From contig JADFMD010000018.1 of NCBI GenBank assembly GCA_022564055.1, forward strand, positions 1-46,026: 46,026 nucleotides of DNA, given 5' to 3'. This document shows, one piece after another, positions 1 to 46,026 of this stretch. How positions within the stretch are numbered: position 1 is the first letter of the stretch; every line of letters starts with the position of its first letter. This stretch comes from Gemmatimonadota bacterium (GTDB taxonomy: Bacteria > Gemmatimonadota > Gemmatimonadetes > Longimicrobiales > Gaopeijiaceae). The notes under the pieces were generated by a model. It was given only the letters and a program-made list of their open reading frames with translations, made no database searches and was not told the DNA's origin. The translations under genes were made by a program, and so were the position numbers.

Positions 1-1012
1 CGTCCTCGATGTGATACGTGGTCGTGAACTTTCGGCAGAGATGGGCGAGGTGATCGGTATTCGATGAGTTATAGCCGCCCATGACGATCATGACCTCGGG
101 GGGTCCCTCGTCCATCATGGACTCGACGGCGTCCTGCCTCTCCTGGGTTGCTGAGCAGATCGTGTCGAAAGATCGGAAGTTGGTCTCGGCATAATCTTCC
201 CCAGACCCCTCGACCATGGCCTCCCGGATCTTCTTGCCGATGGCCAGTGAATCGTTGGCCAGCATGGTGGTCTGATTCGCTACACCGATCATCCGGAGAT
301 CCAAGTCGGGATCGAAGCCCTCGGTCGATTTCGCCCCAAAATGTTCCATGAAGGCCTGGCGAGACAGTCGATTCGGACGGTCGGCGATGTAGTCACAGAC
401 GAGGTCCGCCTCTTCCATATCCCGAACGATGATGTATCGGCCACCTTCATGATTGCTGACCTGGGAAGCCGTCGCCCTCGATTCTTCGTGATAGTGTTTT
501 CCGTGAATGAGGGCGGTGAATCCGTCCCGGGCGTAGCTTTCCACTCGCTTCCAGACCAGGAGAACCGATCCGCACGTCGTGTCCACCAGCACACACCCGA
601 TTTCCCTCAACGTGGCCAGGTCCTGGACGGTGATGCCGAAAGCGGGCAGGATCACCACATCCTCCGGGGTCAGCCCCGAGAAGTCGAACGCCCCGCCGGC
701 GTCGGGCCGTATGAAGTCCATCCCCATGTCTCGGATGCGCTGATTGACGTGCGGGTTGTGGATGATTTCGCCGACCAGGCGAATACGCTTTTCTGGGAAT
801 TTGTGGCGGGTCTCGTAGGCGTAGTCGATCGCCCGGTCCACGCCGTAGCAGAAGCCGAACTCCTTGGCCAGGCGCACGGTGATGTTCCCGAAGACCTTCC
901 GGAAGCCCGCGGAACGGATGTCCTCAACGAGCGCGGAGTGGTACTCGAGATCGATCAGGGGTCGAACCTCAGACCTCAGGCCGAACCCACGTCTGAAATA
1001 GGTCTCCACCAT
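1..1012 (-). CDS. ispH: 4-hydroxy-3-methylbut-2-enyl diphosphate reductase IspH (3' end outside window)
   Basis: Last enzyme of the MEP isoprenoid pathway: a 4Fe-4S protein that reduces HMBPP to IPP and DMAPP. The window holds about 337 residues from ATG 1012 and the gene runs off the left edge. The three cluster cysteines are visible: FCYGVDRA (C55), TTCGSV (C147) and TICSATQERQDA (C286). EIIHNPHVN and the HGKHYHEE segment are also present. The N-terminus (RRGFG followed by EYHSALVEDIR) is the extended form typical of cyanobacterial and plant-type IspH rather than the short E. coli type. No convincing Shine-Dalgarno precedes the ATG. The gene is divergent from fxsA. Confidence 0.95.
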   Translation of the reverse strand, partial: MVETYFRRGFGLRSEVRPLIDLEYHSALVEDIRSAGFRKVFGNITVRLAKEFGFCYGVDRAIDYAYETRHKFPEKRIRLVGEIIHNPHVNQRIRDMGMDFIRPDAGGAFDFSGLTPEDVVILPAFGITVQDLATLREIGCVLVDTTCGSVLLVWKRVESYARDGFTALIHGKHYHEESRATASQVSNHEGGRYIIVRDMEEADLVCDYIADRPNRLSRQAFMEHFGAKSTEGFDPDLDLRMIGVANQTTMLANDSLAIGKKIREAMVEGSGEDYAETNFRSFDTICSATQERQDAVESMMDEGPPEVMIVMGGYNSSNTDHLAHLCRKFTTTYHIED

Positions 1013-1100
1013 AGTTGCAAACTAACGGTGGGCATCCCGCCTGCGAAGAAGGCGGAGCCAGCCAGGACCGATCCCCCGCGAGCCGGGGTATCAGTGCCCC

Positions 1101-1604
1101 ATGAGCATTTTCGGGCGACTCGCCCTTCTTTTTGTCATCGTTCCTCTCCTGGAGCTGGCCCTTCTGATTCAGATGGGCCAGTGGGTCGGTTTTTGGCCCA
1201 CGATCGCGTTGGTCGTCTTCACGGGGGTCACGGGTGCGTGGCTGGCGCGCATGCAGGGGCTCCGGACTATGTGGAGGCTACGCCATGATCTCGCAAATGG
1301 GCGCATTCCGGGTCAGGCCATCATGGATGGTATGGCTGTGCTTGCTGGGGGCGCGCTTCTCCTCACCCCAGGGATTATCACCGACGTGATCGGGTTCGGC
1401 TTGCTGGTCCCCGCAACGCGACACGCGATTCAAAAACGAATCATGGCGCGGCTCGAGCGCCATATCGAAGAAGGTGCGCTGCGGGTGGCGGTGACCGGCG
1501 GCGAAATATGGACCCACTCTTCTGATCCGATGTCTCCTGATTCCTTGTCTTCCGATTCAATGTCTCCTGATCCAATGTCTCCGTCCCAATCGGCAGGAGA
1601 GTAA
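1101..1604 (+). CDS. fxsA: FxsA family membrane protein
   Basis: Small integral membrane protein of the FxsA family, named for suppression of F-plasmid exclusion of phage T7 in E. coli; its general cell role is unclear. The N-terminal two thirds show the family pattern: a hydrophobic helix, a second helix with TGVTGAWLARMQG, then an LLTPGIITDVIGF helix pair. The last about 30 residues are an acidic, serine-rich tail made of a five-residue repeat (DPMSP type) that is not part of the family core. It is followed after about 60 bp by the M42 peptidase. Confidence 0.9.
   Translation: MSIFGRLALLFVIVPLLELALLIQMGQWVGFWPTIALVVFTGVTGAWLARMQGLRTMWRLRHDLANGRIPGQAIMDGMAVLAGGALLLTPGIITDVIGFGLLVPATRHAIQKRIMARLERHIEEGALRVAVTGGEIWTHSSDPMSPDSLSSDSMSPDPMSPSQSAGE
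1524..1583 (+). repeat. Four 15-nt in-frame tandem repeats in the fxsA tail
   Basis: Four consecutive 15-nt units starting at 1524, 1539, 1554 and 1569 follow a GATYCNNTGTCTYCN pattern. They encode DPMSP, DSLSS, DSMSP and DPMSP. They form the C-terminal tail of the FxsA protein and may vary in copy number between strains. Confidence 0.8.
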
Positions 1605-1666
1605 GCGCGCGCGAATCGATGGGGCGCCCTTTGAGCGCCGTGCCTGAGCGTATAGTTTTTCCCACC

Positions 1667-2737
1667 ATGAGTGACGCCCCCCCCTTTCTCGCCAGTCTCC
1701 TCGACGCGGTAGGGCCTTCCGGATTCGAGGTTGGGGCGGCCCGCCTTTGGCGAAAGGAGGCGGAAACCTTCGCGGCCTACGTGAAGACGGACGTCAACGG
1801 GAACACGCTCGCGACCGTCAACCCCGACGGTCGGCCACGCGTCATGCTGGCCGGTCACATCGATGAGATCGGCCTCCAGGTGACGCACATCGATGATGAC
1901 GGCTTTCTCTTCATCGATCGAATCGGAGGGTGGGATCCCCAAGTCCTGGTGGGCCAACGGGTGAAAATTTTGGGTTCGCGGGGCGACGTCCGTGGGGTGG
2001 TAGGGAAGAAGGCCATCCACCTCCTAAAACCGCTCGAGCGCAAGAAAGCTTCGGAGATCGCCAAACTTTGGGTCGACGTGGGCGTGAAAGACAAGGAGGA
2101 AGCGACCGAACTCGGCCTGAGGGTCGGCGATGCCATGGTTATCGACGCAGCGATGGTGAGTTTGGCCGGCGACCGAATCGCGAGCCGTGCCATCGATAAT
2201 CGGATCGGAGCGTATGTGGTGCTGGAGGCTCTGCGGCTCCTCTCGGACGCGTCGCCGATAGCCTCCGCCGTCGCGGTGGCAACCGTTCAGGAGGAGATCG
2301 GGGGGTATTCGGGTGGGGGAGCGCGCAGTAGTGCCTTCGGACTCGAGCCGGACGTGGCACTCGTGGTCGACGTCACCTTCAGTACCGACGTGCCCGATAT
2401 CGAGAAGAAGGAGTTGGGGGAGCACCGGCTGGGAGGAGGCCCCGTATTGAGCAGAGGGTCGGCGGCCCACCCGGTGGTCTTCGAGCGCCTGGTGGAAGTG
2501 GCGGAAGCGGAGGGGATTCCTCATACGATTCAGGCCGCGGCGCGGTCTACGAGTACGGATGCCGACTCCATCCACCTGACCCGATCCGGTGTGCCGACCG
2601 GGCTGGTGTCGGTACCCAATCGATATATGCACTCGCCGAATGAGATGGTGAGTTTGTCCGATCTGGATTCTACGGCTCGTCTGTTGGCGGCTTTCGTAGT
2701 GAGTCTCGATGGAGAGACCGATTTTACCCCGCGATGA
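1667..2737 (+). CDS. M42 family metallopeptidase (glutamyl aminopeptidase-like)
   Basis: Cytosolic di-zinc or di-cobalt aminopeptidase of family M42, which removes N-terminal residues from peptides and usually forms large oligomers. Visible active-site landmarks in order are GHIDEIG (metal His), IDNRIGAYV (bridging Asp), QEEIG (catalytic and metal Glu pair), VVDVTFSTD (metal Asp) and HSPNEM (metal His near the end). The 356-residue length is normal for the family. I chose ATG 1667 because the protein then begins right before the family start (LLDAVGPSGFE); an in-frame ATG at 1619 would add a non-homologous leader. Neither start has a clear ribosome binding site. Confidence 0.92.
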   Translation: MSDAPPFLASLLDAVGPSGFEVGAARLWRKEAETFAAYVKTDVNGNTLATVNPDGRPRVMLAGHIDEIGLQVTHIDDDGFLFIDRIGGWDPQVLVGQRVKILGSRGDVRGVVGKKAIHLLKPLERKKASEIAKLWVDVGVKDKEEATELGLRVGDAMVIDAAMVSLAGDRIASRAIDNRIGAYVVLEALRLLSDASPIASAVAVATVQEEIGGYSGGGARSSAFGLEPDVALVVDVTFSTDVPDIEKKELGEHRLGGGPVLSRGSAAHPVVFERLVEVAEAEGIPHTIQAAARSTSTDADSIHLTRSGVPTGLVSVPNRYMHSPNEMVSLSDLDSTARLLAAFVVSLDGETDFTPR

Positions 2738-2897
2738 CCCCAGGACCCTGGCATAGGCTTGGGTGCCACGACGCCTGATGTTTTTAAGATGAACCCAACC
2801 TTGATCGTAAGAGGGGTCTCATGTACCGTGTGGACTCGACGAACTCCATGATTTCTTGGGCGCGCGCGCGCCTTTTCTTGAACCGGAATAGATCTGA

Positions 2898-3368
2898 ATG
2901 CTCGAACCGAACGTTTTAGTCACGGAGTTACAGGATCTGAGGGATAACGGTTTCCTCTCCGATGCCCTCTTGCGCCGGGCCGTCAAGGACATCGCGGCCG
3001 CCGACGACCGATTCGACTGGGTGGGCGTCTACCTGGTGAATTCCGAGGAGAACGTGGTCTGGCTGCACAATTACGTCGGCAAACCCACGCCGCACTCCAA
3101 GATTCCACTGGGCGAAGGCATATGCGGCACCGCGATTTCGGAGGGGAAGAACACGACGGTCCCCGATGTGAGCGCGGTGGACAACTACATCGTGTGTGAT
3201 CCGAGGATCAAGTCCGAGATGGTGGTCCTGATTCGCGGCGACGATGAGATCTTCGGGCTGATCGATATCGACAGCAGGACGATCGAGGCGTTCACCGACG
3301 AGGACAGCGCGGCGGTCCAATTGGTGACGGACAAGCTCGCGGAACAGCTCGCCCAGGAGCGCAGCTGA
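2898..3368 (+). CDS. GAF domain protein related to free-methionine-(R)-sulfoxide reductase
   Basis: A single GAF domain of 156 residues. The order of motifs (WVGVYL, GKPTPHSKIPLGEGICGTA, YIVCDPRIKSEM, GLIDIDS) matches the fRMsr/YebR family, which reduces free methionine-R-sulfoxide with active-site cysteines. Two of the three family cysteines are present (in GICGTA and IVCDPR). The position of the first, before IPLG, reads PTPHSK and has no cysteine. It may therefore be a variant reductase or a GAF sensor without that activity. It stands alone upstream of glcD. Confidence 0.75.
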   Translation: MLEPNVLVTELQDLRDNGFLSDALLRRAVKDIAAADDRFDWVGVYLVNSEENVVWLHNYVGKPTPHSKIPLGEGICGTAISEGKNTTVPDVSAVDNYIVCDPRIKSEMVVLIRGDDEIFGLIDIDSRTIEAFTDEDSAAVQLVTDKLAEQLAQERS

Positions 3369-3423
3369 CGGTCCGCCGGGTTCACCGACGAGTCAGACCG
3401 TTTGATGGCGCTCTCCCGTGGGA

Positions 3424-4854
3424 ATGGAGAACATATTGCCGGAGCCGCTGACGAAGAAGCTGGGAGATCGCCTGAGGGGCGTTGTGGGAGACGCTTGGGT
3501 CATCGCCGACGCCGACCGTCTTCTGGCGTATGAGTCCGACGGTCTCACCGCCTACCGAAAGACGCCGCTTGCCGTGGTGCTTCCACGGGACACCGATGAA
3601 GTCAGTCGCGTGATGGGGATCCTGGCAGAAGAAGATGTGCCCGTGGTGCCGAGAGGTGCCGGTACGGGGCTCTCCGGAGGTGCGTTGGCGAATGGTGACG
3701 CCGTCATCGTCGGCACGGCGCGCATGACCGACATGCTCGAACTCGATCCCGACAATCGACTTGCCCGGGTTCAGCCGGGGATGATCAACGCGGATCTCAC
3801 GAAGGCGGCGGAGCCCTATGGGCTTTACTACGCGCCCGATCCCTCCTCGCAGAGCGCGTGTACGCTGGGGGGGAACGTGGCCGAGAACTCCGGCGGGCCC
3901 CATTGCCTCAAGTACGGCGTCACGTCGCGATATGTGACAGGGCTCACGGTCGTGACCCCCGAAGGGAAGATCATAGAGCTCGGCGGTTTCGGCAGGGAGC
4001 CCGGCGGATACGATCTTCTGGGCTTGTTCGTCGGTTCCGAGGGTTGTTTCGGAATCGCTACCGAGATCGAGGTGCGCCTCCTCCCAAAGCCGGAGGGAGT
4101 GAAGACACTACTGGCGATCTTCGACCGACTGGGGGACGCAGGGGCTGCCGTGACCGAGATCATGGCCGAGGGTCTTCTGCCGGCTGCTCTGGAAATCATC
4201 GATGGACCCACGATCCGAGCGGTCGAGGCGAGCGTGTTCGCGGCGGGGTTCCCGACGGACGCGGAGGCCGCCTTGGTGATCGAGTTCGACGGGATTGAAG
4301 CGGGCCTGGCGTCCGATGTGGAACGGGCGGTGGTCCAGTGCCGGGCCGCCGGAGCCCGGGAGGTCCGCATTGCGGACTCCGAAGAGGAGAGGCTCGCGCT
4401 CTGGAGAGGCCGCAAGAAGGCGTTCGGGGCCATGGGTCAGATCGGGAACGATCTCATGGTTCAGGACGGTACCGTTCCGCGCAGCAAGCTGACCGAGGTG
4501 CTTGCCCGAATCTCCGAGATCGGAGTCCGGCACGATCTCACCATCGCCAACGTGTTTCACGCGGGGGACGGAAATCTCCATCCGAACCTCATCTTCGATC
4601 GGAGCGATGCGGATGAACTGCGCCGGGTCGAGCTCGCGTCGACGGAGATCATGGCCGTGTGCGTGGAGGCCGGAGGTACGATTACCGGAGAGCATGGCGT
4701 CGGGTTGGACAAGCGGCGTTATATGAGCCTGGTGCATACTCCGGACGAGTTGGACGCCATGCGGGACGTCAAGGCCGTCTTCGACCCACGCGGGCGCATG
4801 AACCCCGGCAAGGTGCTCCCTGATCTTCCGGACTCTGCAGGAGCGGCTGTGTGA
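3424..4854 (+). CDS. glcD: Glycolate oxidase subunit GlcD (FAD-linked oxidase)
   Basis: Flavoprotein subunit of the membrane-associated glycolate oxidase, which oxidises glycolate to glyoxylate and passes electrons through the Fe-S subunit GlcF toward quinone. The PCMH-type FAD-binding domain is recognisable by VVPRGAGTGLSGGALA. The C-terminal FAD-oxidase domain carries HAGDGNLHPNL and GGTITGEHGVGLDKRR. The 476 residues match the usual size. ATG 3424 was chosen; a GTG at 3418 is in frame and equally possible. The stop overlaps the glcE start as GTGA, so the two are translationally coupled. D-lactate or another 2-hydroxyacid is an alternative substrate. Confidence 0.93.
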   Translation: MENILPEPLTKKLGDRLRGVVGDAWVIADADRLLAYESDGLTAYRKTPLAVVLPRDTDEVSRVMGILAEEDVPVVPRGAGTGLSGGALANGDAVIVGTARMTDMLELDPDNRLARVQPGMINADLTKAAEPYGLYYAPDPSSQSACTLGGNVAENSGGPHCLKYGVTSRYVTGLTVVTPEGKIIELGGFGREPGGYDLLGLFVGSEGCFGIATEIEVRLLPKPEGVKTLLAIFDRLGDAGAAVTEIMAEGLLPAALEIIDGPTIRAVEASVFAAGFPTDAEAALVIEFDGIEAGLASDVERAVVQCRAAGAREVRIADSEEERLALWRGRKKAFGAMGQIGNDLMVQDGTVPRSKLTEVLARISEIGVRHDLTIANVFHAGDGNLHPNLIFDRSDADELRRVELASTEIMAVCVEAGGTITGEHGVGLDKRRYMSLVHTPDELDAMRDVKAVFDPRGRMNPGKVLPDLPDSAGAAV

Positions 4855-6164
4855 ATTCCTTGGCTGGGATGTTGACCGACAGGCTTTCCGCGGCGCAGGT
4901 GGTCGACGGCATCGAAGCCGAGCGCTGGGCTGTGTGTGGGCGGATTCCGCAGGCGGTCGTCTTTCCGGAGAGTGAGGAGCAGGTGGCCGAGATCCTCTCG
5001 CTGTCCAGCGAGGAGGGCTGGCAGTGTATCCCGGGGGGTAAAGGGGGTTGGTTGCACGGTGGGCAGCCTCCTCAGGGGGTCGATGTAGTCGTGAGCGCTG
5101 AGAGAATGAACGAGATTTCGGCATATGAGCCCGCCGACATGTTCATCGAGGCCCAGGCGGGGGCCGAGTTGGAGGTGCTGGAGCGCCGTACATTGGAGTG
5201 CAGCCAGTGGATTGCGCTCGATCCCCCGGGCGGCGAGCGAGGGACGCTTGGAGCCATGGTGGCGGTGGGGGCTGCGGGGCCACTCGAGGCAGGCTTCGGG
5301 TCCCCCCGAGATCAGGTGCTGGGGGCCACGCTCGTTACCGGGGACGGGCGCGTGCTCGGCCTTGGCGGTAGGGTGGTGAAGAACGTGGCGGGTTTCGATC
5401 TGCTAAAGCTGGTCACCGGCAGTTGGGGCACGCTAGGGATGATCACGAGCGTGACCATGCGGGTCCACCCCGTTCCGGCAACCGATAGATCGCTTCTGTT
5501 CAAGGGCCGCGATCCGGCCGAGGCCGCGGCGCTGGCGTGCCGGCTTGCCCAGGCGCCGCTCTCCCTTGCGGCGGTGGAGTTGCTGGTGCCCGGAGACGCG
5601 GAGTCGGGAGCCAACGCGTCGAGTCCCTTGGTCGCCGTCAGGATCCTGGAGTCGGTAGACGGTGCGGACGAGGCGGAGCGACTCGTGTCGGAGCGTGCGG
5701 GCATCGAGCCTTTCCAACGGTTGGAGGGTGAACAATCGGCGGCGATTTTCGAAAACGTGAGAGCCATGGAGGACGGGGCTGAGCTGGTGTTGCGTCTGAG
5801 CCTCCTTCCCTCCCGGCTACCGGAGCTGGTCGAGATGACTTCTCGATTGAGCGGTCTATATGATCCGACGGAGGGCTGGGGGATGCGGCTGGCAGGCCAC
5901 GCACAGACGGGCGTGCTCCGGGTGATGATCGCGAAGATGACCCACTCGACCGACGGGCTGGATCAGGCCAGGGTGGTGCTGGGGGTTCTGCGGCGATCGC
6001 TCGAGGCGGAGGGTGGCAGCCTGGTGGTCTCCCAGGGTCCGCCCGAGATCGTAGGGGCCTTGGGGGCATGGGGCGACTCCGGTCCGGTCGCTCCGTTCAA
6101 CGCGGGGATCCGGGCGGCGTTCGATCCCGCCTCGATTCTCGCCCAAGGACGCCTTCCGCAGTGA
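4851..6164 (+). CDS. glcE: Glycolate oxidase subunit GlcE (FAD-binding)
   Basis: Second FAD-binding subunit of glycolate oxidase, a shortened relative of GlcD. The FAD-binding segment is present (IPGGKGGW, then GERGTLGAMVAVGAAGPLEAG, and GGRVVKNVAGFDLLKLVTGS, a hallmark of GlcE). It starts with GTG inside the glcD stop (GTGA) and its own TGA overlaps the GTG start of glcF in the same way, so glcDEF is one translationally coupled operon. The 437 residues are somewhat longer than the E. coli protein. Confidence 0.9.
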   Translation: MNSLAGMLTDRLSAAQVVDGIEAERWAVCGRIPQAVVFPESEEQVAEILSLSSEEGWQCIPGGKGGWLHGGQPPQGVDVVVSAERMNEISAYEPADMFIEAQAGAELEVLERRTLECSQWIALDPPGGERGTLGAMVAVGAAGPLEAGFGSPRDQVLGATLVTGDGRVLGLGGRVVKNVAGFDLLKLVTGSWGTLGMITSVTMRVHPVPATDRSLLFKGRDPAEAAALACRLAQAPLSLAAVELLVPGDAESGANASSPLVAVRILESVDGADEAERLVSERAGIEPFQRLEGEQSAAIFENVRAMEDGAELVLRLSLLPSRLPELVEMTSRLSGLYDPTEGWGMRLAGHAQTGVLRVMIAKMTHSTDGLDQARVVLGVLRRSLEAEGGSLVVSQGPPEIVGALGAWGDSGPVAPFNAGIRAAFDPASILAQGRLPQ

Positions 6165-7543
6165 ACCCGCGCTCCGAGACTGCCTTGGCCGCCGCTCTCT
6201 GGGCGCAGGAAGATCGACTCATGCCGTGCGTACATTGCGGGTTTTGCCTGCCGGCGTGCCCGACCTACGTCCGCCTGGGAGACGAGAACGACTCGCCCCG
6301 TGGCCGGCTATACCTCATGCAGGCGGTCGTCGAGGGCCGGTTGAGCCCCGAATCCGACGCGTTTCAGACACATATCGACCGCTGCTTGGGATGCCGCGCA
6401 TGCGAGCCCGTGTGCCCTTCGGGCGTTGAGTACGGCGTCCTACTCGAGGCCGCACGGGAGACCGTTTATCGTGCCCGAAAAGCGCCCGCCGTCGTGGCGA
6501 TGCTCCTGGCTGTTTTTTCAAGCCGTGCGTTGACGAACTGGAGCATGCGTGTGGCGAGGGTCGTTCGAGCTTTGGGCCTGGGCGGGCTGGTGGCAAGACG
6601 GATTCCGCGAAACCGCCTCTTCCACCCGATTCGTTTTGGGCTCGCGATGCTCGAGGCGAGCCGGGAGCGGCAGTTCGGGTCCGAAACGGCTACGAGTTCA
6701 GGAGCCCCGATCGCTTCGGACGGCGGGGCTTTGGACGCGGCGACTTCTGAGGGCGAGACTTCGGAGAGCGCACCGGCGTGGCGCGCGGGTGAGCGAGGGC
6801 GGGTGGCGATCCTTCGAGGGTGTGTCCAGGCGGGCCTGTTCGCGAGGGTGAACGACGCGACCGAGAGGGTGCTCCGCGCAAACGGTTACGAGGTGATCGA
6901 GGTGAGCGGTCAGGGCTGTTGTGGTGCCCTACACACCCACGCGGGGGATTCGATGAGGGCTCGCAAACTGGCGCGGGCCAACGTCAAAGCCCTGGCTGCG
7001 GCCGAGGTCGACTTCGTTGCGGTGAACGCCGCCGGCTGTGGCGCCGCTCTCAAGGAGTATGGCCATCTTCTCGAGGCAGATGAGGAGTACCGCCACACCG
7101 CCGAGGCCCTCGCGGCTTCGACTCGGGATATTTCGGAGCTCCTGGCGGGTGACTCCCTGCGGGTGGGTGCACCGCTGCCGGTGCGGGTGACGTACGATGC
7201 CGCGTGCCATTTATGCCACGCACAGGGGGTGAGACAGGAGCCCCTGGCTGTGCTAGGGGCGATTCCGCAGCTCGTGGTCCTGCCACTTCAGGACGCAGAG
7301 GAGTGCTGTGGTGGAGCCGGGACCTACGGAATCACCCATCCCGAACTCGGAGGGGACATCGGGGCCGATAAGGTTTCCGCGGTCTTGGCCACCGGTGCCG
7401 AAATCGTGGCGACCGGAAATCCTGGCTGCATGATGCAGATCGGCGCTGGGCTCCTGCTGGAAGGATCGGACGTCGTCGCCCGCCACCCGGTGGAGTTGTT
7501 GGACGAGAGTTACCGGCGTGCGGGCTTTTATGACGGATCCTGA
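6161..7543 (+). CDS. glcF: Glycolate oxidase iron-sulfur subunit GlcF
   Basis: Fe-S electron-transfer subunit of glycolate oxidase. It has two ferredoxin-type 4Fe-4S motifs near the N-terminus (CVHCGFCLPACP and CLGCRACEPVCPSG) and two CCG-type cysteine-rich domains (GCCGALHTHAGD and ECCGGAGTYGI), as in HdrD/GlpC/GlcF proteins. I chose GTG 6161, which overlaps the glcE stop as GTGA and gives 460 residues; a start at 6068 would add an out-of-family leader lying inside glcE. A low-complexity insert rich in Ala, Ser and Glu lies between the two halves. Confidence 0.93.
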   Translation: MNPRSETALAAALWAQEDRLMPCVHCGFCLPACPTYVRLGDENDSPRGRLYLMQAVVEGRLSPESDAFQTHIDRCLGCRACEPVCPSGVEYGVLLEAARETVYRARKAPAVVAMLLAVFSSRALTNWSMRVARVVRALGLGGLVARRIPRNRLFHPIRFGLAMLEASRERQFGSETATSSGAPIASDGGALDAATSEGETSESAPAWRAGERGRVAILRGCVQAGLFARVNDATERVLRANGYEVIEVSGQGCCGALHTHAGDSMRARKLARANVKALAAAEVDFVAVNAAGCGAALKEYGHLLEADEEYRHTAEALAASTRDISELLAGDSLRVGAPLPVRVTYDAACHLCHAQGVRQEPLAVLGAIPQLVVLPLQDAEECCGGAGTYGITHPELGGDIGADKVSAVLATGAEIVATGNPGCMMQIGAGLLLEGSDVVARHPVELLDESYRRAGFYDGS

Positions 7544-8735
7544 GGTCGGGGGCGTTGGCGACTTTCTGGCTGAAAGACGAGACGACCTCGTCGGGATGGT
7601 CATGGAATTGGCCCGCCTGGAGTCCCCTTCCCAGGTGCCCGAATCCCAACACGCCATTCAGGAGCTTTTAACTCGGCGGCTCGAGGCGATTGGCTTCAAA
7701 GCCCGACTCTTTACAGGCGAGAATTCAGGTGGCCACCTCTACCTTTGGCGCGAGAAGGCGCCCAACGGGGTGTCCCAGGAGAAGAGGTCTGCAGTAGGCG
7801 AGGGCGCGCCGGTCCAGCTTCTCCTCGGACACACCGACACCGTTTGGCCGATCGGTACGGTGCACGACATGCCGGTGGAGTGGAATGAGGAAGAGGACGT
7901 CATCCGGGGTCCTGGAGTCTTCGACATGAAAGCGGGAATCGTCCAGATGGTTTTCGCCCTCGAGGCCCTTTCGGCCCTCGGTCTCGAGCCGAGCGTCGCT
8001 CCTACGATTTTCTTGAACTCCGACGAAGAAATCGGTAGCCCCGAATCCCAAGGTCATGTGGAGCGGTTGGCCCAGGCCTCAAGCCGGGTACTCGTCCTGG
8101 AGCCGGCTCTTGGGCCTGAGGGCCTCATCAAGACGACGCGTCGCGGCGTGGGGCGCTTTGAGATCCGGGTGATCGGGCGGGCCTCGCATTCGGGTGTTGC
8201 CCTCGAGGAGGGCGCGAGCGCGATCCAGGAGATGGCCCTCGTCATCCAGACCCTTCACGGGCTGACCGATCCCGACCGGGGAATTTCGGTCAACGTGGGC
8301 ACGGTTTCAGGCGGGACCGCCGTAAACGTCGTTGCCGCCGAGTGCCGCGCCAGCGTGGACGTGAGAGTGGCCACCGTGGCCGACGGTCGATGGGTCAGCG
8401 ATGTCATTCTGGCTCTGGAGGCGACCACGCCAGGTACTCGGTTGGAGGTGGAGAGGGTTCTCGACCGCGGTCCGATGGAGGCCACGCCGCGGAACCTGAT
8501 TCTTTGGGAGGCGGTTCAGGGGTGCGGCAAGCGCCTGGGGCTGGAGCTGGAGGGTGCCGAGTCCGGCGGCGCGTCTGACGGAAACACGACGAGTCTCTTT
8601 ACCGCCACGGTGGATGGATTGGGCGCCGTGGGGCACGGCGCTCACGCCCATAATGAGCATGTACAAGTGAGCAAGCTCGTCGAGAGAGCGACACTTTTGG
8701 CCCTCATTCTGATGATGCCGGCGCTGGAAGCGTGA
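7530..8735 (+). CDS. M20 family metallopeptidase (glutamate carboxypeptidase-like)
   Basis: Zinc-dependent M20 peptidase or deacylase of about 401 residues, closest in motif style to carboxypeptidase G2/ArgE-type enzymes. Metal and catalytic positions are visible: LLGHTDTVWP (His, Asp), GPGVFDMKAG (bridging Asp), NSDEEIGSPES (catalytic Glu pair), VLEPAL (metal Glu) and GAHAHNEHV (metal His near the end). The dimerisation domain lies between. ATG 7530 overlaps the end of glcF by 14 nt, so it is probably co-transcribed with glcDEF. A GTG four codons upstream is the alternative. The substrate cannot be read from sequence. Confidence 0.9.
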   Translation: MTDPEVGGVGDFLAERRDDLVGMVMELARLESPSQVPESQHAIQELLTRRLEAIGFKARLFTGENSGGHLYLWREKAPNGVSQEKRSAVGEGAPVQLLLGHTDTVWPIGTVHDMPVEWNEEEDVIRGPGVFDMKAGIVQMVFALEALSALGLEPSVAPTIFLNSDEEIGSPESQGHVERLAQASSRVLVLEPALGPEGLIKTTRRGVGRFEIRVIGRASHSGVALEEGASAIQEMALVIQTLHGLTDPDRGISVNVGTVSGGTAVNVVAAECRASVDVRVATVADGRWVSDVILALEATTPGTRLEVERVLDRGPMEATPRNLILWEAVQGCGKRLGLELEGAESGGASDGNTTSLFTATVDGLGAVGHGAHAHNEHVQVSKLVERATLLALILMMPALEA

Positions 8736-8812
8736 GAGCGTTTCCGCCCGCTAAAGCGGCTACAGCCCTGCGTGGACAGGGGAGAGAAACCTCCCTGGAG
8801 TACCATGAATAC

Positions 8813-8841
8813 TTGCGAGTTGTATTTGCAACGAATATTTT
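8813..8841 (+). promoter_or_regulatory. Putative promoter with operator in spacer, upstream of the MarR gene
   Basis: A TTGCGA box (8813-8818) and a TATTTT box (8836-8841) are separated by exactly 17 nt. The spacer contains the inverted repeat GTTG-N6-CAAC (8819-8832), and TTGCAA-rich palindromes are common MarR-family operators. Placement between -35 and -10, 36 nt before the MarR start codon, suggests autorepression. This is inferred from sequence only. Confidence 0.5.
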
Positions 8842-8876
8842 GAGCGCCGTCCTCTGATTCTGGACTGGAGATCGAG

Positions 8877-9428
8877 ATGCATACGCAACGACAACGCATT
8901 GCAGATACATCTGATTCCGGGCAAGGGAGTGGGACGAACGTCGAGGCGGGCGAGGGGGCAGGGGTCGAGCGAGACGGTGGGGCAGGCCGTGAGGTGGCAC
9001 GAGAGATCCTCCGCGGATGTGTGTGTAGCCGCACCCGCATGCTCGATCGTGTTCTTTCGCGCCTTTTCGACGACTCACTTGCACCGCTTGGGGTCCGGGC
9101 CAACCAATTGACGGTGCTGGCCCTCCTTGGGGCTATGGAGGGCCTTCGCGCGGCGGACGTGGCGCATTACCTCGAAATGGACAAATCCACGGTCAGCCGG
9201 GGCTTGGCTTTGATGCGGGCGCGGGGTTGGATAGAGGAGTCCAGGGGGCCGAGGGGATCGCGACTCCTCAATGTTACTGCAGAGGGGCACAGGCTCTTGC
9301 ACGATACGCTTCCTCTTTGGAGGTCCGCCGTGGAAGGGGCGCGTGAGACTCTTGGAGAGGAGAGCGTCGAGGCCCTGCGAGGGGCCGCGGACTCCTACCT
9401 CCGGCTCAGGGCAAGGGCCACGCATTAA
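8877..9428 (+). CDS. MarR family transcriptional regulator
   Basis: Winged-helix regulator of the MarR family, 183 residues. The first about 45 residues are a Gly/Glu-rich low-complexity extension. The helical dimerisation region follows (SRTRMLDRVLSRLFDDSLAPLG), then the winged helix with recognition helix DKSTVSRGLALMRARGW and wing GSRLLNVTAEGHRLL. A cysteine pair (CVC) sits just before the first dimer helix and could be redox-active, though that is speculative. The promoter region carries an inverted repeat suited to autoregulation. The controlled genes are not obvious; the neighbouring M20/glc operon and the divergent hydrolase are candidates. Confidence 0.85.
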   Translation: MHTQRQRIADTSDSGQGSGTNVEAGEGAGVERDGGAGREVAREILRGCVCSRTRMLDRVLSRLFDDSLAPLGVRANQLTVLALLGAMEGLRAADVAHYLEMDKSTVSRGLALMRARGWIEESRGPRGSRLLNVTAEGHRLLHDTLPLWRSAVEGARETLGEESVEALRGAADSYLRLRARATH

Positions 9429-9490
9429 GGAGGGACCCAGCCACCGAGGAACCGCCAGCTACGGAGGAACGCTCAATCATCGCCGAACCC

Positions 9491-10336
9491 TCAACCGCCG
9501 CGGTGCCGGTCCAAGAAGCCCACGAGAGCTTTCAAGAACTCTGGGCGGCAAGCCTCGAGAAAGGCCATGTGGTCCCCACCTGGCACCTCGAGCGATTCGC
9601 GCTCGGCCGCTCCCAGGGCACCGAACAACGAAGCGCGTTGCTCGGGCGTTGCAATCGGGTCGAACTCCGCATGAAGAAGGAGTGTGGGTACGCGCACCTG
9701 CGCCGGATCGAGCTCGTCCCACTCGCGCGCCCCTCGCCAGTCTACACGCACCGGGTCGGCGGCCATCGCAGCCTTCACGTACGCGTCGATCGCGACCTGG
9801 CTGATCGATCCGGGGGTGATGAAATCGCTCGCGGCGACGGCGGCACTGTTCGGGGCGGCTGCCGGAGGTTCATCCCCTTCGCCATCGGCCAGTGGCGCTC
9901 CAGCAAATGTGGGGGAATAGCCAAAAAAGACGAGCGACGAGACCAGTTCGGGCCAGCGTTGGACGGTGAGTTGAGCCACCTTCGAGCCGCGGGACCAACC
10001 GAGAAGCGAGGGCCTTGGCCCACCTTCGGTGAGGTGTTGAACATGCTTCAGCACGGCCCTCAGATCCCTTACCGCGCGATCGGGGCTCAGCCATCCGGTC
10101 TCGTCGCGGAGTGTTCCCCCGTAGCCTCGGAAATCGATTGCGAACGCGGCGTACCCGGCCTCGACCAACCCGTCCATGAGCGAGAGGTCCTCGCCTGGAA
10201 CCTGTAGATCGAAGTTGGGACGGGCACTCCAAGTGCGTCCGTGAAGTAGCACGATCGCCCCGCGCGCCTCCGATGGGCTTTTCTCCCAAAGGGCGATTGG
10301 GTGCCCATCGGCATCGACATTATGCCTCTTTATCAT
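9491..10336 (-). CDS. Alpha/beta hydrolase
   Basis: Serine hydrolase of the alpha/beta fold, 281 residues. The oxyanion-hole segment VLLHGRTW, nucleophile elbow GWSRGS, acid in LLHAEFDPIATPEQ and catalytic His in GGDHMAF are all visible in the right order. An Ala/Pro-rich cap insert lies in the middle (DGEGDEPPAAAPNSAA). I chose ATG 10336 (MIKRHNVDADG); the open frame extends upstream to 10417 but that part overlaps the regulatory region of the divergent GNAT gene. Substrate unknown; esterase, lipase or peptidase activities are all possible. Confidence 0.85.
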   Translation of the reverse strand: MIKRHNVDADGHPIALWEKSPSEARGAIVLLHGRTWSARPNFDLQVPGEDLSLMDGLVEAGYAAFAIDFRGYGGTLRDETGWLSPDRAVRDLRAVLKHVQHLTEGGPRPSLLGWSRGSKVAQLTVQRWPELVSSLVFFGYSPTFAGAPLADGEGDEPPAAAPNSAAVAASDFITPGSISQVAIDAYVKAAMAADPVRVDWRGAREWDELDPAQVRVPTLLLHAEFDPIATPEQRASLFGALGAAERESLEVPGGDHMAFLEACRPEFLKALVGFLDRHRGG

Positions 10337-10440
10337 CCTGGTCCGTGAAGGTGGTGTGAGTAGCGTTCCAGGCCAAGCTGGTCCGGAGCCATCGAGTGCC
10401 GCAAGTTTCGGTGCCAAATTCGAATGCCAGGAGTATCCTC

Positions 10441-11277
10441 GTGGGTTCCCATTTTACGATCCGTCCGTTCGACTCCATCGACGAGTTCGAGGAGTGCGTC
10501 CGCTTTCAGGAGGAGACATGGGGGAAGGGCTTCTCCGAGCGGGTGGCGGTGGCCATCCTCAAGGTGAGCCAGCGCCTCGGCGGGATCGCGGCCGGTGCTT
10601 ACGATGCCGAGGGTGCGTTGGCAGGGTTCGTCTTCGGCATGACCGGGGTGCAGGAGGGCGAGATCGTCCACTGGTCCGACATGCTCGCGGTTCGCCCGGA
10701 CCTACAGAACGCCGGGCTCGGTACGCGTCTCAAGGCCTATCAGCGGGATGAGCTCCTTTCCAGGGGAGTCACGCGCATGCGCTGGACCTTCGATCCCCTC
10801 GAGGCCAAGAACGCACATCTCAATCTCAACAAGCTCGGGGCCGTAGCACGGGAATATGTGCGGGACATGTACGGCCGGACCGACTCCCCGCTCCATCGGG
10901 GGATCGGCACGGACCGATTCGTCCCGACCTGGGCCATGGACTCTCCGCGGGTGAGAGAGCGGTGCGTGGAGGGTAGGCTCGGCCCCGACCCAGGCGCAGA
11001 CAAGGCGGCGAAGCGGACGTTTGCGGTTCAGGAAGAGGGGGGTCTGGACCTCCCGGGGGAGCCAGATCTCGCCATCGACGCCGACCGGCTTTTGGTCCCG
11101 ATTCCGGCGTCGATCCAGGCGGTCAGGGACGCCTCCCTCGAGGCCGCCCAGCGCTGGCGAACCGCCACACGGTCGGTCCTGTCGACGTATCTGGAGAGAG
11201 GGTTCGAAGCCCGCGAGTTTTACAGACGGGAAGGGTGGGGTGAGTACCTGCTGGTTCCTCGGGAGAGGCTCACGTGA
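10441..11277 (+). CDS. GNAT-family acetyltransferase-like protein paired with MenC-like enzyme
   Basis: 278-residue GNAT-fold protein of the type often encoded next to o-succinylbenzoate synthase/N-acylamino acid racemase genes (COG3375). The acetyl-CoA loop region is the DMLAVRPDLQNAGLGTRLK segment, with the R/Q-x-x-G-x-G/A-like turn. I chose GTG 10441 because an AGGAG lies 7 nt upstream; a GTG at 10396 adds 15 poorly conserved residues. The stop overlaps the next gene as GTGA, so the pair is translationally coupled. That supports a joint role in N-acyl amino acid metabolism. Confidence 0.8.
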   Translation: MGSHFTIRPFDSIDEFEECVRFQEETWGKGFSERVAVAILKVSQRLGGIAAGAYDAEGALAGFVFGMTGVQEGEIVHWSDMLAVRPDLQNAGLGTRLKAYQRDELLSRGVTRMRWTFDPLEAKNAHLNLNKLGAVAREYVRDMYGRTDSPLHRGIGTDRFVPTWAMDSPRVRERCVEGRLGPDPGADKAAKRTFAVQEEGGLDLPGEPDLAIDADRLLVPIPASIQAVRDASLEAAQRWRTATRSVLSTYLERGFEAREFYRREGWGEYLLVPRERLT

Positions 11278-12374
11278 AGATCGACCGTTGTGAAATACGC
11301 GAAATCCGAATGAAGCTGCGCGAGCCATTCGAGATCTCCAGCGGCGTCTCCCACCACCGGCGGGTCCTCCTCGTGGCACTGCATTCCGGCGGGATCACCG
11401 CCTGGGGAGAATGTGTTGCCGGCGAAACGCCCGCTTATTCGTACGAGACCACCGAGACGGCTTGGTCGATTCTCACCGGCCTGATCCTTCCCAGGGTGCC
11501 GGGCTCCGTGATGGAGACGCCAGCTGATCTACTCCCCATTTTCGAGGGAATTCGTGGCCATCCCATGGCGAAGGCAGCCGTGGAGATGGCCGCGTGGGAC
11601 CTGCAGGCAAAGGCGGCTGGCGACTCGTTGGCCTCCCTGGTTGGTGGCGTTCGCGACTCAGTTACCGTCGGGGTCAGCATCGGCCTCCAGCGGACCGACG
11701 ATGCGTTGCACCGTAAGGTTGCCGACTACATCGAGGAGGGGTACGCGCGCATCAAGGTCAAGATCAAGCCGGGCCGCGACGTGAGCATGCTTCGGGGTTT
11801 ACGAGACCGCTTTCCGGACGTTCCACTCATGGCGGACGCGAATTCGGCGTATTCGCTCGACGATCTACCTCGCTTGAAGGAGTTGGACAAGCTCGAACTC
11901 ATGATGATCGAGCAGCCGCTCGCGCATGACGACTACCTCGACCACGCACGCCTCCAGGGTGAATTGGAGACTCCCATCTGTCTCGACGAATCCATACGGT
12001 CGGTCCGGGACGCCGCTCTCGCCCTCGAACTCGGGGCCTGCCGAATCATCAACATCAAGCCCGGGCGCGTGGGCGGCCTCTCCTCCGCGAAGGCCATCCA
12101 CGACCTGTGCGTCGAACACGAGATGCCTGTCTGGTGCGGGGGGATGCTCGAGTCGGGGGTGGGACGAGCCCATAACGTTGCCTTGGCCGCCCTCCCCGGA
12201 TTCACACTCCCGGGGGATATTTCCGCGAGCCGACGTTATTGGAGCGAGGACATTGTGACCCCGGAGTTCGTACTCGACGGAGGGACGGTTTCCGTCCCTT
12301 CCGGACCAGGAATTGGCGTGGAGGTGAGGGAGGATCTTCTCGACGTTTGGGCCGTGCGACGGGCCGACTTCTAG
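11274..12374 (+). CDS. menC: o-Succinylbenzoate synthase / N-acylamino acid racemase (enolase superfamily, MenC-like)
   Basis: Enolase-superfamily enzyme of the muconate-lactonising subgroup, 366 residues. Catalytic positions are visible: the KxK motif in RIKVKIKPG, metal ligands in MADANS (Asp), MIEQPL (Glu) and CLDES (Asp), and the opposite base lysine in NIKPGRVGG. Family members make o-succinylbenzoate for menaquinone, racemise N-succinyl amino acids, or do both. The coupled GNAT gene favours the N-succinylamino acid racemase pathway, while no other men gene is in the window. The symbol is given for the family; the true substrate is open. Confidence 0.85.
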   Translation: MKIDRCEIREIRMKLREPFEISSGVSHHRRVLLVALHSGGITAWGECVAGETPAYSYETTETAWSILTGLILPRVPGSVMETPADLLPIFEGIRGHPMAKAAVEMAAWDLQAKAAGDSLASLVGGVRDSVTVGVSIGLQRTDDALHRKVADYIEEGYARIKVKIKPGRDVSMLRGLRDRFPDVPLMADANSAYSLDDLPRLKELDKLELMMIEQPLAHDDYLDHARLQGELETPICLDESIRSVRDAALALELGACRIINIKPGRVGGLSSAKAIHDLCVEHEMPVWCGGMLESGVGRAHNVALAALPGFTLPGDISASRRYWSEDIVTPEFVLDGGTVSVPSGPGIGVEVREDLLDVWAVRRADF

Positions 12375-12538
12375 TGAGATCGTTTAGTAAAGACTTGGCT
12401 TTCTAGCCAGGGGCCCTTGGAAGAATGAGCGTCTGGGCCGAAATCCCCACTACCAAAACCGTTGAAACTTCCTATGAGGTGTCGAGGATTAGATCAGGAA
12501 CAGGGTGGAAAACCTCGAACACCAGAAAGGAGCGAATC

Positions 12539-13249
12539 ATGATCTTACCGACGATTCGCGCCTCCTTGAGTCGAAACGATGCACAGCAGTTGGTACGCCT
12601 CCTGGGCCGGGAAGACCCGGAGTTGGGGGAGGCCGCGCGGCTCCGTCTCGAAGAACACGGAATTGGGAGTCTGTTGGATGACCCAAGGATTCGAAACGCC
12701 CTGCTCACCGATGCCGACGTCTCCGTCCCGCCCCCAGTCATCTTCTATGTACTCGTGCGCCAAGCTCTGTTGGAGGGAGGAATCGATGATGAGAACACCT
12801 CTGACTACGTGGCATCGATGCTCGTTTCGTTCGGTCAGGCTGGGCGCGCCTATCGAATTTCCGACGAAGACGACAGCGAATACCATTACCTGACCGATTT
12901 GATAGCGGAGTTGCAAGATGCCGGTGGGAGAAAGCGTTTTCTTCTGCGCGTGCACATGGGGGACTTCGCGCTCTGGATGTCGGGACTGTTTCCGGACTAT
13001 CTCGAGGCACGGACACGCCGGAAGGGGGCACCGCCGATCTCCTACTTCGAGGAGCTGGGAGCGACCGGTTACCGTGGCGCATCTGAGAGTTCCGAGGCGG
13101 GCGAATGCGGGATGGACACCGTCCTGCGTGGTATCGCGAATCAGTTCAGCGCCGTGCGCTCCGCGCTGAATCGGATCTCCGATCGGCATTTTTGGCCGGA
13201 ATCGGGCAATCCGGTTGGCCGTCTTCTCAGAGAAATCTCTCGATACTAG
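12539..13249 (+). CDS. Hypothetical protein
   Basis: 236-residue soluble, acidic protein that I do not recognise. ATG 12539 is preceded by AAAGGAGCG at a good distance, so I reject the earlier ATG at 12425. It is mainly helical in appearance: an N-terminal segment (SRNDAQQLVRLLGREDPELGEAARLRLEE), a middle ISDEDDSEYHYLTDLIAEL region and a C-terminal RGIANQFSAVRSALNRISD helix. No signal peptide, membrane span or metal motif. It is convergent with the GspE-like gene, with 24 bp between the stops. Confidence 0.65.
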   Translation: MILPTIRASLSRNDAQQLVRLLGREDPELGEAARLRLEEHGIGSLLDDPRIRNALLTDADVSVPPPVIFYVLVRQALLEGGIDDENTSDYVASMLVSFGQAGRAYRISDEDDSEYHYLTDLIAELQDAGGRKRFLLRVHMGDFALWMSGLFPDYLEARTRRKGAPPISYFEELGATGYRGASESSEAGECGMDTVLRGIANQFSAVRSALNRISDRHFWPESGNPVGRLLREISRY

Positions 13250-13273
13250 TGCCGTGATTGAGAGGTCACGCCG

Positions 13274-15043
13274 CTAAGCGGCCGCTGGCCGCAGGCAGGC
13301 GGCGCAGAATCTCCACCTCTTTCTCACCACGGCTCCACAGATACAAAGCCGTCGCACCACTCGCCCACAGTGTGGGCAGCCAAGGGCATCCCACGGAACC
13401 TCCCGGCTACAGGCGGGGCACGGTGCGACGGATCCCACGTCGCTCTGTATCACCCGAGCCGCCTCGTGCGGCGAAGTGAGGCCTTCGGCCACTTTCCGGC
13501 TCACGTCTTCGGTTAGGGACGCCATTCCGCTCTCCGAAGCGAGGCGCCCCAATTCCGACCTCGAGCCGCCGCGCATGATCTGATCACGAATCGCGTCGTT
13601 CATCGCCAGTACCTGGAAGACTCCGGTCCGGCCCGAGTACCCATCCTCGCACCGGGTACAGGCCTCGGGTTCCCGTCCGCGGCAGAATCGACAGAAGGTT
13701 CTCACGAGCCGCTGCGCCACCACGCCACTCAGGCCACCTGCAATCAGATGGGGCGGAACCCCCATCTGGAGAAGCCTCGTGATGACCCCGGGGGCGTCGG
13801 TGGCGTGAATGGTGGAGAGCACGAGGTGCCCCGTAACGGCGGCGCCCATGGCGATTTCCGCGGTCTCCCGATCCCGGATTTCGCCGACCATGACGACGTC
13901 GGGATCCTGGCGGAGGATGGCGCGGAGGGCCACGGGGAAGGTCAGCCCGGTGAGGGGGTTCACTTGGACCTGATTGACCCCGGGGAGCCGGTACTCCATG
14001 GGATCTTCGAGCGTGACCACGTTGAGCCCCTCCCGATTCAACTCGGCCAGAGCCGCAAACAGACTGCTGCTCTTTCCGCTTCCGGTCGGCCCGGCGGCGA
14101 GGATCACCCCCTGCCCCGCCTGGCCGAGGCGCCGGAGAAGAGAAGCGTCGCGCTGCGAGAGCCCGAGTGCGTCGAGGTTTCGGGGCACCTGCAGCGGATC
14201 CAAGAGCCGCAGGACGATCTTCTCACCCCCGGCCACAGGTAATGCCGACACCCGAATCCGGATTGATCCAGCCGGGTGCTCCACCGTAAGACCACCGTCC
14301 TGCGGCCGTCTCTTGATGGAGATATCCATTCCTGACATCACCTTTATTCGTGATGTGATGGAAGCGAGTCCACTTCCGGGGAGAGTGAGGGAGCGGCGCA
14401 GAACACCGTCGATGCGGTACCGGATCCGCACTCGACCCTCGAACGGTTCGAGGTGGATGTCGCTGGCCCGCAAAGCTACGGCTTGTTGAATGATGTGATC
14501 CACGAGTCGGACCACTGGCGCCGCGGCGGCGGCGGCTCTCAACACCCGGTCGTCCTCCGAGTCGACGTCACACGCTGGAAGGTTGTCGACCAGCTCTGCC
14601 AACTCCCCTTCGTATGCTGCGCGGATGCCCTCGGCTATGGTGGACGGGGCCGCCACGACGGGCTCGACGTGGCGCCCTGTGCTGAAACGGAGCTCCTGCA
14701 GCGTCTCCTGGTCCAGCGGGTCGGAAACGGCCAAGCGGAGGGTTCGGGCGGTGGCCGACAACGGAAGAATGGCCCGAGCACGGGCCAGCGTTGCGTCCAC
14801 GAGCTCCAAAGCTTCGGCCTCGGGGGTCAGAGGACCTTCCGCGAAGGGGAGACTGAGTTGAGCCGCTAGCGAGCGGGAAACGGTCTTGTCGTCGACGTAT
14901 CCCCTTTTGACGAGAATGTCGCCAAGGCGACGCCCGGAACCTCGCTGCTCGTCCAGCGCTGTGCGCAGATGCCGTTCCTCGAGCCGTCCGGCTTTCACCA
15001 GCGATTGGCCGAGGCGAAGAGGTCGTGTGGGCATGGGGGACAC
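13274..15043 (-). CDS. GspE/PilB family secretion-type ATPase with C-terminal zinc-ribbon extension
   Basis: 589-residue hexameric ATPase of the type II secretion/type IV pilus family. An N-terminal MshEN-like domain (LGQSLVKAGRLEERHL and following) is followed by the N2 domain (RASDIHLEP) and the motor domain: Walker A GPTGSGKSS around residue 320, Asp box (TLEDPMEY), Walker B (DVVMVGEIRDRET) and His box (LVLSTIHATDA). The family tetracysteine motif CRFC...CTRC is present. Unusually, about 45 further residues at the C-terminus carry CPAC, CPHC, CICG and CAAC, which look like a double zinc ribbon. No other pilus or secretion genes adjoin it. Confidence 0.9.
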   Translation of the reverse strand: MSPMPTRPLRLGQSLVKAGRLEERHLRTALDEQRGSGRRLGDILVKRGYVDDKTVSRSLAAQLSLPFAEGPLTPEAEALELVDATLARARAILPLSATARTLRLAVSDPLDQETLQELRFSTGRHVEPVVAAPSTIAEGIRAAYEGELAELVDNLPACDVDSEDDRVLRAAAAAAPVVRLVDHIIQQAVALRASDIHLEPFEGRVRIRYRIDGVLRRSLTLPGSGLASITSRIKVMSGMDISIKRRPQDGGLTVEHPAGSIRIRVSALPVAGGEKIVLRLLDPLQVPRNLDALGLSQRDASLLRRLGQAGQGVILAAGPTGSGKSSSLFAALAELNREGLNVVTLEDPMEYRLPGVNQVQVNPLTGLTFPVALRAILRQDPDVVMVGEIRDRETAEIAMGAAVTGHLVLSTIHATDAPGVITRLLQMGVPPHLIAGGLSGVVAQRLVRTFCRFCRGREPEACTRCEDGYSGRTGVFQVLAMNDAIRDQIMRGGSRSELGRLASESGMASLTEDVSRKVAEGLTSPHEAARVIQSDVGSVAPCPACSREVPWDALGCPHCGRVVRRLCICGAVVRKRWRFCAACLRPAAA

Positions 15044-15160
15044 GTTGAGGTATCCTCACGTGCGTTGCCATGGCCGCATGGGTCAGGATGATCTACGGAG
15101 TGACCGAATGGGCTGAGTGAGGACGGGAGGGACTGTGTGATGACCGAGGGGACTACCTGA

Positions 15161-15748
15161 TCAGAGGAGCGAATCCTCGTCTGGTAGTCGGATCTCCACA
15201 GGCCGCACGTCCATGGTCACCTGCACCGCGACATGGCCCATGTCGGCACGGTCCCGGAGCGCGTCCCGAACTCTCGGTTCGACCTTTCTATACGCGGCCA
15301 ACACCCCATCGCGGATTTCCCTGCGGAGCACCTTGAGCGCGTTGACATCAGGGCGGCTGGTTTTGGTTTCCTTTTTCGCTTCTATGAGGCGCTCCGGCCG
15401 AATCTCGAACGGGGCCATTCCGATGTCGTCCAGCCGAGCGGAATCGATGTACTGAATGGATACCGATACGTCGCCCCGCGCGTGGTGCGTGGGAATGTCG
15501 CCCACGGCTCGGAAGTGAGACGCCAACTTGCCGAGCTCCACGTTCGAGGCGGCCTTCGTATAGCTGCGCTCGACGATGGCGAAAATGCGCTTCATGCGCT
15601 CCGGCGTCGTGGCGTCCACCTCGGGGATTTCGGTCTCCAGCTCCCGGCCCACAGCCTGGCGGTCCTGGCCGGCCTGAGCCTCCTCGTCCCGGATCCTTTG
15701 CCGGTCGATGTTCTCTAGAATTCGATCAGGGTTCGTCCGAAGCCCCAT
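15161..15748 (-). CDS. Hypothetical protein
   Basis: 195-residue charged, soluble protein of unknown family. ATG 15748 is preceded by AAAGGAGAGGTG, so the upstream in-frame start at 15862 is rejected. It is rich in Arg, Glu and Asp. Features are a coiled-coil-like N-terminal region (RQRIRDEEAQAGQDRQAVGREL), a central part with SVSIQYIDSARLDDIGMAPF and a C-terminal strand-rich tail (VAVQVTMDVRPVEIRLPDE). No catalytic motif is visible. It lies 117 bp upstream of the GspE-like gene on the same strand, so co-transcription is possible. Confidence 0.6.
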   Translation of the reverse strand: MGLRTNPDRILENIDRQRIRDEEAQAGQDRQAVGRELETEIPEVDATTPERMKRIFAIVERSYTKAASNVELGKLASHFRAVGDIPTHHARGDVSVSIQYIDSARLDDIGMAPFEIRPERLIEAKKETKTSRPDVNALKVLRREIRDGVLAAYRKVEPRVRDALRDRADMGHVAVQVTMDVRPVEIRLPDEDSLL

Positions 15749-15984
15749 CACCTCTCTCCTTTGAGCGTGCGCACCAAGTCCTTCGTTCATGCTCGACACA
15801 AACGATAACCTGATCCGTCCATCCCAGCCAAGTAGCTCCGGGTGTTTGCCGCGTGGCCCCACGGAGGGCCGAGAACGATGATTTCGCGACGGCTGTACGT
15901 ACTGTAGACTGAACGTGGATGAGCCGAGGACGCGCGGGCGTCTCGGTTCTTGAGGAGCACCTCCAGGGGGAGCTTTATTTCAAG

Positions 15985-16743
15985 ATGAATGCCGAGGAAG
16001 TGGAACGGGAGGACCAGGAAATGGAGCCGGGGGGCCAAGAAATGGAACCGACCCGCCAGGACGGGGACCCGACGGGCCAGGAAGCCGAGCTTCCGGGTCT
16101 TCTGAGCCGTTATTTCCGCGTAATTACCTCTCCCGATGCTCTTTTCCAGGGGCTGCGGTCCCGACCCGACTGGTTCGGCGCCATGCTACTTGGGAGTTGT
16201 CTGGTATTGGTTGGGACCGTCCTGATTCCGCCCGAACTGACACTTGCGACGCTGCGCGAGCGCATCGCCGAGCAAGGACAGGAATTTCCACCGGGGCTGG
16301 CGGACCGGATGGCGGCGATCCGTTTTGGAGGCGCGATGGCCGCCTTCGTCTTCTGGGCTGTAATGCTTGCGATCTTCTCCGGGGTGGTCACGGTGTTCTT
16401 CCGGTTCCTGCTGGGACACGAAGGGACCTATCGGCAGTACCTTGCCGTGGTGGCCCATGCCCACCTGATCTCTGCCACGTCGGGGATCCTGCTCGCGCCT
16501 CTGAGAATTCTTGCAGAGGACGCACAACTACTGCTTTCACTCGGTGCCTTCGCCTCCTTTCTGGAGGCCGGATTCGTGCTGCGATTCCTGAGCTTTCTCG
16601 ACCTTTTCGGCCTTTGGTCCTGGCTGCTGGTGGGCCTTGGGGTCGCCAGGATCGGCGGAAAGCGGTCGTGGGCCGGCGGGGCGGTCATCGTCATGCTGAT
16701 TCCGGTTACCATGGCAGCCGTTATCGCTATCTTTACCGGTTGA
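15985..16743 (+). CDS. Yip1-like multi-pass membrane protein
   Basis: About 252 residues with a soluble acidic N-terminus and roughly five membrane helices in the rest (for example LLGSCLVLVGTVLIP, FGGAMAAFVFWAVMLAIFSGVV and the final GGAVIVMLIPVTMAAVIAIF). The arrangement, with RVITSPDALFQGLRSRPDW before the first helix, is typical of bacterial YIP1 proteins, whose function is not established. I chose ATG 15985; ATG 15919 in the same frame is possible. The N-terminus contains four 7-residue repeats. Confidence 0.7.
   Translation: MNAEEVEREDQEMEPGGQEMEPTRQDGDPTGQEAELPGLLSRYFRVITSPDALFQGLRSRPDWFGAMLLGSCLVLVGTVLIPPELTLATLRERIAEQGQEFPPGLADRMAAIRFGGAMAAFVFWAVMLAIFSGVVTVFFRFLLGHEGTYRQYLAVVAHAHLISATSGILLAPLRILAEDAQLLLSLGAFASFLEAGFVLRFLSFLDLFGLWSWLLVGLGVARIGGKRSWAGGAVIVMLIPVTMAAVIAIFTG
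16012..16095 (+). repeat. Four 21-nt in-frame tandem repeats in the Yip1-like gene
   Basis: Four consecutive 21-nt units (starting at 16012, 16033, 16054 and 16075) encode DQEMEPG, GQEMEPT, RQDGDPT and GQEAELP. They lie in the soluble N-terminal part ahead of the first membrane helix and have diverged from each other, so this is an old duplication. Confidence 0.8.
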
Positions 16744-16932
16744 ACGGGCCCTGCGGAGAGCATCGCTCAAGGAAAATCACTGCTGAACGAATTGCTGCAC
16801 TGAGCGAATTTCCGCCGACGCGTTCCCCAACACGGTAAACACCGCCGTCGAAGCGACGCGCTGTCTGGCCAACCGTCCCACTATCCCAAGACCGACTCCA
16901 ACGCCGGCTCCAAAGGTGAGATTTTGGATACG

Positions 16933-18132
16933 ATGAAAATAGATCAGCTCCAGTGCCAACGGGAAGAATTCGGCCTTCCCGATGATGTTCGGTATCTGAA
17001 CTGTGCCTACCTGAGTCCGCTGCCGAGGGTCGCTGAAGAGGCGGGTATCCAGGGGATGCTTCGGGAACGGGTGCCTACGGGCATCCGTTCCAGCGATTTC
17101 TTTACCCAAGCCGACGAAATCCGCTGGCGTTTCGCACGTCTCGTGGGCGCGGCCGACCCGAGCCGCATCGCGATCATTCCCTCGGCTTCGTACGGCGTGG
17201 CTGTGGCGGCTCGCAATCTGGGCGTGGAGAAGGGGCAGAACATCGTTCTTCTCCATGAGCAGTTTCCTGGAAACGTCTACGCCTGGCGAAGGAAGGCCGC
17301 GGACTGTGGAGCGGAGATCCACACGGTCACACCGCCTGATGAGCCGACCCGCGGCGCGGCCTGGAACGAACGCATCCTCGAAGCGATCGACGGGAACACC
17401 GCGATCGTCACGCTCCCGCATGTTCACTGGACCGACGGCACCATCTTCGATCTGGTGGCGATCGGTCGACGTGCGAGGGAGGTGGGCGCGGCGCTGGTGA
17501 TCGACGGGACCCAGTCCGTGGGGGCGTTGCCGTTCGACGTTTCCGAGATTCAACCGGACGCCTTGATCGTGGCGGCCTACAAATGGCTGCTCGGCCCGTA
17601 CTCCACGGGCGTGGCTTACCTCGGGCCTCGATTCGAGGGCGGGATCCCTTTGGAGGAGACCTGGCTCGGGAGGGAGGGAAGCGAAGACTTCAAGAGCCTG
17701 GTCGACTACCAGGACGAGTACCAACCGGGCACGGCGATCCGGTACGACATGGGACAGCGCGCGAATTTCATTCTTCATCCCATGCTTCAGGCATCGCTGG
17801 ATCTGCTTCTCCGGTGGAGCCCCGGCGCCGTGCAGGAGTATTGCCGGCGGCTGGCTGCTCCGCTGATCGACGCGGCGCTTTCGCTGGGTTTTTCGGTCGA
17901 GCAAGATCAGTGGCGGGCCGATCACTTGTTCGGGTTGCGCATGCCGGAGGGCTTGGAGTTGGAGGCGCTGAAGGCGGAGCTGGAAGCGCGACAGATCTTC
18001 GTGTCGCTGCGGGGAAGTGCGTTGCGCGTGTCTCCCCACGTTTACAACGACGAGAGCGATATCGGGGCCTTGATCGAAGCCCTTCAGGGGGCCGCGACCC
18101 CGACGGCCAGCTCGGGCCCCAGGGGCCGATAA
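16933..18132 (+). CDS. Class V aminotransferase family protein (PLP-dependent)
   Basis: PLP enzyme of the class V aminotransferase/cysteine desulfurase fold, about 399 residues. The PLP lysine is in VAAYKWLLGPYSTG, preceded by the phosphate/Asp region LVIDGTQSVGALPFDV and the histidine in LPHVHWTDGTIFDL. The N-terminal YLNCAYLSPLP is the usual start of this subfamily. No cysteine desulfurase Cys loop is obvious, so a desulfurase role is unlikely; kynureninase-like or isopenicillin-epimerase-like chemistry is possible. ATG 16933 is chosen over a TTG three codons upstream. Confidence 0.85.
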   Translation: MKIDQLQCQREEFGLPDDVRYLNCAYLSPLPRVAEEAGIQGMLRERVPTGIRSSDFFTQADEIRWRFARLVGAADPSRIAIIPSASYGVAVAARNLGVEKGQNIVLLHEQFPGNVYAWRRKAADCGAEIHTVTPPDEPTRGAAWNERILEAIDGNTAIVTLPHVHWTDGTIFDLVAIGRRAREVGAALVIDGTQSVGALPFDVSEIQPDALIVAAYKWLLGPYSTGVAYLGPRFEGGIPLEETWLGREGSEDFKSLVDYQDEYQPGTAIRYDMGQRANFILHPMLQASLDLLLRWSPGAVQEYCRRLAAPLIDAALSLGFSVEQDQWRADHLFGLRMPEGLELEALKAELEARQIFVSLRGSALRVSPHVYNDESDIGALIEALQGAATPTASSGPRGR

Positions 18133-18189
18133 CGGGCGGCGACCGTAAGCCTTCGAGATAGGCGCGGAGCCGGCGGGACCCTCGGCGGT

Positions 18190-18675
18190 CTACGGCAAAA
18201 AGATGAACTCGCAGCGGTCGCCGACTGCGATGCCCTTTTCAGCGAACCACCCCTGACGAACCTCGAGGGCGAACATCGCGGGTCTGGCACCGTCATGGAT
18301 GTCGGTGGATTCGGGCTCCATTTGCTGGATATCGACGATCCGGAAGTTGGCGTCGATGAAAGCGACGTCGAGCGCGACGTAGGTATTCTGCATCCAGAAG
18401 GACCGCTCGGCCTCCCGGTCGAAAACGAAGAGCATGCCGGTGCCGTCCGGCACCTCGTCTCGGTACATGAGGCCCCGTGATCGCGTTTCCGACGTATTCG
18501 CTACTTCAGCGCGTATGGTATCGCTGCCGAAAATGACCAGCGCGGTCGCGGCGGCGGAAGCGTTGGCCGAGGTCGCCGGGTTGGCAGTCGTGGATGGGTC
18601 CGGCCGGACGTCCGGGTTTGGGCTCCCGGGTGGGAGCACCGCGACTATCGCGAGAAGCACTATGGCAGTTTTCAT
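18190..18675 (-). CDS. DUF192 family secreted protein
   Basis: 161-residue exported protein of the DUF192 family. MKTAIVLLAIVAVLP forms a signal peptide, followed by a Pro/Ala/Ser-rich linker. The DUF192 domain has the markers ETRSRGLMYRDEVPDGTGMLFVFD, SFWMQNTYVALDVAFID and AMFALEVRQGWF. The biochemical role of the family is not known. ATG 18675 is preferred since it starts the signal peptide; the open frame extends to 18771 without support. Confidence 0.88.
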   Translation of the reverse strand: MKTAIVLLAIVAVLPPGSPNPDVRPDPSTTANPATSANASAAATALVIFGSDTIRAEVANTSETRSRGLMYRDEVPDGTGMLFVFDREAERSFWMQNTYVALDVAFIDANFRIVDIQQMEPESTDIHDGARPAMFALEVRQGWFAEKGIAVGDRCEFIFLP

Positions 18676-18705
18676 GATTGGTGCGTGTACGTACCCTCGT
18701 GGCGT

Positions 18706-18769
18706 GAACCCGTGCGGGTTCGGCTCCCCACCGCCTCGTGGGGCTGATAGGTTATGGGTCGTCCATAAC
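18706..18769. repeat. Three consecutive perfect inverted repeats in a divergent intergenic region
   Basis: Between the DUF192 (-) and Trm112-like (+) genes lie three perfect inverted repeats in a row: GAACCCG/CGGGTTC (18706-18721), CCCCAC/GTGGGG (18726-18743) and GTTATGG/CCATAAC (18751-18769, 5-nt spacer). The last has the size of a regulator operator; the first two look more like stem-loops. Function unknown. Confidence 0.55.
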
Positions 18770-18819
18770 ACGCGAAGCGAGTGTTTCTTCCTTACCGGGA
18801 TTGAGGCGAAGGCGTTCCC

Positions 18820-19077
18820 ATGGTTGATCCTGAACTACTCGAGATCCTTGTTTGCCCTGAGACCCACCAACCGGTACGCTCGGCCGAGCGCGAGCTTCTG
18901 GACCGACTGAATCAGGCGATCGGCTCCGGGGGCGTGACCAATCGCGGCGGCGAAGAGGTGACCGATCCCATCGAGGAGGGCCTTGTCCGGGAGGACGACA
19001 AGATCCTGTACCCCGTGCGGGAGGATATTCCGATCATGCTGATCGACGAGGCCATCGAGCTCGACAAGCTGGCCTGA
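18820..19077 (+). CDS. Trm112-family protein (YcaR-like)
   Basis: 85-residue protein of the Trm112/YcaR family. Eukaryotic relatives activate methyltransferases; bacterial roles are poorly known. It shows the N-terminal LLEILVCPETHQPV and the C-terminal LYPVREDIPIMLIDEAIEL typical of the family. A 30-residue acidic insert lies between them. Only one Cys remains of the zinc-binding set, so it probably does not bind zinc. It is divergent from the DUF192 gene and about 50 bp upstream of the riboswitch promoter. Confidence 0.85.
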   Translation: MVDPELLEILVCPETHQPVRSAERELLDRLNQAIGSGGVTNRGGEEVTDPIEEGLVREDDKILYPVREDIPIMLIDEAIELDKLA

Positions 19078-19127
19078 GGGTCCGGTCGTGACCCGCGTCT
19101 CTTAGGGACGCACGGCCCCGTCCTCGG

Positions 19128-19156
19128 TTGACCCGCCGAATCTCCCTAGGTACACT
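19128..19156 (+). promoter_or_regulatory. Sigma70-type promoter upstream of SAM riboswitch
   Basis: TTGACC (19128-19133) and TACACT (19151-19156) are separated by 17 nt. The predicted start of transcription falls at about 19163, which is where the riboswitch P1 stem begins, so promoter and aptamer support each other. Confidence 0.7.
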
Positions 19157-19161
19157 CCAAG

Positions 19162-19276
19162 CATCATCAAGACCGGCTGAGGGGCAGGCCCTGAGACGCC
19201 GGGGCAACCTTCGGGGAATCACGCAACCCCTGAAAAGGTGCCAAGTCCTGCGGGAACTAAGGTTCACCGACAGATG
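19162..19276 (+). ncRNA. SAM-I (S-box) type riboswitch
   Basis: The S-box core is recognisable in order: ATCAAGA at the 5' side, P2 CCGGC/GCCGG enclosing AGGGGCAGGCCCTGA, then GGGGCAACC, a P3 hairpin (GGGG/CCCC), AAGGTGCCAAGTCC, a P4 hairpin CGGGAAC-TAAG-GTTCACCG, and GATGA closing P1 with TCATC. SAM-I riboswitches turn off methionine synthesis genes when S-adenosylmethionine is abundant. It lies about 125 nt upstream of the MetX-like gene, which is the expected target. I do not see a classic terminator with a U-tract after it, so control may be translational. Confidence 0.88.
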
Positions 19277-19401
19277 AACGCGCGTCCGAGCCCCGGCTTT
19301 TCTTCGCCGAGGCCTTCCGGTCCGGTCCGTTTCATCCGCTAGTGCTCCTGGCTCCATTACCCATGGGAACGGGAGAACAAAATGGATTTCCGGAGGCGGC
19401 C

Positions 19402-20379
19402 ATGATTTCCGTCACGGGCGACCGATTGGGCACGGTCGAGTTGTCGGGTTCGTCGCATGCGGGCGGAAGGGTGGCCTACGCTTCGTATGGACCCGAAGAC
19501 GCGCCCGCTGTAATGGTCCTCGGGGGCATCTCCGCCCATCGGTTCGTATGTGGCGATGAAGATGGCACCCCGGGTTGGTGGCCCGGTGTGGTTGGGCCGG
19601 GGACTTTTCTCGACCCCGAATCCTATCACGTGGTCGGCATCGATTACATCGGGGGAGCGGGCGGGTCCACGGTTCCGGTGGACGGGCCGGGCGTTCCCGT
19701 GGTAACCACCGCGGACCAAGCCGATGCGGTAAGAGCGGTACTCGACCACCTCGGCATCCACAAACTACACGCGTTCATCGGTGCCTCTTACGGTGGAATG
19801 GTGGGCCTGGTTCTGGGGGCTCGTCATCCAGACCGATTGGCGCGGCTACTGGTCTTCTGTGCGGCGCACCGGTCTCATCCCATGGCCACCGGCCTTCGGG
19901 GTCTCCAGCGCCGGATCGTGAAACTGGCCGCCGCCGCGGGGCGCGAGTCCGAGGGCCTGGCACTGGCACGCGAGCTAGCCATGACCACGTACCGCACGCC
20001 GGAGGAATTCGAGAAGCGGTTCGTATCGGTCCCGATTTGGGAAGAGGGAAGTCCTCACTTCGCCGTAGAGAAGTATTTGAGAGTTCAGGGCGAGAAGTTC
20101 AGTCGGCGCTTCGACGGCCGGGCCTTCGCTATCCTCTCGCAGTCGCTCGACCTGCATGATGTCGATCCGGCACTGATTCAGGTGCCGACGACGGTCGTGT
20201 CGATCGACTCCGACACCCTGGTACCTCCGTGGCTGATTGCGGAGATGGTGCGCCGGTTACCCGGAACGGGGCGGACCATTCGGGTCGCGTCCAACTTCGG
20301 GCACGACGCCTTCTTGAAGGAAAAAAAGGCCGTTGGAAGGGTGATTCGCCACGTGCTTGCCGAGGAGGTCCCCGCCTGA
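19402..20379 (+). CDS. metX: MetX-like homoserine O-acyltransferase
   Basis: Alpha/beta-fold homoserine acyltransferase of 325 residues, the first committed step of methionine synthesis (O-acetyl- or O-succinylhomoserine). The nucleophile elbow is GASYGGMVG (Ser129), with SIDSDTLVPP (Asp) and NFGHDAF (His) completing the triad. GWWPGVVGPG and DYIGGAGGST are family-like substrate segments. GASYGGM instead of the usual GGSMGGM places it in a divergent branch, so the acyl donor is uncertain. ATG 19402 has GGAGGC just upstream. The SAM riboswitch in its leader supports the methionine assignment. Confidence 0.85.
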   Translation: MISVTGDRLGTVELSGSSHAGGRVAYASYGPEDAPAVMVLGGISAHRFVCGDEDGTPGWWPGVVGPGTFLDPESYHVVGIDYIGGAGGSTVPVDGPGVPVVTTADQADAVRAVLDHLGIHKLHAFIGASYGGMVGLVLGARHPDRLARLLVFCAAHRSHPMATGLRGLQRRIVKLAAAAGRESEGLALARELAMTTYRTPEEFEKRFVSVPIWEEGSPHFAVEKYLRVQGEKFSRRFDGRAFAILSQSLDLHDVDPALIQVPTTVVSIDSDTLVPPWLIAEMVRRLPGTGRTIRVASNFGHDAFLKEKKAVGRVIRHVLAEEVPA

Positions 20380-20466
20380 GGCGATCGACGCTATCTTGAT
20401 ATCCGCCCCGGGGCCCCCAGCCCCGGGAGCGATTTCCAGGCGACGCGTCACACGGAGACACATCAC

Positions 20467-20667
20467 TTGTCCCTCATCAGCTTCCATCGGATCCTCATCG
20501 CCGCTGCGATCTTGTTTTGTGCAGGATATGGGGGCTATGAACTCTTGGCGTTCACCAGAGACGGGGGAAACGGGTCCCTGATGATCTCGGGACTGTTCTT
20601 CGTTTTCGCGGTTGCTCTGAGCTACTACCTCTGGCGGCTCAAGCGTTTCCTTGGCGTCGAGGAGTAG
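20467..20667 (+). CDS. Small two-helix membrane protein
   Basis: 66-residue hypothetical membrane protein with two helices (FHRILIAAAILFCAGYGGYEL and LMISGLFFVFAVALSYYLW) and a basic then acidic tail (RLKRFLGVEE). It starts with TTG, supported by GGAG nine nt upstream. It is 87 bp downstream of the metX-like gene on the same strand and probably shares its transcript. Function unknown. Confidence 0.6.
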   Translation: MSLISFHRILIAAAILFCAGYGGYELLAFTRDGGNGSLMISGLFFVFAVALSYYLWRLKRFLGVEE

Positions 20668-20712
20668 AGGACGTCGAGGGGTCGACTCCACGAATTCGAC
20701 GGAGTCTCGGCC

Positions 20713-21675
20713 TCAGGTGGTCTTGTCCATCGGATTGGCCGCGAGCGCCTCCCGTAGCTTGGGGTGCTTGGCCCAGAGGTAGGCTCCCATGGTCAGGGTG
20801 GCTAGAAGGTTACCGACCACAATGGCCCACCACGCCAAGGAGCTGAGCAAAAACTCAGCCGAAAGCGCCATGAGTCCCATGAAGAATGCCTCGAAGGCCA
20901 TAAAGAGCATCACCGCAGCGATGATGAGCGGAGGTGTGTCTTCGGCGTAGCCGGCGATGGCGGCGGCGACAAAACCCAGGGCGAAGAAGGTGCCGAGGTG
21001 GAAGATGGTGTAGCCGGCCACCGTCGCGATCGAGACGCTCACTGAAGTCGGATCCGTCGAGCCGAGGAAGAGCGCCGAGCCGAGCGCACCCGGTGTGAAG
21101 AACGGCTGTCCTCGTCCCATGTCGACCATGAAGAACCACAGCGCGATGGTCCACGCCCCGACGAGCCCCGCGACCAAACCTTCCTTGAACACTCTGTTCT
21201 GGCCGAGGGTGGCCCACCACGATATGGGCGGCCTGGCACCCGTGAAGTGGAGATAGCTCACCAGAGATATACCGGCGATCAGATTGCCCATCAGAACGGG
21301 GGCCCAACCGAACTCGCCGATGACGTCGACCCCGGTCACCGTGAGGCTCGTGTAAAAGACTAGGTCGAAGAGCCCGAAACCGAGGGCGAGTCCCGAAAAA
21401 ATATTCGGCGTCGCGTGCATCTTGGAGAGGAGCCAAGATACCCCGACGCCGACGCCGATGAAGGTGGCGTAGTGAAAGAACGAGTACAGTATGACCGGCC
21501 CGAACGTCGGCTCGAGGGCGTCGATGCCCAAGAGGGCGCCTGCCAGGAATCCCGGCGTACGGAAGGGTTCACCCCGGGAGCCGTCGATCACCAAGAACCA
21601 GAAAGCGAGTGCAGTGGCGCCGATCACCCCGGCGACTACGCCGCGGGAAACGAGGCCACGAAACCGTGTGCTCAT
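20713..21675 (-). CDS. Integral membrane protein with internal tandem duplication
   Basis: 320-residue multi-pass membrane protein, unrecognised. The two halves are clearly homologous: GVVAGVIGATALAFWFLVID followed by GSRGEPFRTPGFLAGALLG in the first, and GLVAGLVGAWTIALWFFMVD followed by MGRGQPFFTPGALGSALFLG in the second. Each half then has a Y-x-x-FH-x-x-TF motif (SFFHYATFIGVG and TIFHLGTFFALG) with two more helices. It closes the gene series downstream of the oxidase genes, so a role in oxidase function or assembly is possible but unproven. Confidence 0.7.
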   Translation of the reverse strand: MSTRFRGLVSRGVVAGVIGATALAFWFLVIDGSRGEPFRTPGFLAGALLGIDALEPTFGPVILYSFFHYATFIGVGVGVSWLLSKMHATPNIFSGLALGFGLFDLVFYTSLTVTGVDVIGEFGWAPVLMGNLIAGISLVSYLHFTGARPPISWWATLGQNRVFKEGLVAGLVGAWTIALWFFMVDMGRGQPFFTPGALGSALFLGSTDPTSVSVSIATVAGYTIFHLGTFFALGFVAAAIAGYAEDTPPLIIAAVMLFMAFEAFFMGLMALSAEFLLSSLAWWAIVVGNLLATLTMGAYLWAKHPKLREALAANPMDKTT

Positions 21676-21710
21676 GATGCACCCCCTTGGTCGGTCTTCT
21701 GGTCGGCTAG

Positions 21711-21833
21711 CTAGCGCTCCTCGCGGTACTTCTTGAAGAGGAAGATCATTGCCGCGATGCCAAAGGTCACGGGGACGGCGGCCATGATAACGCCGCCAAG
21801 GAACAATCCCATCCTCAGGCCTTCATTATCCAC
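21711..21833 (-). CDS. 40-residue single-span membrane protein downstream of cox4
   Basis: A short gene with GTG start at 21833, preceded by GAGGT at 7 nt, or ATG at 21812. The product has one membrane helix (MGLFLGGVIMAAVPVTFGIA) and a basic, charged tail (FLFKKYREER). It lies on the same strand between cox4 and the duplicated membrane protein. Small single-helix subunits are known from several oxidases, so it may be an accessory subunit. That role is inferred from position only. Confidence 0.5.
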   Translation of the reverse strand: MDNEGLRMGLFLGGVIMAAVPVTFGIAAMIFLFKKYREER

Positions 21834-21913
21834 GGTTTTGACCTCACACGAGAATCAACGGGACGACGGGCTCTCGGCCGCCGTGGCAGCACCAGCTAGG
21901 GTAACAAGCAGAA

Positions 21914-21946
21914 GCCCGGACCGAAACCGGGGGTTCCCGTCCGGGC
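21914..21946 (-). terminator. Possible terminator after cox4
   Basis: Perfect 8-bp inverted repeat GCCCGGAC (21914-21921) and GTCCGGGC (21939-21946). On the minus strand it is followed by a pyrimidine-rich stretch (TTCTGCTTGTT) rather than a clean U-tract. It lies just downstream of cox4, so it would end or attenuate the cox transcript. Confidence 0.45.
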
Positions 21947-21971
21947 CTCGGCGACCCTGTAGGGGGTAACT

Positions 21972-22247
21972 CTAGAACTCGCTGATGACGGCCAATACGA
22001 GGATGAATGCCAAAGGGAGCGGCGAGATCGCCAGAATCCACAAGCGGGCCGGCTCATACCGTAGATGCATGTAATACATCGCGACCAAGACCGCCTTCCA
22101 AACCGCCATGAGGATCAGTCCCAACCCCAACCAGAACTTTGGCACGTTCATGTAAAGAGACATCCCTACCTCGGCCAGCGTGAGCACGAGCAGGACGATC
22201 CAAATCAGGATATAGGGCGGGTGCGCGTGTTCTTCTTGCTCTTCCAT
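21972..22247 (-). CDS. ctaF: Cytochrome c oxidase subunit IV family protein (CtaF/CoxD-like)
   Basis: 91-residue protein with three hydrophobic helices, matching the small subunit IV of bacterial haem-copper oxidases. MEEQEEHAHPPYILIW is followed by LLVLTLAEVGMSLY, then LGLILMAVWKAVLVAMYYMHLRYE, which carries the family K-x-x-L-V-x-x-x-F/Y-MHL signature. I use ATG 22247, since a start further upstream would overlap subunit III without homology. It follows subunit III by 14 bp in the cox operon. Confidence 0.88.
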   Translation of the reverse strand: MEEQEEHAHPPYILIWIVLLVLTLAEVGMSLYMNVPKFWLGLGLILMAVWKAVLVAMYYMHLRYEPARLWILAISPLPLAFILVLAVISEF

Positions 22248-22261
22248 GATTGCTCCCGCCT

Positions 22262-22918
22262 TCAAATTAGGTAGACGATGGTGAACAGGAGAATCCAAAC
22301 GAGATCGACGAAGTGCCAGTAGAGGCCGATCACCTCTACGCCCTCGAGGCTGTCTTGCGTGTAAGCGCCCTGGAGCGACCTGATGTAAACGAAAATCAAA
22401 CAAAAAACGCCGATTGTGACATGGGCCCCGTGGAACCCGGTCATGGCGTAAAAGGTGGCTCCGTAGAGCGGCCCGCCGAGGGAGGGACCCTCGTGGGGAT
22501 TTCCACGGCCCACGGCATGGTAGAGGTCCAGCACCGGCCCGAAGCCCTCCCCCAACAGTGCGTTATACTCGATGGCCTGGACGCCCACGAAGGTCGCTCC
22601 GATCAGGATCGTGGCGAGCAGCCACATCTGGAGGCCCTTCTGGTTCCCCTGTTGGATGGAAGCGAAGGCCTTGACCATCGTCACGGATGAGCAGATCAGA
22701 AGGAAGGTGTTCACCGCGGTCAGGGGTACATTCAGAACGACTCCCGGATCGGTCCAATGGTCCGGGTGGGCGAAACGCAGGATGACGTAGGTCCCGATCA
22801 ACGACGTGAAGAACATCACCTCGCTGAGCAGAAACACCCACATGCCCAACTTCTTGTTGTAGACCATCATCCCTGGCATGGGCTTGCGGTCCATGGTCGT
22901 AACTGCTGCGTCGCTCAT
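22262..22918 (-). CDS. ctaE: Cytochrome c oxidase subunit III
   Basis: 218-residue membrane subunit of the haem-copper oxidase with about five helices, the short form found in many bacteria. Markers are KLGMWVFLLSEVMFF (helix with the conserved Glu), FYAMTGFHGAHVTIG (family motif with TGFHGxHV) and IGLYWHFVDLVWILLFTIVYL near the C-terminus. The gene lies 3 bp downstream of subunit I. Subunit III stabilises proton uptake by subunit I. Confidence 0.95.
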   Translation of the reverse strand: MSDAAVTTMDRKPMPGMMVYNKKLGMWVFLLSEVMFFTSLIGTYVILRFAHPDHWTDPGVVLNVPLTAVNTFLLICSSVTMVKAFASIQQGNQKGLQMWLLATILIGATFVGVQAIEYNALLGEGFGPVLDLYHAVGRGNPHEGPSLGGPLYGATFYAMTGFHGAHVTIGVFCLIFVYIRSLQGAYTQDSLEGVEVIGLYWHFVDLVWILLFTIVYLI

Positions 22919-22921
22919 CCG

Positions 22922-24718
22922 TCAGCCTCCAGGAACGAGTTCGGGGGTCGGAGTTGTAACCGTCTCTCCGCCCGACCCGGTGGTCGCGGGGGGCTCGTCC
23001 TGAGGCCAGTAGTCCTCCTCTCGATCAGGATGGCTGTACTCGTAAGGGCCACGGTACACGGTGGGCATCTCCGGGAAGTTGCCGTGCGGTGGGGGAGATG
23101 GAGTGGTCCACAACAGCGTGTTGGACTTCCAGGGGTTGTTGCCGGCCACCTTACCCTCGCGCAGGCTCCACAGGAAGTTGAACGCGAAGATCATCTGCGT
23201 GGACACGAAGAGGAATATGCTTATCGAGATGAACGTATTCAGAGGCTGTAGCCCCTGTAGGAACTCGTACTGGTTGGGATCGTAGATCCGGCGCATCATC
23301 CCCTGCACACCCAAGTTGTGCATCGGGAAGAAGGCCATGTTGTAGAAGAGGAACGAGAGAGCGAAGTGCACTTTGCCGAGCCCTTCGTTCATCATTCGGC
23401 CGAACATCTTCGGATACCAGAACGTGATCCCTGCGAAAATTCCGAAGAGGCTTCCACCCACGAGAACGTAGTGAAGGTGCGCCACGATGAAGTAGGTATC
23501 GTGGATGTAGATGTCGACGGGAGCCGAGGCCATGAAGATCCCCGATAGCCCTCCGATGATGAAGAGTGCCACGAATGCGACCGCGTGGAGCAGCGGCGTA
23601 TCGAAGTGGATGTTCCCACGCCAGAGCGTGCCCATCCAGTTGAAGGTCTTGATGGCCGAGGGGACCGCGATGACGACGGTCGTCACCACGAAGGTCATGC
23701 CGAGGAGCGGGTTCATGCCGCTCTGGAACATGTGGTGGCCCCAGACGACCCATCCCAAGAAACCGATACTCACCATGGCGACTACCATGGAGTGGTAGCC
23801 GAAGATCGGCTTCCGGGAGCGGCATGCGATGACCTCGGACACGAATCCCATCGCGGGAAGGATCAGGATGTACACCTCGGGGTGACCGAAGAACCAGAAA
23901 ATGTGCTGCCAGAGAAGGGGCTCGCCGCTGCCTTCCGGGCGGAAGAAGGCGGTTCCGATCGTCTGATCGAAGAGGAGCAGAAGCAGGCCGCCCGTAAGAA
24001 TCGGGATCGCCAACAGAAGCAGCCACGCGGTGATGAATATCGACCATGTGGCCAGCGGGATCCGGAACCACGTCATCCCCGGCGCACGCATGTTGATCAC
24101 GGTCGTGACGTAGTTCAAAGCGCCCAGGATCGAGGAGAATCCCAGGACGATCAGAGAGACCAACCAGAGGATCTGGCCCATGTAGACGCCCGTCCACTCA
24201 CCCGAAGTGCTGAGCGGCGCATAGGAGGTCCAACCGGCTCCCGCGGCGCCTCCCTCGACGAAGAAGCTTGCCAGCATGATGAAGCCGGCAACTGGCATGA
24301 TCCAGAAGGACGCCATGTTGATGCGGGGGAACGCCATGTCCTCCGCTCCGATCTGGAGCGGGATCAGGAGATTGCCGAAGACCCCCGCCATGAGCGGCAT
24401 GAGCGCGAAGAACACCATGAAGGTGGCGTGCATCGTGACCAGAGAGTTGTAGAACTCCGGTAGAATGATGCCGCCCGGGGCCATGGTGTCCGGAAAGAGA
24501 ATCCTCAAGGGCATGGGCAGGGGTCGGCCCGGGAAACCGAGTTGCCAGCGAATCATGACCGCGAGCGCTCCGCCCAGCGCCAGGAACATCAGCCCGCCGA
24601 AGAGGAACTGCTTCGCGATCATCTTGTGATCGGTCGAGAAGATGTATTTCCGGATAAAGCTGAGCTCGTGATGTTCAGCGGTTCCAGTGTGTGTTTCCAT
24701 CGCAGTGGTGGTGCTCAT
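22922..24718 (-). CDS. ctaD: Cytochrome c oxidase subunit I (A-type haem-copper oxidase)
   Basis: Catalytic subunit of the terminal oxidase, 598 residues, about 12 helices. It binds haem a, haem a3 and CuB. Visible ligands and pathway residues are TMHATFMVFF (haem a His), GHPEVYILILP (CuB His, channel Glu and cross-linked Tyr, marking an A1-type enzyme), WGHHMF (CuB His pair) and AHLHYVL (haem a3 and a His). A Pro-rich, acidic tail of about 60 residues follows the last helix. The start overlaps the coxB stop (TGATG), so subunits II and I are coupled. Confidence 0.97.
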   Translation of the reverse strand: MSTTTAMETHTGTAEHHELSFIRKYIFSTDHKMIAKQFLFGGLMFLALGGALAVMIRWQLGFPGRPLPMPLRILFPDTMAPGGIILPEFYNSLVTMHATFMVFFALMPLMAGVFGNLLIPLQIGAEDMAFPRINMASFWIMPVAGFIMLASFFVEGGAAGAGWTSYAPLSTSGEWTGVYMGQILWLVSLIVLGFSSILGALNYVTTVINMRAPGMTWFRIPLATWSIFITAWLLLLAIPILTGGLLLLLFDQTIGTAFFRPEGSGEPLLWQHIFWFFGHPEVYILILPAMGFVSEVIACRSRKPIFGYHSMVVAMVSIGFLGWVVWGHHMFQSGMNPLLGMTFVVTTVVIAVPSAIKTFNWMGTLWRGNIHFDTPLLHAVAFVALFIIGGLSGIFMASAPVDIYIHDTYFIVAHLHYVLVGGSLFGIFAGITFWYPKMFGRMMNEGLGKVHFALSFLFYNMAFFPMHNLGVQGMMRRIYDPNQYEFLQGLQPLNTFISISIFLFVSTQMIFAFNFLWSLREGKVAGNNPWKSNTLLWTTPSPPPHGNFPEMPTVYRGPYEYSHPDREEDYWPQDEPPATTGSGGETVTTPTPELVPGG

Positions 24719-25488
24719 CAGTCGTCCTCCGCCGCGGCTTGCTGCTGCGCGAGCCAGTCTTGAAAATCAGCCTGCGAGTGGACGATGACCGTCCCCCCCA
24801 TCGTATAGTGCCCGAGCCCGCAGAGTTCGGCACAAGCCAGGGTAAACTCACCGGTCCGTGTCGCCTCGAACCAGACCAGGGTGCTCATCCCGGGCACCGC
24901 GTCCTGCTTCACCCGGAATTCGGGTAGAAAGAACGAGTGGATCACGTCTTCGGCTTCCAGCTGGACTACAACGGGCCGATCGACCGGGATGTGCAGTACG
25001 TTTAGGGAAAGAAAGTCGTCCGCCGTGCCGAACTGTCCGTCGGCGCCCGCATAGGTGGCGTTCCACTCGAACTGCTTGGCCATCATGTGGATCGGATATG
25101 CGTCGGCCGGGATGAGATTGGGATCACGGATCTCGTCCCAGATGCCCTTGGTGTAGAAGGCCAAAGCCATGACGATGACGAACGTAATCGACGTCCAGAC
25201 AACCTCGGCCTTATTGCTGCCGTGGATGTAATCCGCCTTGCGGTCCTCCTTGTGGCGGTACTTCACCATGAACACCAACAAGGTGATCTCCGTGACGACG
25301 AATATGATACCCGTGATCCAAAGGATCACGAGCCACAGGTTGTCTAGAGTCGGCCCGAACGTCGACACGACGTTGTCCGGCATCACCCAGGAAAGGTCGA
25401 GCCACGAGATGCCGGTTATGACCGACAACCCGATGACCACGGCAAGCATGCCGGCCAGCAACAACCCCATCCGCCAGAAAAAATTCAT
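24718..25488 (-). CDS. ctaC: Cytochrome c oxidase subunit II
   Basis: CuA-bearing subunit that accepts electrons from the soluble donor, 256 residues. An N-terminal hydrophobic segment (LLLAGMLAVVIGLSVI) is followed by two helices, then the periplasmic cupredoxin domain. CuA ligands are visible: H184 (DVIHSFFLPEF), C219, C223, H227 and M230 in CAELCGLGHYTM. No cytochrome c domain is fused, so the enzyme is aa3-like rather than caa3, and needs a separate donor such as the nearby cytochromes or cupredoxin. It is the first gene of the cox series, after a strong terminator. Confidence 0.96.
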   Translation of the reverse strand: MNFFWRMGLLLAGMLAVVIGLSVITGISWLDLSWVMPDNVVSTFGPTLDNLWLVILWITGIIFVVTEITLLVFMVKYRHKEDRKADYIHGSNKAEVVWTSITFVIVMALAFYTKGIWDEIRDPNLIPADAYPIHMMAKQFEWNATYAGADGQFGTADDFLSLNVLHIPVDRPVVVQLEAEDVIHSFFLPEFRVKQDAVPGMSTLVWFEATRTGEFTLACAELCGLGHYTMGGTVIVHSQADFQDWLAQQQAAAEDD

Positions 25489-25539
25489 CCCACTCGTCTC
25501 CCGAGCTTGAGTGTGAGTCCTGAAGTTGTAATGGAAAGA

Positions 25540-25576
25540 CGCCCACCGGTCCGTTCAAGGAGGGGACCGGTGGGCG
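25540..25576 (-). terminator. Rho-independent terminator between the redox operon and coxB
   Basis: A perfect 13-bp inverted repeat (25540-25552 with 25564-25576) with an 11-nt loop. On the minus strand it is followed by TCTTTCCATT. It lies 11 bp after the stop of the cupredoxin lipoprotein gene and about 50 bp before coxB, so the cox genes probably have their own promoter. Confidence 0.8.
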
Positions 25577-25586
25577 CCGTAACCAC

Positions 25587-26432
25587 TTAGGATGCTTCAG
25601 CGATCGCGTGAAGCTCGACCGGAGCACCGAGCGGCACCACGGCGTTCTGGGCCATGGATGCACTGAAGGTGAAGTTGACCTCGGCGGTCTCACCTGTGGT
25701 GACCGTCACATTCTGGGTCTGGGTTCCGTAGCGCTCGTGCCACGCTTCGATCACGTACTCGCCCGGGGGCAGCGTGGACAGGCTGAACGCGCCACTACCG
25801 TTCGACACGGAGTGAAACGGATGATCGAGCACGCCGATATAGGCGGTCATCCAGCCATGAACGTCGCAACGCAGCGGAACCATGACCTCTGCCGCCCTGA
25901 AGCTGCGCGTGGTCTCCATGGAAACCGGCTGGCTGCTGTTGAAGCCCCGGTTGATGGTGGGCGACGCGTTGATGTTGTGCAGTAGCCCGTCGCTGTTCCT
26001 GATCGTAATGTCCTGGCCTACCATCACGCCCAAAACATGCGGGAGGTAGACACATCCGTTCTGATCCAGCAGAGCCGCAGCGGGCGTCGGGAACTGGAGG
26101 CTCTCCAGCCCTTCTTTCACATAGACGAACACGTTGGCCAGAGCACCGTTGCTGTTTACGACAACTTCCTGGATCATTTGCGGCGACGCGTGTTTATCCG
26201 CACACACGGTTTCGCTGCTCATGTCGATGACGTCCATGCTGGGTGCGTCTCCCTCGAACATGATGGAGCCCGCGATGTTACCCGCCGTGGCCGCATTGAC
26301 CGGGTTTTCCATGGCCGCACCACCACCACCTCCACTGGATGCGCCGCCTCCATCTCCGCCTCCGCAGCCGGCCATGACCAGCAGCATGAGCGTGGGCGCA
26401 ACGACTCCGCGCAACTCAAAACGATTCGACAT
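25587..26432 (-). CDS. Cupredoxin-like lipoprotein with C-terminal beta-sandwich domain
   Basis: 281-residue lipoprotein. A signal peptide ends in the lipobox VMAGC (C23), followed by a Gly/Ser-rich tether. The central domain has likely type 1 copper ligands: H152 in NSDGLLHNI, then C189, H192 and M195 in RCDVHGWM, the cupredoxin C-x2-H-x2-M pattern. C77 and C127 could form a disulfide. The C-terminal part (SNGSGAFSLSTLPPGEYVIEAWHERYG) resembles a carboxypeptidase-regulatory-like fold. The start is supported by GGAGG four nt upstream. It ends the cytochrome operon, directly before the oxidase genes, and could carry electrons to CuA. Confidence 0.8.
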   Translation of the reverse strand: MSNRFELRGVVAPTLMLLVMAGCGGGDGGGASSGGGGGAAMENPVNAATAGNIAGSIMFEGDAPSMDVIDMSSETVCADKHASPQMIQEVVVNSNGALANVFVYVKEGLESLQFPTPAAALLDQNGCVYLPHVLGVMVGQDITIRNSDGLLHNINASPTINRGFNSSQPVSMETTRSFRAAEVMVPLRCDVHGWMTAYIGVLDHPFHSVSNGSGAFSLSTLPPGEYVIEAWHERYGTQTQNVTVTTGETAEVNFTFSASMAQNAVVPLGAPVELHAIAEAS

Positions 26433-26457
26433 TATGCCTCCAATATGAAAAAATGGT

Positions 26458-28059
26458 TCAACTATTCGGTGTCTCGCTTTTTATTTTACCGCTTTGCCGC
26501 TCCCTCTTCTGGGCGCGGCCTACTACCAAAAATCCCAACGCGGCCGTCAAAATCATAGCCAAAGCGGGGGCTACGAATACAGTAGCGGGAGTGGCCTCCT
26601 CGAGGAACAAGAAGTACCAGGAACTGACCGCACCCCTGGTGCCGGATTCTCCGTTGTCTCCATCCCAGGCGAACAAGGCCATCGGAATGGCCTCGCCGAT
26701 CACGAAATCGAGGTCGTTTTCGTCTTCCGTGACGAGTGGTCTCGTGAACATGACCTGCCACTGGCCGTCAGCATGCGAGGCGTCTACGGTAAGGTCTTGC
26801 CCCCCCGATAGGAAGGCCTCGGTGCCGATGCCGCGGGCCTCGCCCTCGAGGGCGCCATCACGGTCACTCTGCCACTGCCAGATATAGACCGGACGCCGGT
26901 TGTCTCCCCTCAGAAAAAACGGCCGCTCCATACCCTCCGGCATCTGCATCGGGAACTGAACCACGAGCTGATCCGGCGTCGGCCCCTCGTCCGGCGGGTC
27001 TCCCTCCTTGGGCTGCATGAGCGCAATTACCTGGGACTTCCAGTCGGCCCACTCGGGATCGGGGCTGTTGTTGGGGTCGCTCCAGGAAACGCGCACGGCG
27101 ACGGTTTCGCCGTCGTGCGCGGCCTGCACCCAAACGCCGTCCACCCGGGGGTGGAACCAGCGCGGCATCACAATGATCTGTCCGGCCAGCGGGAGGTAGG
27201 CGCCCTCGATTTCATCCCACGCCTCGTCGTCGACCGACGACGGAAGCGGAGCGTCCTCGAAGAGAACGCCTCGAACCACCTCGGTGATTCCGGGCGGGTT
27301 GTCCGGAGAAAGACTGCGAACGTAGTGCGCGATAGCCCAGAGCTGTTCGTCGGTGATGACACCCGCGGTGATGACGTCGGCCAAGCTCGGCATGGGTGTG
27401 CCGTCCAGACCCGTCAACAGTCGACGGTAGATGTCCTCGGCCTCTCCGCCGCCGTTGAACAGCCAGTTCTCGGTCAGATCAGCCGCGGGAATCGGAAAGT
27501 CCCCGTCATCGACCAGCGCCGGCGAGGACTCTCCGTCGCCTCGGCCGCCGTCCCCGTGGCACGCCGCGCAATCCGCTACTTCCCGGAACAGCCTCTCACC
27601 TTCAGCGAGCACGTCGGCATTCGACCGGGTGGCGCGACTGAACTCGAGCGGCTGCGGGATCTCGTCGGCAGAGAAGAAGCGCGAAAACGTCTTGAGATAC
27701 TGGACCAGTGCTTCCCTCTCGTCGTTCGAGAGAAGCGCCTCCCACCCCGGCATGGTCGTCCCCGGCATACCCCGATCGATGATGGCGAGAATATCGTCAT
27801 CCGTCGGGAGATCGCCGCTGGCGGTCGTGCGAATCTGGTACAGCGCCTGGGTGAAGTCTCGGGGTCGCGGAAGCATGTAGCCGGCACCGGGTCCATCGCC
27901 GGTCCCATCCAGGCCGTGGCAGCCCGCACACCAGCGCTCATAGGTGACCTGGCCGAGAGCGTCGCCGTCCTGGGCGCTCAGGCTGCCCGAGGCCAGGGCG
28001 GCTGACGCCGCTGCGAACCACACGGCCACGGCCCACCACCTCGTCATTACGGCCATCAT
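26458..28059 (-). CDS. Dihaem cytochrome c with EB_dh (ethylbenzene dehydrogenase-type) haem domain
   Basis: 533-residue exported and anchored protein. A signal peptide (cleavage near SLSAQD) precedes two cytochrome c domains with CAGCH (44-48) and CAACH (164-168). Residues about 255-490 resemble the EB_dh domain, which binds a b-type haem in the gamma subunits of DMSO-reductase-family enzymes (SSVDDEAWDEIEGAYLPL, VRVSWSDPNNSPD and the late FLSGGQDLTVDASHADGQWQV segment). A C-terminal helix (about 498-518) anchors it. The start overlaps the preceding cytochrome gene as ATGA. The combination suggests an electron relay; no molybdoenzyme partner is in the window. Confidence 0.85.
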   Translation of the reverse strand: MMAVMTRWWAVAVWFAAASAALASGSLSAQDGDALGQVTYERWCAGCHGLDGTGDGPGAGYMLPRPRDFTQALYQIRTTASGDLPTDDDILAIIDRGMPGTTMPGWEALLSNDEREALVQYLKTFSRFFSADEIPQPLEFSRATRSNADVLAEGERLFREVADCAACHGDGGRGDGESSPALVDDGDFPIPAADLTENWLFNGGGEAEDIYRRLLTGLDGTPMPSLADVITAGVITDEQLWAIAHYVRSLSPDNPPGITEVVRGVLFEDAPLPSSVDDEAWDEIEGAYLPLAGQIIVMPRWFHPRVDGVWVQAAHDGETVAVRVSWSDPNNSPDPEWADWKSQVIALMQPKEGDPPDEGPTPDQLVVQFPMQMPEGMERPFFLRGDNRRPVYIWQWQSDRDGALEGEARGIGTEAFLSGGQDLTVDASHADGQWQVMFTRPLVTEDENDLDFVIGEAIPMALFAWDGDNGESGTRGAVSSWYFLFLEEATPATVFVAPALAMILTAALGFLVVGRAQKRERQSGKIKSETPNS

Positions 28060-28856
28060 TCTACTTCCCCCTCCCCGCCTTCTTCTTCAAACGTGCGCGG
28101 TTCGTGGCCGGCCTGTTCATATAAAAAGATGATTACGGACCAAATTTCATCTTGGGTGAGGAAGTCCTCCCACGCCGGCATGGCCGAGTTCCACGGAGCC
28201 CCCTCGTTAGGTAGGCCGGGGCCCCCTTTCGCGACCCGCCAGAAGACGTAGCTCTCGGTGAGCTGCGCGATGGTGCCGATATCCTGGAAGCTCACGGGGA
28301 CAGGACTGAATGCGTGCGCGTAATGCCCCTGGCCGTCGAGTCCGTCACCATGACAGGCGATACAGTTCTCATAGTAGACGCGCTTCCCCTCTTCGTAGTG
28401 CTCCTCCATGGAGCCCCGCGAGCGCAACGGATTCTGAAGGCTGCCGAGCTCTAAAGTGGTTCCTTGGAAGTCGATCCGGCCCGGAGGCGCCGGGTGAATC
28501 GAGCGGAGGGTCGTCGGCGCCGCCACGGTGGGTCTCACCTGACTGAAGGTCATAAGGGCAACGAGAATAGGTATCAGCACCATGAGTGAGTTCCGAGCTG
28601 TCTTCAGGTCCGGATCCACCATCACGCGATGCATCGGCTCCTTGAACTCCGCCCAGCGGGCTTCGTTGTCGCTCACCCAGATGAGGATCCCCACGCTCAC
28701 GGTGATGAGATACTGAAGGAGCACGGAATTCGGGATGGGAGCGCTTGCGATTCCGAACAGAGGCGGGATGTAAGCGATTCCAAAATCGAAAAGAAGGTAG
28801 GCCAAGAAGAGGACCACGCCGGCCTGTCCGAGGGGATGCTTCAGGTACTTGCCCAT
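28056..28856 (-). CDS. Membrane-anchored cytochrome c
   Basis: 266-residue protein with three N-terminal membrane helices (around residues 12-36, 44-62 and 89-106) followed by a periplasmic cytochrome c domain with CIACH (165-169) and a likely Met ligand in NSAMPAWEDF. The tail is very acidic. Three helices plus one c-haem recall membrane-bound cytochrome subunits of bc-type complexes, but I see no bis-His haem b pattern. It follows the ActD/cytochrome fusion by 18 bp and overlaps the EB_dh gene. Confidence 0.85.
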   Translation of the reverse strand: MGKYLKHPLGQAGVVLFLAYLLFDFGIAYIPPLFGIASAPIPNSVLLQYLITVSVGILIWVSDNEARWAEFKEPMHRVMVDPDLKTARNSLMVLIPILVALMTFSQVRPTVAAPTTLRSIHPAPPGRIDFQGTTLELGSLQNPLRSRGSMEEHYEEGKRVYYENCIACHGDGLDGQGHYAHAFSPVPVSFQDIGTIAQLTESYVFWRVAKGGPGLPNEGAPWNSAMPAWEDFLTQDEIWSVIIFLYEQAGHEPRTFEEEGGEGEVE

Positions 28857-28874
28857 CGCTATTCTCGTCTCCCC

Positions 28875-30356
28875 TCAGCGTTGGCTTACGAGAAACTGTA
28901 CGACGGCTTCCAACTGACCCGCGGTGAGTTGGCTACCGAATAAGGCAGGCATCAACATCGACATGTCCTCGTAACCTTCTGATGCACCGGCGGTCGGATC
29001 CAGGATCGATTCCCGGATATAGTCGGCATCGACTCGAGCACCGATCCCATCGAACGAGGGACCCATCGGCAAACCCCCGCCGTCCAGTTCGTGGCAGCTG
29101 AGGCATCCGTTGGCGGTCATGATCTCGAGAGGATCCGAAGAGGCACTCGCGGGTCCCGGGGCGCCTGCCGCCGCGGCGGTTGCCGTCGTGCTCGAACCGT
29201 CGTCGCTCGCACCGATGTCCGCCCCCGTTACGGTTACCTCACCACCCAGGGACTGCAAATAGGCCACGAGCGCCCAGATCTGTTCGTTCGAGAGGGAGCG
29301 ACGCATGTCGGGCATGATGGGGTCGAAGCCTTCCACAACGTAGGCGTTCGGCTCCACCATGGAGCTGTAGATATATGCCTTGCAGTCCTCGCCCCCCACG
29401 CGATTCGTGCATCGGACGCCGATGACGCCCGTACCGCTGTGGTCGGTGAGGAGGTTGGGGGCCCGCGTGCCGGTTCCGTGACATGCGAGGCATCCGCCGG
29501 CACCGTTATAGAGAATTTCTCCGGACGCCATCAGTTCGTCAGCGCTCACGTCGGCCCCGAAGCTGAGTGCCAAGGGCACCTCCGACTGTACCTGGGGAAT
29601 GGAATTCGCAACGAGAGTGAAAAGGGCGAGTGTACCGATCACGACCCCGAAGATCTTGAGATTTTCAAACAGCATCGTTCGACGTTCGGATGTCGAGTCG
29701 AGTCCTGAGGGCCCCTGGGCCACCCCCACGAGATCTTCCCGGGTTTCAGATTCCGGGTCGAATTCTGACGACGCACGAGCTATCCCCACCGGATCTCCGG
29801 GGCCGCCAAACCCCGAATCGACTTCTGCCGGTGCATGACCCACCCCGGCCGGATCTTCCCGAAGTTCCGAGGGGTCCTGACCCCTCAGAATGCTCCGGGC
29901 CTGGTCGAGGCGATCCGGCGCCACCGTCACGTAGATCCCGAACTTCCCCGCACTGAACTCCGGATCGTAGACGACCATCGGTTTGATATAGGGAAGGCGG
30001 CTGTTGATGAAAAACCCAATCACGGCGGACAACACACCGAACAAGACCATCATCTCGAACGAGATGATCACGTATGCGGGAATCGAGAGGATCGGCTTGC
30101 CGCCGGTGACCAACGGCCAGTCCATCGAGGTAAACGACGTGAGAGCGAATCCGCCGCCGGCGCCCAAGAGCCCACCCACCAACGCCCAAACCCGGACGGG
30201 ACTCTGATCGTATCCGAGCGCCTCCTCGATGTGATGGTCCGGATAGGGCATATAGGCGGTGATCTTCTTGAGGCCGGCCGCCCGCAACTCCCCGATGGCG
30301 TTCACGGCAGAGTCTACGTAATCGAACGACGCCAGGAGGCCCACGGTGCGGCTCAT
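28875..30356 (-). CDS. ActD-like (DUF3341) protein fused to a dihaem cytochrome c
   Basis: 493-residue fusion. Residues 1-155 match ActD/DUF3341 of alternative complex III: MSRTVGLLASFDYVDSAVNAI, two helices (about 56-77 and 92-117), and KPMVVYDPEFSAGKFGIYVTV. Residues 161-226 are a linker of three degenerate 20-residue repeats. From 228 (MLFENLKIFG) comes a third helix and two c-haem domains, CLACH (289-293) and CLSCH (418-422), separated by an Ala/Ser/Thr-rich stretch. ATG 30356 shares a base with the stop of the CydA-like gene. M228 looks like the old start of a separate cytochrome gene. No ActA, B, C, E or F gene is nearby. Confidence 0.85.
   Translation of the reverse strand: MSRTVGLLASFDYVDSAVNAIGELRAAGLKKITAYMPYPDHHIEEALGYDQSPVRVWALVGGLLGAGGGFALTSFTSMDWPLVTGGKPILSIPAYVIISFEMMVLFGVLSAVIGFFINSRLPYIKPMVVYDPEFSAGKFGIYVTVAPDRLDQARSILRGQDPSELREDPAGVGHAPAEVDSGFGGPGDPVGIARASSEFDPESETREDLVGVAQGPSGLDSTSERRTMLFENLKIFGVVIGTLALFTLVANSIPQVQSEVPLALSFGADVSADELMASGEILYNGAGGCLACHGTGTRAPNLLTDHSGTGVIGVRCTNRVGGEDCKAYIYSSMVEPNAYVVEGFDPIMPDMRRSLSNEQIWALVAYLQSLGGEVTVTGADIGASDDGSSTTATAAAAGAPGPASASSDPLEIMTANGCLSCHELDGGGLPMGPSFDGIGARVDADYIRESILDPTAGASEGYEDMSMLMPALFGSQLTAGQLEAVVQFLVSQR
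29679..29876 (-). repeat. Three degenerate 60-nt repeats in the ActD-cytochrome linker
   Basis: The linker encodes three related units of about 20 residues, beginning REDPAGVGHAPAEVD, GDPVGIARASSEFD and REDLVGVAQGPSGLD. The DNA shows the same period of about 60 nt. The repeats are confined to the junction between the two fused genes. Confidence 0.6.
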
Positions 30357-32158
30357 CAGTCGCCTGCGGCTGGAGCGAGCTCCGGCCCTCCAGGTGACGA
30401 GGAGGCGTCCGCGCCAGCCCCGGCTTCGAACGGTTTTTCGGCCAACCCACCGAGCCAGAAAATGAACGCTACCAGGACGAAGAAGATCAGCACGCAGGCG
30501 GAGATCACGACGGCCGCGTACCCGAGCGCCGGCGTCGCCGCCCATTCACTCGTATCCCGCACGACTTCCCACACATGCCAGTGCTGGCGGATGCCGCTTC
30601 GGGCGAAACCCATGAGACCCATGAGCCATGTGAAGGTGACGGCCAAGATGAAAAGCGCGTACTGGGACCGGGGGGGCATCTGACCCCACCGGATCGCGCC
30701 CCGCGACTTCGCGCCCCGCATCATGAACACATTGATGACGACTACGCCGACGATGGTCGCGATCACCGCTCCCACCTGATAGACCGAAAAACCGATCCGG
30801 ACGATCGCGCTGACGAAGTAGCCGTACACCCCGTAGAACACCACGATGAGCGCCGCGATCACGAACATGGCCCCCTGCACAATGGTGCCGGTCCTGGCCC
30901 ACCTCACGGTCGGTTCGTTGTTCGCGCGCCAGTAGAGCAGGAACGAGAGGAAGGTGGTCAGGATCATGATGTTCACAGCGGTGTTCTTGGCGCTCATGAC
31001 CCCGAGCACACCGAGGAACGGGTGGAGATTACCTCCCATCGCCGCGATTTCTTCCCGGTTCGCGATCATGGTGTGAGGCGTCGCCCACACAATGACGCCC
31101 ACGATGAGCACGACCAGCATGTACTTCGTGTAGGGTGCGAACCGCTCGGCTCCGGGAATCCGTCCCATACCGATCCACAGGTAATAGTTGCCCGTGAGGA
31201 ACAGCACTCCGATCAGAAAGGCCTGAATGATCCAGAGCCAGCTCATGAAACCACCCATCATGGTGATGCCCATCTGCTGGTTGTACTCGTAGATCTCCCG
31301 GCCGAGGTAATAGCCGGCGAAGGGCAAGACGAGGAGCGCGAAGATCGCGATCAGGTTGCCGACGTAGCCCATCCAGTCGTAGTGGGCGCGCTCTTCGTCG
31401 GTTTTGGCTAGCAGGAAGCGGTAGGCCGCGTAAGCTCCCACGATCGCTCCGCCGAAGACGACGTTGGCGATAGCCCGGTGGATGTTGATGGGCATCCAGG
31501 TCGCGTTCGCGAAGGCGCTCCACGCTTGGACCATGCCCGGCGCGGTGTCGGGGCCCACGTCCGCTGGCGGGCTCATCATGTAGGTGAGCCACGAGTTGGC
31601 GATGAGCATCACCGCCGTGCCAAAGACGTTCAGCAGGATCCCCAACGTCAAGTGGCCCAGCTTGGCCCGTCCCCGGTTCCAGCGATCCCAACCGTAGTAG
31701 TACAGGTAGAGGGTGAAGGACTCGAAAAAGAACAGCGCTACGTAGATCCACATGGAGACCTCGAAGATCTCCGCAAGGTAGATCCAGAGGTTCGGGTAAA
31801 TCGTGATGAGGAGGAAGGAGAGGATCGCCCCCCAGATCGCCGTGGCGGAGTACGCCACGAGCAACAGCCGCGTGAACTCCTTCGCGAGCCTATCGTACTT
31901 CGCCTCCCCCCCGAACATGCCCCAGCCCTCGGCGACGACTGCGAACATGGGAACGCCGAGCACGAAGGCGGCGAAGAGAAGATGGACCTGCGCCGCAACC
32001 CAGACGGCGACACGCCCTCCGACTATGGGGAAATCTCCGTAGGTTCGGCCACCAGCAATTTCCTGCGCCCAGGCCACCTCGGCGAACAGGTGAAAGGCCA
32101 GCGCGGAGAGGCTCATAACCGCGAAGAGCCTCAAGCCTTTCGCTCCGCGCTGTTTCAT
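30356..32158 (-). CDS. CydA-like membrane protein without a CydB partner
   Basis: 600-residue, roughly 14-helix protein related to subunit I of cytochrome bd. Shared features are a His early in the first core helix (H59, VHLLFAAFVLG, like the first haem b ligand of CydA), an F-F-E-x8-G-W-D-R pattern (E146, GWDR 156-159), an IANSW segment and H227 (INIHRAIANVV, like the haem b558 His). The CydA GRQPW motif is not seen and no cydB adjoins. An extra N-terminal hydrophobic segment ending AWAQE looks like a signal peptide. The gene is coupled on both sides (ATGA with the radical SAM gene, TGATG with the ActD fusion). It is probably a b-haem quinol-linked electron-transfer subunit rather than an oxygen-reducing oxidase. 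Confidence 0.8.
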   Translation of the reverse strand: MKQRGAKGLRLFAVMSLSALAFHLFAEVAWAQEIAGGRTYGDFPIVGGRVAVWVAAQVHLLFAAFVLGVPMFAVVAEGWGMFGGEAKYDRLAKEFTRLLLVAYSATAIWGAILSFLLITIYPNLWIYLAEIFEVSMWIYVALFFFESFTLYLYYYGWDRWNRGRAKLGHLTLGILLNVFGTAVMLIANSWLTYMMSPPADVGPDTAPGMVQAWSAFANATWMPINIHRAIANVVFGGAIVGAYAAYRFLLAKTDEERAHYDWMGYVGNLIAIFALLVLPFAGYYLGREIYEYNQQMGITMMGGFMSWLWIIQAFLIGVLFLTGNYYLWIGMGRIPGAERFAPYTKYMLVVLIVGVIVWATPHTMIANREEIAAMGGNLHPFLGVLGVMSAKNTAVNIMILTTFLSFLLYWRANNEPTVRWARTGTIVQGAMFVIAALIVVFYGVYGYFVSAIVRIGFSVYQVGAVIATIVGVVVINVFMMRGAKSRGAIRWGQMPPRSQYALFILAVTFTWLMGLMGFARSGIRQHWHVWEVVRDTSEWAATPALGYAAVVISACVLIFFVLVAFIFWLGGLAEKPFEAGAGADASSSPGGPELAPAAGD

Positions 32159-33534
32159 GCCCGTCCCCCTCTTCCCAGGAAAAACGGGAGTTTCTTGGAA
32201 AAGTCGACGGGAAGGCTCCGACGAACCTCCTCCATGACTCCCACATCTACATGCTCATAACCTCGGTCGCGGGCGAACTTCTCGACCCTTCCCATGACGA
32301 CGCCTCGTACAAAGCTCGGGACACCGTCGATCCGGGCGAGGGCCTCCGGGGACCATTCGAGCGCGACCGATTCGGCTTGCCCGTAGGAGACCGACCGGCG
32401 AGAAGCGATGAGCGGTATCTCTCCGGATGGCTCGTATGCGCAGGAGTCATCCGGACCCATGAAGTCGCCACTGTCGGCATAGGCGCGGGCGCGGCAGCCT
32501 CCGCACACTTCCCGATACTCGCACCGTCCGCACCGTCCACCGAGCTCCCCCGACCTGAGCTGAGCCAAAACGGGGGACGACTCCCAGATTTCTTGGAAGC
32601 TCTGTGTCAACAAATCCCCCGCAACCACAGGCATGTAAGGACACGGGGTGACCTTTCCCTCGGGGGTGATGCGCACGTAGTGGACACCGCAAGGGCAGCG
32701 AGTCTCATAGTTCAGGAGGGGAGACTCCGGGTCGCCCTGGACCACGTGCCGCATGATTTGGGGTTGGCACTTCGATCGGACCATCATGCGGCCGCGATAC
32801 GTGCCCTCCAGCTCGACGAGTTCCCGCAGGACGTCGTCGTTCTCTGCGGGACTCATGCCCTGCATATGCTCTGCGCGCCCAGTCGGGACCACAAAGTAGA
32901 CGTTGAAGGATACAGCCCCCGCCTCGGCCGACCAGCGGGCCAAATCTGCGATTTCGTGACGGTTACCGGTTGTGACGGTGGTCTGAATGACGAAATCGAG
33001 CTCATGGGCAGAGCACCGCTCGACCGCAGCCATCGTGTCCTTGAGTGCGCCCCCCCCGTGGCGGAAGCGGTCATGATACTCGGGACGGAGCGAGTCGATA
33101 CTGACGGCGACGCCTTTGACGCCGGCCGCCATCAGAGAGTCGATGCGCTCATCGGTCAGCCGCGTGCCGTTGGTGCCGACCACGACCGTGGCGCCCCCCG
33201 CCGAGGCTCGCTCCGCGAGCGTTTCCAGGTCGTCTCGCAGGAGGGGCTCCCCCCCCGTAAGGATCAGCATGGGGTTGGGGTTCACGTCGAGAATCTCATC
33301 CAGGATCCGCAGGCATTGATCCGTGGGGAGCTCATCGTCGGCGGTGTGCCAGGAACCCGCCGAGATATAACAGTGCGCGCACGCCAGGTTGCATCGTTTC
33401 GTGAGGTTCCACGCCACGATATGCGGGATGTAGGGTCCACGCTCACGGCTCGGTGAGACCGTCTCAAACACTCCCGGGGCGGGAGGCGCCAGAGTTGCCG
33501 GGGAGGAGGACCTGAGATCGGCTGCGCTGCTCAC
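32155..33534 (-). CDS. SPASM-domain radical SAM protein (NirJ/AhbC-AhbD-like) with PCP_red-like C-terminus
   Basis: 459-residue radical SAM enzyme. The CNLACAHCY motif binds the SAM 4Fe-4S cluster and LILTGGEPLLR is the GGE motif. A SPASM region of about eight cysteines follows (CPCGVHYVRITPEGKVTPC, CGRCEYREVCGGC, then DDSC). Closest in style are the haem d1/alternative haem synthesis enzymes NirJ, AhbC and AhbD, which act on tetrapyrrole side chains; peptide-modifying SPASM enzymes are the alternative. Residues about 393-441 form a PCP_red-like domain (EWSPEALARIDGVPSFVRG). It starts with GTG inside the stop of the Usp gene and overlaps the CydA-like gene, so its product likely serves that complex. 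Confidence 0.85.
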   Translation of the reverse strand: MSSAADLRSSSPATLAPPAPGVFETVSPSRERGPYIPHIVAWNLTKRCNLACAHCYISAGSWHTADDELPTDQCLRILDEILDVNPNPMLILTGGEPLLRDDLETLAERASAGGATVVVGTNGTRLTDERIDSLMAAGVKGVAVSIDSLRPEYHDRFRHGGGALKDTMAAVERCSAHELDFVIQTTVTTGNRHEIADLARWSAEAGAVSFNVYFVVPTGRAEHMQGMSPAENDDVLRELVELEGTYRGRMMVRSKCQPQIMRHVVQGDPESPLLNYETRCPCGVHYVRITPEGKVTPCPYMPVVAGDLLTQSFQEIWESSPVLAQLRSGELGGRCGRCEYREVCGGCRARAYADSGDFMGPDDSCAYEPSGEIPLIASRRSVSYGQAESVALEWSPEALARIDGVPSFVRGVVMGRVEKFARDRGYEHVDVGVMEEVRRSLPVDFSKKLPFFLGRGGRA

Positions 33535-35696
33535 GCTTCGCTGGGTTCCTTGCTCATGAATTGCTCGATCGCGGCCTTGGCGTCCTTTGGTGAGACGGTC
33601 TTGAAGTCCACCGGGCAGTTCTCGGTGGCCTCGGCCACGTCCCGAATCGGGCAGCGGTCAACGCCGCTGGCCTTGGCCTCCTCGATGAATTTGCGCATCT
33701 CGGGAGTCAAACCGTCGACGCCCTCGGCTGCCGCCTTGATCTGCTTGGTCTGGAGTTCGCGGAACATGACCAACATGGTGTCCATGTCGAACTCGTCGGC
33801 CTCGATCATGGCCTGCTTGTTCTCATCCATCACAGGCGTGGTGACCCTCCAGAAATCGTGCTCACGCGCAAAGCGCTCCACCGTGTTGCGGGCCAGGGGC
33901 CTCGCGATCAACGGCACCAGCTTGAGTCGCTCGAAGGCCTCCTGGGTCCATTGGACCGGGTCGGCCGCAGTCCGCTCACGCGTGAGCGGGTGACCGCTGT
34001 GCGGGCAGGTGGCGGTGATCATGGGGACGTCCGGCTCCGGGTCGGCATCCACGCCGCTGACCAGCGTCCGCTTCATCGCCTCTTCGGCCTTGACCTCGGC
34101 GAGGACGAGTTCTTCGGCTGTTCCGATCCCCATGATCAACTGCATGTGGGTCGGAAGCAGCTTCGTGATGGCCTCGTCGAGGCGAGCACTGGTGACCATC
34201 GGGAGGCCGCCCGCACCGAGCGGGGGTACCGACGTGCCCGGACTGGCGCCATCGGTGGCGGCCTCGGTTCCGGTGAGGGTCGCCCCTTCGTCGTTGGCCG
34301 AGACGCCGTTGGACGAGGATCCGTTGGCCGAGGTGCCGTTCGACGCGGCCTGCACGATGGCCTCATCCCGGTACACGCCGTTGGCTCCTGGGCCGTAATT
34401 ATCGAGCGTGAATTCTTCCACGGCTTTGCGGGCGATTCCGAGTGCGAACGGCGGTACCCGGAGGATCCGGACTTCGGCCTCAGGCGCCCACTCGAGCCCG
34501 GTCTCGCCGTCTTCTTCGATCCATGGGATGTCGTCCGGGCGCACATCGGTGATGCCGATGAGCAGGATGTTCGTCTGCACGAGCCGGCACAGGTTCTCCG
34601 CCTGAGAGCCCATGTCGGTACCCTCGATCCGGTGCCCACCATGGCGGGCGAAGACCAGAAGGCTGGGGTTGATTTCCTCGACCCACTGAAGGATGCATTG
34701 GAACGGCTTGCCGACGAGGATCTGAGTCTCGACCTCGACGTCGGGAAAGTCCTCAGCCATCACCTCCGCCCTCTTGAGGTTGGCCTGCGCCAGCTTCAGA
34801 AGACCCTTGTCGATGATGTTGTTATGGAGTTCTTCCTGCTCCTCGAACTTGAAGACTTTCGAGGCCTGGACGGAAAGAATGTCCTTGATGTTACCGAAGA
34901 CGGCGTGGTGATACTCCACGTCGAAAGCCGAGCACACATGGAGCTTCGCCCCGAACTCCCGGGCCATCTCCAAAGTCTGCCTCATGGCCTTGTACGCGTA
35001 CGAGGAACCGTCGACACAGACGATCCAGTCGCCACCTGCGAGTGGGCGATCGTCCTTGACGATCAGCGTGTCCTTTTCAACCTGGCGGATGACCCGCGAT
35101 ACCATCCCGCCCAACTGTGAGGCGGGCTGCTTTCCGATCCCGTGGGCACCGATTACGAGGAGGTCATATTCACGCCCACTGGACCCAGCCAGCTTCTCGT
35201 CCTGCTCCTCGTCCTCGGCGACGATCCGCCCGTCCTCGTCCACGATGACATCGCTACGGACGGTGTCACCGCCGTCGTACTTGTCCGCGATGTTGGGGTC
35301 GAAGCCGATCAAGCTGGGAAGGCGGCCGAGGCCTCGGTTGGCCTCCCGAACCACCTCCTCGTAATGGATGCCCTCGAGGAGCTGCCGGGTCAGCGGTACG
35401 CCCGCCGCCTCACAACTGATGGCGGTCTGATCGAGAAAGGAGTCCGAGATGAGCTGCAGCCCCTTCTCGATCAGTTTGTCGTGAATTTTTCGCTGCCGCT
35501 TGATCTCCTTGGCGGATTGAAACTGGGCGGGAAGTCCCGTCTCCAACTGGCGAAACCGCACATCATGAAGGCGCGCCGCATACACATGGTTACCGGTGAT
35601 CCGTCCCTCGAAGCGCTTACAGATCTCGATGGCGCGGTCCACGGCCCAATAGGCATGAGCGGAATTATCGACGGGTACGAAGAGTTCACGGTACAT
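33531..35696 (-). CDS. Tandem universal stress protein domains fused to a PCP_red-like domain
   Basis: About 721 residues. Two UspA-like nucleotide-binding domains lie in the N-terminal half (YRELFVPVDNSAHAYWAVD... and DWIVCVDGSSYAYKAMR...), each ending near a G-x-H-G-type loop (VIGAHGIGKQP and VFARHGGHRIEG). A Ser/Asn/Gly-rich linker (SANGSSSNGVSAND) follows. The C-terminal part has TCPHSGHPL, then a PCP_red-like segment (QWTQEAFERLKLVPLIARPL, about 583-633) and two further Cys-Pro pairs (RCPIRD, NCPVDF). ATG 35696 is preferred over a GTG two codons upstream. First gene of the CydA-like operon, behind a long leader. Confidence 0.8.
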   Translation of the reverse strand: MYRELFVPVDNSAHAYWAVDRAIEICKRFEGRITGNHVYAARLHDVRFRQLETGLPAQFQSAKEIKRQRKIHDKLIEKGLQLISDSFLDQTAISCEAAGVPLTRQLLEGIHYEEVVREANRGLGRLPSLIGFDPNIADKYDGGDTVRSDVIVDEDGRIVAEDEEQDEKLAGSSGREYDLLVIGAHGIGKQPASQLGGMVSRVIRQVEKDTLIVKDDRPLAGGDWIVCVDGSSYAYKAMRQTLEMAREFGAKLHVCSAFDVEYHHAVFGNIKDILSVQASKVFKFEEQEELHNNIIDKGLLKLAQANLKRAEVMAEDFPDVEVETQILVGKPFQCILQWVEEINPSLLVFARHGGHRIEGTDMGSQAENLCRLVQTNILLIGITDVRPDDIPWIEEDGETGLEWAPEAEVRILRVPPFALGIARKAVEEFTLDNYGPGANGVYRDEAIVQAASNGTSANGSSSNGVSANDEGATLTGTEAATDGASPGTSVPPLGAGGLPMVTSARLDEAITKLLPTHMQLIMGIGTAEELVLAEVKAEEAMKRTLVSGVDADPEPDVPMITATCPHSGHPLTRERTAADPVQWTQEAFERLKLVPLIARPLARNTVERFAREHDFWRVTTPVMDENKQAMIEADEFDMDTMLVMFRELQTKQIKAAAEGVDGLTPEMRKFIEEAKASGVDRCPIRDVAEATENCPVDFKTVSPKDAKAAIEQFMSKEPSEA

Positions 35697-36066
35697 AAGC
35701 ACCTCGGGCCTCGGCCCTGATTATCTGACACCCCTCACGTACCGATCGCCCCAAGGCCTTCCGTCGCCCATGAGGGCGGCGGACCTCCGTCCTCGAAGCC
35801 GGCGGGACATCCGTGTGCGATCTGGTTCGGTCTAGAGGCGCGCAGTGGTAGTCAAAATTTCAATACAAAGAAGGGGTACCGATCACCCGGCGCAACCGAG
35901 GGTCGTCTGAAACAAAACCAGCCTCCCGAATTCTCGGGTCGAGCACCGCTGAAGCGGGGGTCCCGACCGCGAGTTTCGACCCCGCTGGCACAGCGTTCGG
36001 ATCAGTGAAAGCAAGGTCCTTCGCGCCCTGAAAATGGGCGCTTGTTCCAAATGGTGCATGTCGTGC
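35697..36066 (-). ncRNA. Long structured 5' leader of the CydA-like operon (candidate cis-regulatory RNA)
   Basis: About 370 nt between the predicted transcription start and the Usp/PCP_red start codon with no convincing gene. On the transcript it contains several stems: GCGCCC/GGGCGC around 36030, a long imperfect stem AGCGGGGTC/GACCCCCGCT (35953-35986) and CCCGAGAATTCGGG near 35930. It does not match any riboswitch class I can recognise. A short reading frame of 58 codons (ATG near 36059) exists but lacks protein-like character. Confidence 0.35.
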
Positions 36067-36072
36067 GAAGTG

Positions 36073-36102
36073 AGTATACCGGACCCTTCTCAGGGCTGTC
36101 AA
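36073..36102 (-). promoter_or_regulatory. Near-consensus sigma70 promoter for the CydA-like operon
   Basis: On the minus strand TTGACA (36102-36097) and TATACT (36078-36073) are separated by 18 nt. Both hexamers are near or at consensus, which makes this the strongest promoter I see in the window. It reads toward the Usp/PCP_red gene and lies just after the ABC permease stop at 36136. Confidence 0.75.
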
Positions 36103-36135
36103 TAAACGGGACGCAAACGGGCGAGCCGACGGATC

Positions 36136-36849
36136 TCATCGGCCGCCGAGCCCTATCGTGTAGCGGCCGGCCGCGGTAATCAGGAGCAACGCAGCGAGCG
36201 TGACTCCGAGCGGAAGTGTGAACAGCGCCGGGGCGAAGTCGGGCCCACCGGCGCCGGCGGCTGCCAGCAAACTCTCATGGAGAGGTCGAAAGGGATTCCA
36301 CGCCTCCAGCGAGGCTTGCCATGTTCCCGGAACAGGAGAACGAAAGGTCCCCGCCCAGTGCAACATCAGGAGGGCAGCCATGGCTGAGAAGAGAGCTCCT
36401 TCGGCGACCGACTTGGCCAAGGCGGCGGTGATCGCGCCGAGCGCGTTCGCCGCGAGCAGACCCAGTATCAACGCCGGCACGACCATCACAAACTGAGATG
36501 CCGAGCTCCCCCTCGCCACGACGATGACCAAAACCGACGGCGCCAGCTCAACCACGTCGAGCGCAGCGGCGGCGAACACCCGCTGCAGCAGGAGTCCACC
36601 CGGGTGAACTCCCGTCAGCACGTAACGGCGGAGAAGCCCCGACTCACCGTCGCGGATCAGCGGGATGCTCGAGCCGAACGTGCCGAACAGCGCGAAGAGC
36701 ACAGTGAAGACGGCCGCAGCGTGCACGGCCGGCGCCGGGCTGAGTGCGACGGTGGCCACCAACGTGAGGGGAACCAGGGTATTGAGCGCCAGGAGGCGTC
36801 GGCGCCGAAGGGCTGTGAGCCACTCCGTTCTCCACACGGGGAGAGTCAC
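36136..36849 (-). CDS. ABC-2/CcmB-like transporter permease
   Basis: 237-residue permease with about six helices (for example LNTLVPLTLVATVAL, FTVLFALFGTFGSS, VVELAPSVLVIVVA, FVMVVPALILGLLAANALGA). The size and helix layout fit CcmB-type or ABC-2 drug/antibiotic exporter permeases. It starts with GTG overlapping the stop of the ATPase frame at 36846 (GTGA). Substrate is unknown; the position in a cluster of cytochrome and cofactor genes suggests haem, a tetrapyrrole or a cofactor. That link is inference. Confidence 0.8.
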   Translation of the reverse strand: MTLPVWRTEWLTALRRRRLLALNTLVPLTLVATVALSPAPAVHAAAVFTVLFALFGTFGSSIPLIRDGESGLLRRYVLTGVHPGGLLLQRVFAAAALDVVELAPSVLVIVVARGSSASQFVMVVPALILGLLAANALGAITAALAKSVAEGALFSAMAALLMLHWAGTFRSPVPGTWQASLEAWNPFRPLHESLLAAAGAGGPDFAPALFTLPLGVTLAALLLITAAGRYTIGLGGR

Positions 36850-37864
36850 GCGTTCTCCTTCTCCGTGCCCAACGCCAGGCCGGTGAAAAGCGTAAACACG
36901 TCCGTGAGATCGGGTTCACGTATCGTAATCCGCTCGATCTTCAAACCCGCAGCGAGGATCGCACCAACCAATTGAGGGAGAACGTCTGCACCCGATTCGC
37001 TCTCGGCGATAATGCGCCCCGGCAGTTGTTGGATCGACACGATCTCTGCCGGTAGCCCGGCCAATGCCGGGAGCGTCGTCGTGGGGCCGACGGACGTCCT
37101 GCTGGCGGCTGTGGGGTCGCCAGGTGTGAGCCCGACCGGGGCCCGACCGGTGGAGGACCGGCGACGTATACTTCGATCCGAGTGGCGCCACCGACCTGGG
37201 CCAGAAGCTCGGCAGGACTGCCGTGCGCCACGACCTCCCCTTCGTGGAGAAGGACGACCGTCGTGGCCAGCTCCTGGGCCAGTGCGGGGTCGTTGGTGGC
37301 GGCGAGCATGCACACGCCATTCCCCGAGCGCTCCTCGAGTATTCGAAGGAGAGCTGCCCGTGAAGGTGGATCCAGGCCGAGCGCGGGCTCGTCCAGGATG
37401 AGCAACTCGGGTTCGTGAACCAAAGCCTCCGCGATGAGAAGCTTCTTCTTCATCCCGTACGAGTACTCCCTCGTGGGAACGTCCAGCGCATCGTCCAGGC
37501 CGAGTGAGGTGAAGAGGGTCTCCAGGGCACCGGCCGCGTCGGCCCTGAGCAAACCGTAGAGCTCGGCGAACAGGAGGCCGTTCTCCATCCCGGTGAGTTC
37601 GTCGACGTGGACCGGTGTATCCTGCACGATGCCGATTCTTCTGCGGAGGTCCCTCGAAAGGGGTTCGCAGGGCTCGCCGAAAAGCTTGAGCGATCCCGGG
37701 CGGGAGCGGAGCTCGGTGGACACGAGGCGAAGCAGGGTGCTCTTTCCGGATCCGTTTGGGCCCATCACGACCACCCGGTCCCCGGGCTCCCCCCTGAGGG
37801 AGACACTTCCTAGACCACGGCGGCCCGAGGGATAGGTGAAGGAAAGCTCTGTGGCTTCGAACAA
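36846..37864 (-). pseudogene. ABC transporter ATP-binding protein with an apparent single-base frameshift
   Basis: The N-terminal two thirds read as a normal ATPase in one frame: Walker A GPNGSGKSTLL, signature EYSYGMKKKLLIAEAL, Walker B LLILDEPALGLDPPS and the H-loop region replaced by LAATNDPALAQEL. After VYVAGPPPVG this frame turns into Arg/Pro-rich nonsense. The natural C-terminus (LPAEIVSIQQLPGRIIAES to DVFTLFTGLALGTEKENA) is in another frame and its stop overlaps the permease start as GTGA. One missing base in the GGGGCCC run near 37138-37144 restores one frame of about 339 residues. Whether this is a true mutation or a sequencing error cannot be told. Start: TTG 37864, two nt after the upstream stop. 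Confidence 0.75.
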
Positions 37865-37866
37865 GC

Positions 37867-38367
37867 CTACATCCCTTCCAGGCCCAACTCCGTACGAGCC
37901 CGGTCCATGATGTCGGGGGTGATCTCCAGGACGCCTCTCTCGCGTGCCCAGTCGGTGTAAATCCGTTTCACCATCCCCCGCACGAAGCTGGGTACTCGCT
38001 CGAGCCGGCCGGCGGCCTCGGACGTCCACACGATGCGGCCGGCGGTGGCCTCGCCGGGGCTCGCCTCCTCGCCTTGGGCGGCCGGCGCGCCCGAGGTGAG
38101 GGGGATATCCTCCGACAGAACGAACGCTTCGTCGCGGCCGCCCTCGAGCGAGGTGCGGGCCAGCTCCATTGGCTGCGCTGGGACTTCCCGTCCGCCGATT
38201 TTGATGCCCAAGCTTGAGACCAGCTGTGTCTCCATCGGATTGGTGAGCATCGCCATCTCCCGTCCGCACGACCCGCACTTGAATACCGCCGCCAGCGTTC
38301 CGTCTCCGGGGAGCTGTCGCTCGGCGAACTTCATGATGTCGTCGCAGTCCAGGCAAAGGAACTTCAC
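37867..38367 (-). CDS. Zinc-ribbon protein with C-terminal PCP_red-like domain
   Basis: 166-residue protein. The N-terminus has two cysteine pairs (CLDC and CGSC, about 30 residues apart), a zinc-ribbon or Fe-S pattern. After a variable acidic linker, residues about 113-166 form a domain like the C-terminal PCP_red domain of light-independent protochlorophyllide reductase subunit B (VWTSEAAGRLERVPSFVRGM, then WARERGVLEITPDIMDRAR). It starts with GTG overlapping the Mrp stop (GTGA). Such proteins are known as 'PCP reductase family' in organisms without chlorophyll; function unknown. Confidence 0.8.
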   Translation of the reverse strand: MKFLCLDCDDIMKFAERQLPGDGTLAAVFKCGSCGREMAMLTNPMETQLVSSLGIKIGGREVPAQPMELARTSLEGGRDEAFVLSEDIPLTSGAPAAQGEEASPGEATAGRIVWTSEAAGRLERVPSFVRGMVKRIYTDWARERGVLEITPDIMDRARTELGLEGM

Positions 38368-39287
38368 GAGCCCGTCTCCTCGACCACCCCGTCTTCGCGG
38401 ATCCCAACGTGCTCTTCGACTCGGTCGGCCAATGTGAGAATCGCCCGGCTCGAGTCGGCATCGGGGTCCGTGATAACCAGCGGGGTGCCCGAGTCCGTGG
38501 CCGCTCCGAGTCGTGGATCGAAGGGGATCTCGGCCCAGAGCGGTACGCCCGATTCCTCTTCGAGCCGTTTGGCGCCGTCACCCGCAAAGAGGTCGGACAC
38601 ATGGCCGCACTCGAGGCAGGTGTGGCCGGCCATGTTCGAAACCAGCGCAACTGTCCCCACTGCGGCCTCACGAGCCATACGAACGGACTTGGAAACCACG
38701 AACCGAGATGTCTCCGACGGGGTCGTGACCAGGAGCATCTGATCGAGGTCCGGGACCAACTCGAGGAGCCGTGCAATCTTGTCTGTCCCAGGTGGAACGT
38801 CGACCAGGAGTATGTCCAGCTCTCCCCACTCAACGTCCCCCAGAAATTCCCGGAGGACCCCAGTTTCGAGAGTGCTTTGCCAGATGAACCTCCCCATGGA
38901 CGGCTCCCGCCAGCGAAGAGGGGCGTCCTCTTCCTCCTGGAGGAACTCCATGGACATTACCCGTACACCGGACGGGCTTCGGGCCGGCTCCACTCCGCTT
39001 GCCCGATCGGCGAGGCGGGCCCCCGATACGCCCAACATACGGCCTAGCGACGGTCCGTTGAGGTCCGCGTCGACCGCCCCGACGGCGAGCCCTCTGGCCG
39101 CGAGAGCGGCGGCAAGGTTGGCAGTGATGGCACTCTTGCCGACGCCGCCCTTACCGCTGGCGATGGCCACCACGGACCGAACCAAGGCGAGGCGTTCGGC
39201 TAGGCGGTGGTGCTGGTCCAGCACCTGCTCGAGCAGGCCCGAGCCGGTGTCGTGCGGGACGTCCTGGTAGGTTCGAATTTTTCGCAT
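38364..39287 (-). CDS. mrp: Mrp/NBP35 family Fe-S cluster carrier ATPase
   Basis: 307-residue P-loop ATPase of the Mrp/NBP35/ApbC family, which binds and transfers 4Fe-4S clusters. Visible are the deviant Walker A SGKGGVGKS, Walker B-like ILLVDVPPGTD and the CxxC cluster motif (TCLECGHVSD), flanked by VALVSNMAGH. The N-terminal about 40 residues lack the usual DUF59 domain. It lies 60 bp after the ferredoxin gene and overlaps the PCP_red protein gene, suggesting Fe-S delivery to the neighbouring radical SAM or PCP_red proteins. Confidence 0.92.
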   Translation of the reverse strand: MRKIRTYQDVPHDTGSGLLEQVLDQHHRLAERLALVRSVVAIASGKGGVGKSAITANLAAALAARGLAVGAVDADLNGPSLGRMLGVSGARLADRASGVEPARSPSGVRVMSMEFLQEEEDAPLRWREPSMGRFIWQSTLETGVLREFLGDVEWGELDILLVDVPPGTDKIARLLELVPDLDQMLLVTTPSETSRFVVSKSVRMAREAAVGTVALVSNMAGHTCLECGHVSDLFAGDGAKRLEEESGVPLWAEIPFDPRLGAATDSGTPLVITDPDADSSRAILTLADRVEEHVGIREDGVVEETGS

Positions 39288-39347
39288 TGAATTCGTGGTT
39301 ATCCAAGGGGCTCCGGGAGCGGGTCGACCCGCTCCCGGGCGACCCTC

Positions 39348-39596
39348 TTACGGAGCGAGTTGCTTCCCCTCTTCGTCGAAGGCTGTCAGTGCGTCCACGG
39401 GGCAGGAGGCGCAGGCCCCGATCAGTCCTTCCCGACTGATCGGTCCCACCTCACTTACGAAGACCGCGATGTCCTCGTCGTCGAACTCGAAGACGCCTGG
39501 CGCTGCTTCAATGCAGTCCCCGAAGCAGACACATAGGTCTCGGTCGATATGGATCCGGAGACCCGCTATGATTTGTTCGGACATGATATCGGACAT
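39348..39596 (-). CDS. Small single-cluster ferredoxin
   Basis: 82-residue ferredoxin with one 3Fe-4S or 4Fe-4S cluster. Cysteines lie in DLCVCFGDCIEAAPGVFEF and CASCPVDAL, the arrangement of cytochrome P450-type/Streptomyces ferredoxins. An additional Cys between the first pair may supply a fourth ligand. ATG 39596 is chosen; ATG 39584 is an alternative and neither has a strong ribosome binding site. First gene of the operon with mrp and the ABC genes. It could donate electrons to the radical SAM enzyme, an inference from position. Confidence 0.85.
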   Translation of the reverse strand: MSDIMSEQIIAGLRIHIDRDLCVCFGDCIEAAPGVFEFDDEDIAVFVSEVGPISREGLIGACASCPVDALTAFDEEGKQLAP

Positions 39597-39756
39597 ATAA
39601 CAAGGTCGAAAAGAACGCTCGTGACCCTCTCCGGTGGGTGGCGGAGGCATTTCACCCTCTCCGCAGAACTGGAGCGAGTGAGCCGTAACGTGTCCGAGAG
39701 TGATCGGGGGGGCAAGGGGATTCCTGGCCCCGAATCATTGATAGGGGAGAGCTACT

Positions 39757-40905
39757 GTGGACGAACATGATTCGGAGGCCCATCAGCGCACCGACCATGG
39801 CCACGGAGGCTCCGCCGATCCCTCCGAGGGTCGGTTACGAGTGACGACGAGCGCGACTCTCCACTGTCTGTTGGGTTGTGGACTGGGAGAGGTGGTGGGT
39901 GTGGTCATCGGAGTCGCAATCGGGCTGTCGGCGGTCTGGACGCTCGTTCTTGCCGTGGTGCTCGGATTCGTCTTCGGGTTCGCGTTGGGCATCATCCCGC
40001 TCTTGCGGGCGGGATTCTCGCGGTCTTGGGCGATCCGCCAAGTGTTCGTCGCCGCTTGGCCGGTGAACTACTGGTTGGTGGGGAAAGGCATCCGGCATAT
40101 CCACGGAACCACGGGGACTCCGAGGATGATGCGATCCGCTTCCGACTTCCTTCACCTGGGCTTCGGCCTCGTTTGTCTCGGCGTGGGCCCGCTCGGCCTG
40201 GGGGCTCAGCAGGCGGGGGAGGAGACCCGCAATTGGGCGGCCAAGGGCGAGGTCGGCGGTAACGCGTTCTTCGGAAACACGAGTCAGTCCGCCCTGACCG
40301 CCGCCTTGTCCGGCGATATGGGCCGAGGCTTCCTCCGGCTAAATGGCCGAACCGGTTTCGCCTACGGTCGCGCGACGAACGAGGCCGGTGAGATAGTCAC
40401 GAACAAACGGGCGTGGGATATGGCCGTCCGTTTGGACTTCGATTCGGGCAGCTCGGCGGGGGCGTTCATAGTGAGTAAAGTCGAATCCATATTCGAGAAG
40501 AAGATCGATCTCAGATACAGCGCGGGTGCAGGCGGGAAGTACGGGATCGGTGGGGATGGAATCCAGGCCGAGTTCAACCTGGCCCTCCTGGTCGAGAAGA
40601 CGATTCCCCACGAGGGGACGGGTGTGCCGGAGGAAGTGGTCGCCAAATGGGCGGCCGGCTTTCGTCTCGAACGCGCGACGGACGGAGGGCGTGTCCGTTT
40701 CGAGACCGTAACCTCGGTTGAGCCGGAGGTTCGGGAGGTAGGTGTGTTCACGCTCACGTCGCGTAGCAGTCTCGCGTTTCAACTCAGTCAGCGCGTCGGC
40801 GTACAGTTTTCGTTCGTCGACAGCTTCGACTCGGAGGCGCGGTCCCGTGGCGCTCAATCCAACAACGACGGGCAGATTTTCTTCGGGGTGGTGGGGACCT
40901 TCTAG
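39757..40905 (+). CDS. In-frame chimera of a shortened DUF4396 membrane protein and a DUF481 outer-membrane-like protein
   Basis: 382 residues in one open frame. Residues about 34-115 resemble DUF4396 (ATLHCLLGCGLGEVVGVVIG, FGFALGIIPLLRAGFS, and the end segment AAWPVNYWLVGKGI). The middle helices expected between LLRAGFS and AAWPVN appear to be missing. Residues 124 on look like a new protein start (MMRSASDFLHLGFG, a signal peptide ending GLGAQQ) followed by a DUF481 beta-barrel-like domain (NWAAKGEVGGNAFFGNTSQSA to the terminal FFGVVGTF). ATG 40126 or 40129 may be the true start of the second gene. GTG 39757 has GGGGAG nine nt upstream. Confidence 0.65.
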   Translation: MDEHDSEAHQRTDHGHGGSADPSEGRLRVTTSATLHCLLGCGLGEVVGVVIGVAIGLSAVWTLVLAVVLGFVFGFALGIIPLLRAGFSRSWAIRQVFVAAWPVNYWLVGKGIRHIHGTTGTPRMMRSASDFLHLGFGLVCLGVGPLGLGAQQAGEETRNWAAKGEVGGNAFFGNTSQSALTAALSGDMGRGFLRLNGRTGFAYGRATNEAGEIVTNKRAWDMAVRLDFDSGSSAGAFIVSKVESIFEKKIDLRYSAGAGGKYGIGGDGIQAEFNLALLVEKTIPHEGTGVPEEVVAKWAAGFRLERATDGGRVRFETVTSVEPEVREVGVFTLTSRSSLAFQLSQRVGVQFSFVDSFDSEARSRGAQSNNDGQIFFGVVGTF

Positions 40906-41003
40906 AACAGGCCTGATACGACCCGTACGACCCACGCGATGGCGAAAAGCAGGGCGACAACACCCAGCAAGGGGACACGGGCACCCGGCAAGCCCGGGGG
41001 CAT
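40902..41003 (-). CDS. Possible 33-residue single-span membrane protein
   Basis: ATG 41003 to TAG 40902 encodes a short peptide with a hydrophobic helix (VPLLGVVALLFAIAWVVRVV) and a Gly/Pro-rich start. It overlaps the DUF481 stop by four bases, convergently. No clear ribosome binding site. It fills most of an otherwise empty 242-bp gap; the remainder of the gap shows nothing I can name. Weak candidate. Confidence 0.25.
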   Translation of the reverse strand: MPPGLPGARVPLLGVVALLFAIAWVVRVVSGLF

Positions 41004-41147
41004 CAGCGCAGATCTTCTCGACCAGCGTGCAAGAACCGGTCCGTTCGGGAGCGTTGTCGCATCCGAGGCGCCGAGGATCTACCTTGGTTTCCCCAACAAG
41101 CCGGAAAGTTGATCCTTCCCCAAGAGCGTTGAACTCGGGAGATCTCC

Positions 41148-43586
41148 ATGCGCAAGGTCCTGTTCCTCCTCCTGGCTCTCACGCCATTCGTCGCCACCTG
41201 CCAAGGTGAACCAGAAACGGTCTCGATCCGACTCATCGACAATTTTGAGAGTGCGATGGTCCAAGGGAGTCCTCCGGCTGTGGAGCCCGAGCGTACGGAG
41301 TGGCGCTTCGACGGAGAGGGGACGATCCCCGCGCCGGAAGAGGAAGCAGAAGACGGAGGAGACACGTTCGGCTGGACCGTATTCAACGACATCAGTGGTC
41401 TGAGCGTTAGCGGCGGGATGCTCGTCGGCAGCACAGGTACCCTCCCCGTGCTCTTGGGGCATCGCCCCGACGAGCTCGACGAAAACGATCTGCTCTACGC
41501 CATCGAGGTCCGAATGCGGGTTTCGGAGGGAGCAGAGGTCGGAATCACCTTCAGCGGCGCCCGAGAGCTGGACGACGAAGCGGTGGAGAACCTACTGGAG
41601 CGCCTGACCGATCAGGCGCGGCCTCAGCTCAGAGCCGAGCTCACTCCTGGAGACGACTTCATCACCTACACCCTTCGGGAGGCGGGTGCCACGATCCGGC
41701 TCGGTGGCTTGAGAAACCTGCTGTTCGAGCCGAGCGACGTGGAGGGCGCCGATTTCGAGATCGAGTCTGTCCGCATCATCCCGCTCAAGGAGCACCTCTC
41801 GTCGATTCCCTCGGGACCCGGCTGGCACGGCCTGTCGGAGATCTACCGTGAAACGATCGTCAGCCGCGCGCCGGAACGCATCGTAATGGACCTGGATCTG
41901 CCGGCGCGGCCCTGGCTCGACCTGGCGTTTGGGACGATCGAGGACGGTCCGATCACCTTCGAGGTGACCGTGACCACGGGGGGGACCGAGACGTCTTTGC
42001 TGAAGCGTACGGTGACGACTCCGCAGCGGTGGTCCACAGCCCGCTTGGAGCTTTCCGAATACGCGGGCCAGAGTGTGACACTTTCGCTCGGTCTGGATGC
42101 AGACAACCCCGGGATGCTCGGGTACTGGGGCTCTCCGGTGGTTCGCAACAGCGGAGCCATGCCTGACAACGACCATGTGACGGAGGACCGATCCGCTCTG
42201 TTGGACGGTGGAAGCAAACGTCCGCGGGCCGTCATCCTCTGGATAAGCGACACGATGCGTCGTGATCACCTCGAGGTTTACGGTTACGAGCGAAACACGG
42301 CTCCCACGCTGACGAAGTTGGCGAATGAGGGCGTCCGCTTTGCCGACAACATCTCGCAAGCATCGTGGACGAAGGTATCGGTACCGTCGATCCTGACGTC
42401 GTTGTATCCGAGCACGCACGGAATCACGGACATACCCGACCGTCTTACGTCTTCCGTGACGACGATGTCCGAGGCGTTCCGTGAGGCTGGCTACGCCACG
42501 TGGCAGACTTCTTCCGTCGTCTTTACTGGGAAGCTGAGCAATCTGCATCAGGGTGTCGACGTATTGCACGAGCGCGCCTCGATCGACGAGCTGGACCATA
42601 GCCCGGCCAAGACCGCCCGCACGTACGTCGACCGCTTCCTGGAGTTTGCGGGCGACCACCACGACATCCCTTTCTTCGCGTTCATCCACGTGTTCGATCC
42701 TCATAGTCCGTTCGAGCCGTATGCGCCATACGACGCCCTGTGGAGCACGACCGAGGGCGCCGCGGAACACGAGAGAGGGAATGAGCTTTGGGAGGATGCG
42801 GTAATGGGTCTCCCGAACCAAGCCGAGATGGACTCTACCGATGTCGATCAGGAGCTCTTCCTCCAGCACGAGTACGACTGGTACGATGGATCCATTCGGG
42901 CCATGGACGTCGAGATCGCGAGGCTTATGGAGGGGTTGGAGCAACTCGGAATCGCGGACGAGACGCTATTCGTGCTCATTTCGGATCACGGCGAGGAGTT
43001 CCTGGAGCATGGTTATCATTTTCACGGGAACAACGCCTACGGCGAGATGGTGAACGTGCCGCTGATCATGCATTGGCCCGGCGTGTTGCCCGCTGGAACC
43101 GTCGTCGAGCAGACGACGGAGTCGATCGACATGATGCCCACGGTGCTCGAGTTGGCGGGGATCGCGCCTCCCGAGCAGGCGCAGGGTCAGAGCCTGCTGC
43201 CGTTGATCGTCGACCCGGAGGGAGTGTCCGACTTTGGCGCGATTCAACGCGCAGCATTCAGTGAGCGAGTTGTCGCTGCGGGCGTCTCTGACCTGGGACT
43301 GCCGCACGATTCGTACGCCATTGTTCTGGACGGGTGGAAGCTGATACAGAACGAAAATCAGGCCGAGGATTGGCCCGAATTCGAGTTGTACGACCACGTG
43401 AAGGATCCGCTCAATCTGGACGACGTGGCTGGGGATCATCCGGACATCGTGGCGAATCTGGCCACCGAGCTTTCGACGTGGCGGGAGTGGGCTGTGTCGC
43501 TGCGTCCACCACCCGACACGGAAGCGATCCAGAACATGAGCGCTGAGGAGATCGCACGGCTTCGGAGCCTCGGGTATATCAACTAG
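41148..43586 (+). CDS. Sulfatase-superfamily lipoprotein with N-terminal beta-rich domain
   Basis: 812 residues. The N-terminus (LFLLLALTPFVATC) looks like a lipoprotein signal. Residues to about 350 are beta-rich and unassigned. From about 357 comes an alkaline phosphatase/sulfatase domain: ILWISDTMRRDH (metal Asp), nucleophile region SWTKVSVPSILTSLYPSTHG around 406, SDHGEEF (metal Asp and His, about 612) and HFHGN (His). The formylglycine motif C/S-x-P-x-R is not intact (SVPSI lacks the Arg), so it may be a phosphoryl-transfer or Ser/Thr-type member rather than a true sulfatase. The ending LRSLGYI is typical for this family. Confidence 0.85.
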   Translation: MRKVLFLLLALTPFVATCQGEPETVSIRLIDNFESAMVQGSPPAVEPERTEWRFDGEGTIPAPEEEAEDGGDTFGWTVFNDISGLSVSGGMLVGSTGTLPVLLGHRPDELDENDLLYAIEVRMRVSEGAEVGITFSGARELDDEAVENLLERLTDQARPQLRAELTPGDDFITYTLREAGATIRLGGLRNLLFEPSDVEGADFEIESVRIIPLKEHLSSIPSGPGWHGLSEIYRETIVSRAPERIVMDLDLPARPWLDLAFGTIEDGPITFEVTVTTGGTETSLLKRTVTTPQRWSTARLELSEYAGQSVTLSLGLDADNPGMLGYWGSPVVRNSGAMPDNDHVTEDRSALLDGGSKRPRAVILWISDTMRRDHLEVYGYERNTAPTLTKLANEGVRFADNISQASWTKVSVPSILTSLYPSTHGITDIPDRLTSSVTTMSEAFREAGYATWQTSSVVFTGKLSNLHQGVDVLHERASIDELDHSPAKTARTYVDRFLEFAGDHHDIPFFAFIHVFDPHSPFEPYAPYDALWSTTEGAAEHERGNELWEDAVMGLPNQAEMDSTDVDQELFLQHEYDWYDGSIRAMDVEIARLMEGLEQLGIADETLFVLISDHGEEFLEHGYHFHGNNAYGEMVNVPLIMHWPGVLPAGTVVEQTTESIDMMPTVLELAGIAPPEQAQGQSLLPLIVDPEGVSDFGAIQRAAFSERVVAAGVSDLGLPHDSYAIVLDGWKLIQNENQAEDWPEFELYDHVKDPLNLDDVAGDHPDIVANLATELSTWREWAVSLRPPPDTEAIQNMSAEEIARLRSLGYIN

Positions 43587-43611
43587 TGTCGCCCAGATGC
43601 CCCAGCCGGGA

Positions 43612-44226
43612 TCAGCCGCGGTTGCGGTACAGCTCCGGGTTCACGACGGCGGCCATGGCTTCGGCGTTCAGCTGCCCGCCGAGGAACCGATTCAGTTCGT
43701 CAGCGTGCTTCCGTCCGTCCTCGATAACGGAGTGGTACTTCACGTGAAGTACCTCGAAGCAAGGACGGAAGGCGAGCATGCTCTTTGTGCGCGCAAGCGA
43801 ATCCGCGAAGAGCTTCCGCATGCGCGGGTCTTCGGTTTCGGTCATCTCGCCCAGGCTGGTGAGCATCTTGGTCTGGGAGGCCAGAACCTCGTCCAGCTTG
43901 CGATCCATCAAGATGACCTTGTAGTTGAAGTTCTCCGGAAGGTGTCGCATGAGAAAGGCGATGATCTTGACTGCCCGCCCGCGTGCCGACCGCAGCCAAA
44001 GCTCATCGACGCCCTCCTCCAGATCCTTGACCCTCTCGAGCTCGTAGTAGCCTTTCGGGTTGCTCTCATCCGCGGTGCGGACGCCGTCGGTCATGGGCTC
44101 CACGCCGCCCGCTTCCAGCATCTGCATCATCATGGACGTGCCGGACCGGGGAAGTCCCGAGACCACCACGATGGGGTGGCCGTATCGAGCGCGGCGCAAG
44201 GCTCGTCGTGCGGTGGCGAGCGGCAT
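43612..44226 (-). CDS. Sulfotransferase family protein
   Basis: 204-residue P-loop protein. IVVVSGLPRSGTSMMMQML is the 5'-PSB loop that binds the phosphosulfate donor PAPS in sulfotransferases. KVILMDRKLDEVLASQ matches the second, 3'-phosphate binding region. The acceptor is unknown; small sulfotransferases of this kind modify glycans, lipids or metabolites. It is convergent with the sulfatase-like gene and divergent from the phosphatase-superfamily gene, so the three may work on one surface compound. Confidence 0.85.
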   Translation of the reverse strand: MPLATARRALRRARYGHPIVVVSGLPRSGTSMMMQMLEAGGVEPMTDGVRTADESNPKGYYELERVKDLEEGVDELWLRSARGRAVKIIAFLMRHLPENFNYKVILMDRKLDEVLASQTKMLTSLGEMTETEDPRMRKLFADSLARTKSMLAFRPCFEVLHVKYHSVIEDGRKHADELNRFLGGQLNAEAMAAVVNPELYRNRG

Positions 44227-44245
44227 GGGTCAGCGGGTCCGGCTG

Positions 44246-44271
44246 GGCCGGCTGGATTGGCTGAGCCGGCC
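44246..44271. repeat. 8-bp inverted repeat in the divergent region before the phosphatase-superfamily gene
   Basis: GGCCGGCT (44246-44253) and AGCCGGCC (44264-44271) form a perfect inverted repeat with a 10-nt loop, in a stretch of GGCTGG-like short repeats, 20 bp upstream of the sulfotransferase start. It may be an operator or a stem-loop. Confidence 0.4.
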
Positions 44272-46026
44272 GGGTCGGCTTGTGAGAGCAGGCGTCATGG
44301 GCGGAAGAATAGCACGGGGCGGCGCCTTTCCGCAGCACTCGCTGCTGGAACTGTCGGAGTCCTCCTGCTCGCGGCCACGCCGGCGCCGCTCGCCGCGTAC
44401 GTGGGACCCGGCGCGGGGTTCGTGTTCGTCACATCCTTCCTGGTCTTCTTCATCTCCGGGCTGATCGCGCTATTCTCGCTCCTGTTGTGGCCGTTCAGGG
44501 CCGGCTTGCGCTTTCTGCGCCGTGCCCACCTGCCGAAGCCCAAGATCAAACGGCTCATCATCGTCGGCTTCGACGGCCAGGACCCCGGGTTGACGGATCG
44601 CTTCATGGCGGAGGGCAAACTCCCGAATTTCCAGAGCCTCGCCGCAGAAGGGTGCTACCATCCGCTTCAGTCCACCTTCCCTTCGGTCTCGCCCGTGGCG
44701 TGGTCCTCCTTCAGCACCGGCACGCATCCCGCGAAGCACAACATCTACGACTTTCTCGAGCCGGACCGCCGAACCTACCTGCCCCTGCTCTCGTCGACCC
44801 GGATCGGCCCTCCCGACCGAATCCTGAAGATCGGTCGTTACCGCATTCCCATCGGGAAGCCCGACCTGCGTCTCCTGAGGAGGTCGAGACCGTTCTGGTC
44901 GATCCTGAGTGACCACCAGATCTGGAGTACGATCCTGCGGGTGCCGATCACGTTTCCTCCGGAGTCGTTCCGGGGCGTCCTACTGTCAGCCATGTGCGTC
45001 CCCGACCTGCGAGGCAGTCAGGGCACGTTTTCCTACTGCACGACGCGGAAGCAAGCGCAGGATGAATACACGGGGGGAGAGCGGATTCATGTGCGTCGCG
45101 AAGGCAATGTGATCCGCTCGCATCTGGTCGGCCCCGCCGACACTCGTGGGGAAGGCCATAGCGCCCTGCGCTGCCCGTTCGAGGTGGTCATTACTTCCCA
45201 GGGAAAGGCCAGGTTGCGAATCGGGGATCAGACTCTTGAGTTGGAAAAAAACCGGTACACGGACTGGACTGATGTTACGTTCAAGAATGGTCGCGGCCCC
45301 GGTGTTCGCGGCATCTGCCAGTTTCTTCTTTTGAATACCGAGCCCGAGTTTGATCTATACATAACGCCAATCCAGATTGACCCGGACAAACCGGCCATGC
45401 CCATCTCGCATCCGGCGGTCTTTGCCACCTATCTTTCCAAGTCCCAGGGCAAATACGCCACGCTCGGCCTGGCTGAAGACACCTGGGGGCTCAATGCCGA
45501 GATTCTGGATGACGAGAGTTTTCTACACCAGTGCGTGCAGGCGGATTCCGAGCGCGAGGGGATGTTCTTCGACGCCTTGGACAAGGTGCGCCGGGGCTTG
45601 TGCGTTTGCGTGTTCGACGGCATTGACCGTATTCAGCATATGTTCTGGCGATACATCGACCCGCAGCACCCCGCGCGCAACGGACAGCGGGGAAGAAAGC
45701 ATACCCATGCCATCGAGGAGCTTTATGCACGAATGGACGACCTCGTAGGTCGAACCGTCAGAAAGTGTCAGGACCGTGACACCGTGCTGATGGTGATTTC
45801 CGATCACGGTTTTAATTCGTTCCGGCGCGGTGTGGACTTGAACGTGTGGCTCGAACGCAATGGATATCTCACACTTCAGGACGACGGACGTGGAAAGAAA
45901 TACCTGGCCGGGGTCGATTGGTCGAAAACAAAAGCTTTCGGTCTGGGCCTGGCCGGCATCTGGCTCAATATCAAGGGGCGTGAAGCGCAGGGCATCGTAG
46001 ATCCCCAAGACGCCGATGCGCTCCGT
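44257..46026 (+). CDS. Alkaline phosphatase superfamily membrane protein (phosphodiesterase/nucleotide pyrophosphatase type; 3' end outside window)
   Basis: Open to the right edge. A hydrophobic leader (VGVLLLAATPAPLAAYVGPG) and a second helix (FLVFFISGLIALFSLLLWPF) precede the catalytic domain: LIIVGFDGQDP (metal Asp), SPVAWSSFSTGTHPAKHN (nucleophile Ser/Thr), VFDGIDRIQHMFWRY and MVISDHGFNSFRRG (metal Asp and His). Substrate unknown. The start is doubtful: TTG 44257 is the only usual start codon ahead of the leader but lies in a hairpin loop, and GTG 44401 would remove the signal segment. A sequence error near the start is possible. Confidence 0.75.
   Translation, partial: MAEPAGSACESRRHGRKNSTGRRLSAALAAGTVGVLLLAATPAPLAAYVGPGAGFVFVTSFLVFFISGLIALFSLLLWPFRAGLRFLRRAHLPKPKIKRLIIVGFDGQDPGLTDRFMAEGKLPNFQSLAAEGCYHPLQSTFPSVSPVAWSSFSTGTHPAKHNIYDFLEPDRRTYLPLLSSTRIGPPDRILKIGRYRIPIGKPDLRLLRRSRPFWSILSDHQIWSTILRVPITFPPESFRGVLLSAMCVPDLRGSQGTFSYCTTRKQAQDEYTGGERIHVRREGNVIRSHLVGPADTRGEGHSALRCPFEVVITSQGKARLRIGDQTLELEKNRYTDWTDVTFKNGRGPGVRGICQFLLLNTEPEFDLYITPIQIDPDKPAMPISHPAVFATYLSKSQGKYATLGLAEDTWGLNAEILDDESFLHQCVQADSEREGMFFDALDKVRRGLCVCVFDGIDRIQHMFWRYIDPQHPARNGQRGRKHTHAIEELYARMDDLVGRTVRKCQDRDTVLMVISDHGFNSFRRGVDLNVWLERNGYLTLQDDGRGKKYLAGVDWSKTKAFGLGLAGIWLNIKGREAQGIVDPQDADALR

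Follow-up and report, generated by a model that had tools for sequence, protein, structure and literature searches.

The gene cluster studied here raises the question of what a CydA-like membrane protein (CydAL) does when it is encoded without CydB, among cytochrome c genes and next to an aa3 oxidase. What such CydA-like "bd-like oxidases" do in nitrite oxidisers and anammox bacteria has been debated for more than a decade. The cluster lies in the window, that is, the whole stretch of 46,026 nucleotides of a Gemmatimonadota contig that was analysed. An initial annotation read it as an undescribed complex in which a b-haem subunit oxidises quinol and delivers electrons to the oxidase, as a substitute for bc1 or alternative complex III (ACIII). 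Our analysis showed that the module is of the known NXR type and that its setting is new: fusion evidence points to ACIII and operon evidence to the aa3 oxidase.

Organization of the gene cluster

Seven ORFs were found on the minus strand between 25587 and 35702, with the order and domains given in the initial annotation; Pfam supported these domains in all of them except the last, for which it gave no cupredoxin match. The first gene (33531–35702, likely start at the ATG at 35696) encodes universal stress protein domains in tandem together with PCP_red (Usp2-PCP_red), and the second (32155–33534) a radical SAM/SPASM protein with a C-terminal PCP_red domain. Next come CydAL (30356–32158; Cyt_bd_oxida_I, PF01654, 2e-16), ActD fused to a membrane-anchored dihaem cytochrome c (28875–30359; ActD, PF11821, 1e-41, plus two cytochrome c domains), and a membrane monohaem cytochrome c with three N-terminal TM segments and one cytochrome c domain (28056–28856). 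The sixth gene (26458–28059) encodes a dihaem cytochrome c with two cytochrome c domains, an EB_dh (NxrC-like) domain and a C-terminal TM. The seventh (25587–26432) encodes a lipoprotein, recognised by its lipobox, with a cupredoxin-type copper site, recognised by ligand conservation, and a CarboxypepD_reg-like domain. The close linkage described earlier was also observed, with a 4-nt overlap at four junctions and gaps of 18 and 25 nt at the others. The count of five CxxCH motifs (2+1+2) was likewise reproduced, and there is an invariant Met for each.

The 13-bp inverted repeat previously taken as the terminator stem closing the operon is present at 25540–25576 on the same strand, between the cupredoxin gene and cox2 (98 nt apart); its loop is about 11 nt long and its T tail is weak. 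However, the functional unit goes on beyond it, since cox2, cox1, cox3 and cox4 come next on the same strand. A terminator scan did not call the repeat, which is kept in the genus-mate G241 and not in G122. The cox2 gene (24718–25488) carries the CuA motif CAELCGLGHYTM and no cytochrome c domain. The cox1 gene (22922–24718) encodes the only COX1 homologue, and so the sole haem-copper oxidase subunit I, found in the genome. It is followed by cox3 (22262–22918, by Pfam) and by cox4 (COX4_pro, 21972–22403), which overlaps the end of cox3 and whose true start is uncertain. Upstream of the cluster, on the minus strand at 36073–36102, there is a promoter-like TTGACA-18-TATACT element (11 of 12 matches), and such matches are no more numerous in this region than in shuffled sequence.

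Conservation of the gene order in Gemmatimonadota

Our CydAL search of 298 genomes of the phylum returned about 80 with homologues mostly 71–84% identical to CydAL, and a well-separated second group of remote canonical CydA proteins with about 23–31% identity. The order Usp2-rSAM-CydAL-dihaem c-monohaem c-EB_dh-cupredoxin-cox2-cox1-cox3 was complete and on one strand in 31 of 37 Gemmatimonadota loci. In the remaining six, all detected genes are in order and most missing ones lie beyond the end of the contig or stretch; in one of them (L072) the radical SAM gene was not called. The continuation into cox2-cox1-cox3 was seen in every relative whose contig extends far enough. This full order, identical in 31 of the 37 relatives, indicates that the ten-gene arrangement is not due to chance. 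Gene order in relatives, on which the initial annotation had staked its reading, is thus conserved.

Fold and conserved residues of CydAL

The AlphaFold2 model of CydAL, built on 47 sequences, had a pLDDT of 87.7, a pTM of 0.86 and about 13–14 membrane helices. Its ten best matches in a Foldseek search against the PDB, all significant, were all CydA of bd oxidases. With E. coli CydA from MG1655 as the numbering reference, the equivalents of H19, E107, N148, H186 and R448 show no or almost no variation among CydAL homologues. CydAL H59 and H227, which correspond to the haem ligands H19 and H186, are invariant, and six His in all are invariant or nearly so. At the position of M393, the second haem b558 ligand, the window has Ser450 and 67 of 106 homologues have Met, in a region that aligns poorly.

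Other functional residues are replaced. The equivalent of E99 is Tyr139, and Tyr was found in 105 of 105 CydAL homologues. At the E445 position the alignment places Leu515, or the invariant Arg520 when judged by eye, and Glu never occurs there. K252 and E257, the quinol residues of the Q-loop, correspond to Met296 and Met301 (Met/Met in 103–106 of 106), and no quinol site was recognisable in CydAL. The active-site haem pair lacks a ligand in these alignments, which weakens the readings of CydAL as quinol oxidase and as O2 reductase alike. A purely structural role for CydAL is possible, and its haems may otherwise serve to couple protons or quinone.

Cytochromes, cupredoxin and radical SAM protein

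The dihaem cytochrome c matches Kustd1711 (7zs0), a relative from an NXR cluster whose potential was measured at about +350 mV (PMC11791136). In the monohaem cytochrome c, H169 and M226 are invariant. For the EB_dh protein, the match of the N-terminal half is the solved dihaem cytochrome chain 6h5l_B, presumably a Kuenenia cytochrome, and that of the C-terminal half is NxrC (7b04_C). The haem b of NxrC is bound by Met155 and Lys305 (PMC8387239). In our alignment the window has Arg384 for the Met and Gly for the Lys, so that both ligands are gone; the EB_dh domain is therefore disfavoured as a working haem b carrier in the window. Anammox EB_dh homologues retain both ligands, and the Met also persists in many relatives.

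A PDB search with the cupredoxin lipoprotein gave chance matches only. Its type 1 copper ligands H152, C189, H192 and M195 were invariant in 34 homologues, in agreement with the copper site noted previously. Because Cox2 has CuA but no c haem domain of its own, an external electron donor is needed. Electrons very probably pass via the cluster cytochromes to the adjacent aa3 oxidase, as the initial annotation had suggested.

The radical SAM protein has the NirJ2/AhbD-type families as its nearest, with scores below all their cut-offs, and its Cys set was conserved in 17 homologues across phyla. Outside such proteins, the PCP_red domain is known from a tetrapyrrole enzyme. The NirJ/AhbD-like radical SAM protein and the PCP_red domains may be involved in the maturation of an unusual haem for CydAL.

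Respiratory genes elsewhere in the genome

The genome was searched family by family, and absences are provisional at an assembly completeness of 87%. Within this 87% complete assembly, PF02322 was absent and a single PF01654 protein was found, i.e. neither CydB nor a second CydA. This agrees with the earlier view of a CydA-like protein without CydB. A normal bd oxidase with its CydB encoded elsewhere was rejected on the first absence, and a CydAA' pair on the second. No NXR was found among the PF00384 matches of the genome, whose molybdopterin proteins were judged by eye to resemble ActB, NuoG and a formate dehydrogenase; nor is there an NXR or other dehydrogenase gene within the conserved ten-gene block.

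A lone cytochrome b is present in the genome, and contig C257 carries ActA-ActB-ActC-ActE-ActF, with nothing between ActC and ActE. ActD was found in 286 of the 298 Gemmatimonadota genomes, and because of this count we regard ACIII as near universal in the phylum, as judged from gene content. The idea that the cluster is a substitute for bc1 or ACIII therefore does not hold for this genome.

Relocation and fusion of ActD

All three genomes of the genus of the window (g1) have an ACIII operon of the form A-B-C-E-F without ActD; in all nine other genomes examined, ActD is placed between ActC and ActE. In the two g1 genomes in which the site is assembled, the window genome and G241, the only ActD is the one fused to the dihaem cytochrome c. 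In the third, G265, the assembly breaks inside CydAL. An assembly artefact is an unlikely origin of the fusion, as G241 carries it too, with 71% identity. Among the loci read, the fusion is confined to g1, so the ActD-cytochrome c protein that the initial annotation had counted as a part of the complex is genus-specific. In most relatives the dihaem cytochrome c begins where the third TM of the fusion begins (residue 229). What is new in this genus is that its only ActD is no longer encoded with the rest of ACIII and has been joined to the dihaem cytochrome of the module.

The fused ActD is 64–71% identical to the ACIII ActD of family-mates and has a Glu102 in TMH2, the apparent counterpart of R. 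marinus ActD Glu122, and because of these features it looks functional. The AlphaFold model of the fusion has an ActD fold (1–170), a disordered part (177–220), a TM helix (222–253) and the c domains; its pTM of 0.42 is what would be expected for a flexible linkage. In R. marinus ActD both termini are cytoplasmic and the key Glu122 lies in the inner helix (PMC5928083). The linker and one TM would therefore put the haems of the fusion in the periplasm, as modelled.

The module in other phyla

Our cross-phylum scan covered the best 80 loci ranked against a clade II query, and its phylum counts are a sample, not a census. Among these 80 loci, the module was found without cox genes in anammox bacteria, Nitrospinota, Nitrospirota, Rokubacteria, Chloroflexi, SAR324, alphaproteobacteria and others. 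A CydAL tree, made with FastTree only and with long branches, separated clade I, with the window, from clade II, with the anammox proteins. Clade I and clade II CydAL occur in tandem in many Nitrospinota, Nitrospirota and proteobacteria. The Usp/PCP_red and radical SAM pair travels with the module across phyla.

The neighbours of the module vary. They are NXR beta/gamma subunits in anammox bacteria and Poribacteria; an AioA/IdrA-type molybdoenzyme, Rieske and MauG/CCP-type dihaem proteins in SAR324 and alphaproteobacteria; cytochrome b in L087; and cox genes in Gemmatimonadota and Chloroflexi. In two Acidobacteria loci, L146 and L155, ActA-ActB-ActE stand directly ahead of CydAL and the cluster has no NrfD-type gene; NrfD and ActD genes are present elsewhere in these genomes. 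In L146, cox2-1-3 are also found upstream. In Nitrospirales, OR-N5 genes have been reported to adjoin act genes (PMC12342949).

Discussion

We favour, with a likelihood that we place just short of even, a membrane cytochrome module that stands between ACIII and aa3, binds both and passes electrons from the former to the latter. We infer a physical complex, the direction and order of electron transfer and the haem content of CydAL as follows. ACIII would oxidise menaquinol at ActC/ActB, and electrons would then reach the ActA and ActE haems. ACIII would reduce the dihaem cytochrome c, which would be tethered to it by the ActD fusion. From there electrons would pass to the monohaem cytochrome c, then to the dihaem EB_dh cytochrome and/or the cupredoxin, and on to the CuA of Cox2, and Cox1 would reduce O2 with electrons from CuA. 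CydAL would be the membrane hub for the cytochrome assembly, with H59 and H227 as ligands of its b haem(s).

The main argument for docking of CydAL modules on ACIII is their repeated association in separate lineages, and the independent ActA-ActB-ActE/CydAL neighbourhood in L146 and L155 supports such a bridge. The relocation of ActD and its fusion to the dihaem cytochrome c in g1 also point to ACIII. The link to aa3 is suggested by the one conserved order with cox2-1-3, the single haem-copper oxidase of the genome and a Cox2 without its own c haem. The kinship of the dihaem cytochrome c with Kustd1711 and the existence of ACIII-oxidase supercomplexes (PMC5928083) also speak for the bridge. 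Against the bridge, the fusion occurs in one genus only, and relocation and fusion need not imply function. In most relatives, which have no fusion, ACIII lies 30–50 kb away or on other contigs. ACIII-oxidase pairs elsewhere manage without an extra module, and a pure bridge of 14 TMH would be uneconomical. The occurrence of the module with NXR or Aio/Idr-type enzymes in other phyla shows that it is not specific to ACIII.

A more integrated form of this bridge between ACIII and aa3, possible though we are doubtful of it, is a three-part machine of ACIII, CydAL module and aa3, joined through ActD-dihaem c, which would carry electrons from menaquinol to O2 without a free carrier. In such a machine CydAL, in which Tyr replaces Glu99, would have changed from an O2 reductase into an electron-transfer or coupling subunit.

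We consider it somewhat unlikely that CydAL is a cytochrome c-driven O2 reductase of the OR-N type, i.e. a second terminal oxidase that receives electrons from the dihaem and monohaem cytochromes c and shares an operon with aa3. Relatives are currently annotated in this way, OR-N CydAA' is known from Nitrospinota and Nitrospirales (PMC10839748, PMC12342949), and the CydA fold, with the five conserved equivalents listed above and without quinol residues, would suit it. However, the Tyr at E99 and the lack of Glu at E445 mean that active-site haem-pair ligands/proton residues are missing. Furthermore, OR-N1/OR-N2 pairs are thought necessary, yet the genome has one CydA homologue; clade II includes homologues of strictly anaerobic anammox bacteria; and such an oxidase would be redundant beside the linked haem-copper oxidase.

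The reading of the initial annotation, that the module acts on its own as a quinol:cytochrome c oxidoreductase in which CydAL b haems oxidise menaquinol and c haems pass the electrons to aa3, is unlikely in our opinion. Nothing positive was found for direct quinol oxidation by the b-haem subunit, and both the Met/Met replacement and the presence of ACIII, here and nearly throughout the phylum, speak against it. It does account for one operon holding one membrane b-type candidate, c haems and an oxidase, and for a module that recurs beside NXR, Aio/Idr and haem-copper oxidase genes, as a shared quinone-side partner might. The NrfD-less L146 and L155 clusters would fit it as well, but for the NrfD/ActD genes elsewhere in these genomes. 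Its central idea also has a precedent, because Luecker et al. in 2013 proposed a possible ACIII-like role for an NXR-linked CydA-like protein with 14 TMH and three helices replacing the Q-loop (PMC3578206), and complexes and supercomplexes were suggested for the module in a study of N. moscoviensis (PMC6606698).

Very unlikely is a module that drains some periplasmic donor (cf. nitrite in NXR organisms) into aa3 with only an incidental ACIII link: homologous modules do stand beside NXR or Aio/Idr-type enzymes and the EB_dh cytochrome is related to NxrC, but the ten-gene block has no dehydrogenase gene, the molybdopterin proteins of the genome do not resemble NXR, and the NxrC-like domain has no b-haem ligands.

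Gemmatimonadota thus have an NXR-type module where no NXR was found. It shares an operon with the one haem-copper oxidase that the genome search revealed, and the ActD fusion names ACIII as its likely physical partner. This argues against labelling every CydA-like gene a terminal oxidase.

The module had been described before, since CydAL with mono- and dihaem cytochromes c, alternative NxrC and cupredoxin was already reported from NXR clusters (PMC3578206, PMC6606698). The NXR "bd-like oxidase" module of Nitrospina, Nitrospira and Kuenenia has the same 14-TMH CydA-like protein without quinol residues, dihaem and monohaem cytochromes c, alternative NxrC (EB_dh with c haems) and cupredoxin, often with Usp/PCP_red and radical SAM genes. 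The window differs in having no NXR, in being joined to aa3 cox genes and in an EB_dh domain without haem b ligands, and its genus differs in the fusion of ActD to the dihaem cytochrome c. Compared by description, OR-N/CydAA' (PMC10839748, PMC12342949) shares a CydA homologue without CydB or quinol site and adjoining cytochrome c genes, whereas the window genome has a single CydA homologue and no A' partner. The excerpted text on TO_3/TO_4 of Ca. Manganitrophaceae (PMC9040806) describes bd-like proteins combined with complex III or ACIII-like components in Mn-oxidising Nitrospirota, and an aa3 oxidase gene link is not mentioned in these excerpts. The known ACIII-aa3/caa3 supercomplexes of R. 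marinus and F. johnsoniae (PMC5928083) share an ActD with a TMH2 Glu, ACIII genes and an oxidase partner. Unlike in these organisms, the window ActD stands alone in another operon, fused to a cytochrome, with ActA, B, C, E and F on contig C257, and an extra CydAL module is encoded.

CydAL and alternative complex III genes

Our analysis showed that E99 of CydA is replaced by an invariant tyrosine in every sequence of CydAL (the CydA-like protein without CydB) that covers the site, the residue being Y139 in the window (30356-32158). Two proteins with a PCP_red domain, one of the radical SAM type and one of the Usp type, are encoded at 32155-35702 of the window and are possible haem maturation factors. 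PCP_red-bearing proteins of both types were found with CydAL modules in several phyla.

ActD was present in 286 of the 298 Gemmatimonadota genomes upon phylum-wide search, and alternative complex III (ACIII) looks near universal across this phylum. In contrast, a KEGG-based survey reported ACIII in less than 10% (PMC9426454). In two acidobacterial loci, L146 (5252-11707) and L155 (5221-11674), ActA-ActB-ActE is followed directly by CydAL, which takes the usual place of the NrfD-type subunits; ActC, ActD and ActF were absent from these CydAL clusters.

Other redox genes and molybdoenzyme neighbourhoods

Next to a lone cytochrome b gene (298 aa; L037:7005-7901, contig C38), neither a Rieske gene nor one for a cytochrome c could be recognised. 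The formate dehydrogenase-like molybdopterin gene (G000 contig C3:5793-7417) contains an in-frame TGA, possibly a selenocysteine codon.

In six loci (L113, L123, L135, L136, L141 and L142), the CydAL modules, tandem pairs in most, adjoin an AioA/IdrA-type molybdoenzyme with a Rieske subunit and, except in the truncated L141, MauG/CCP-type dihaem proteins. These neighbourhoods resemble iodate reductase clusters.
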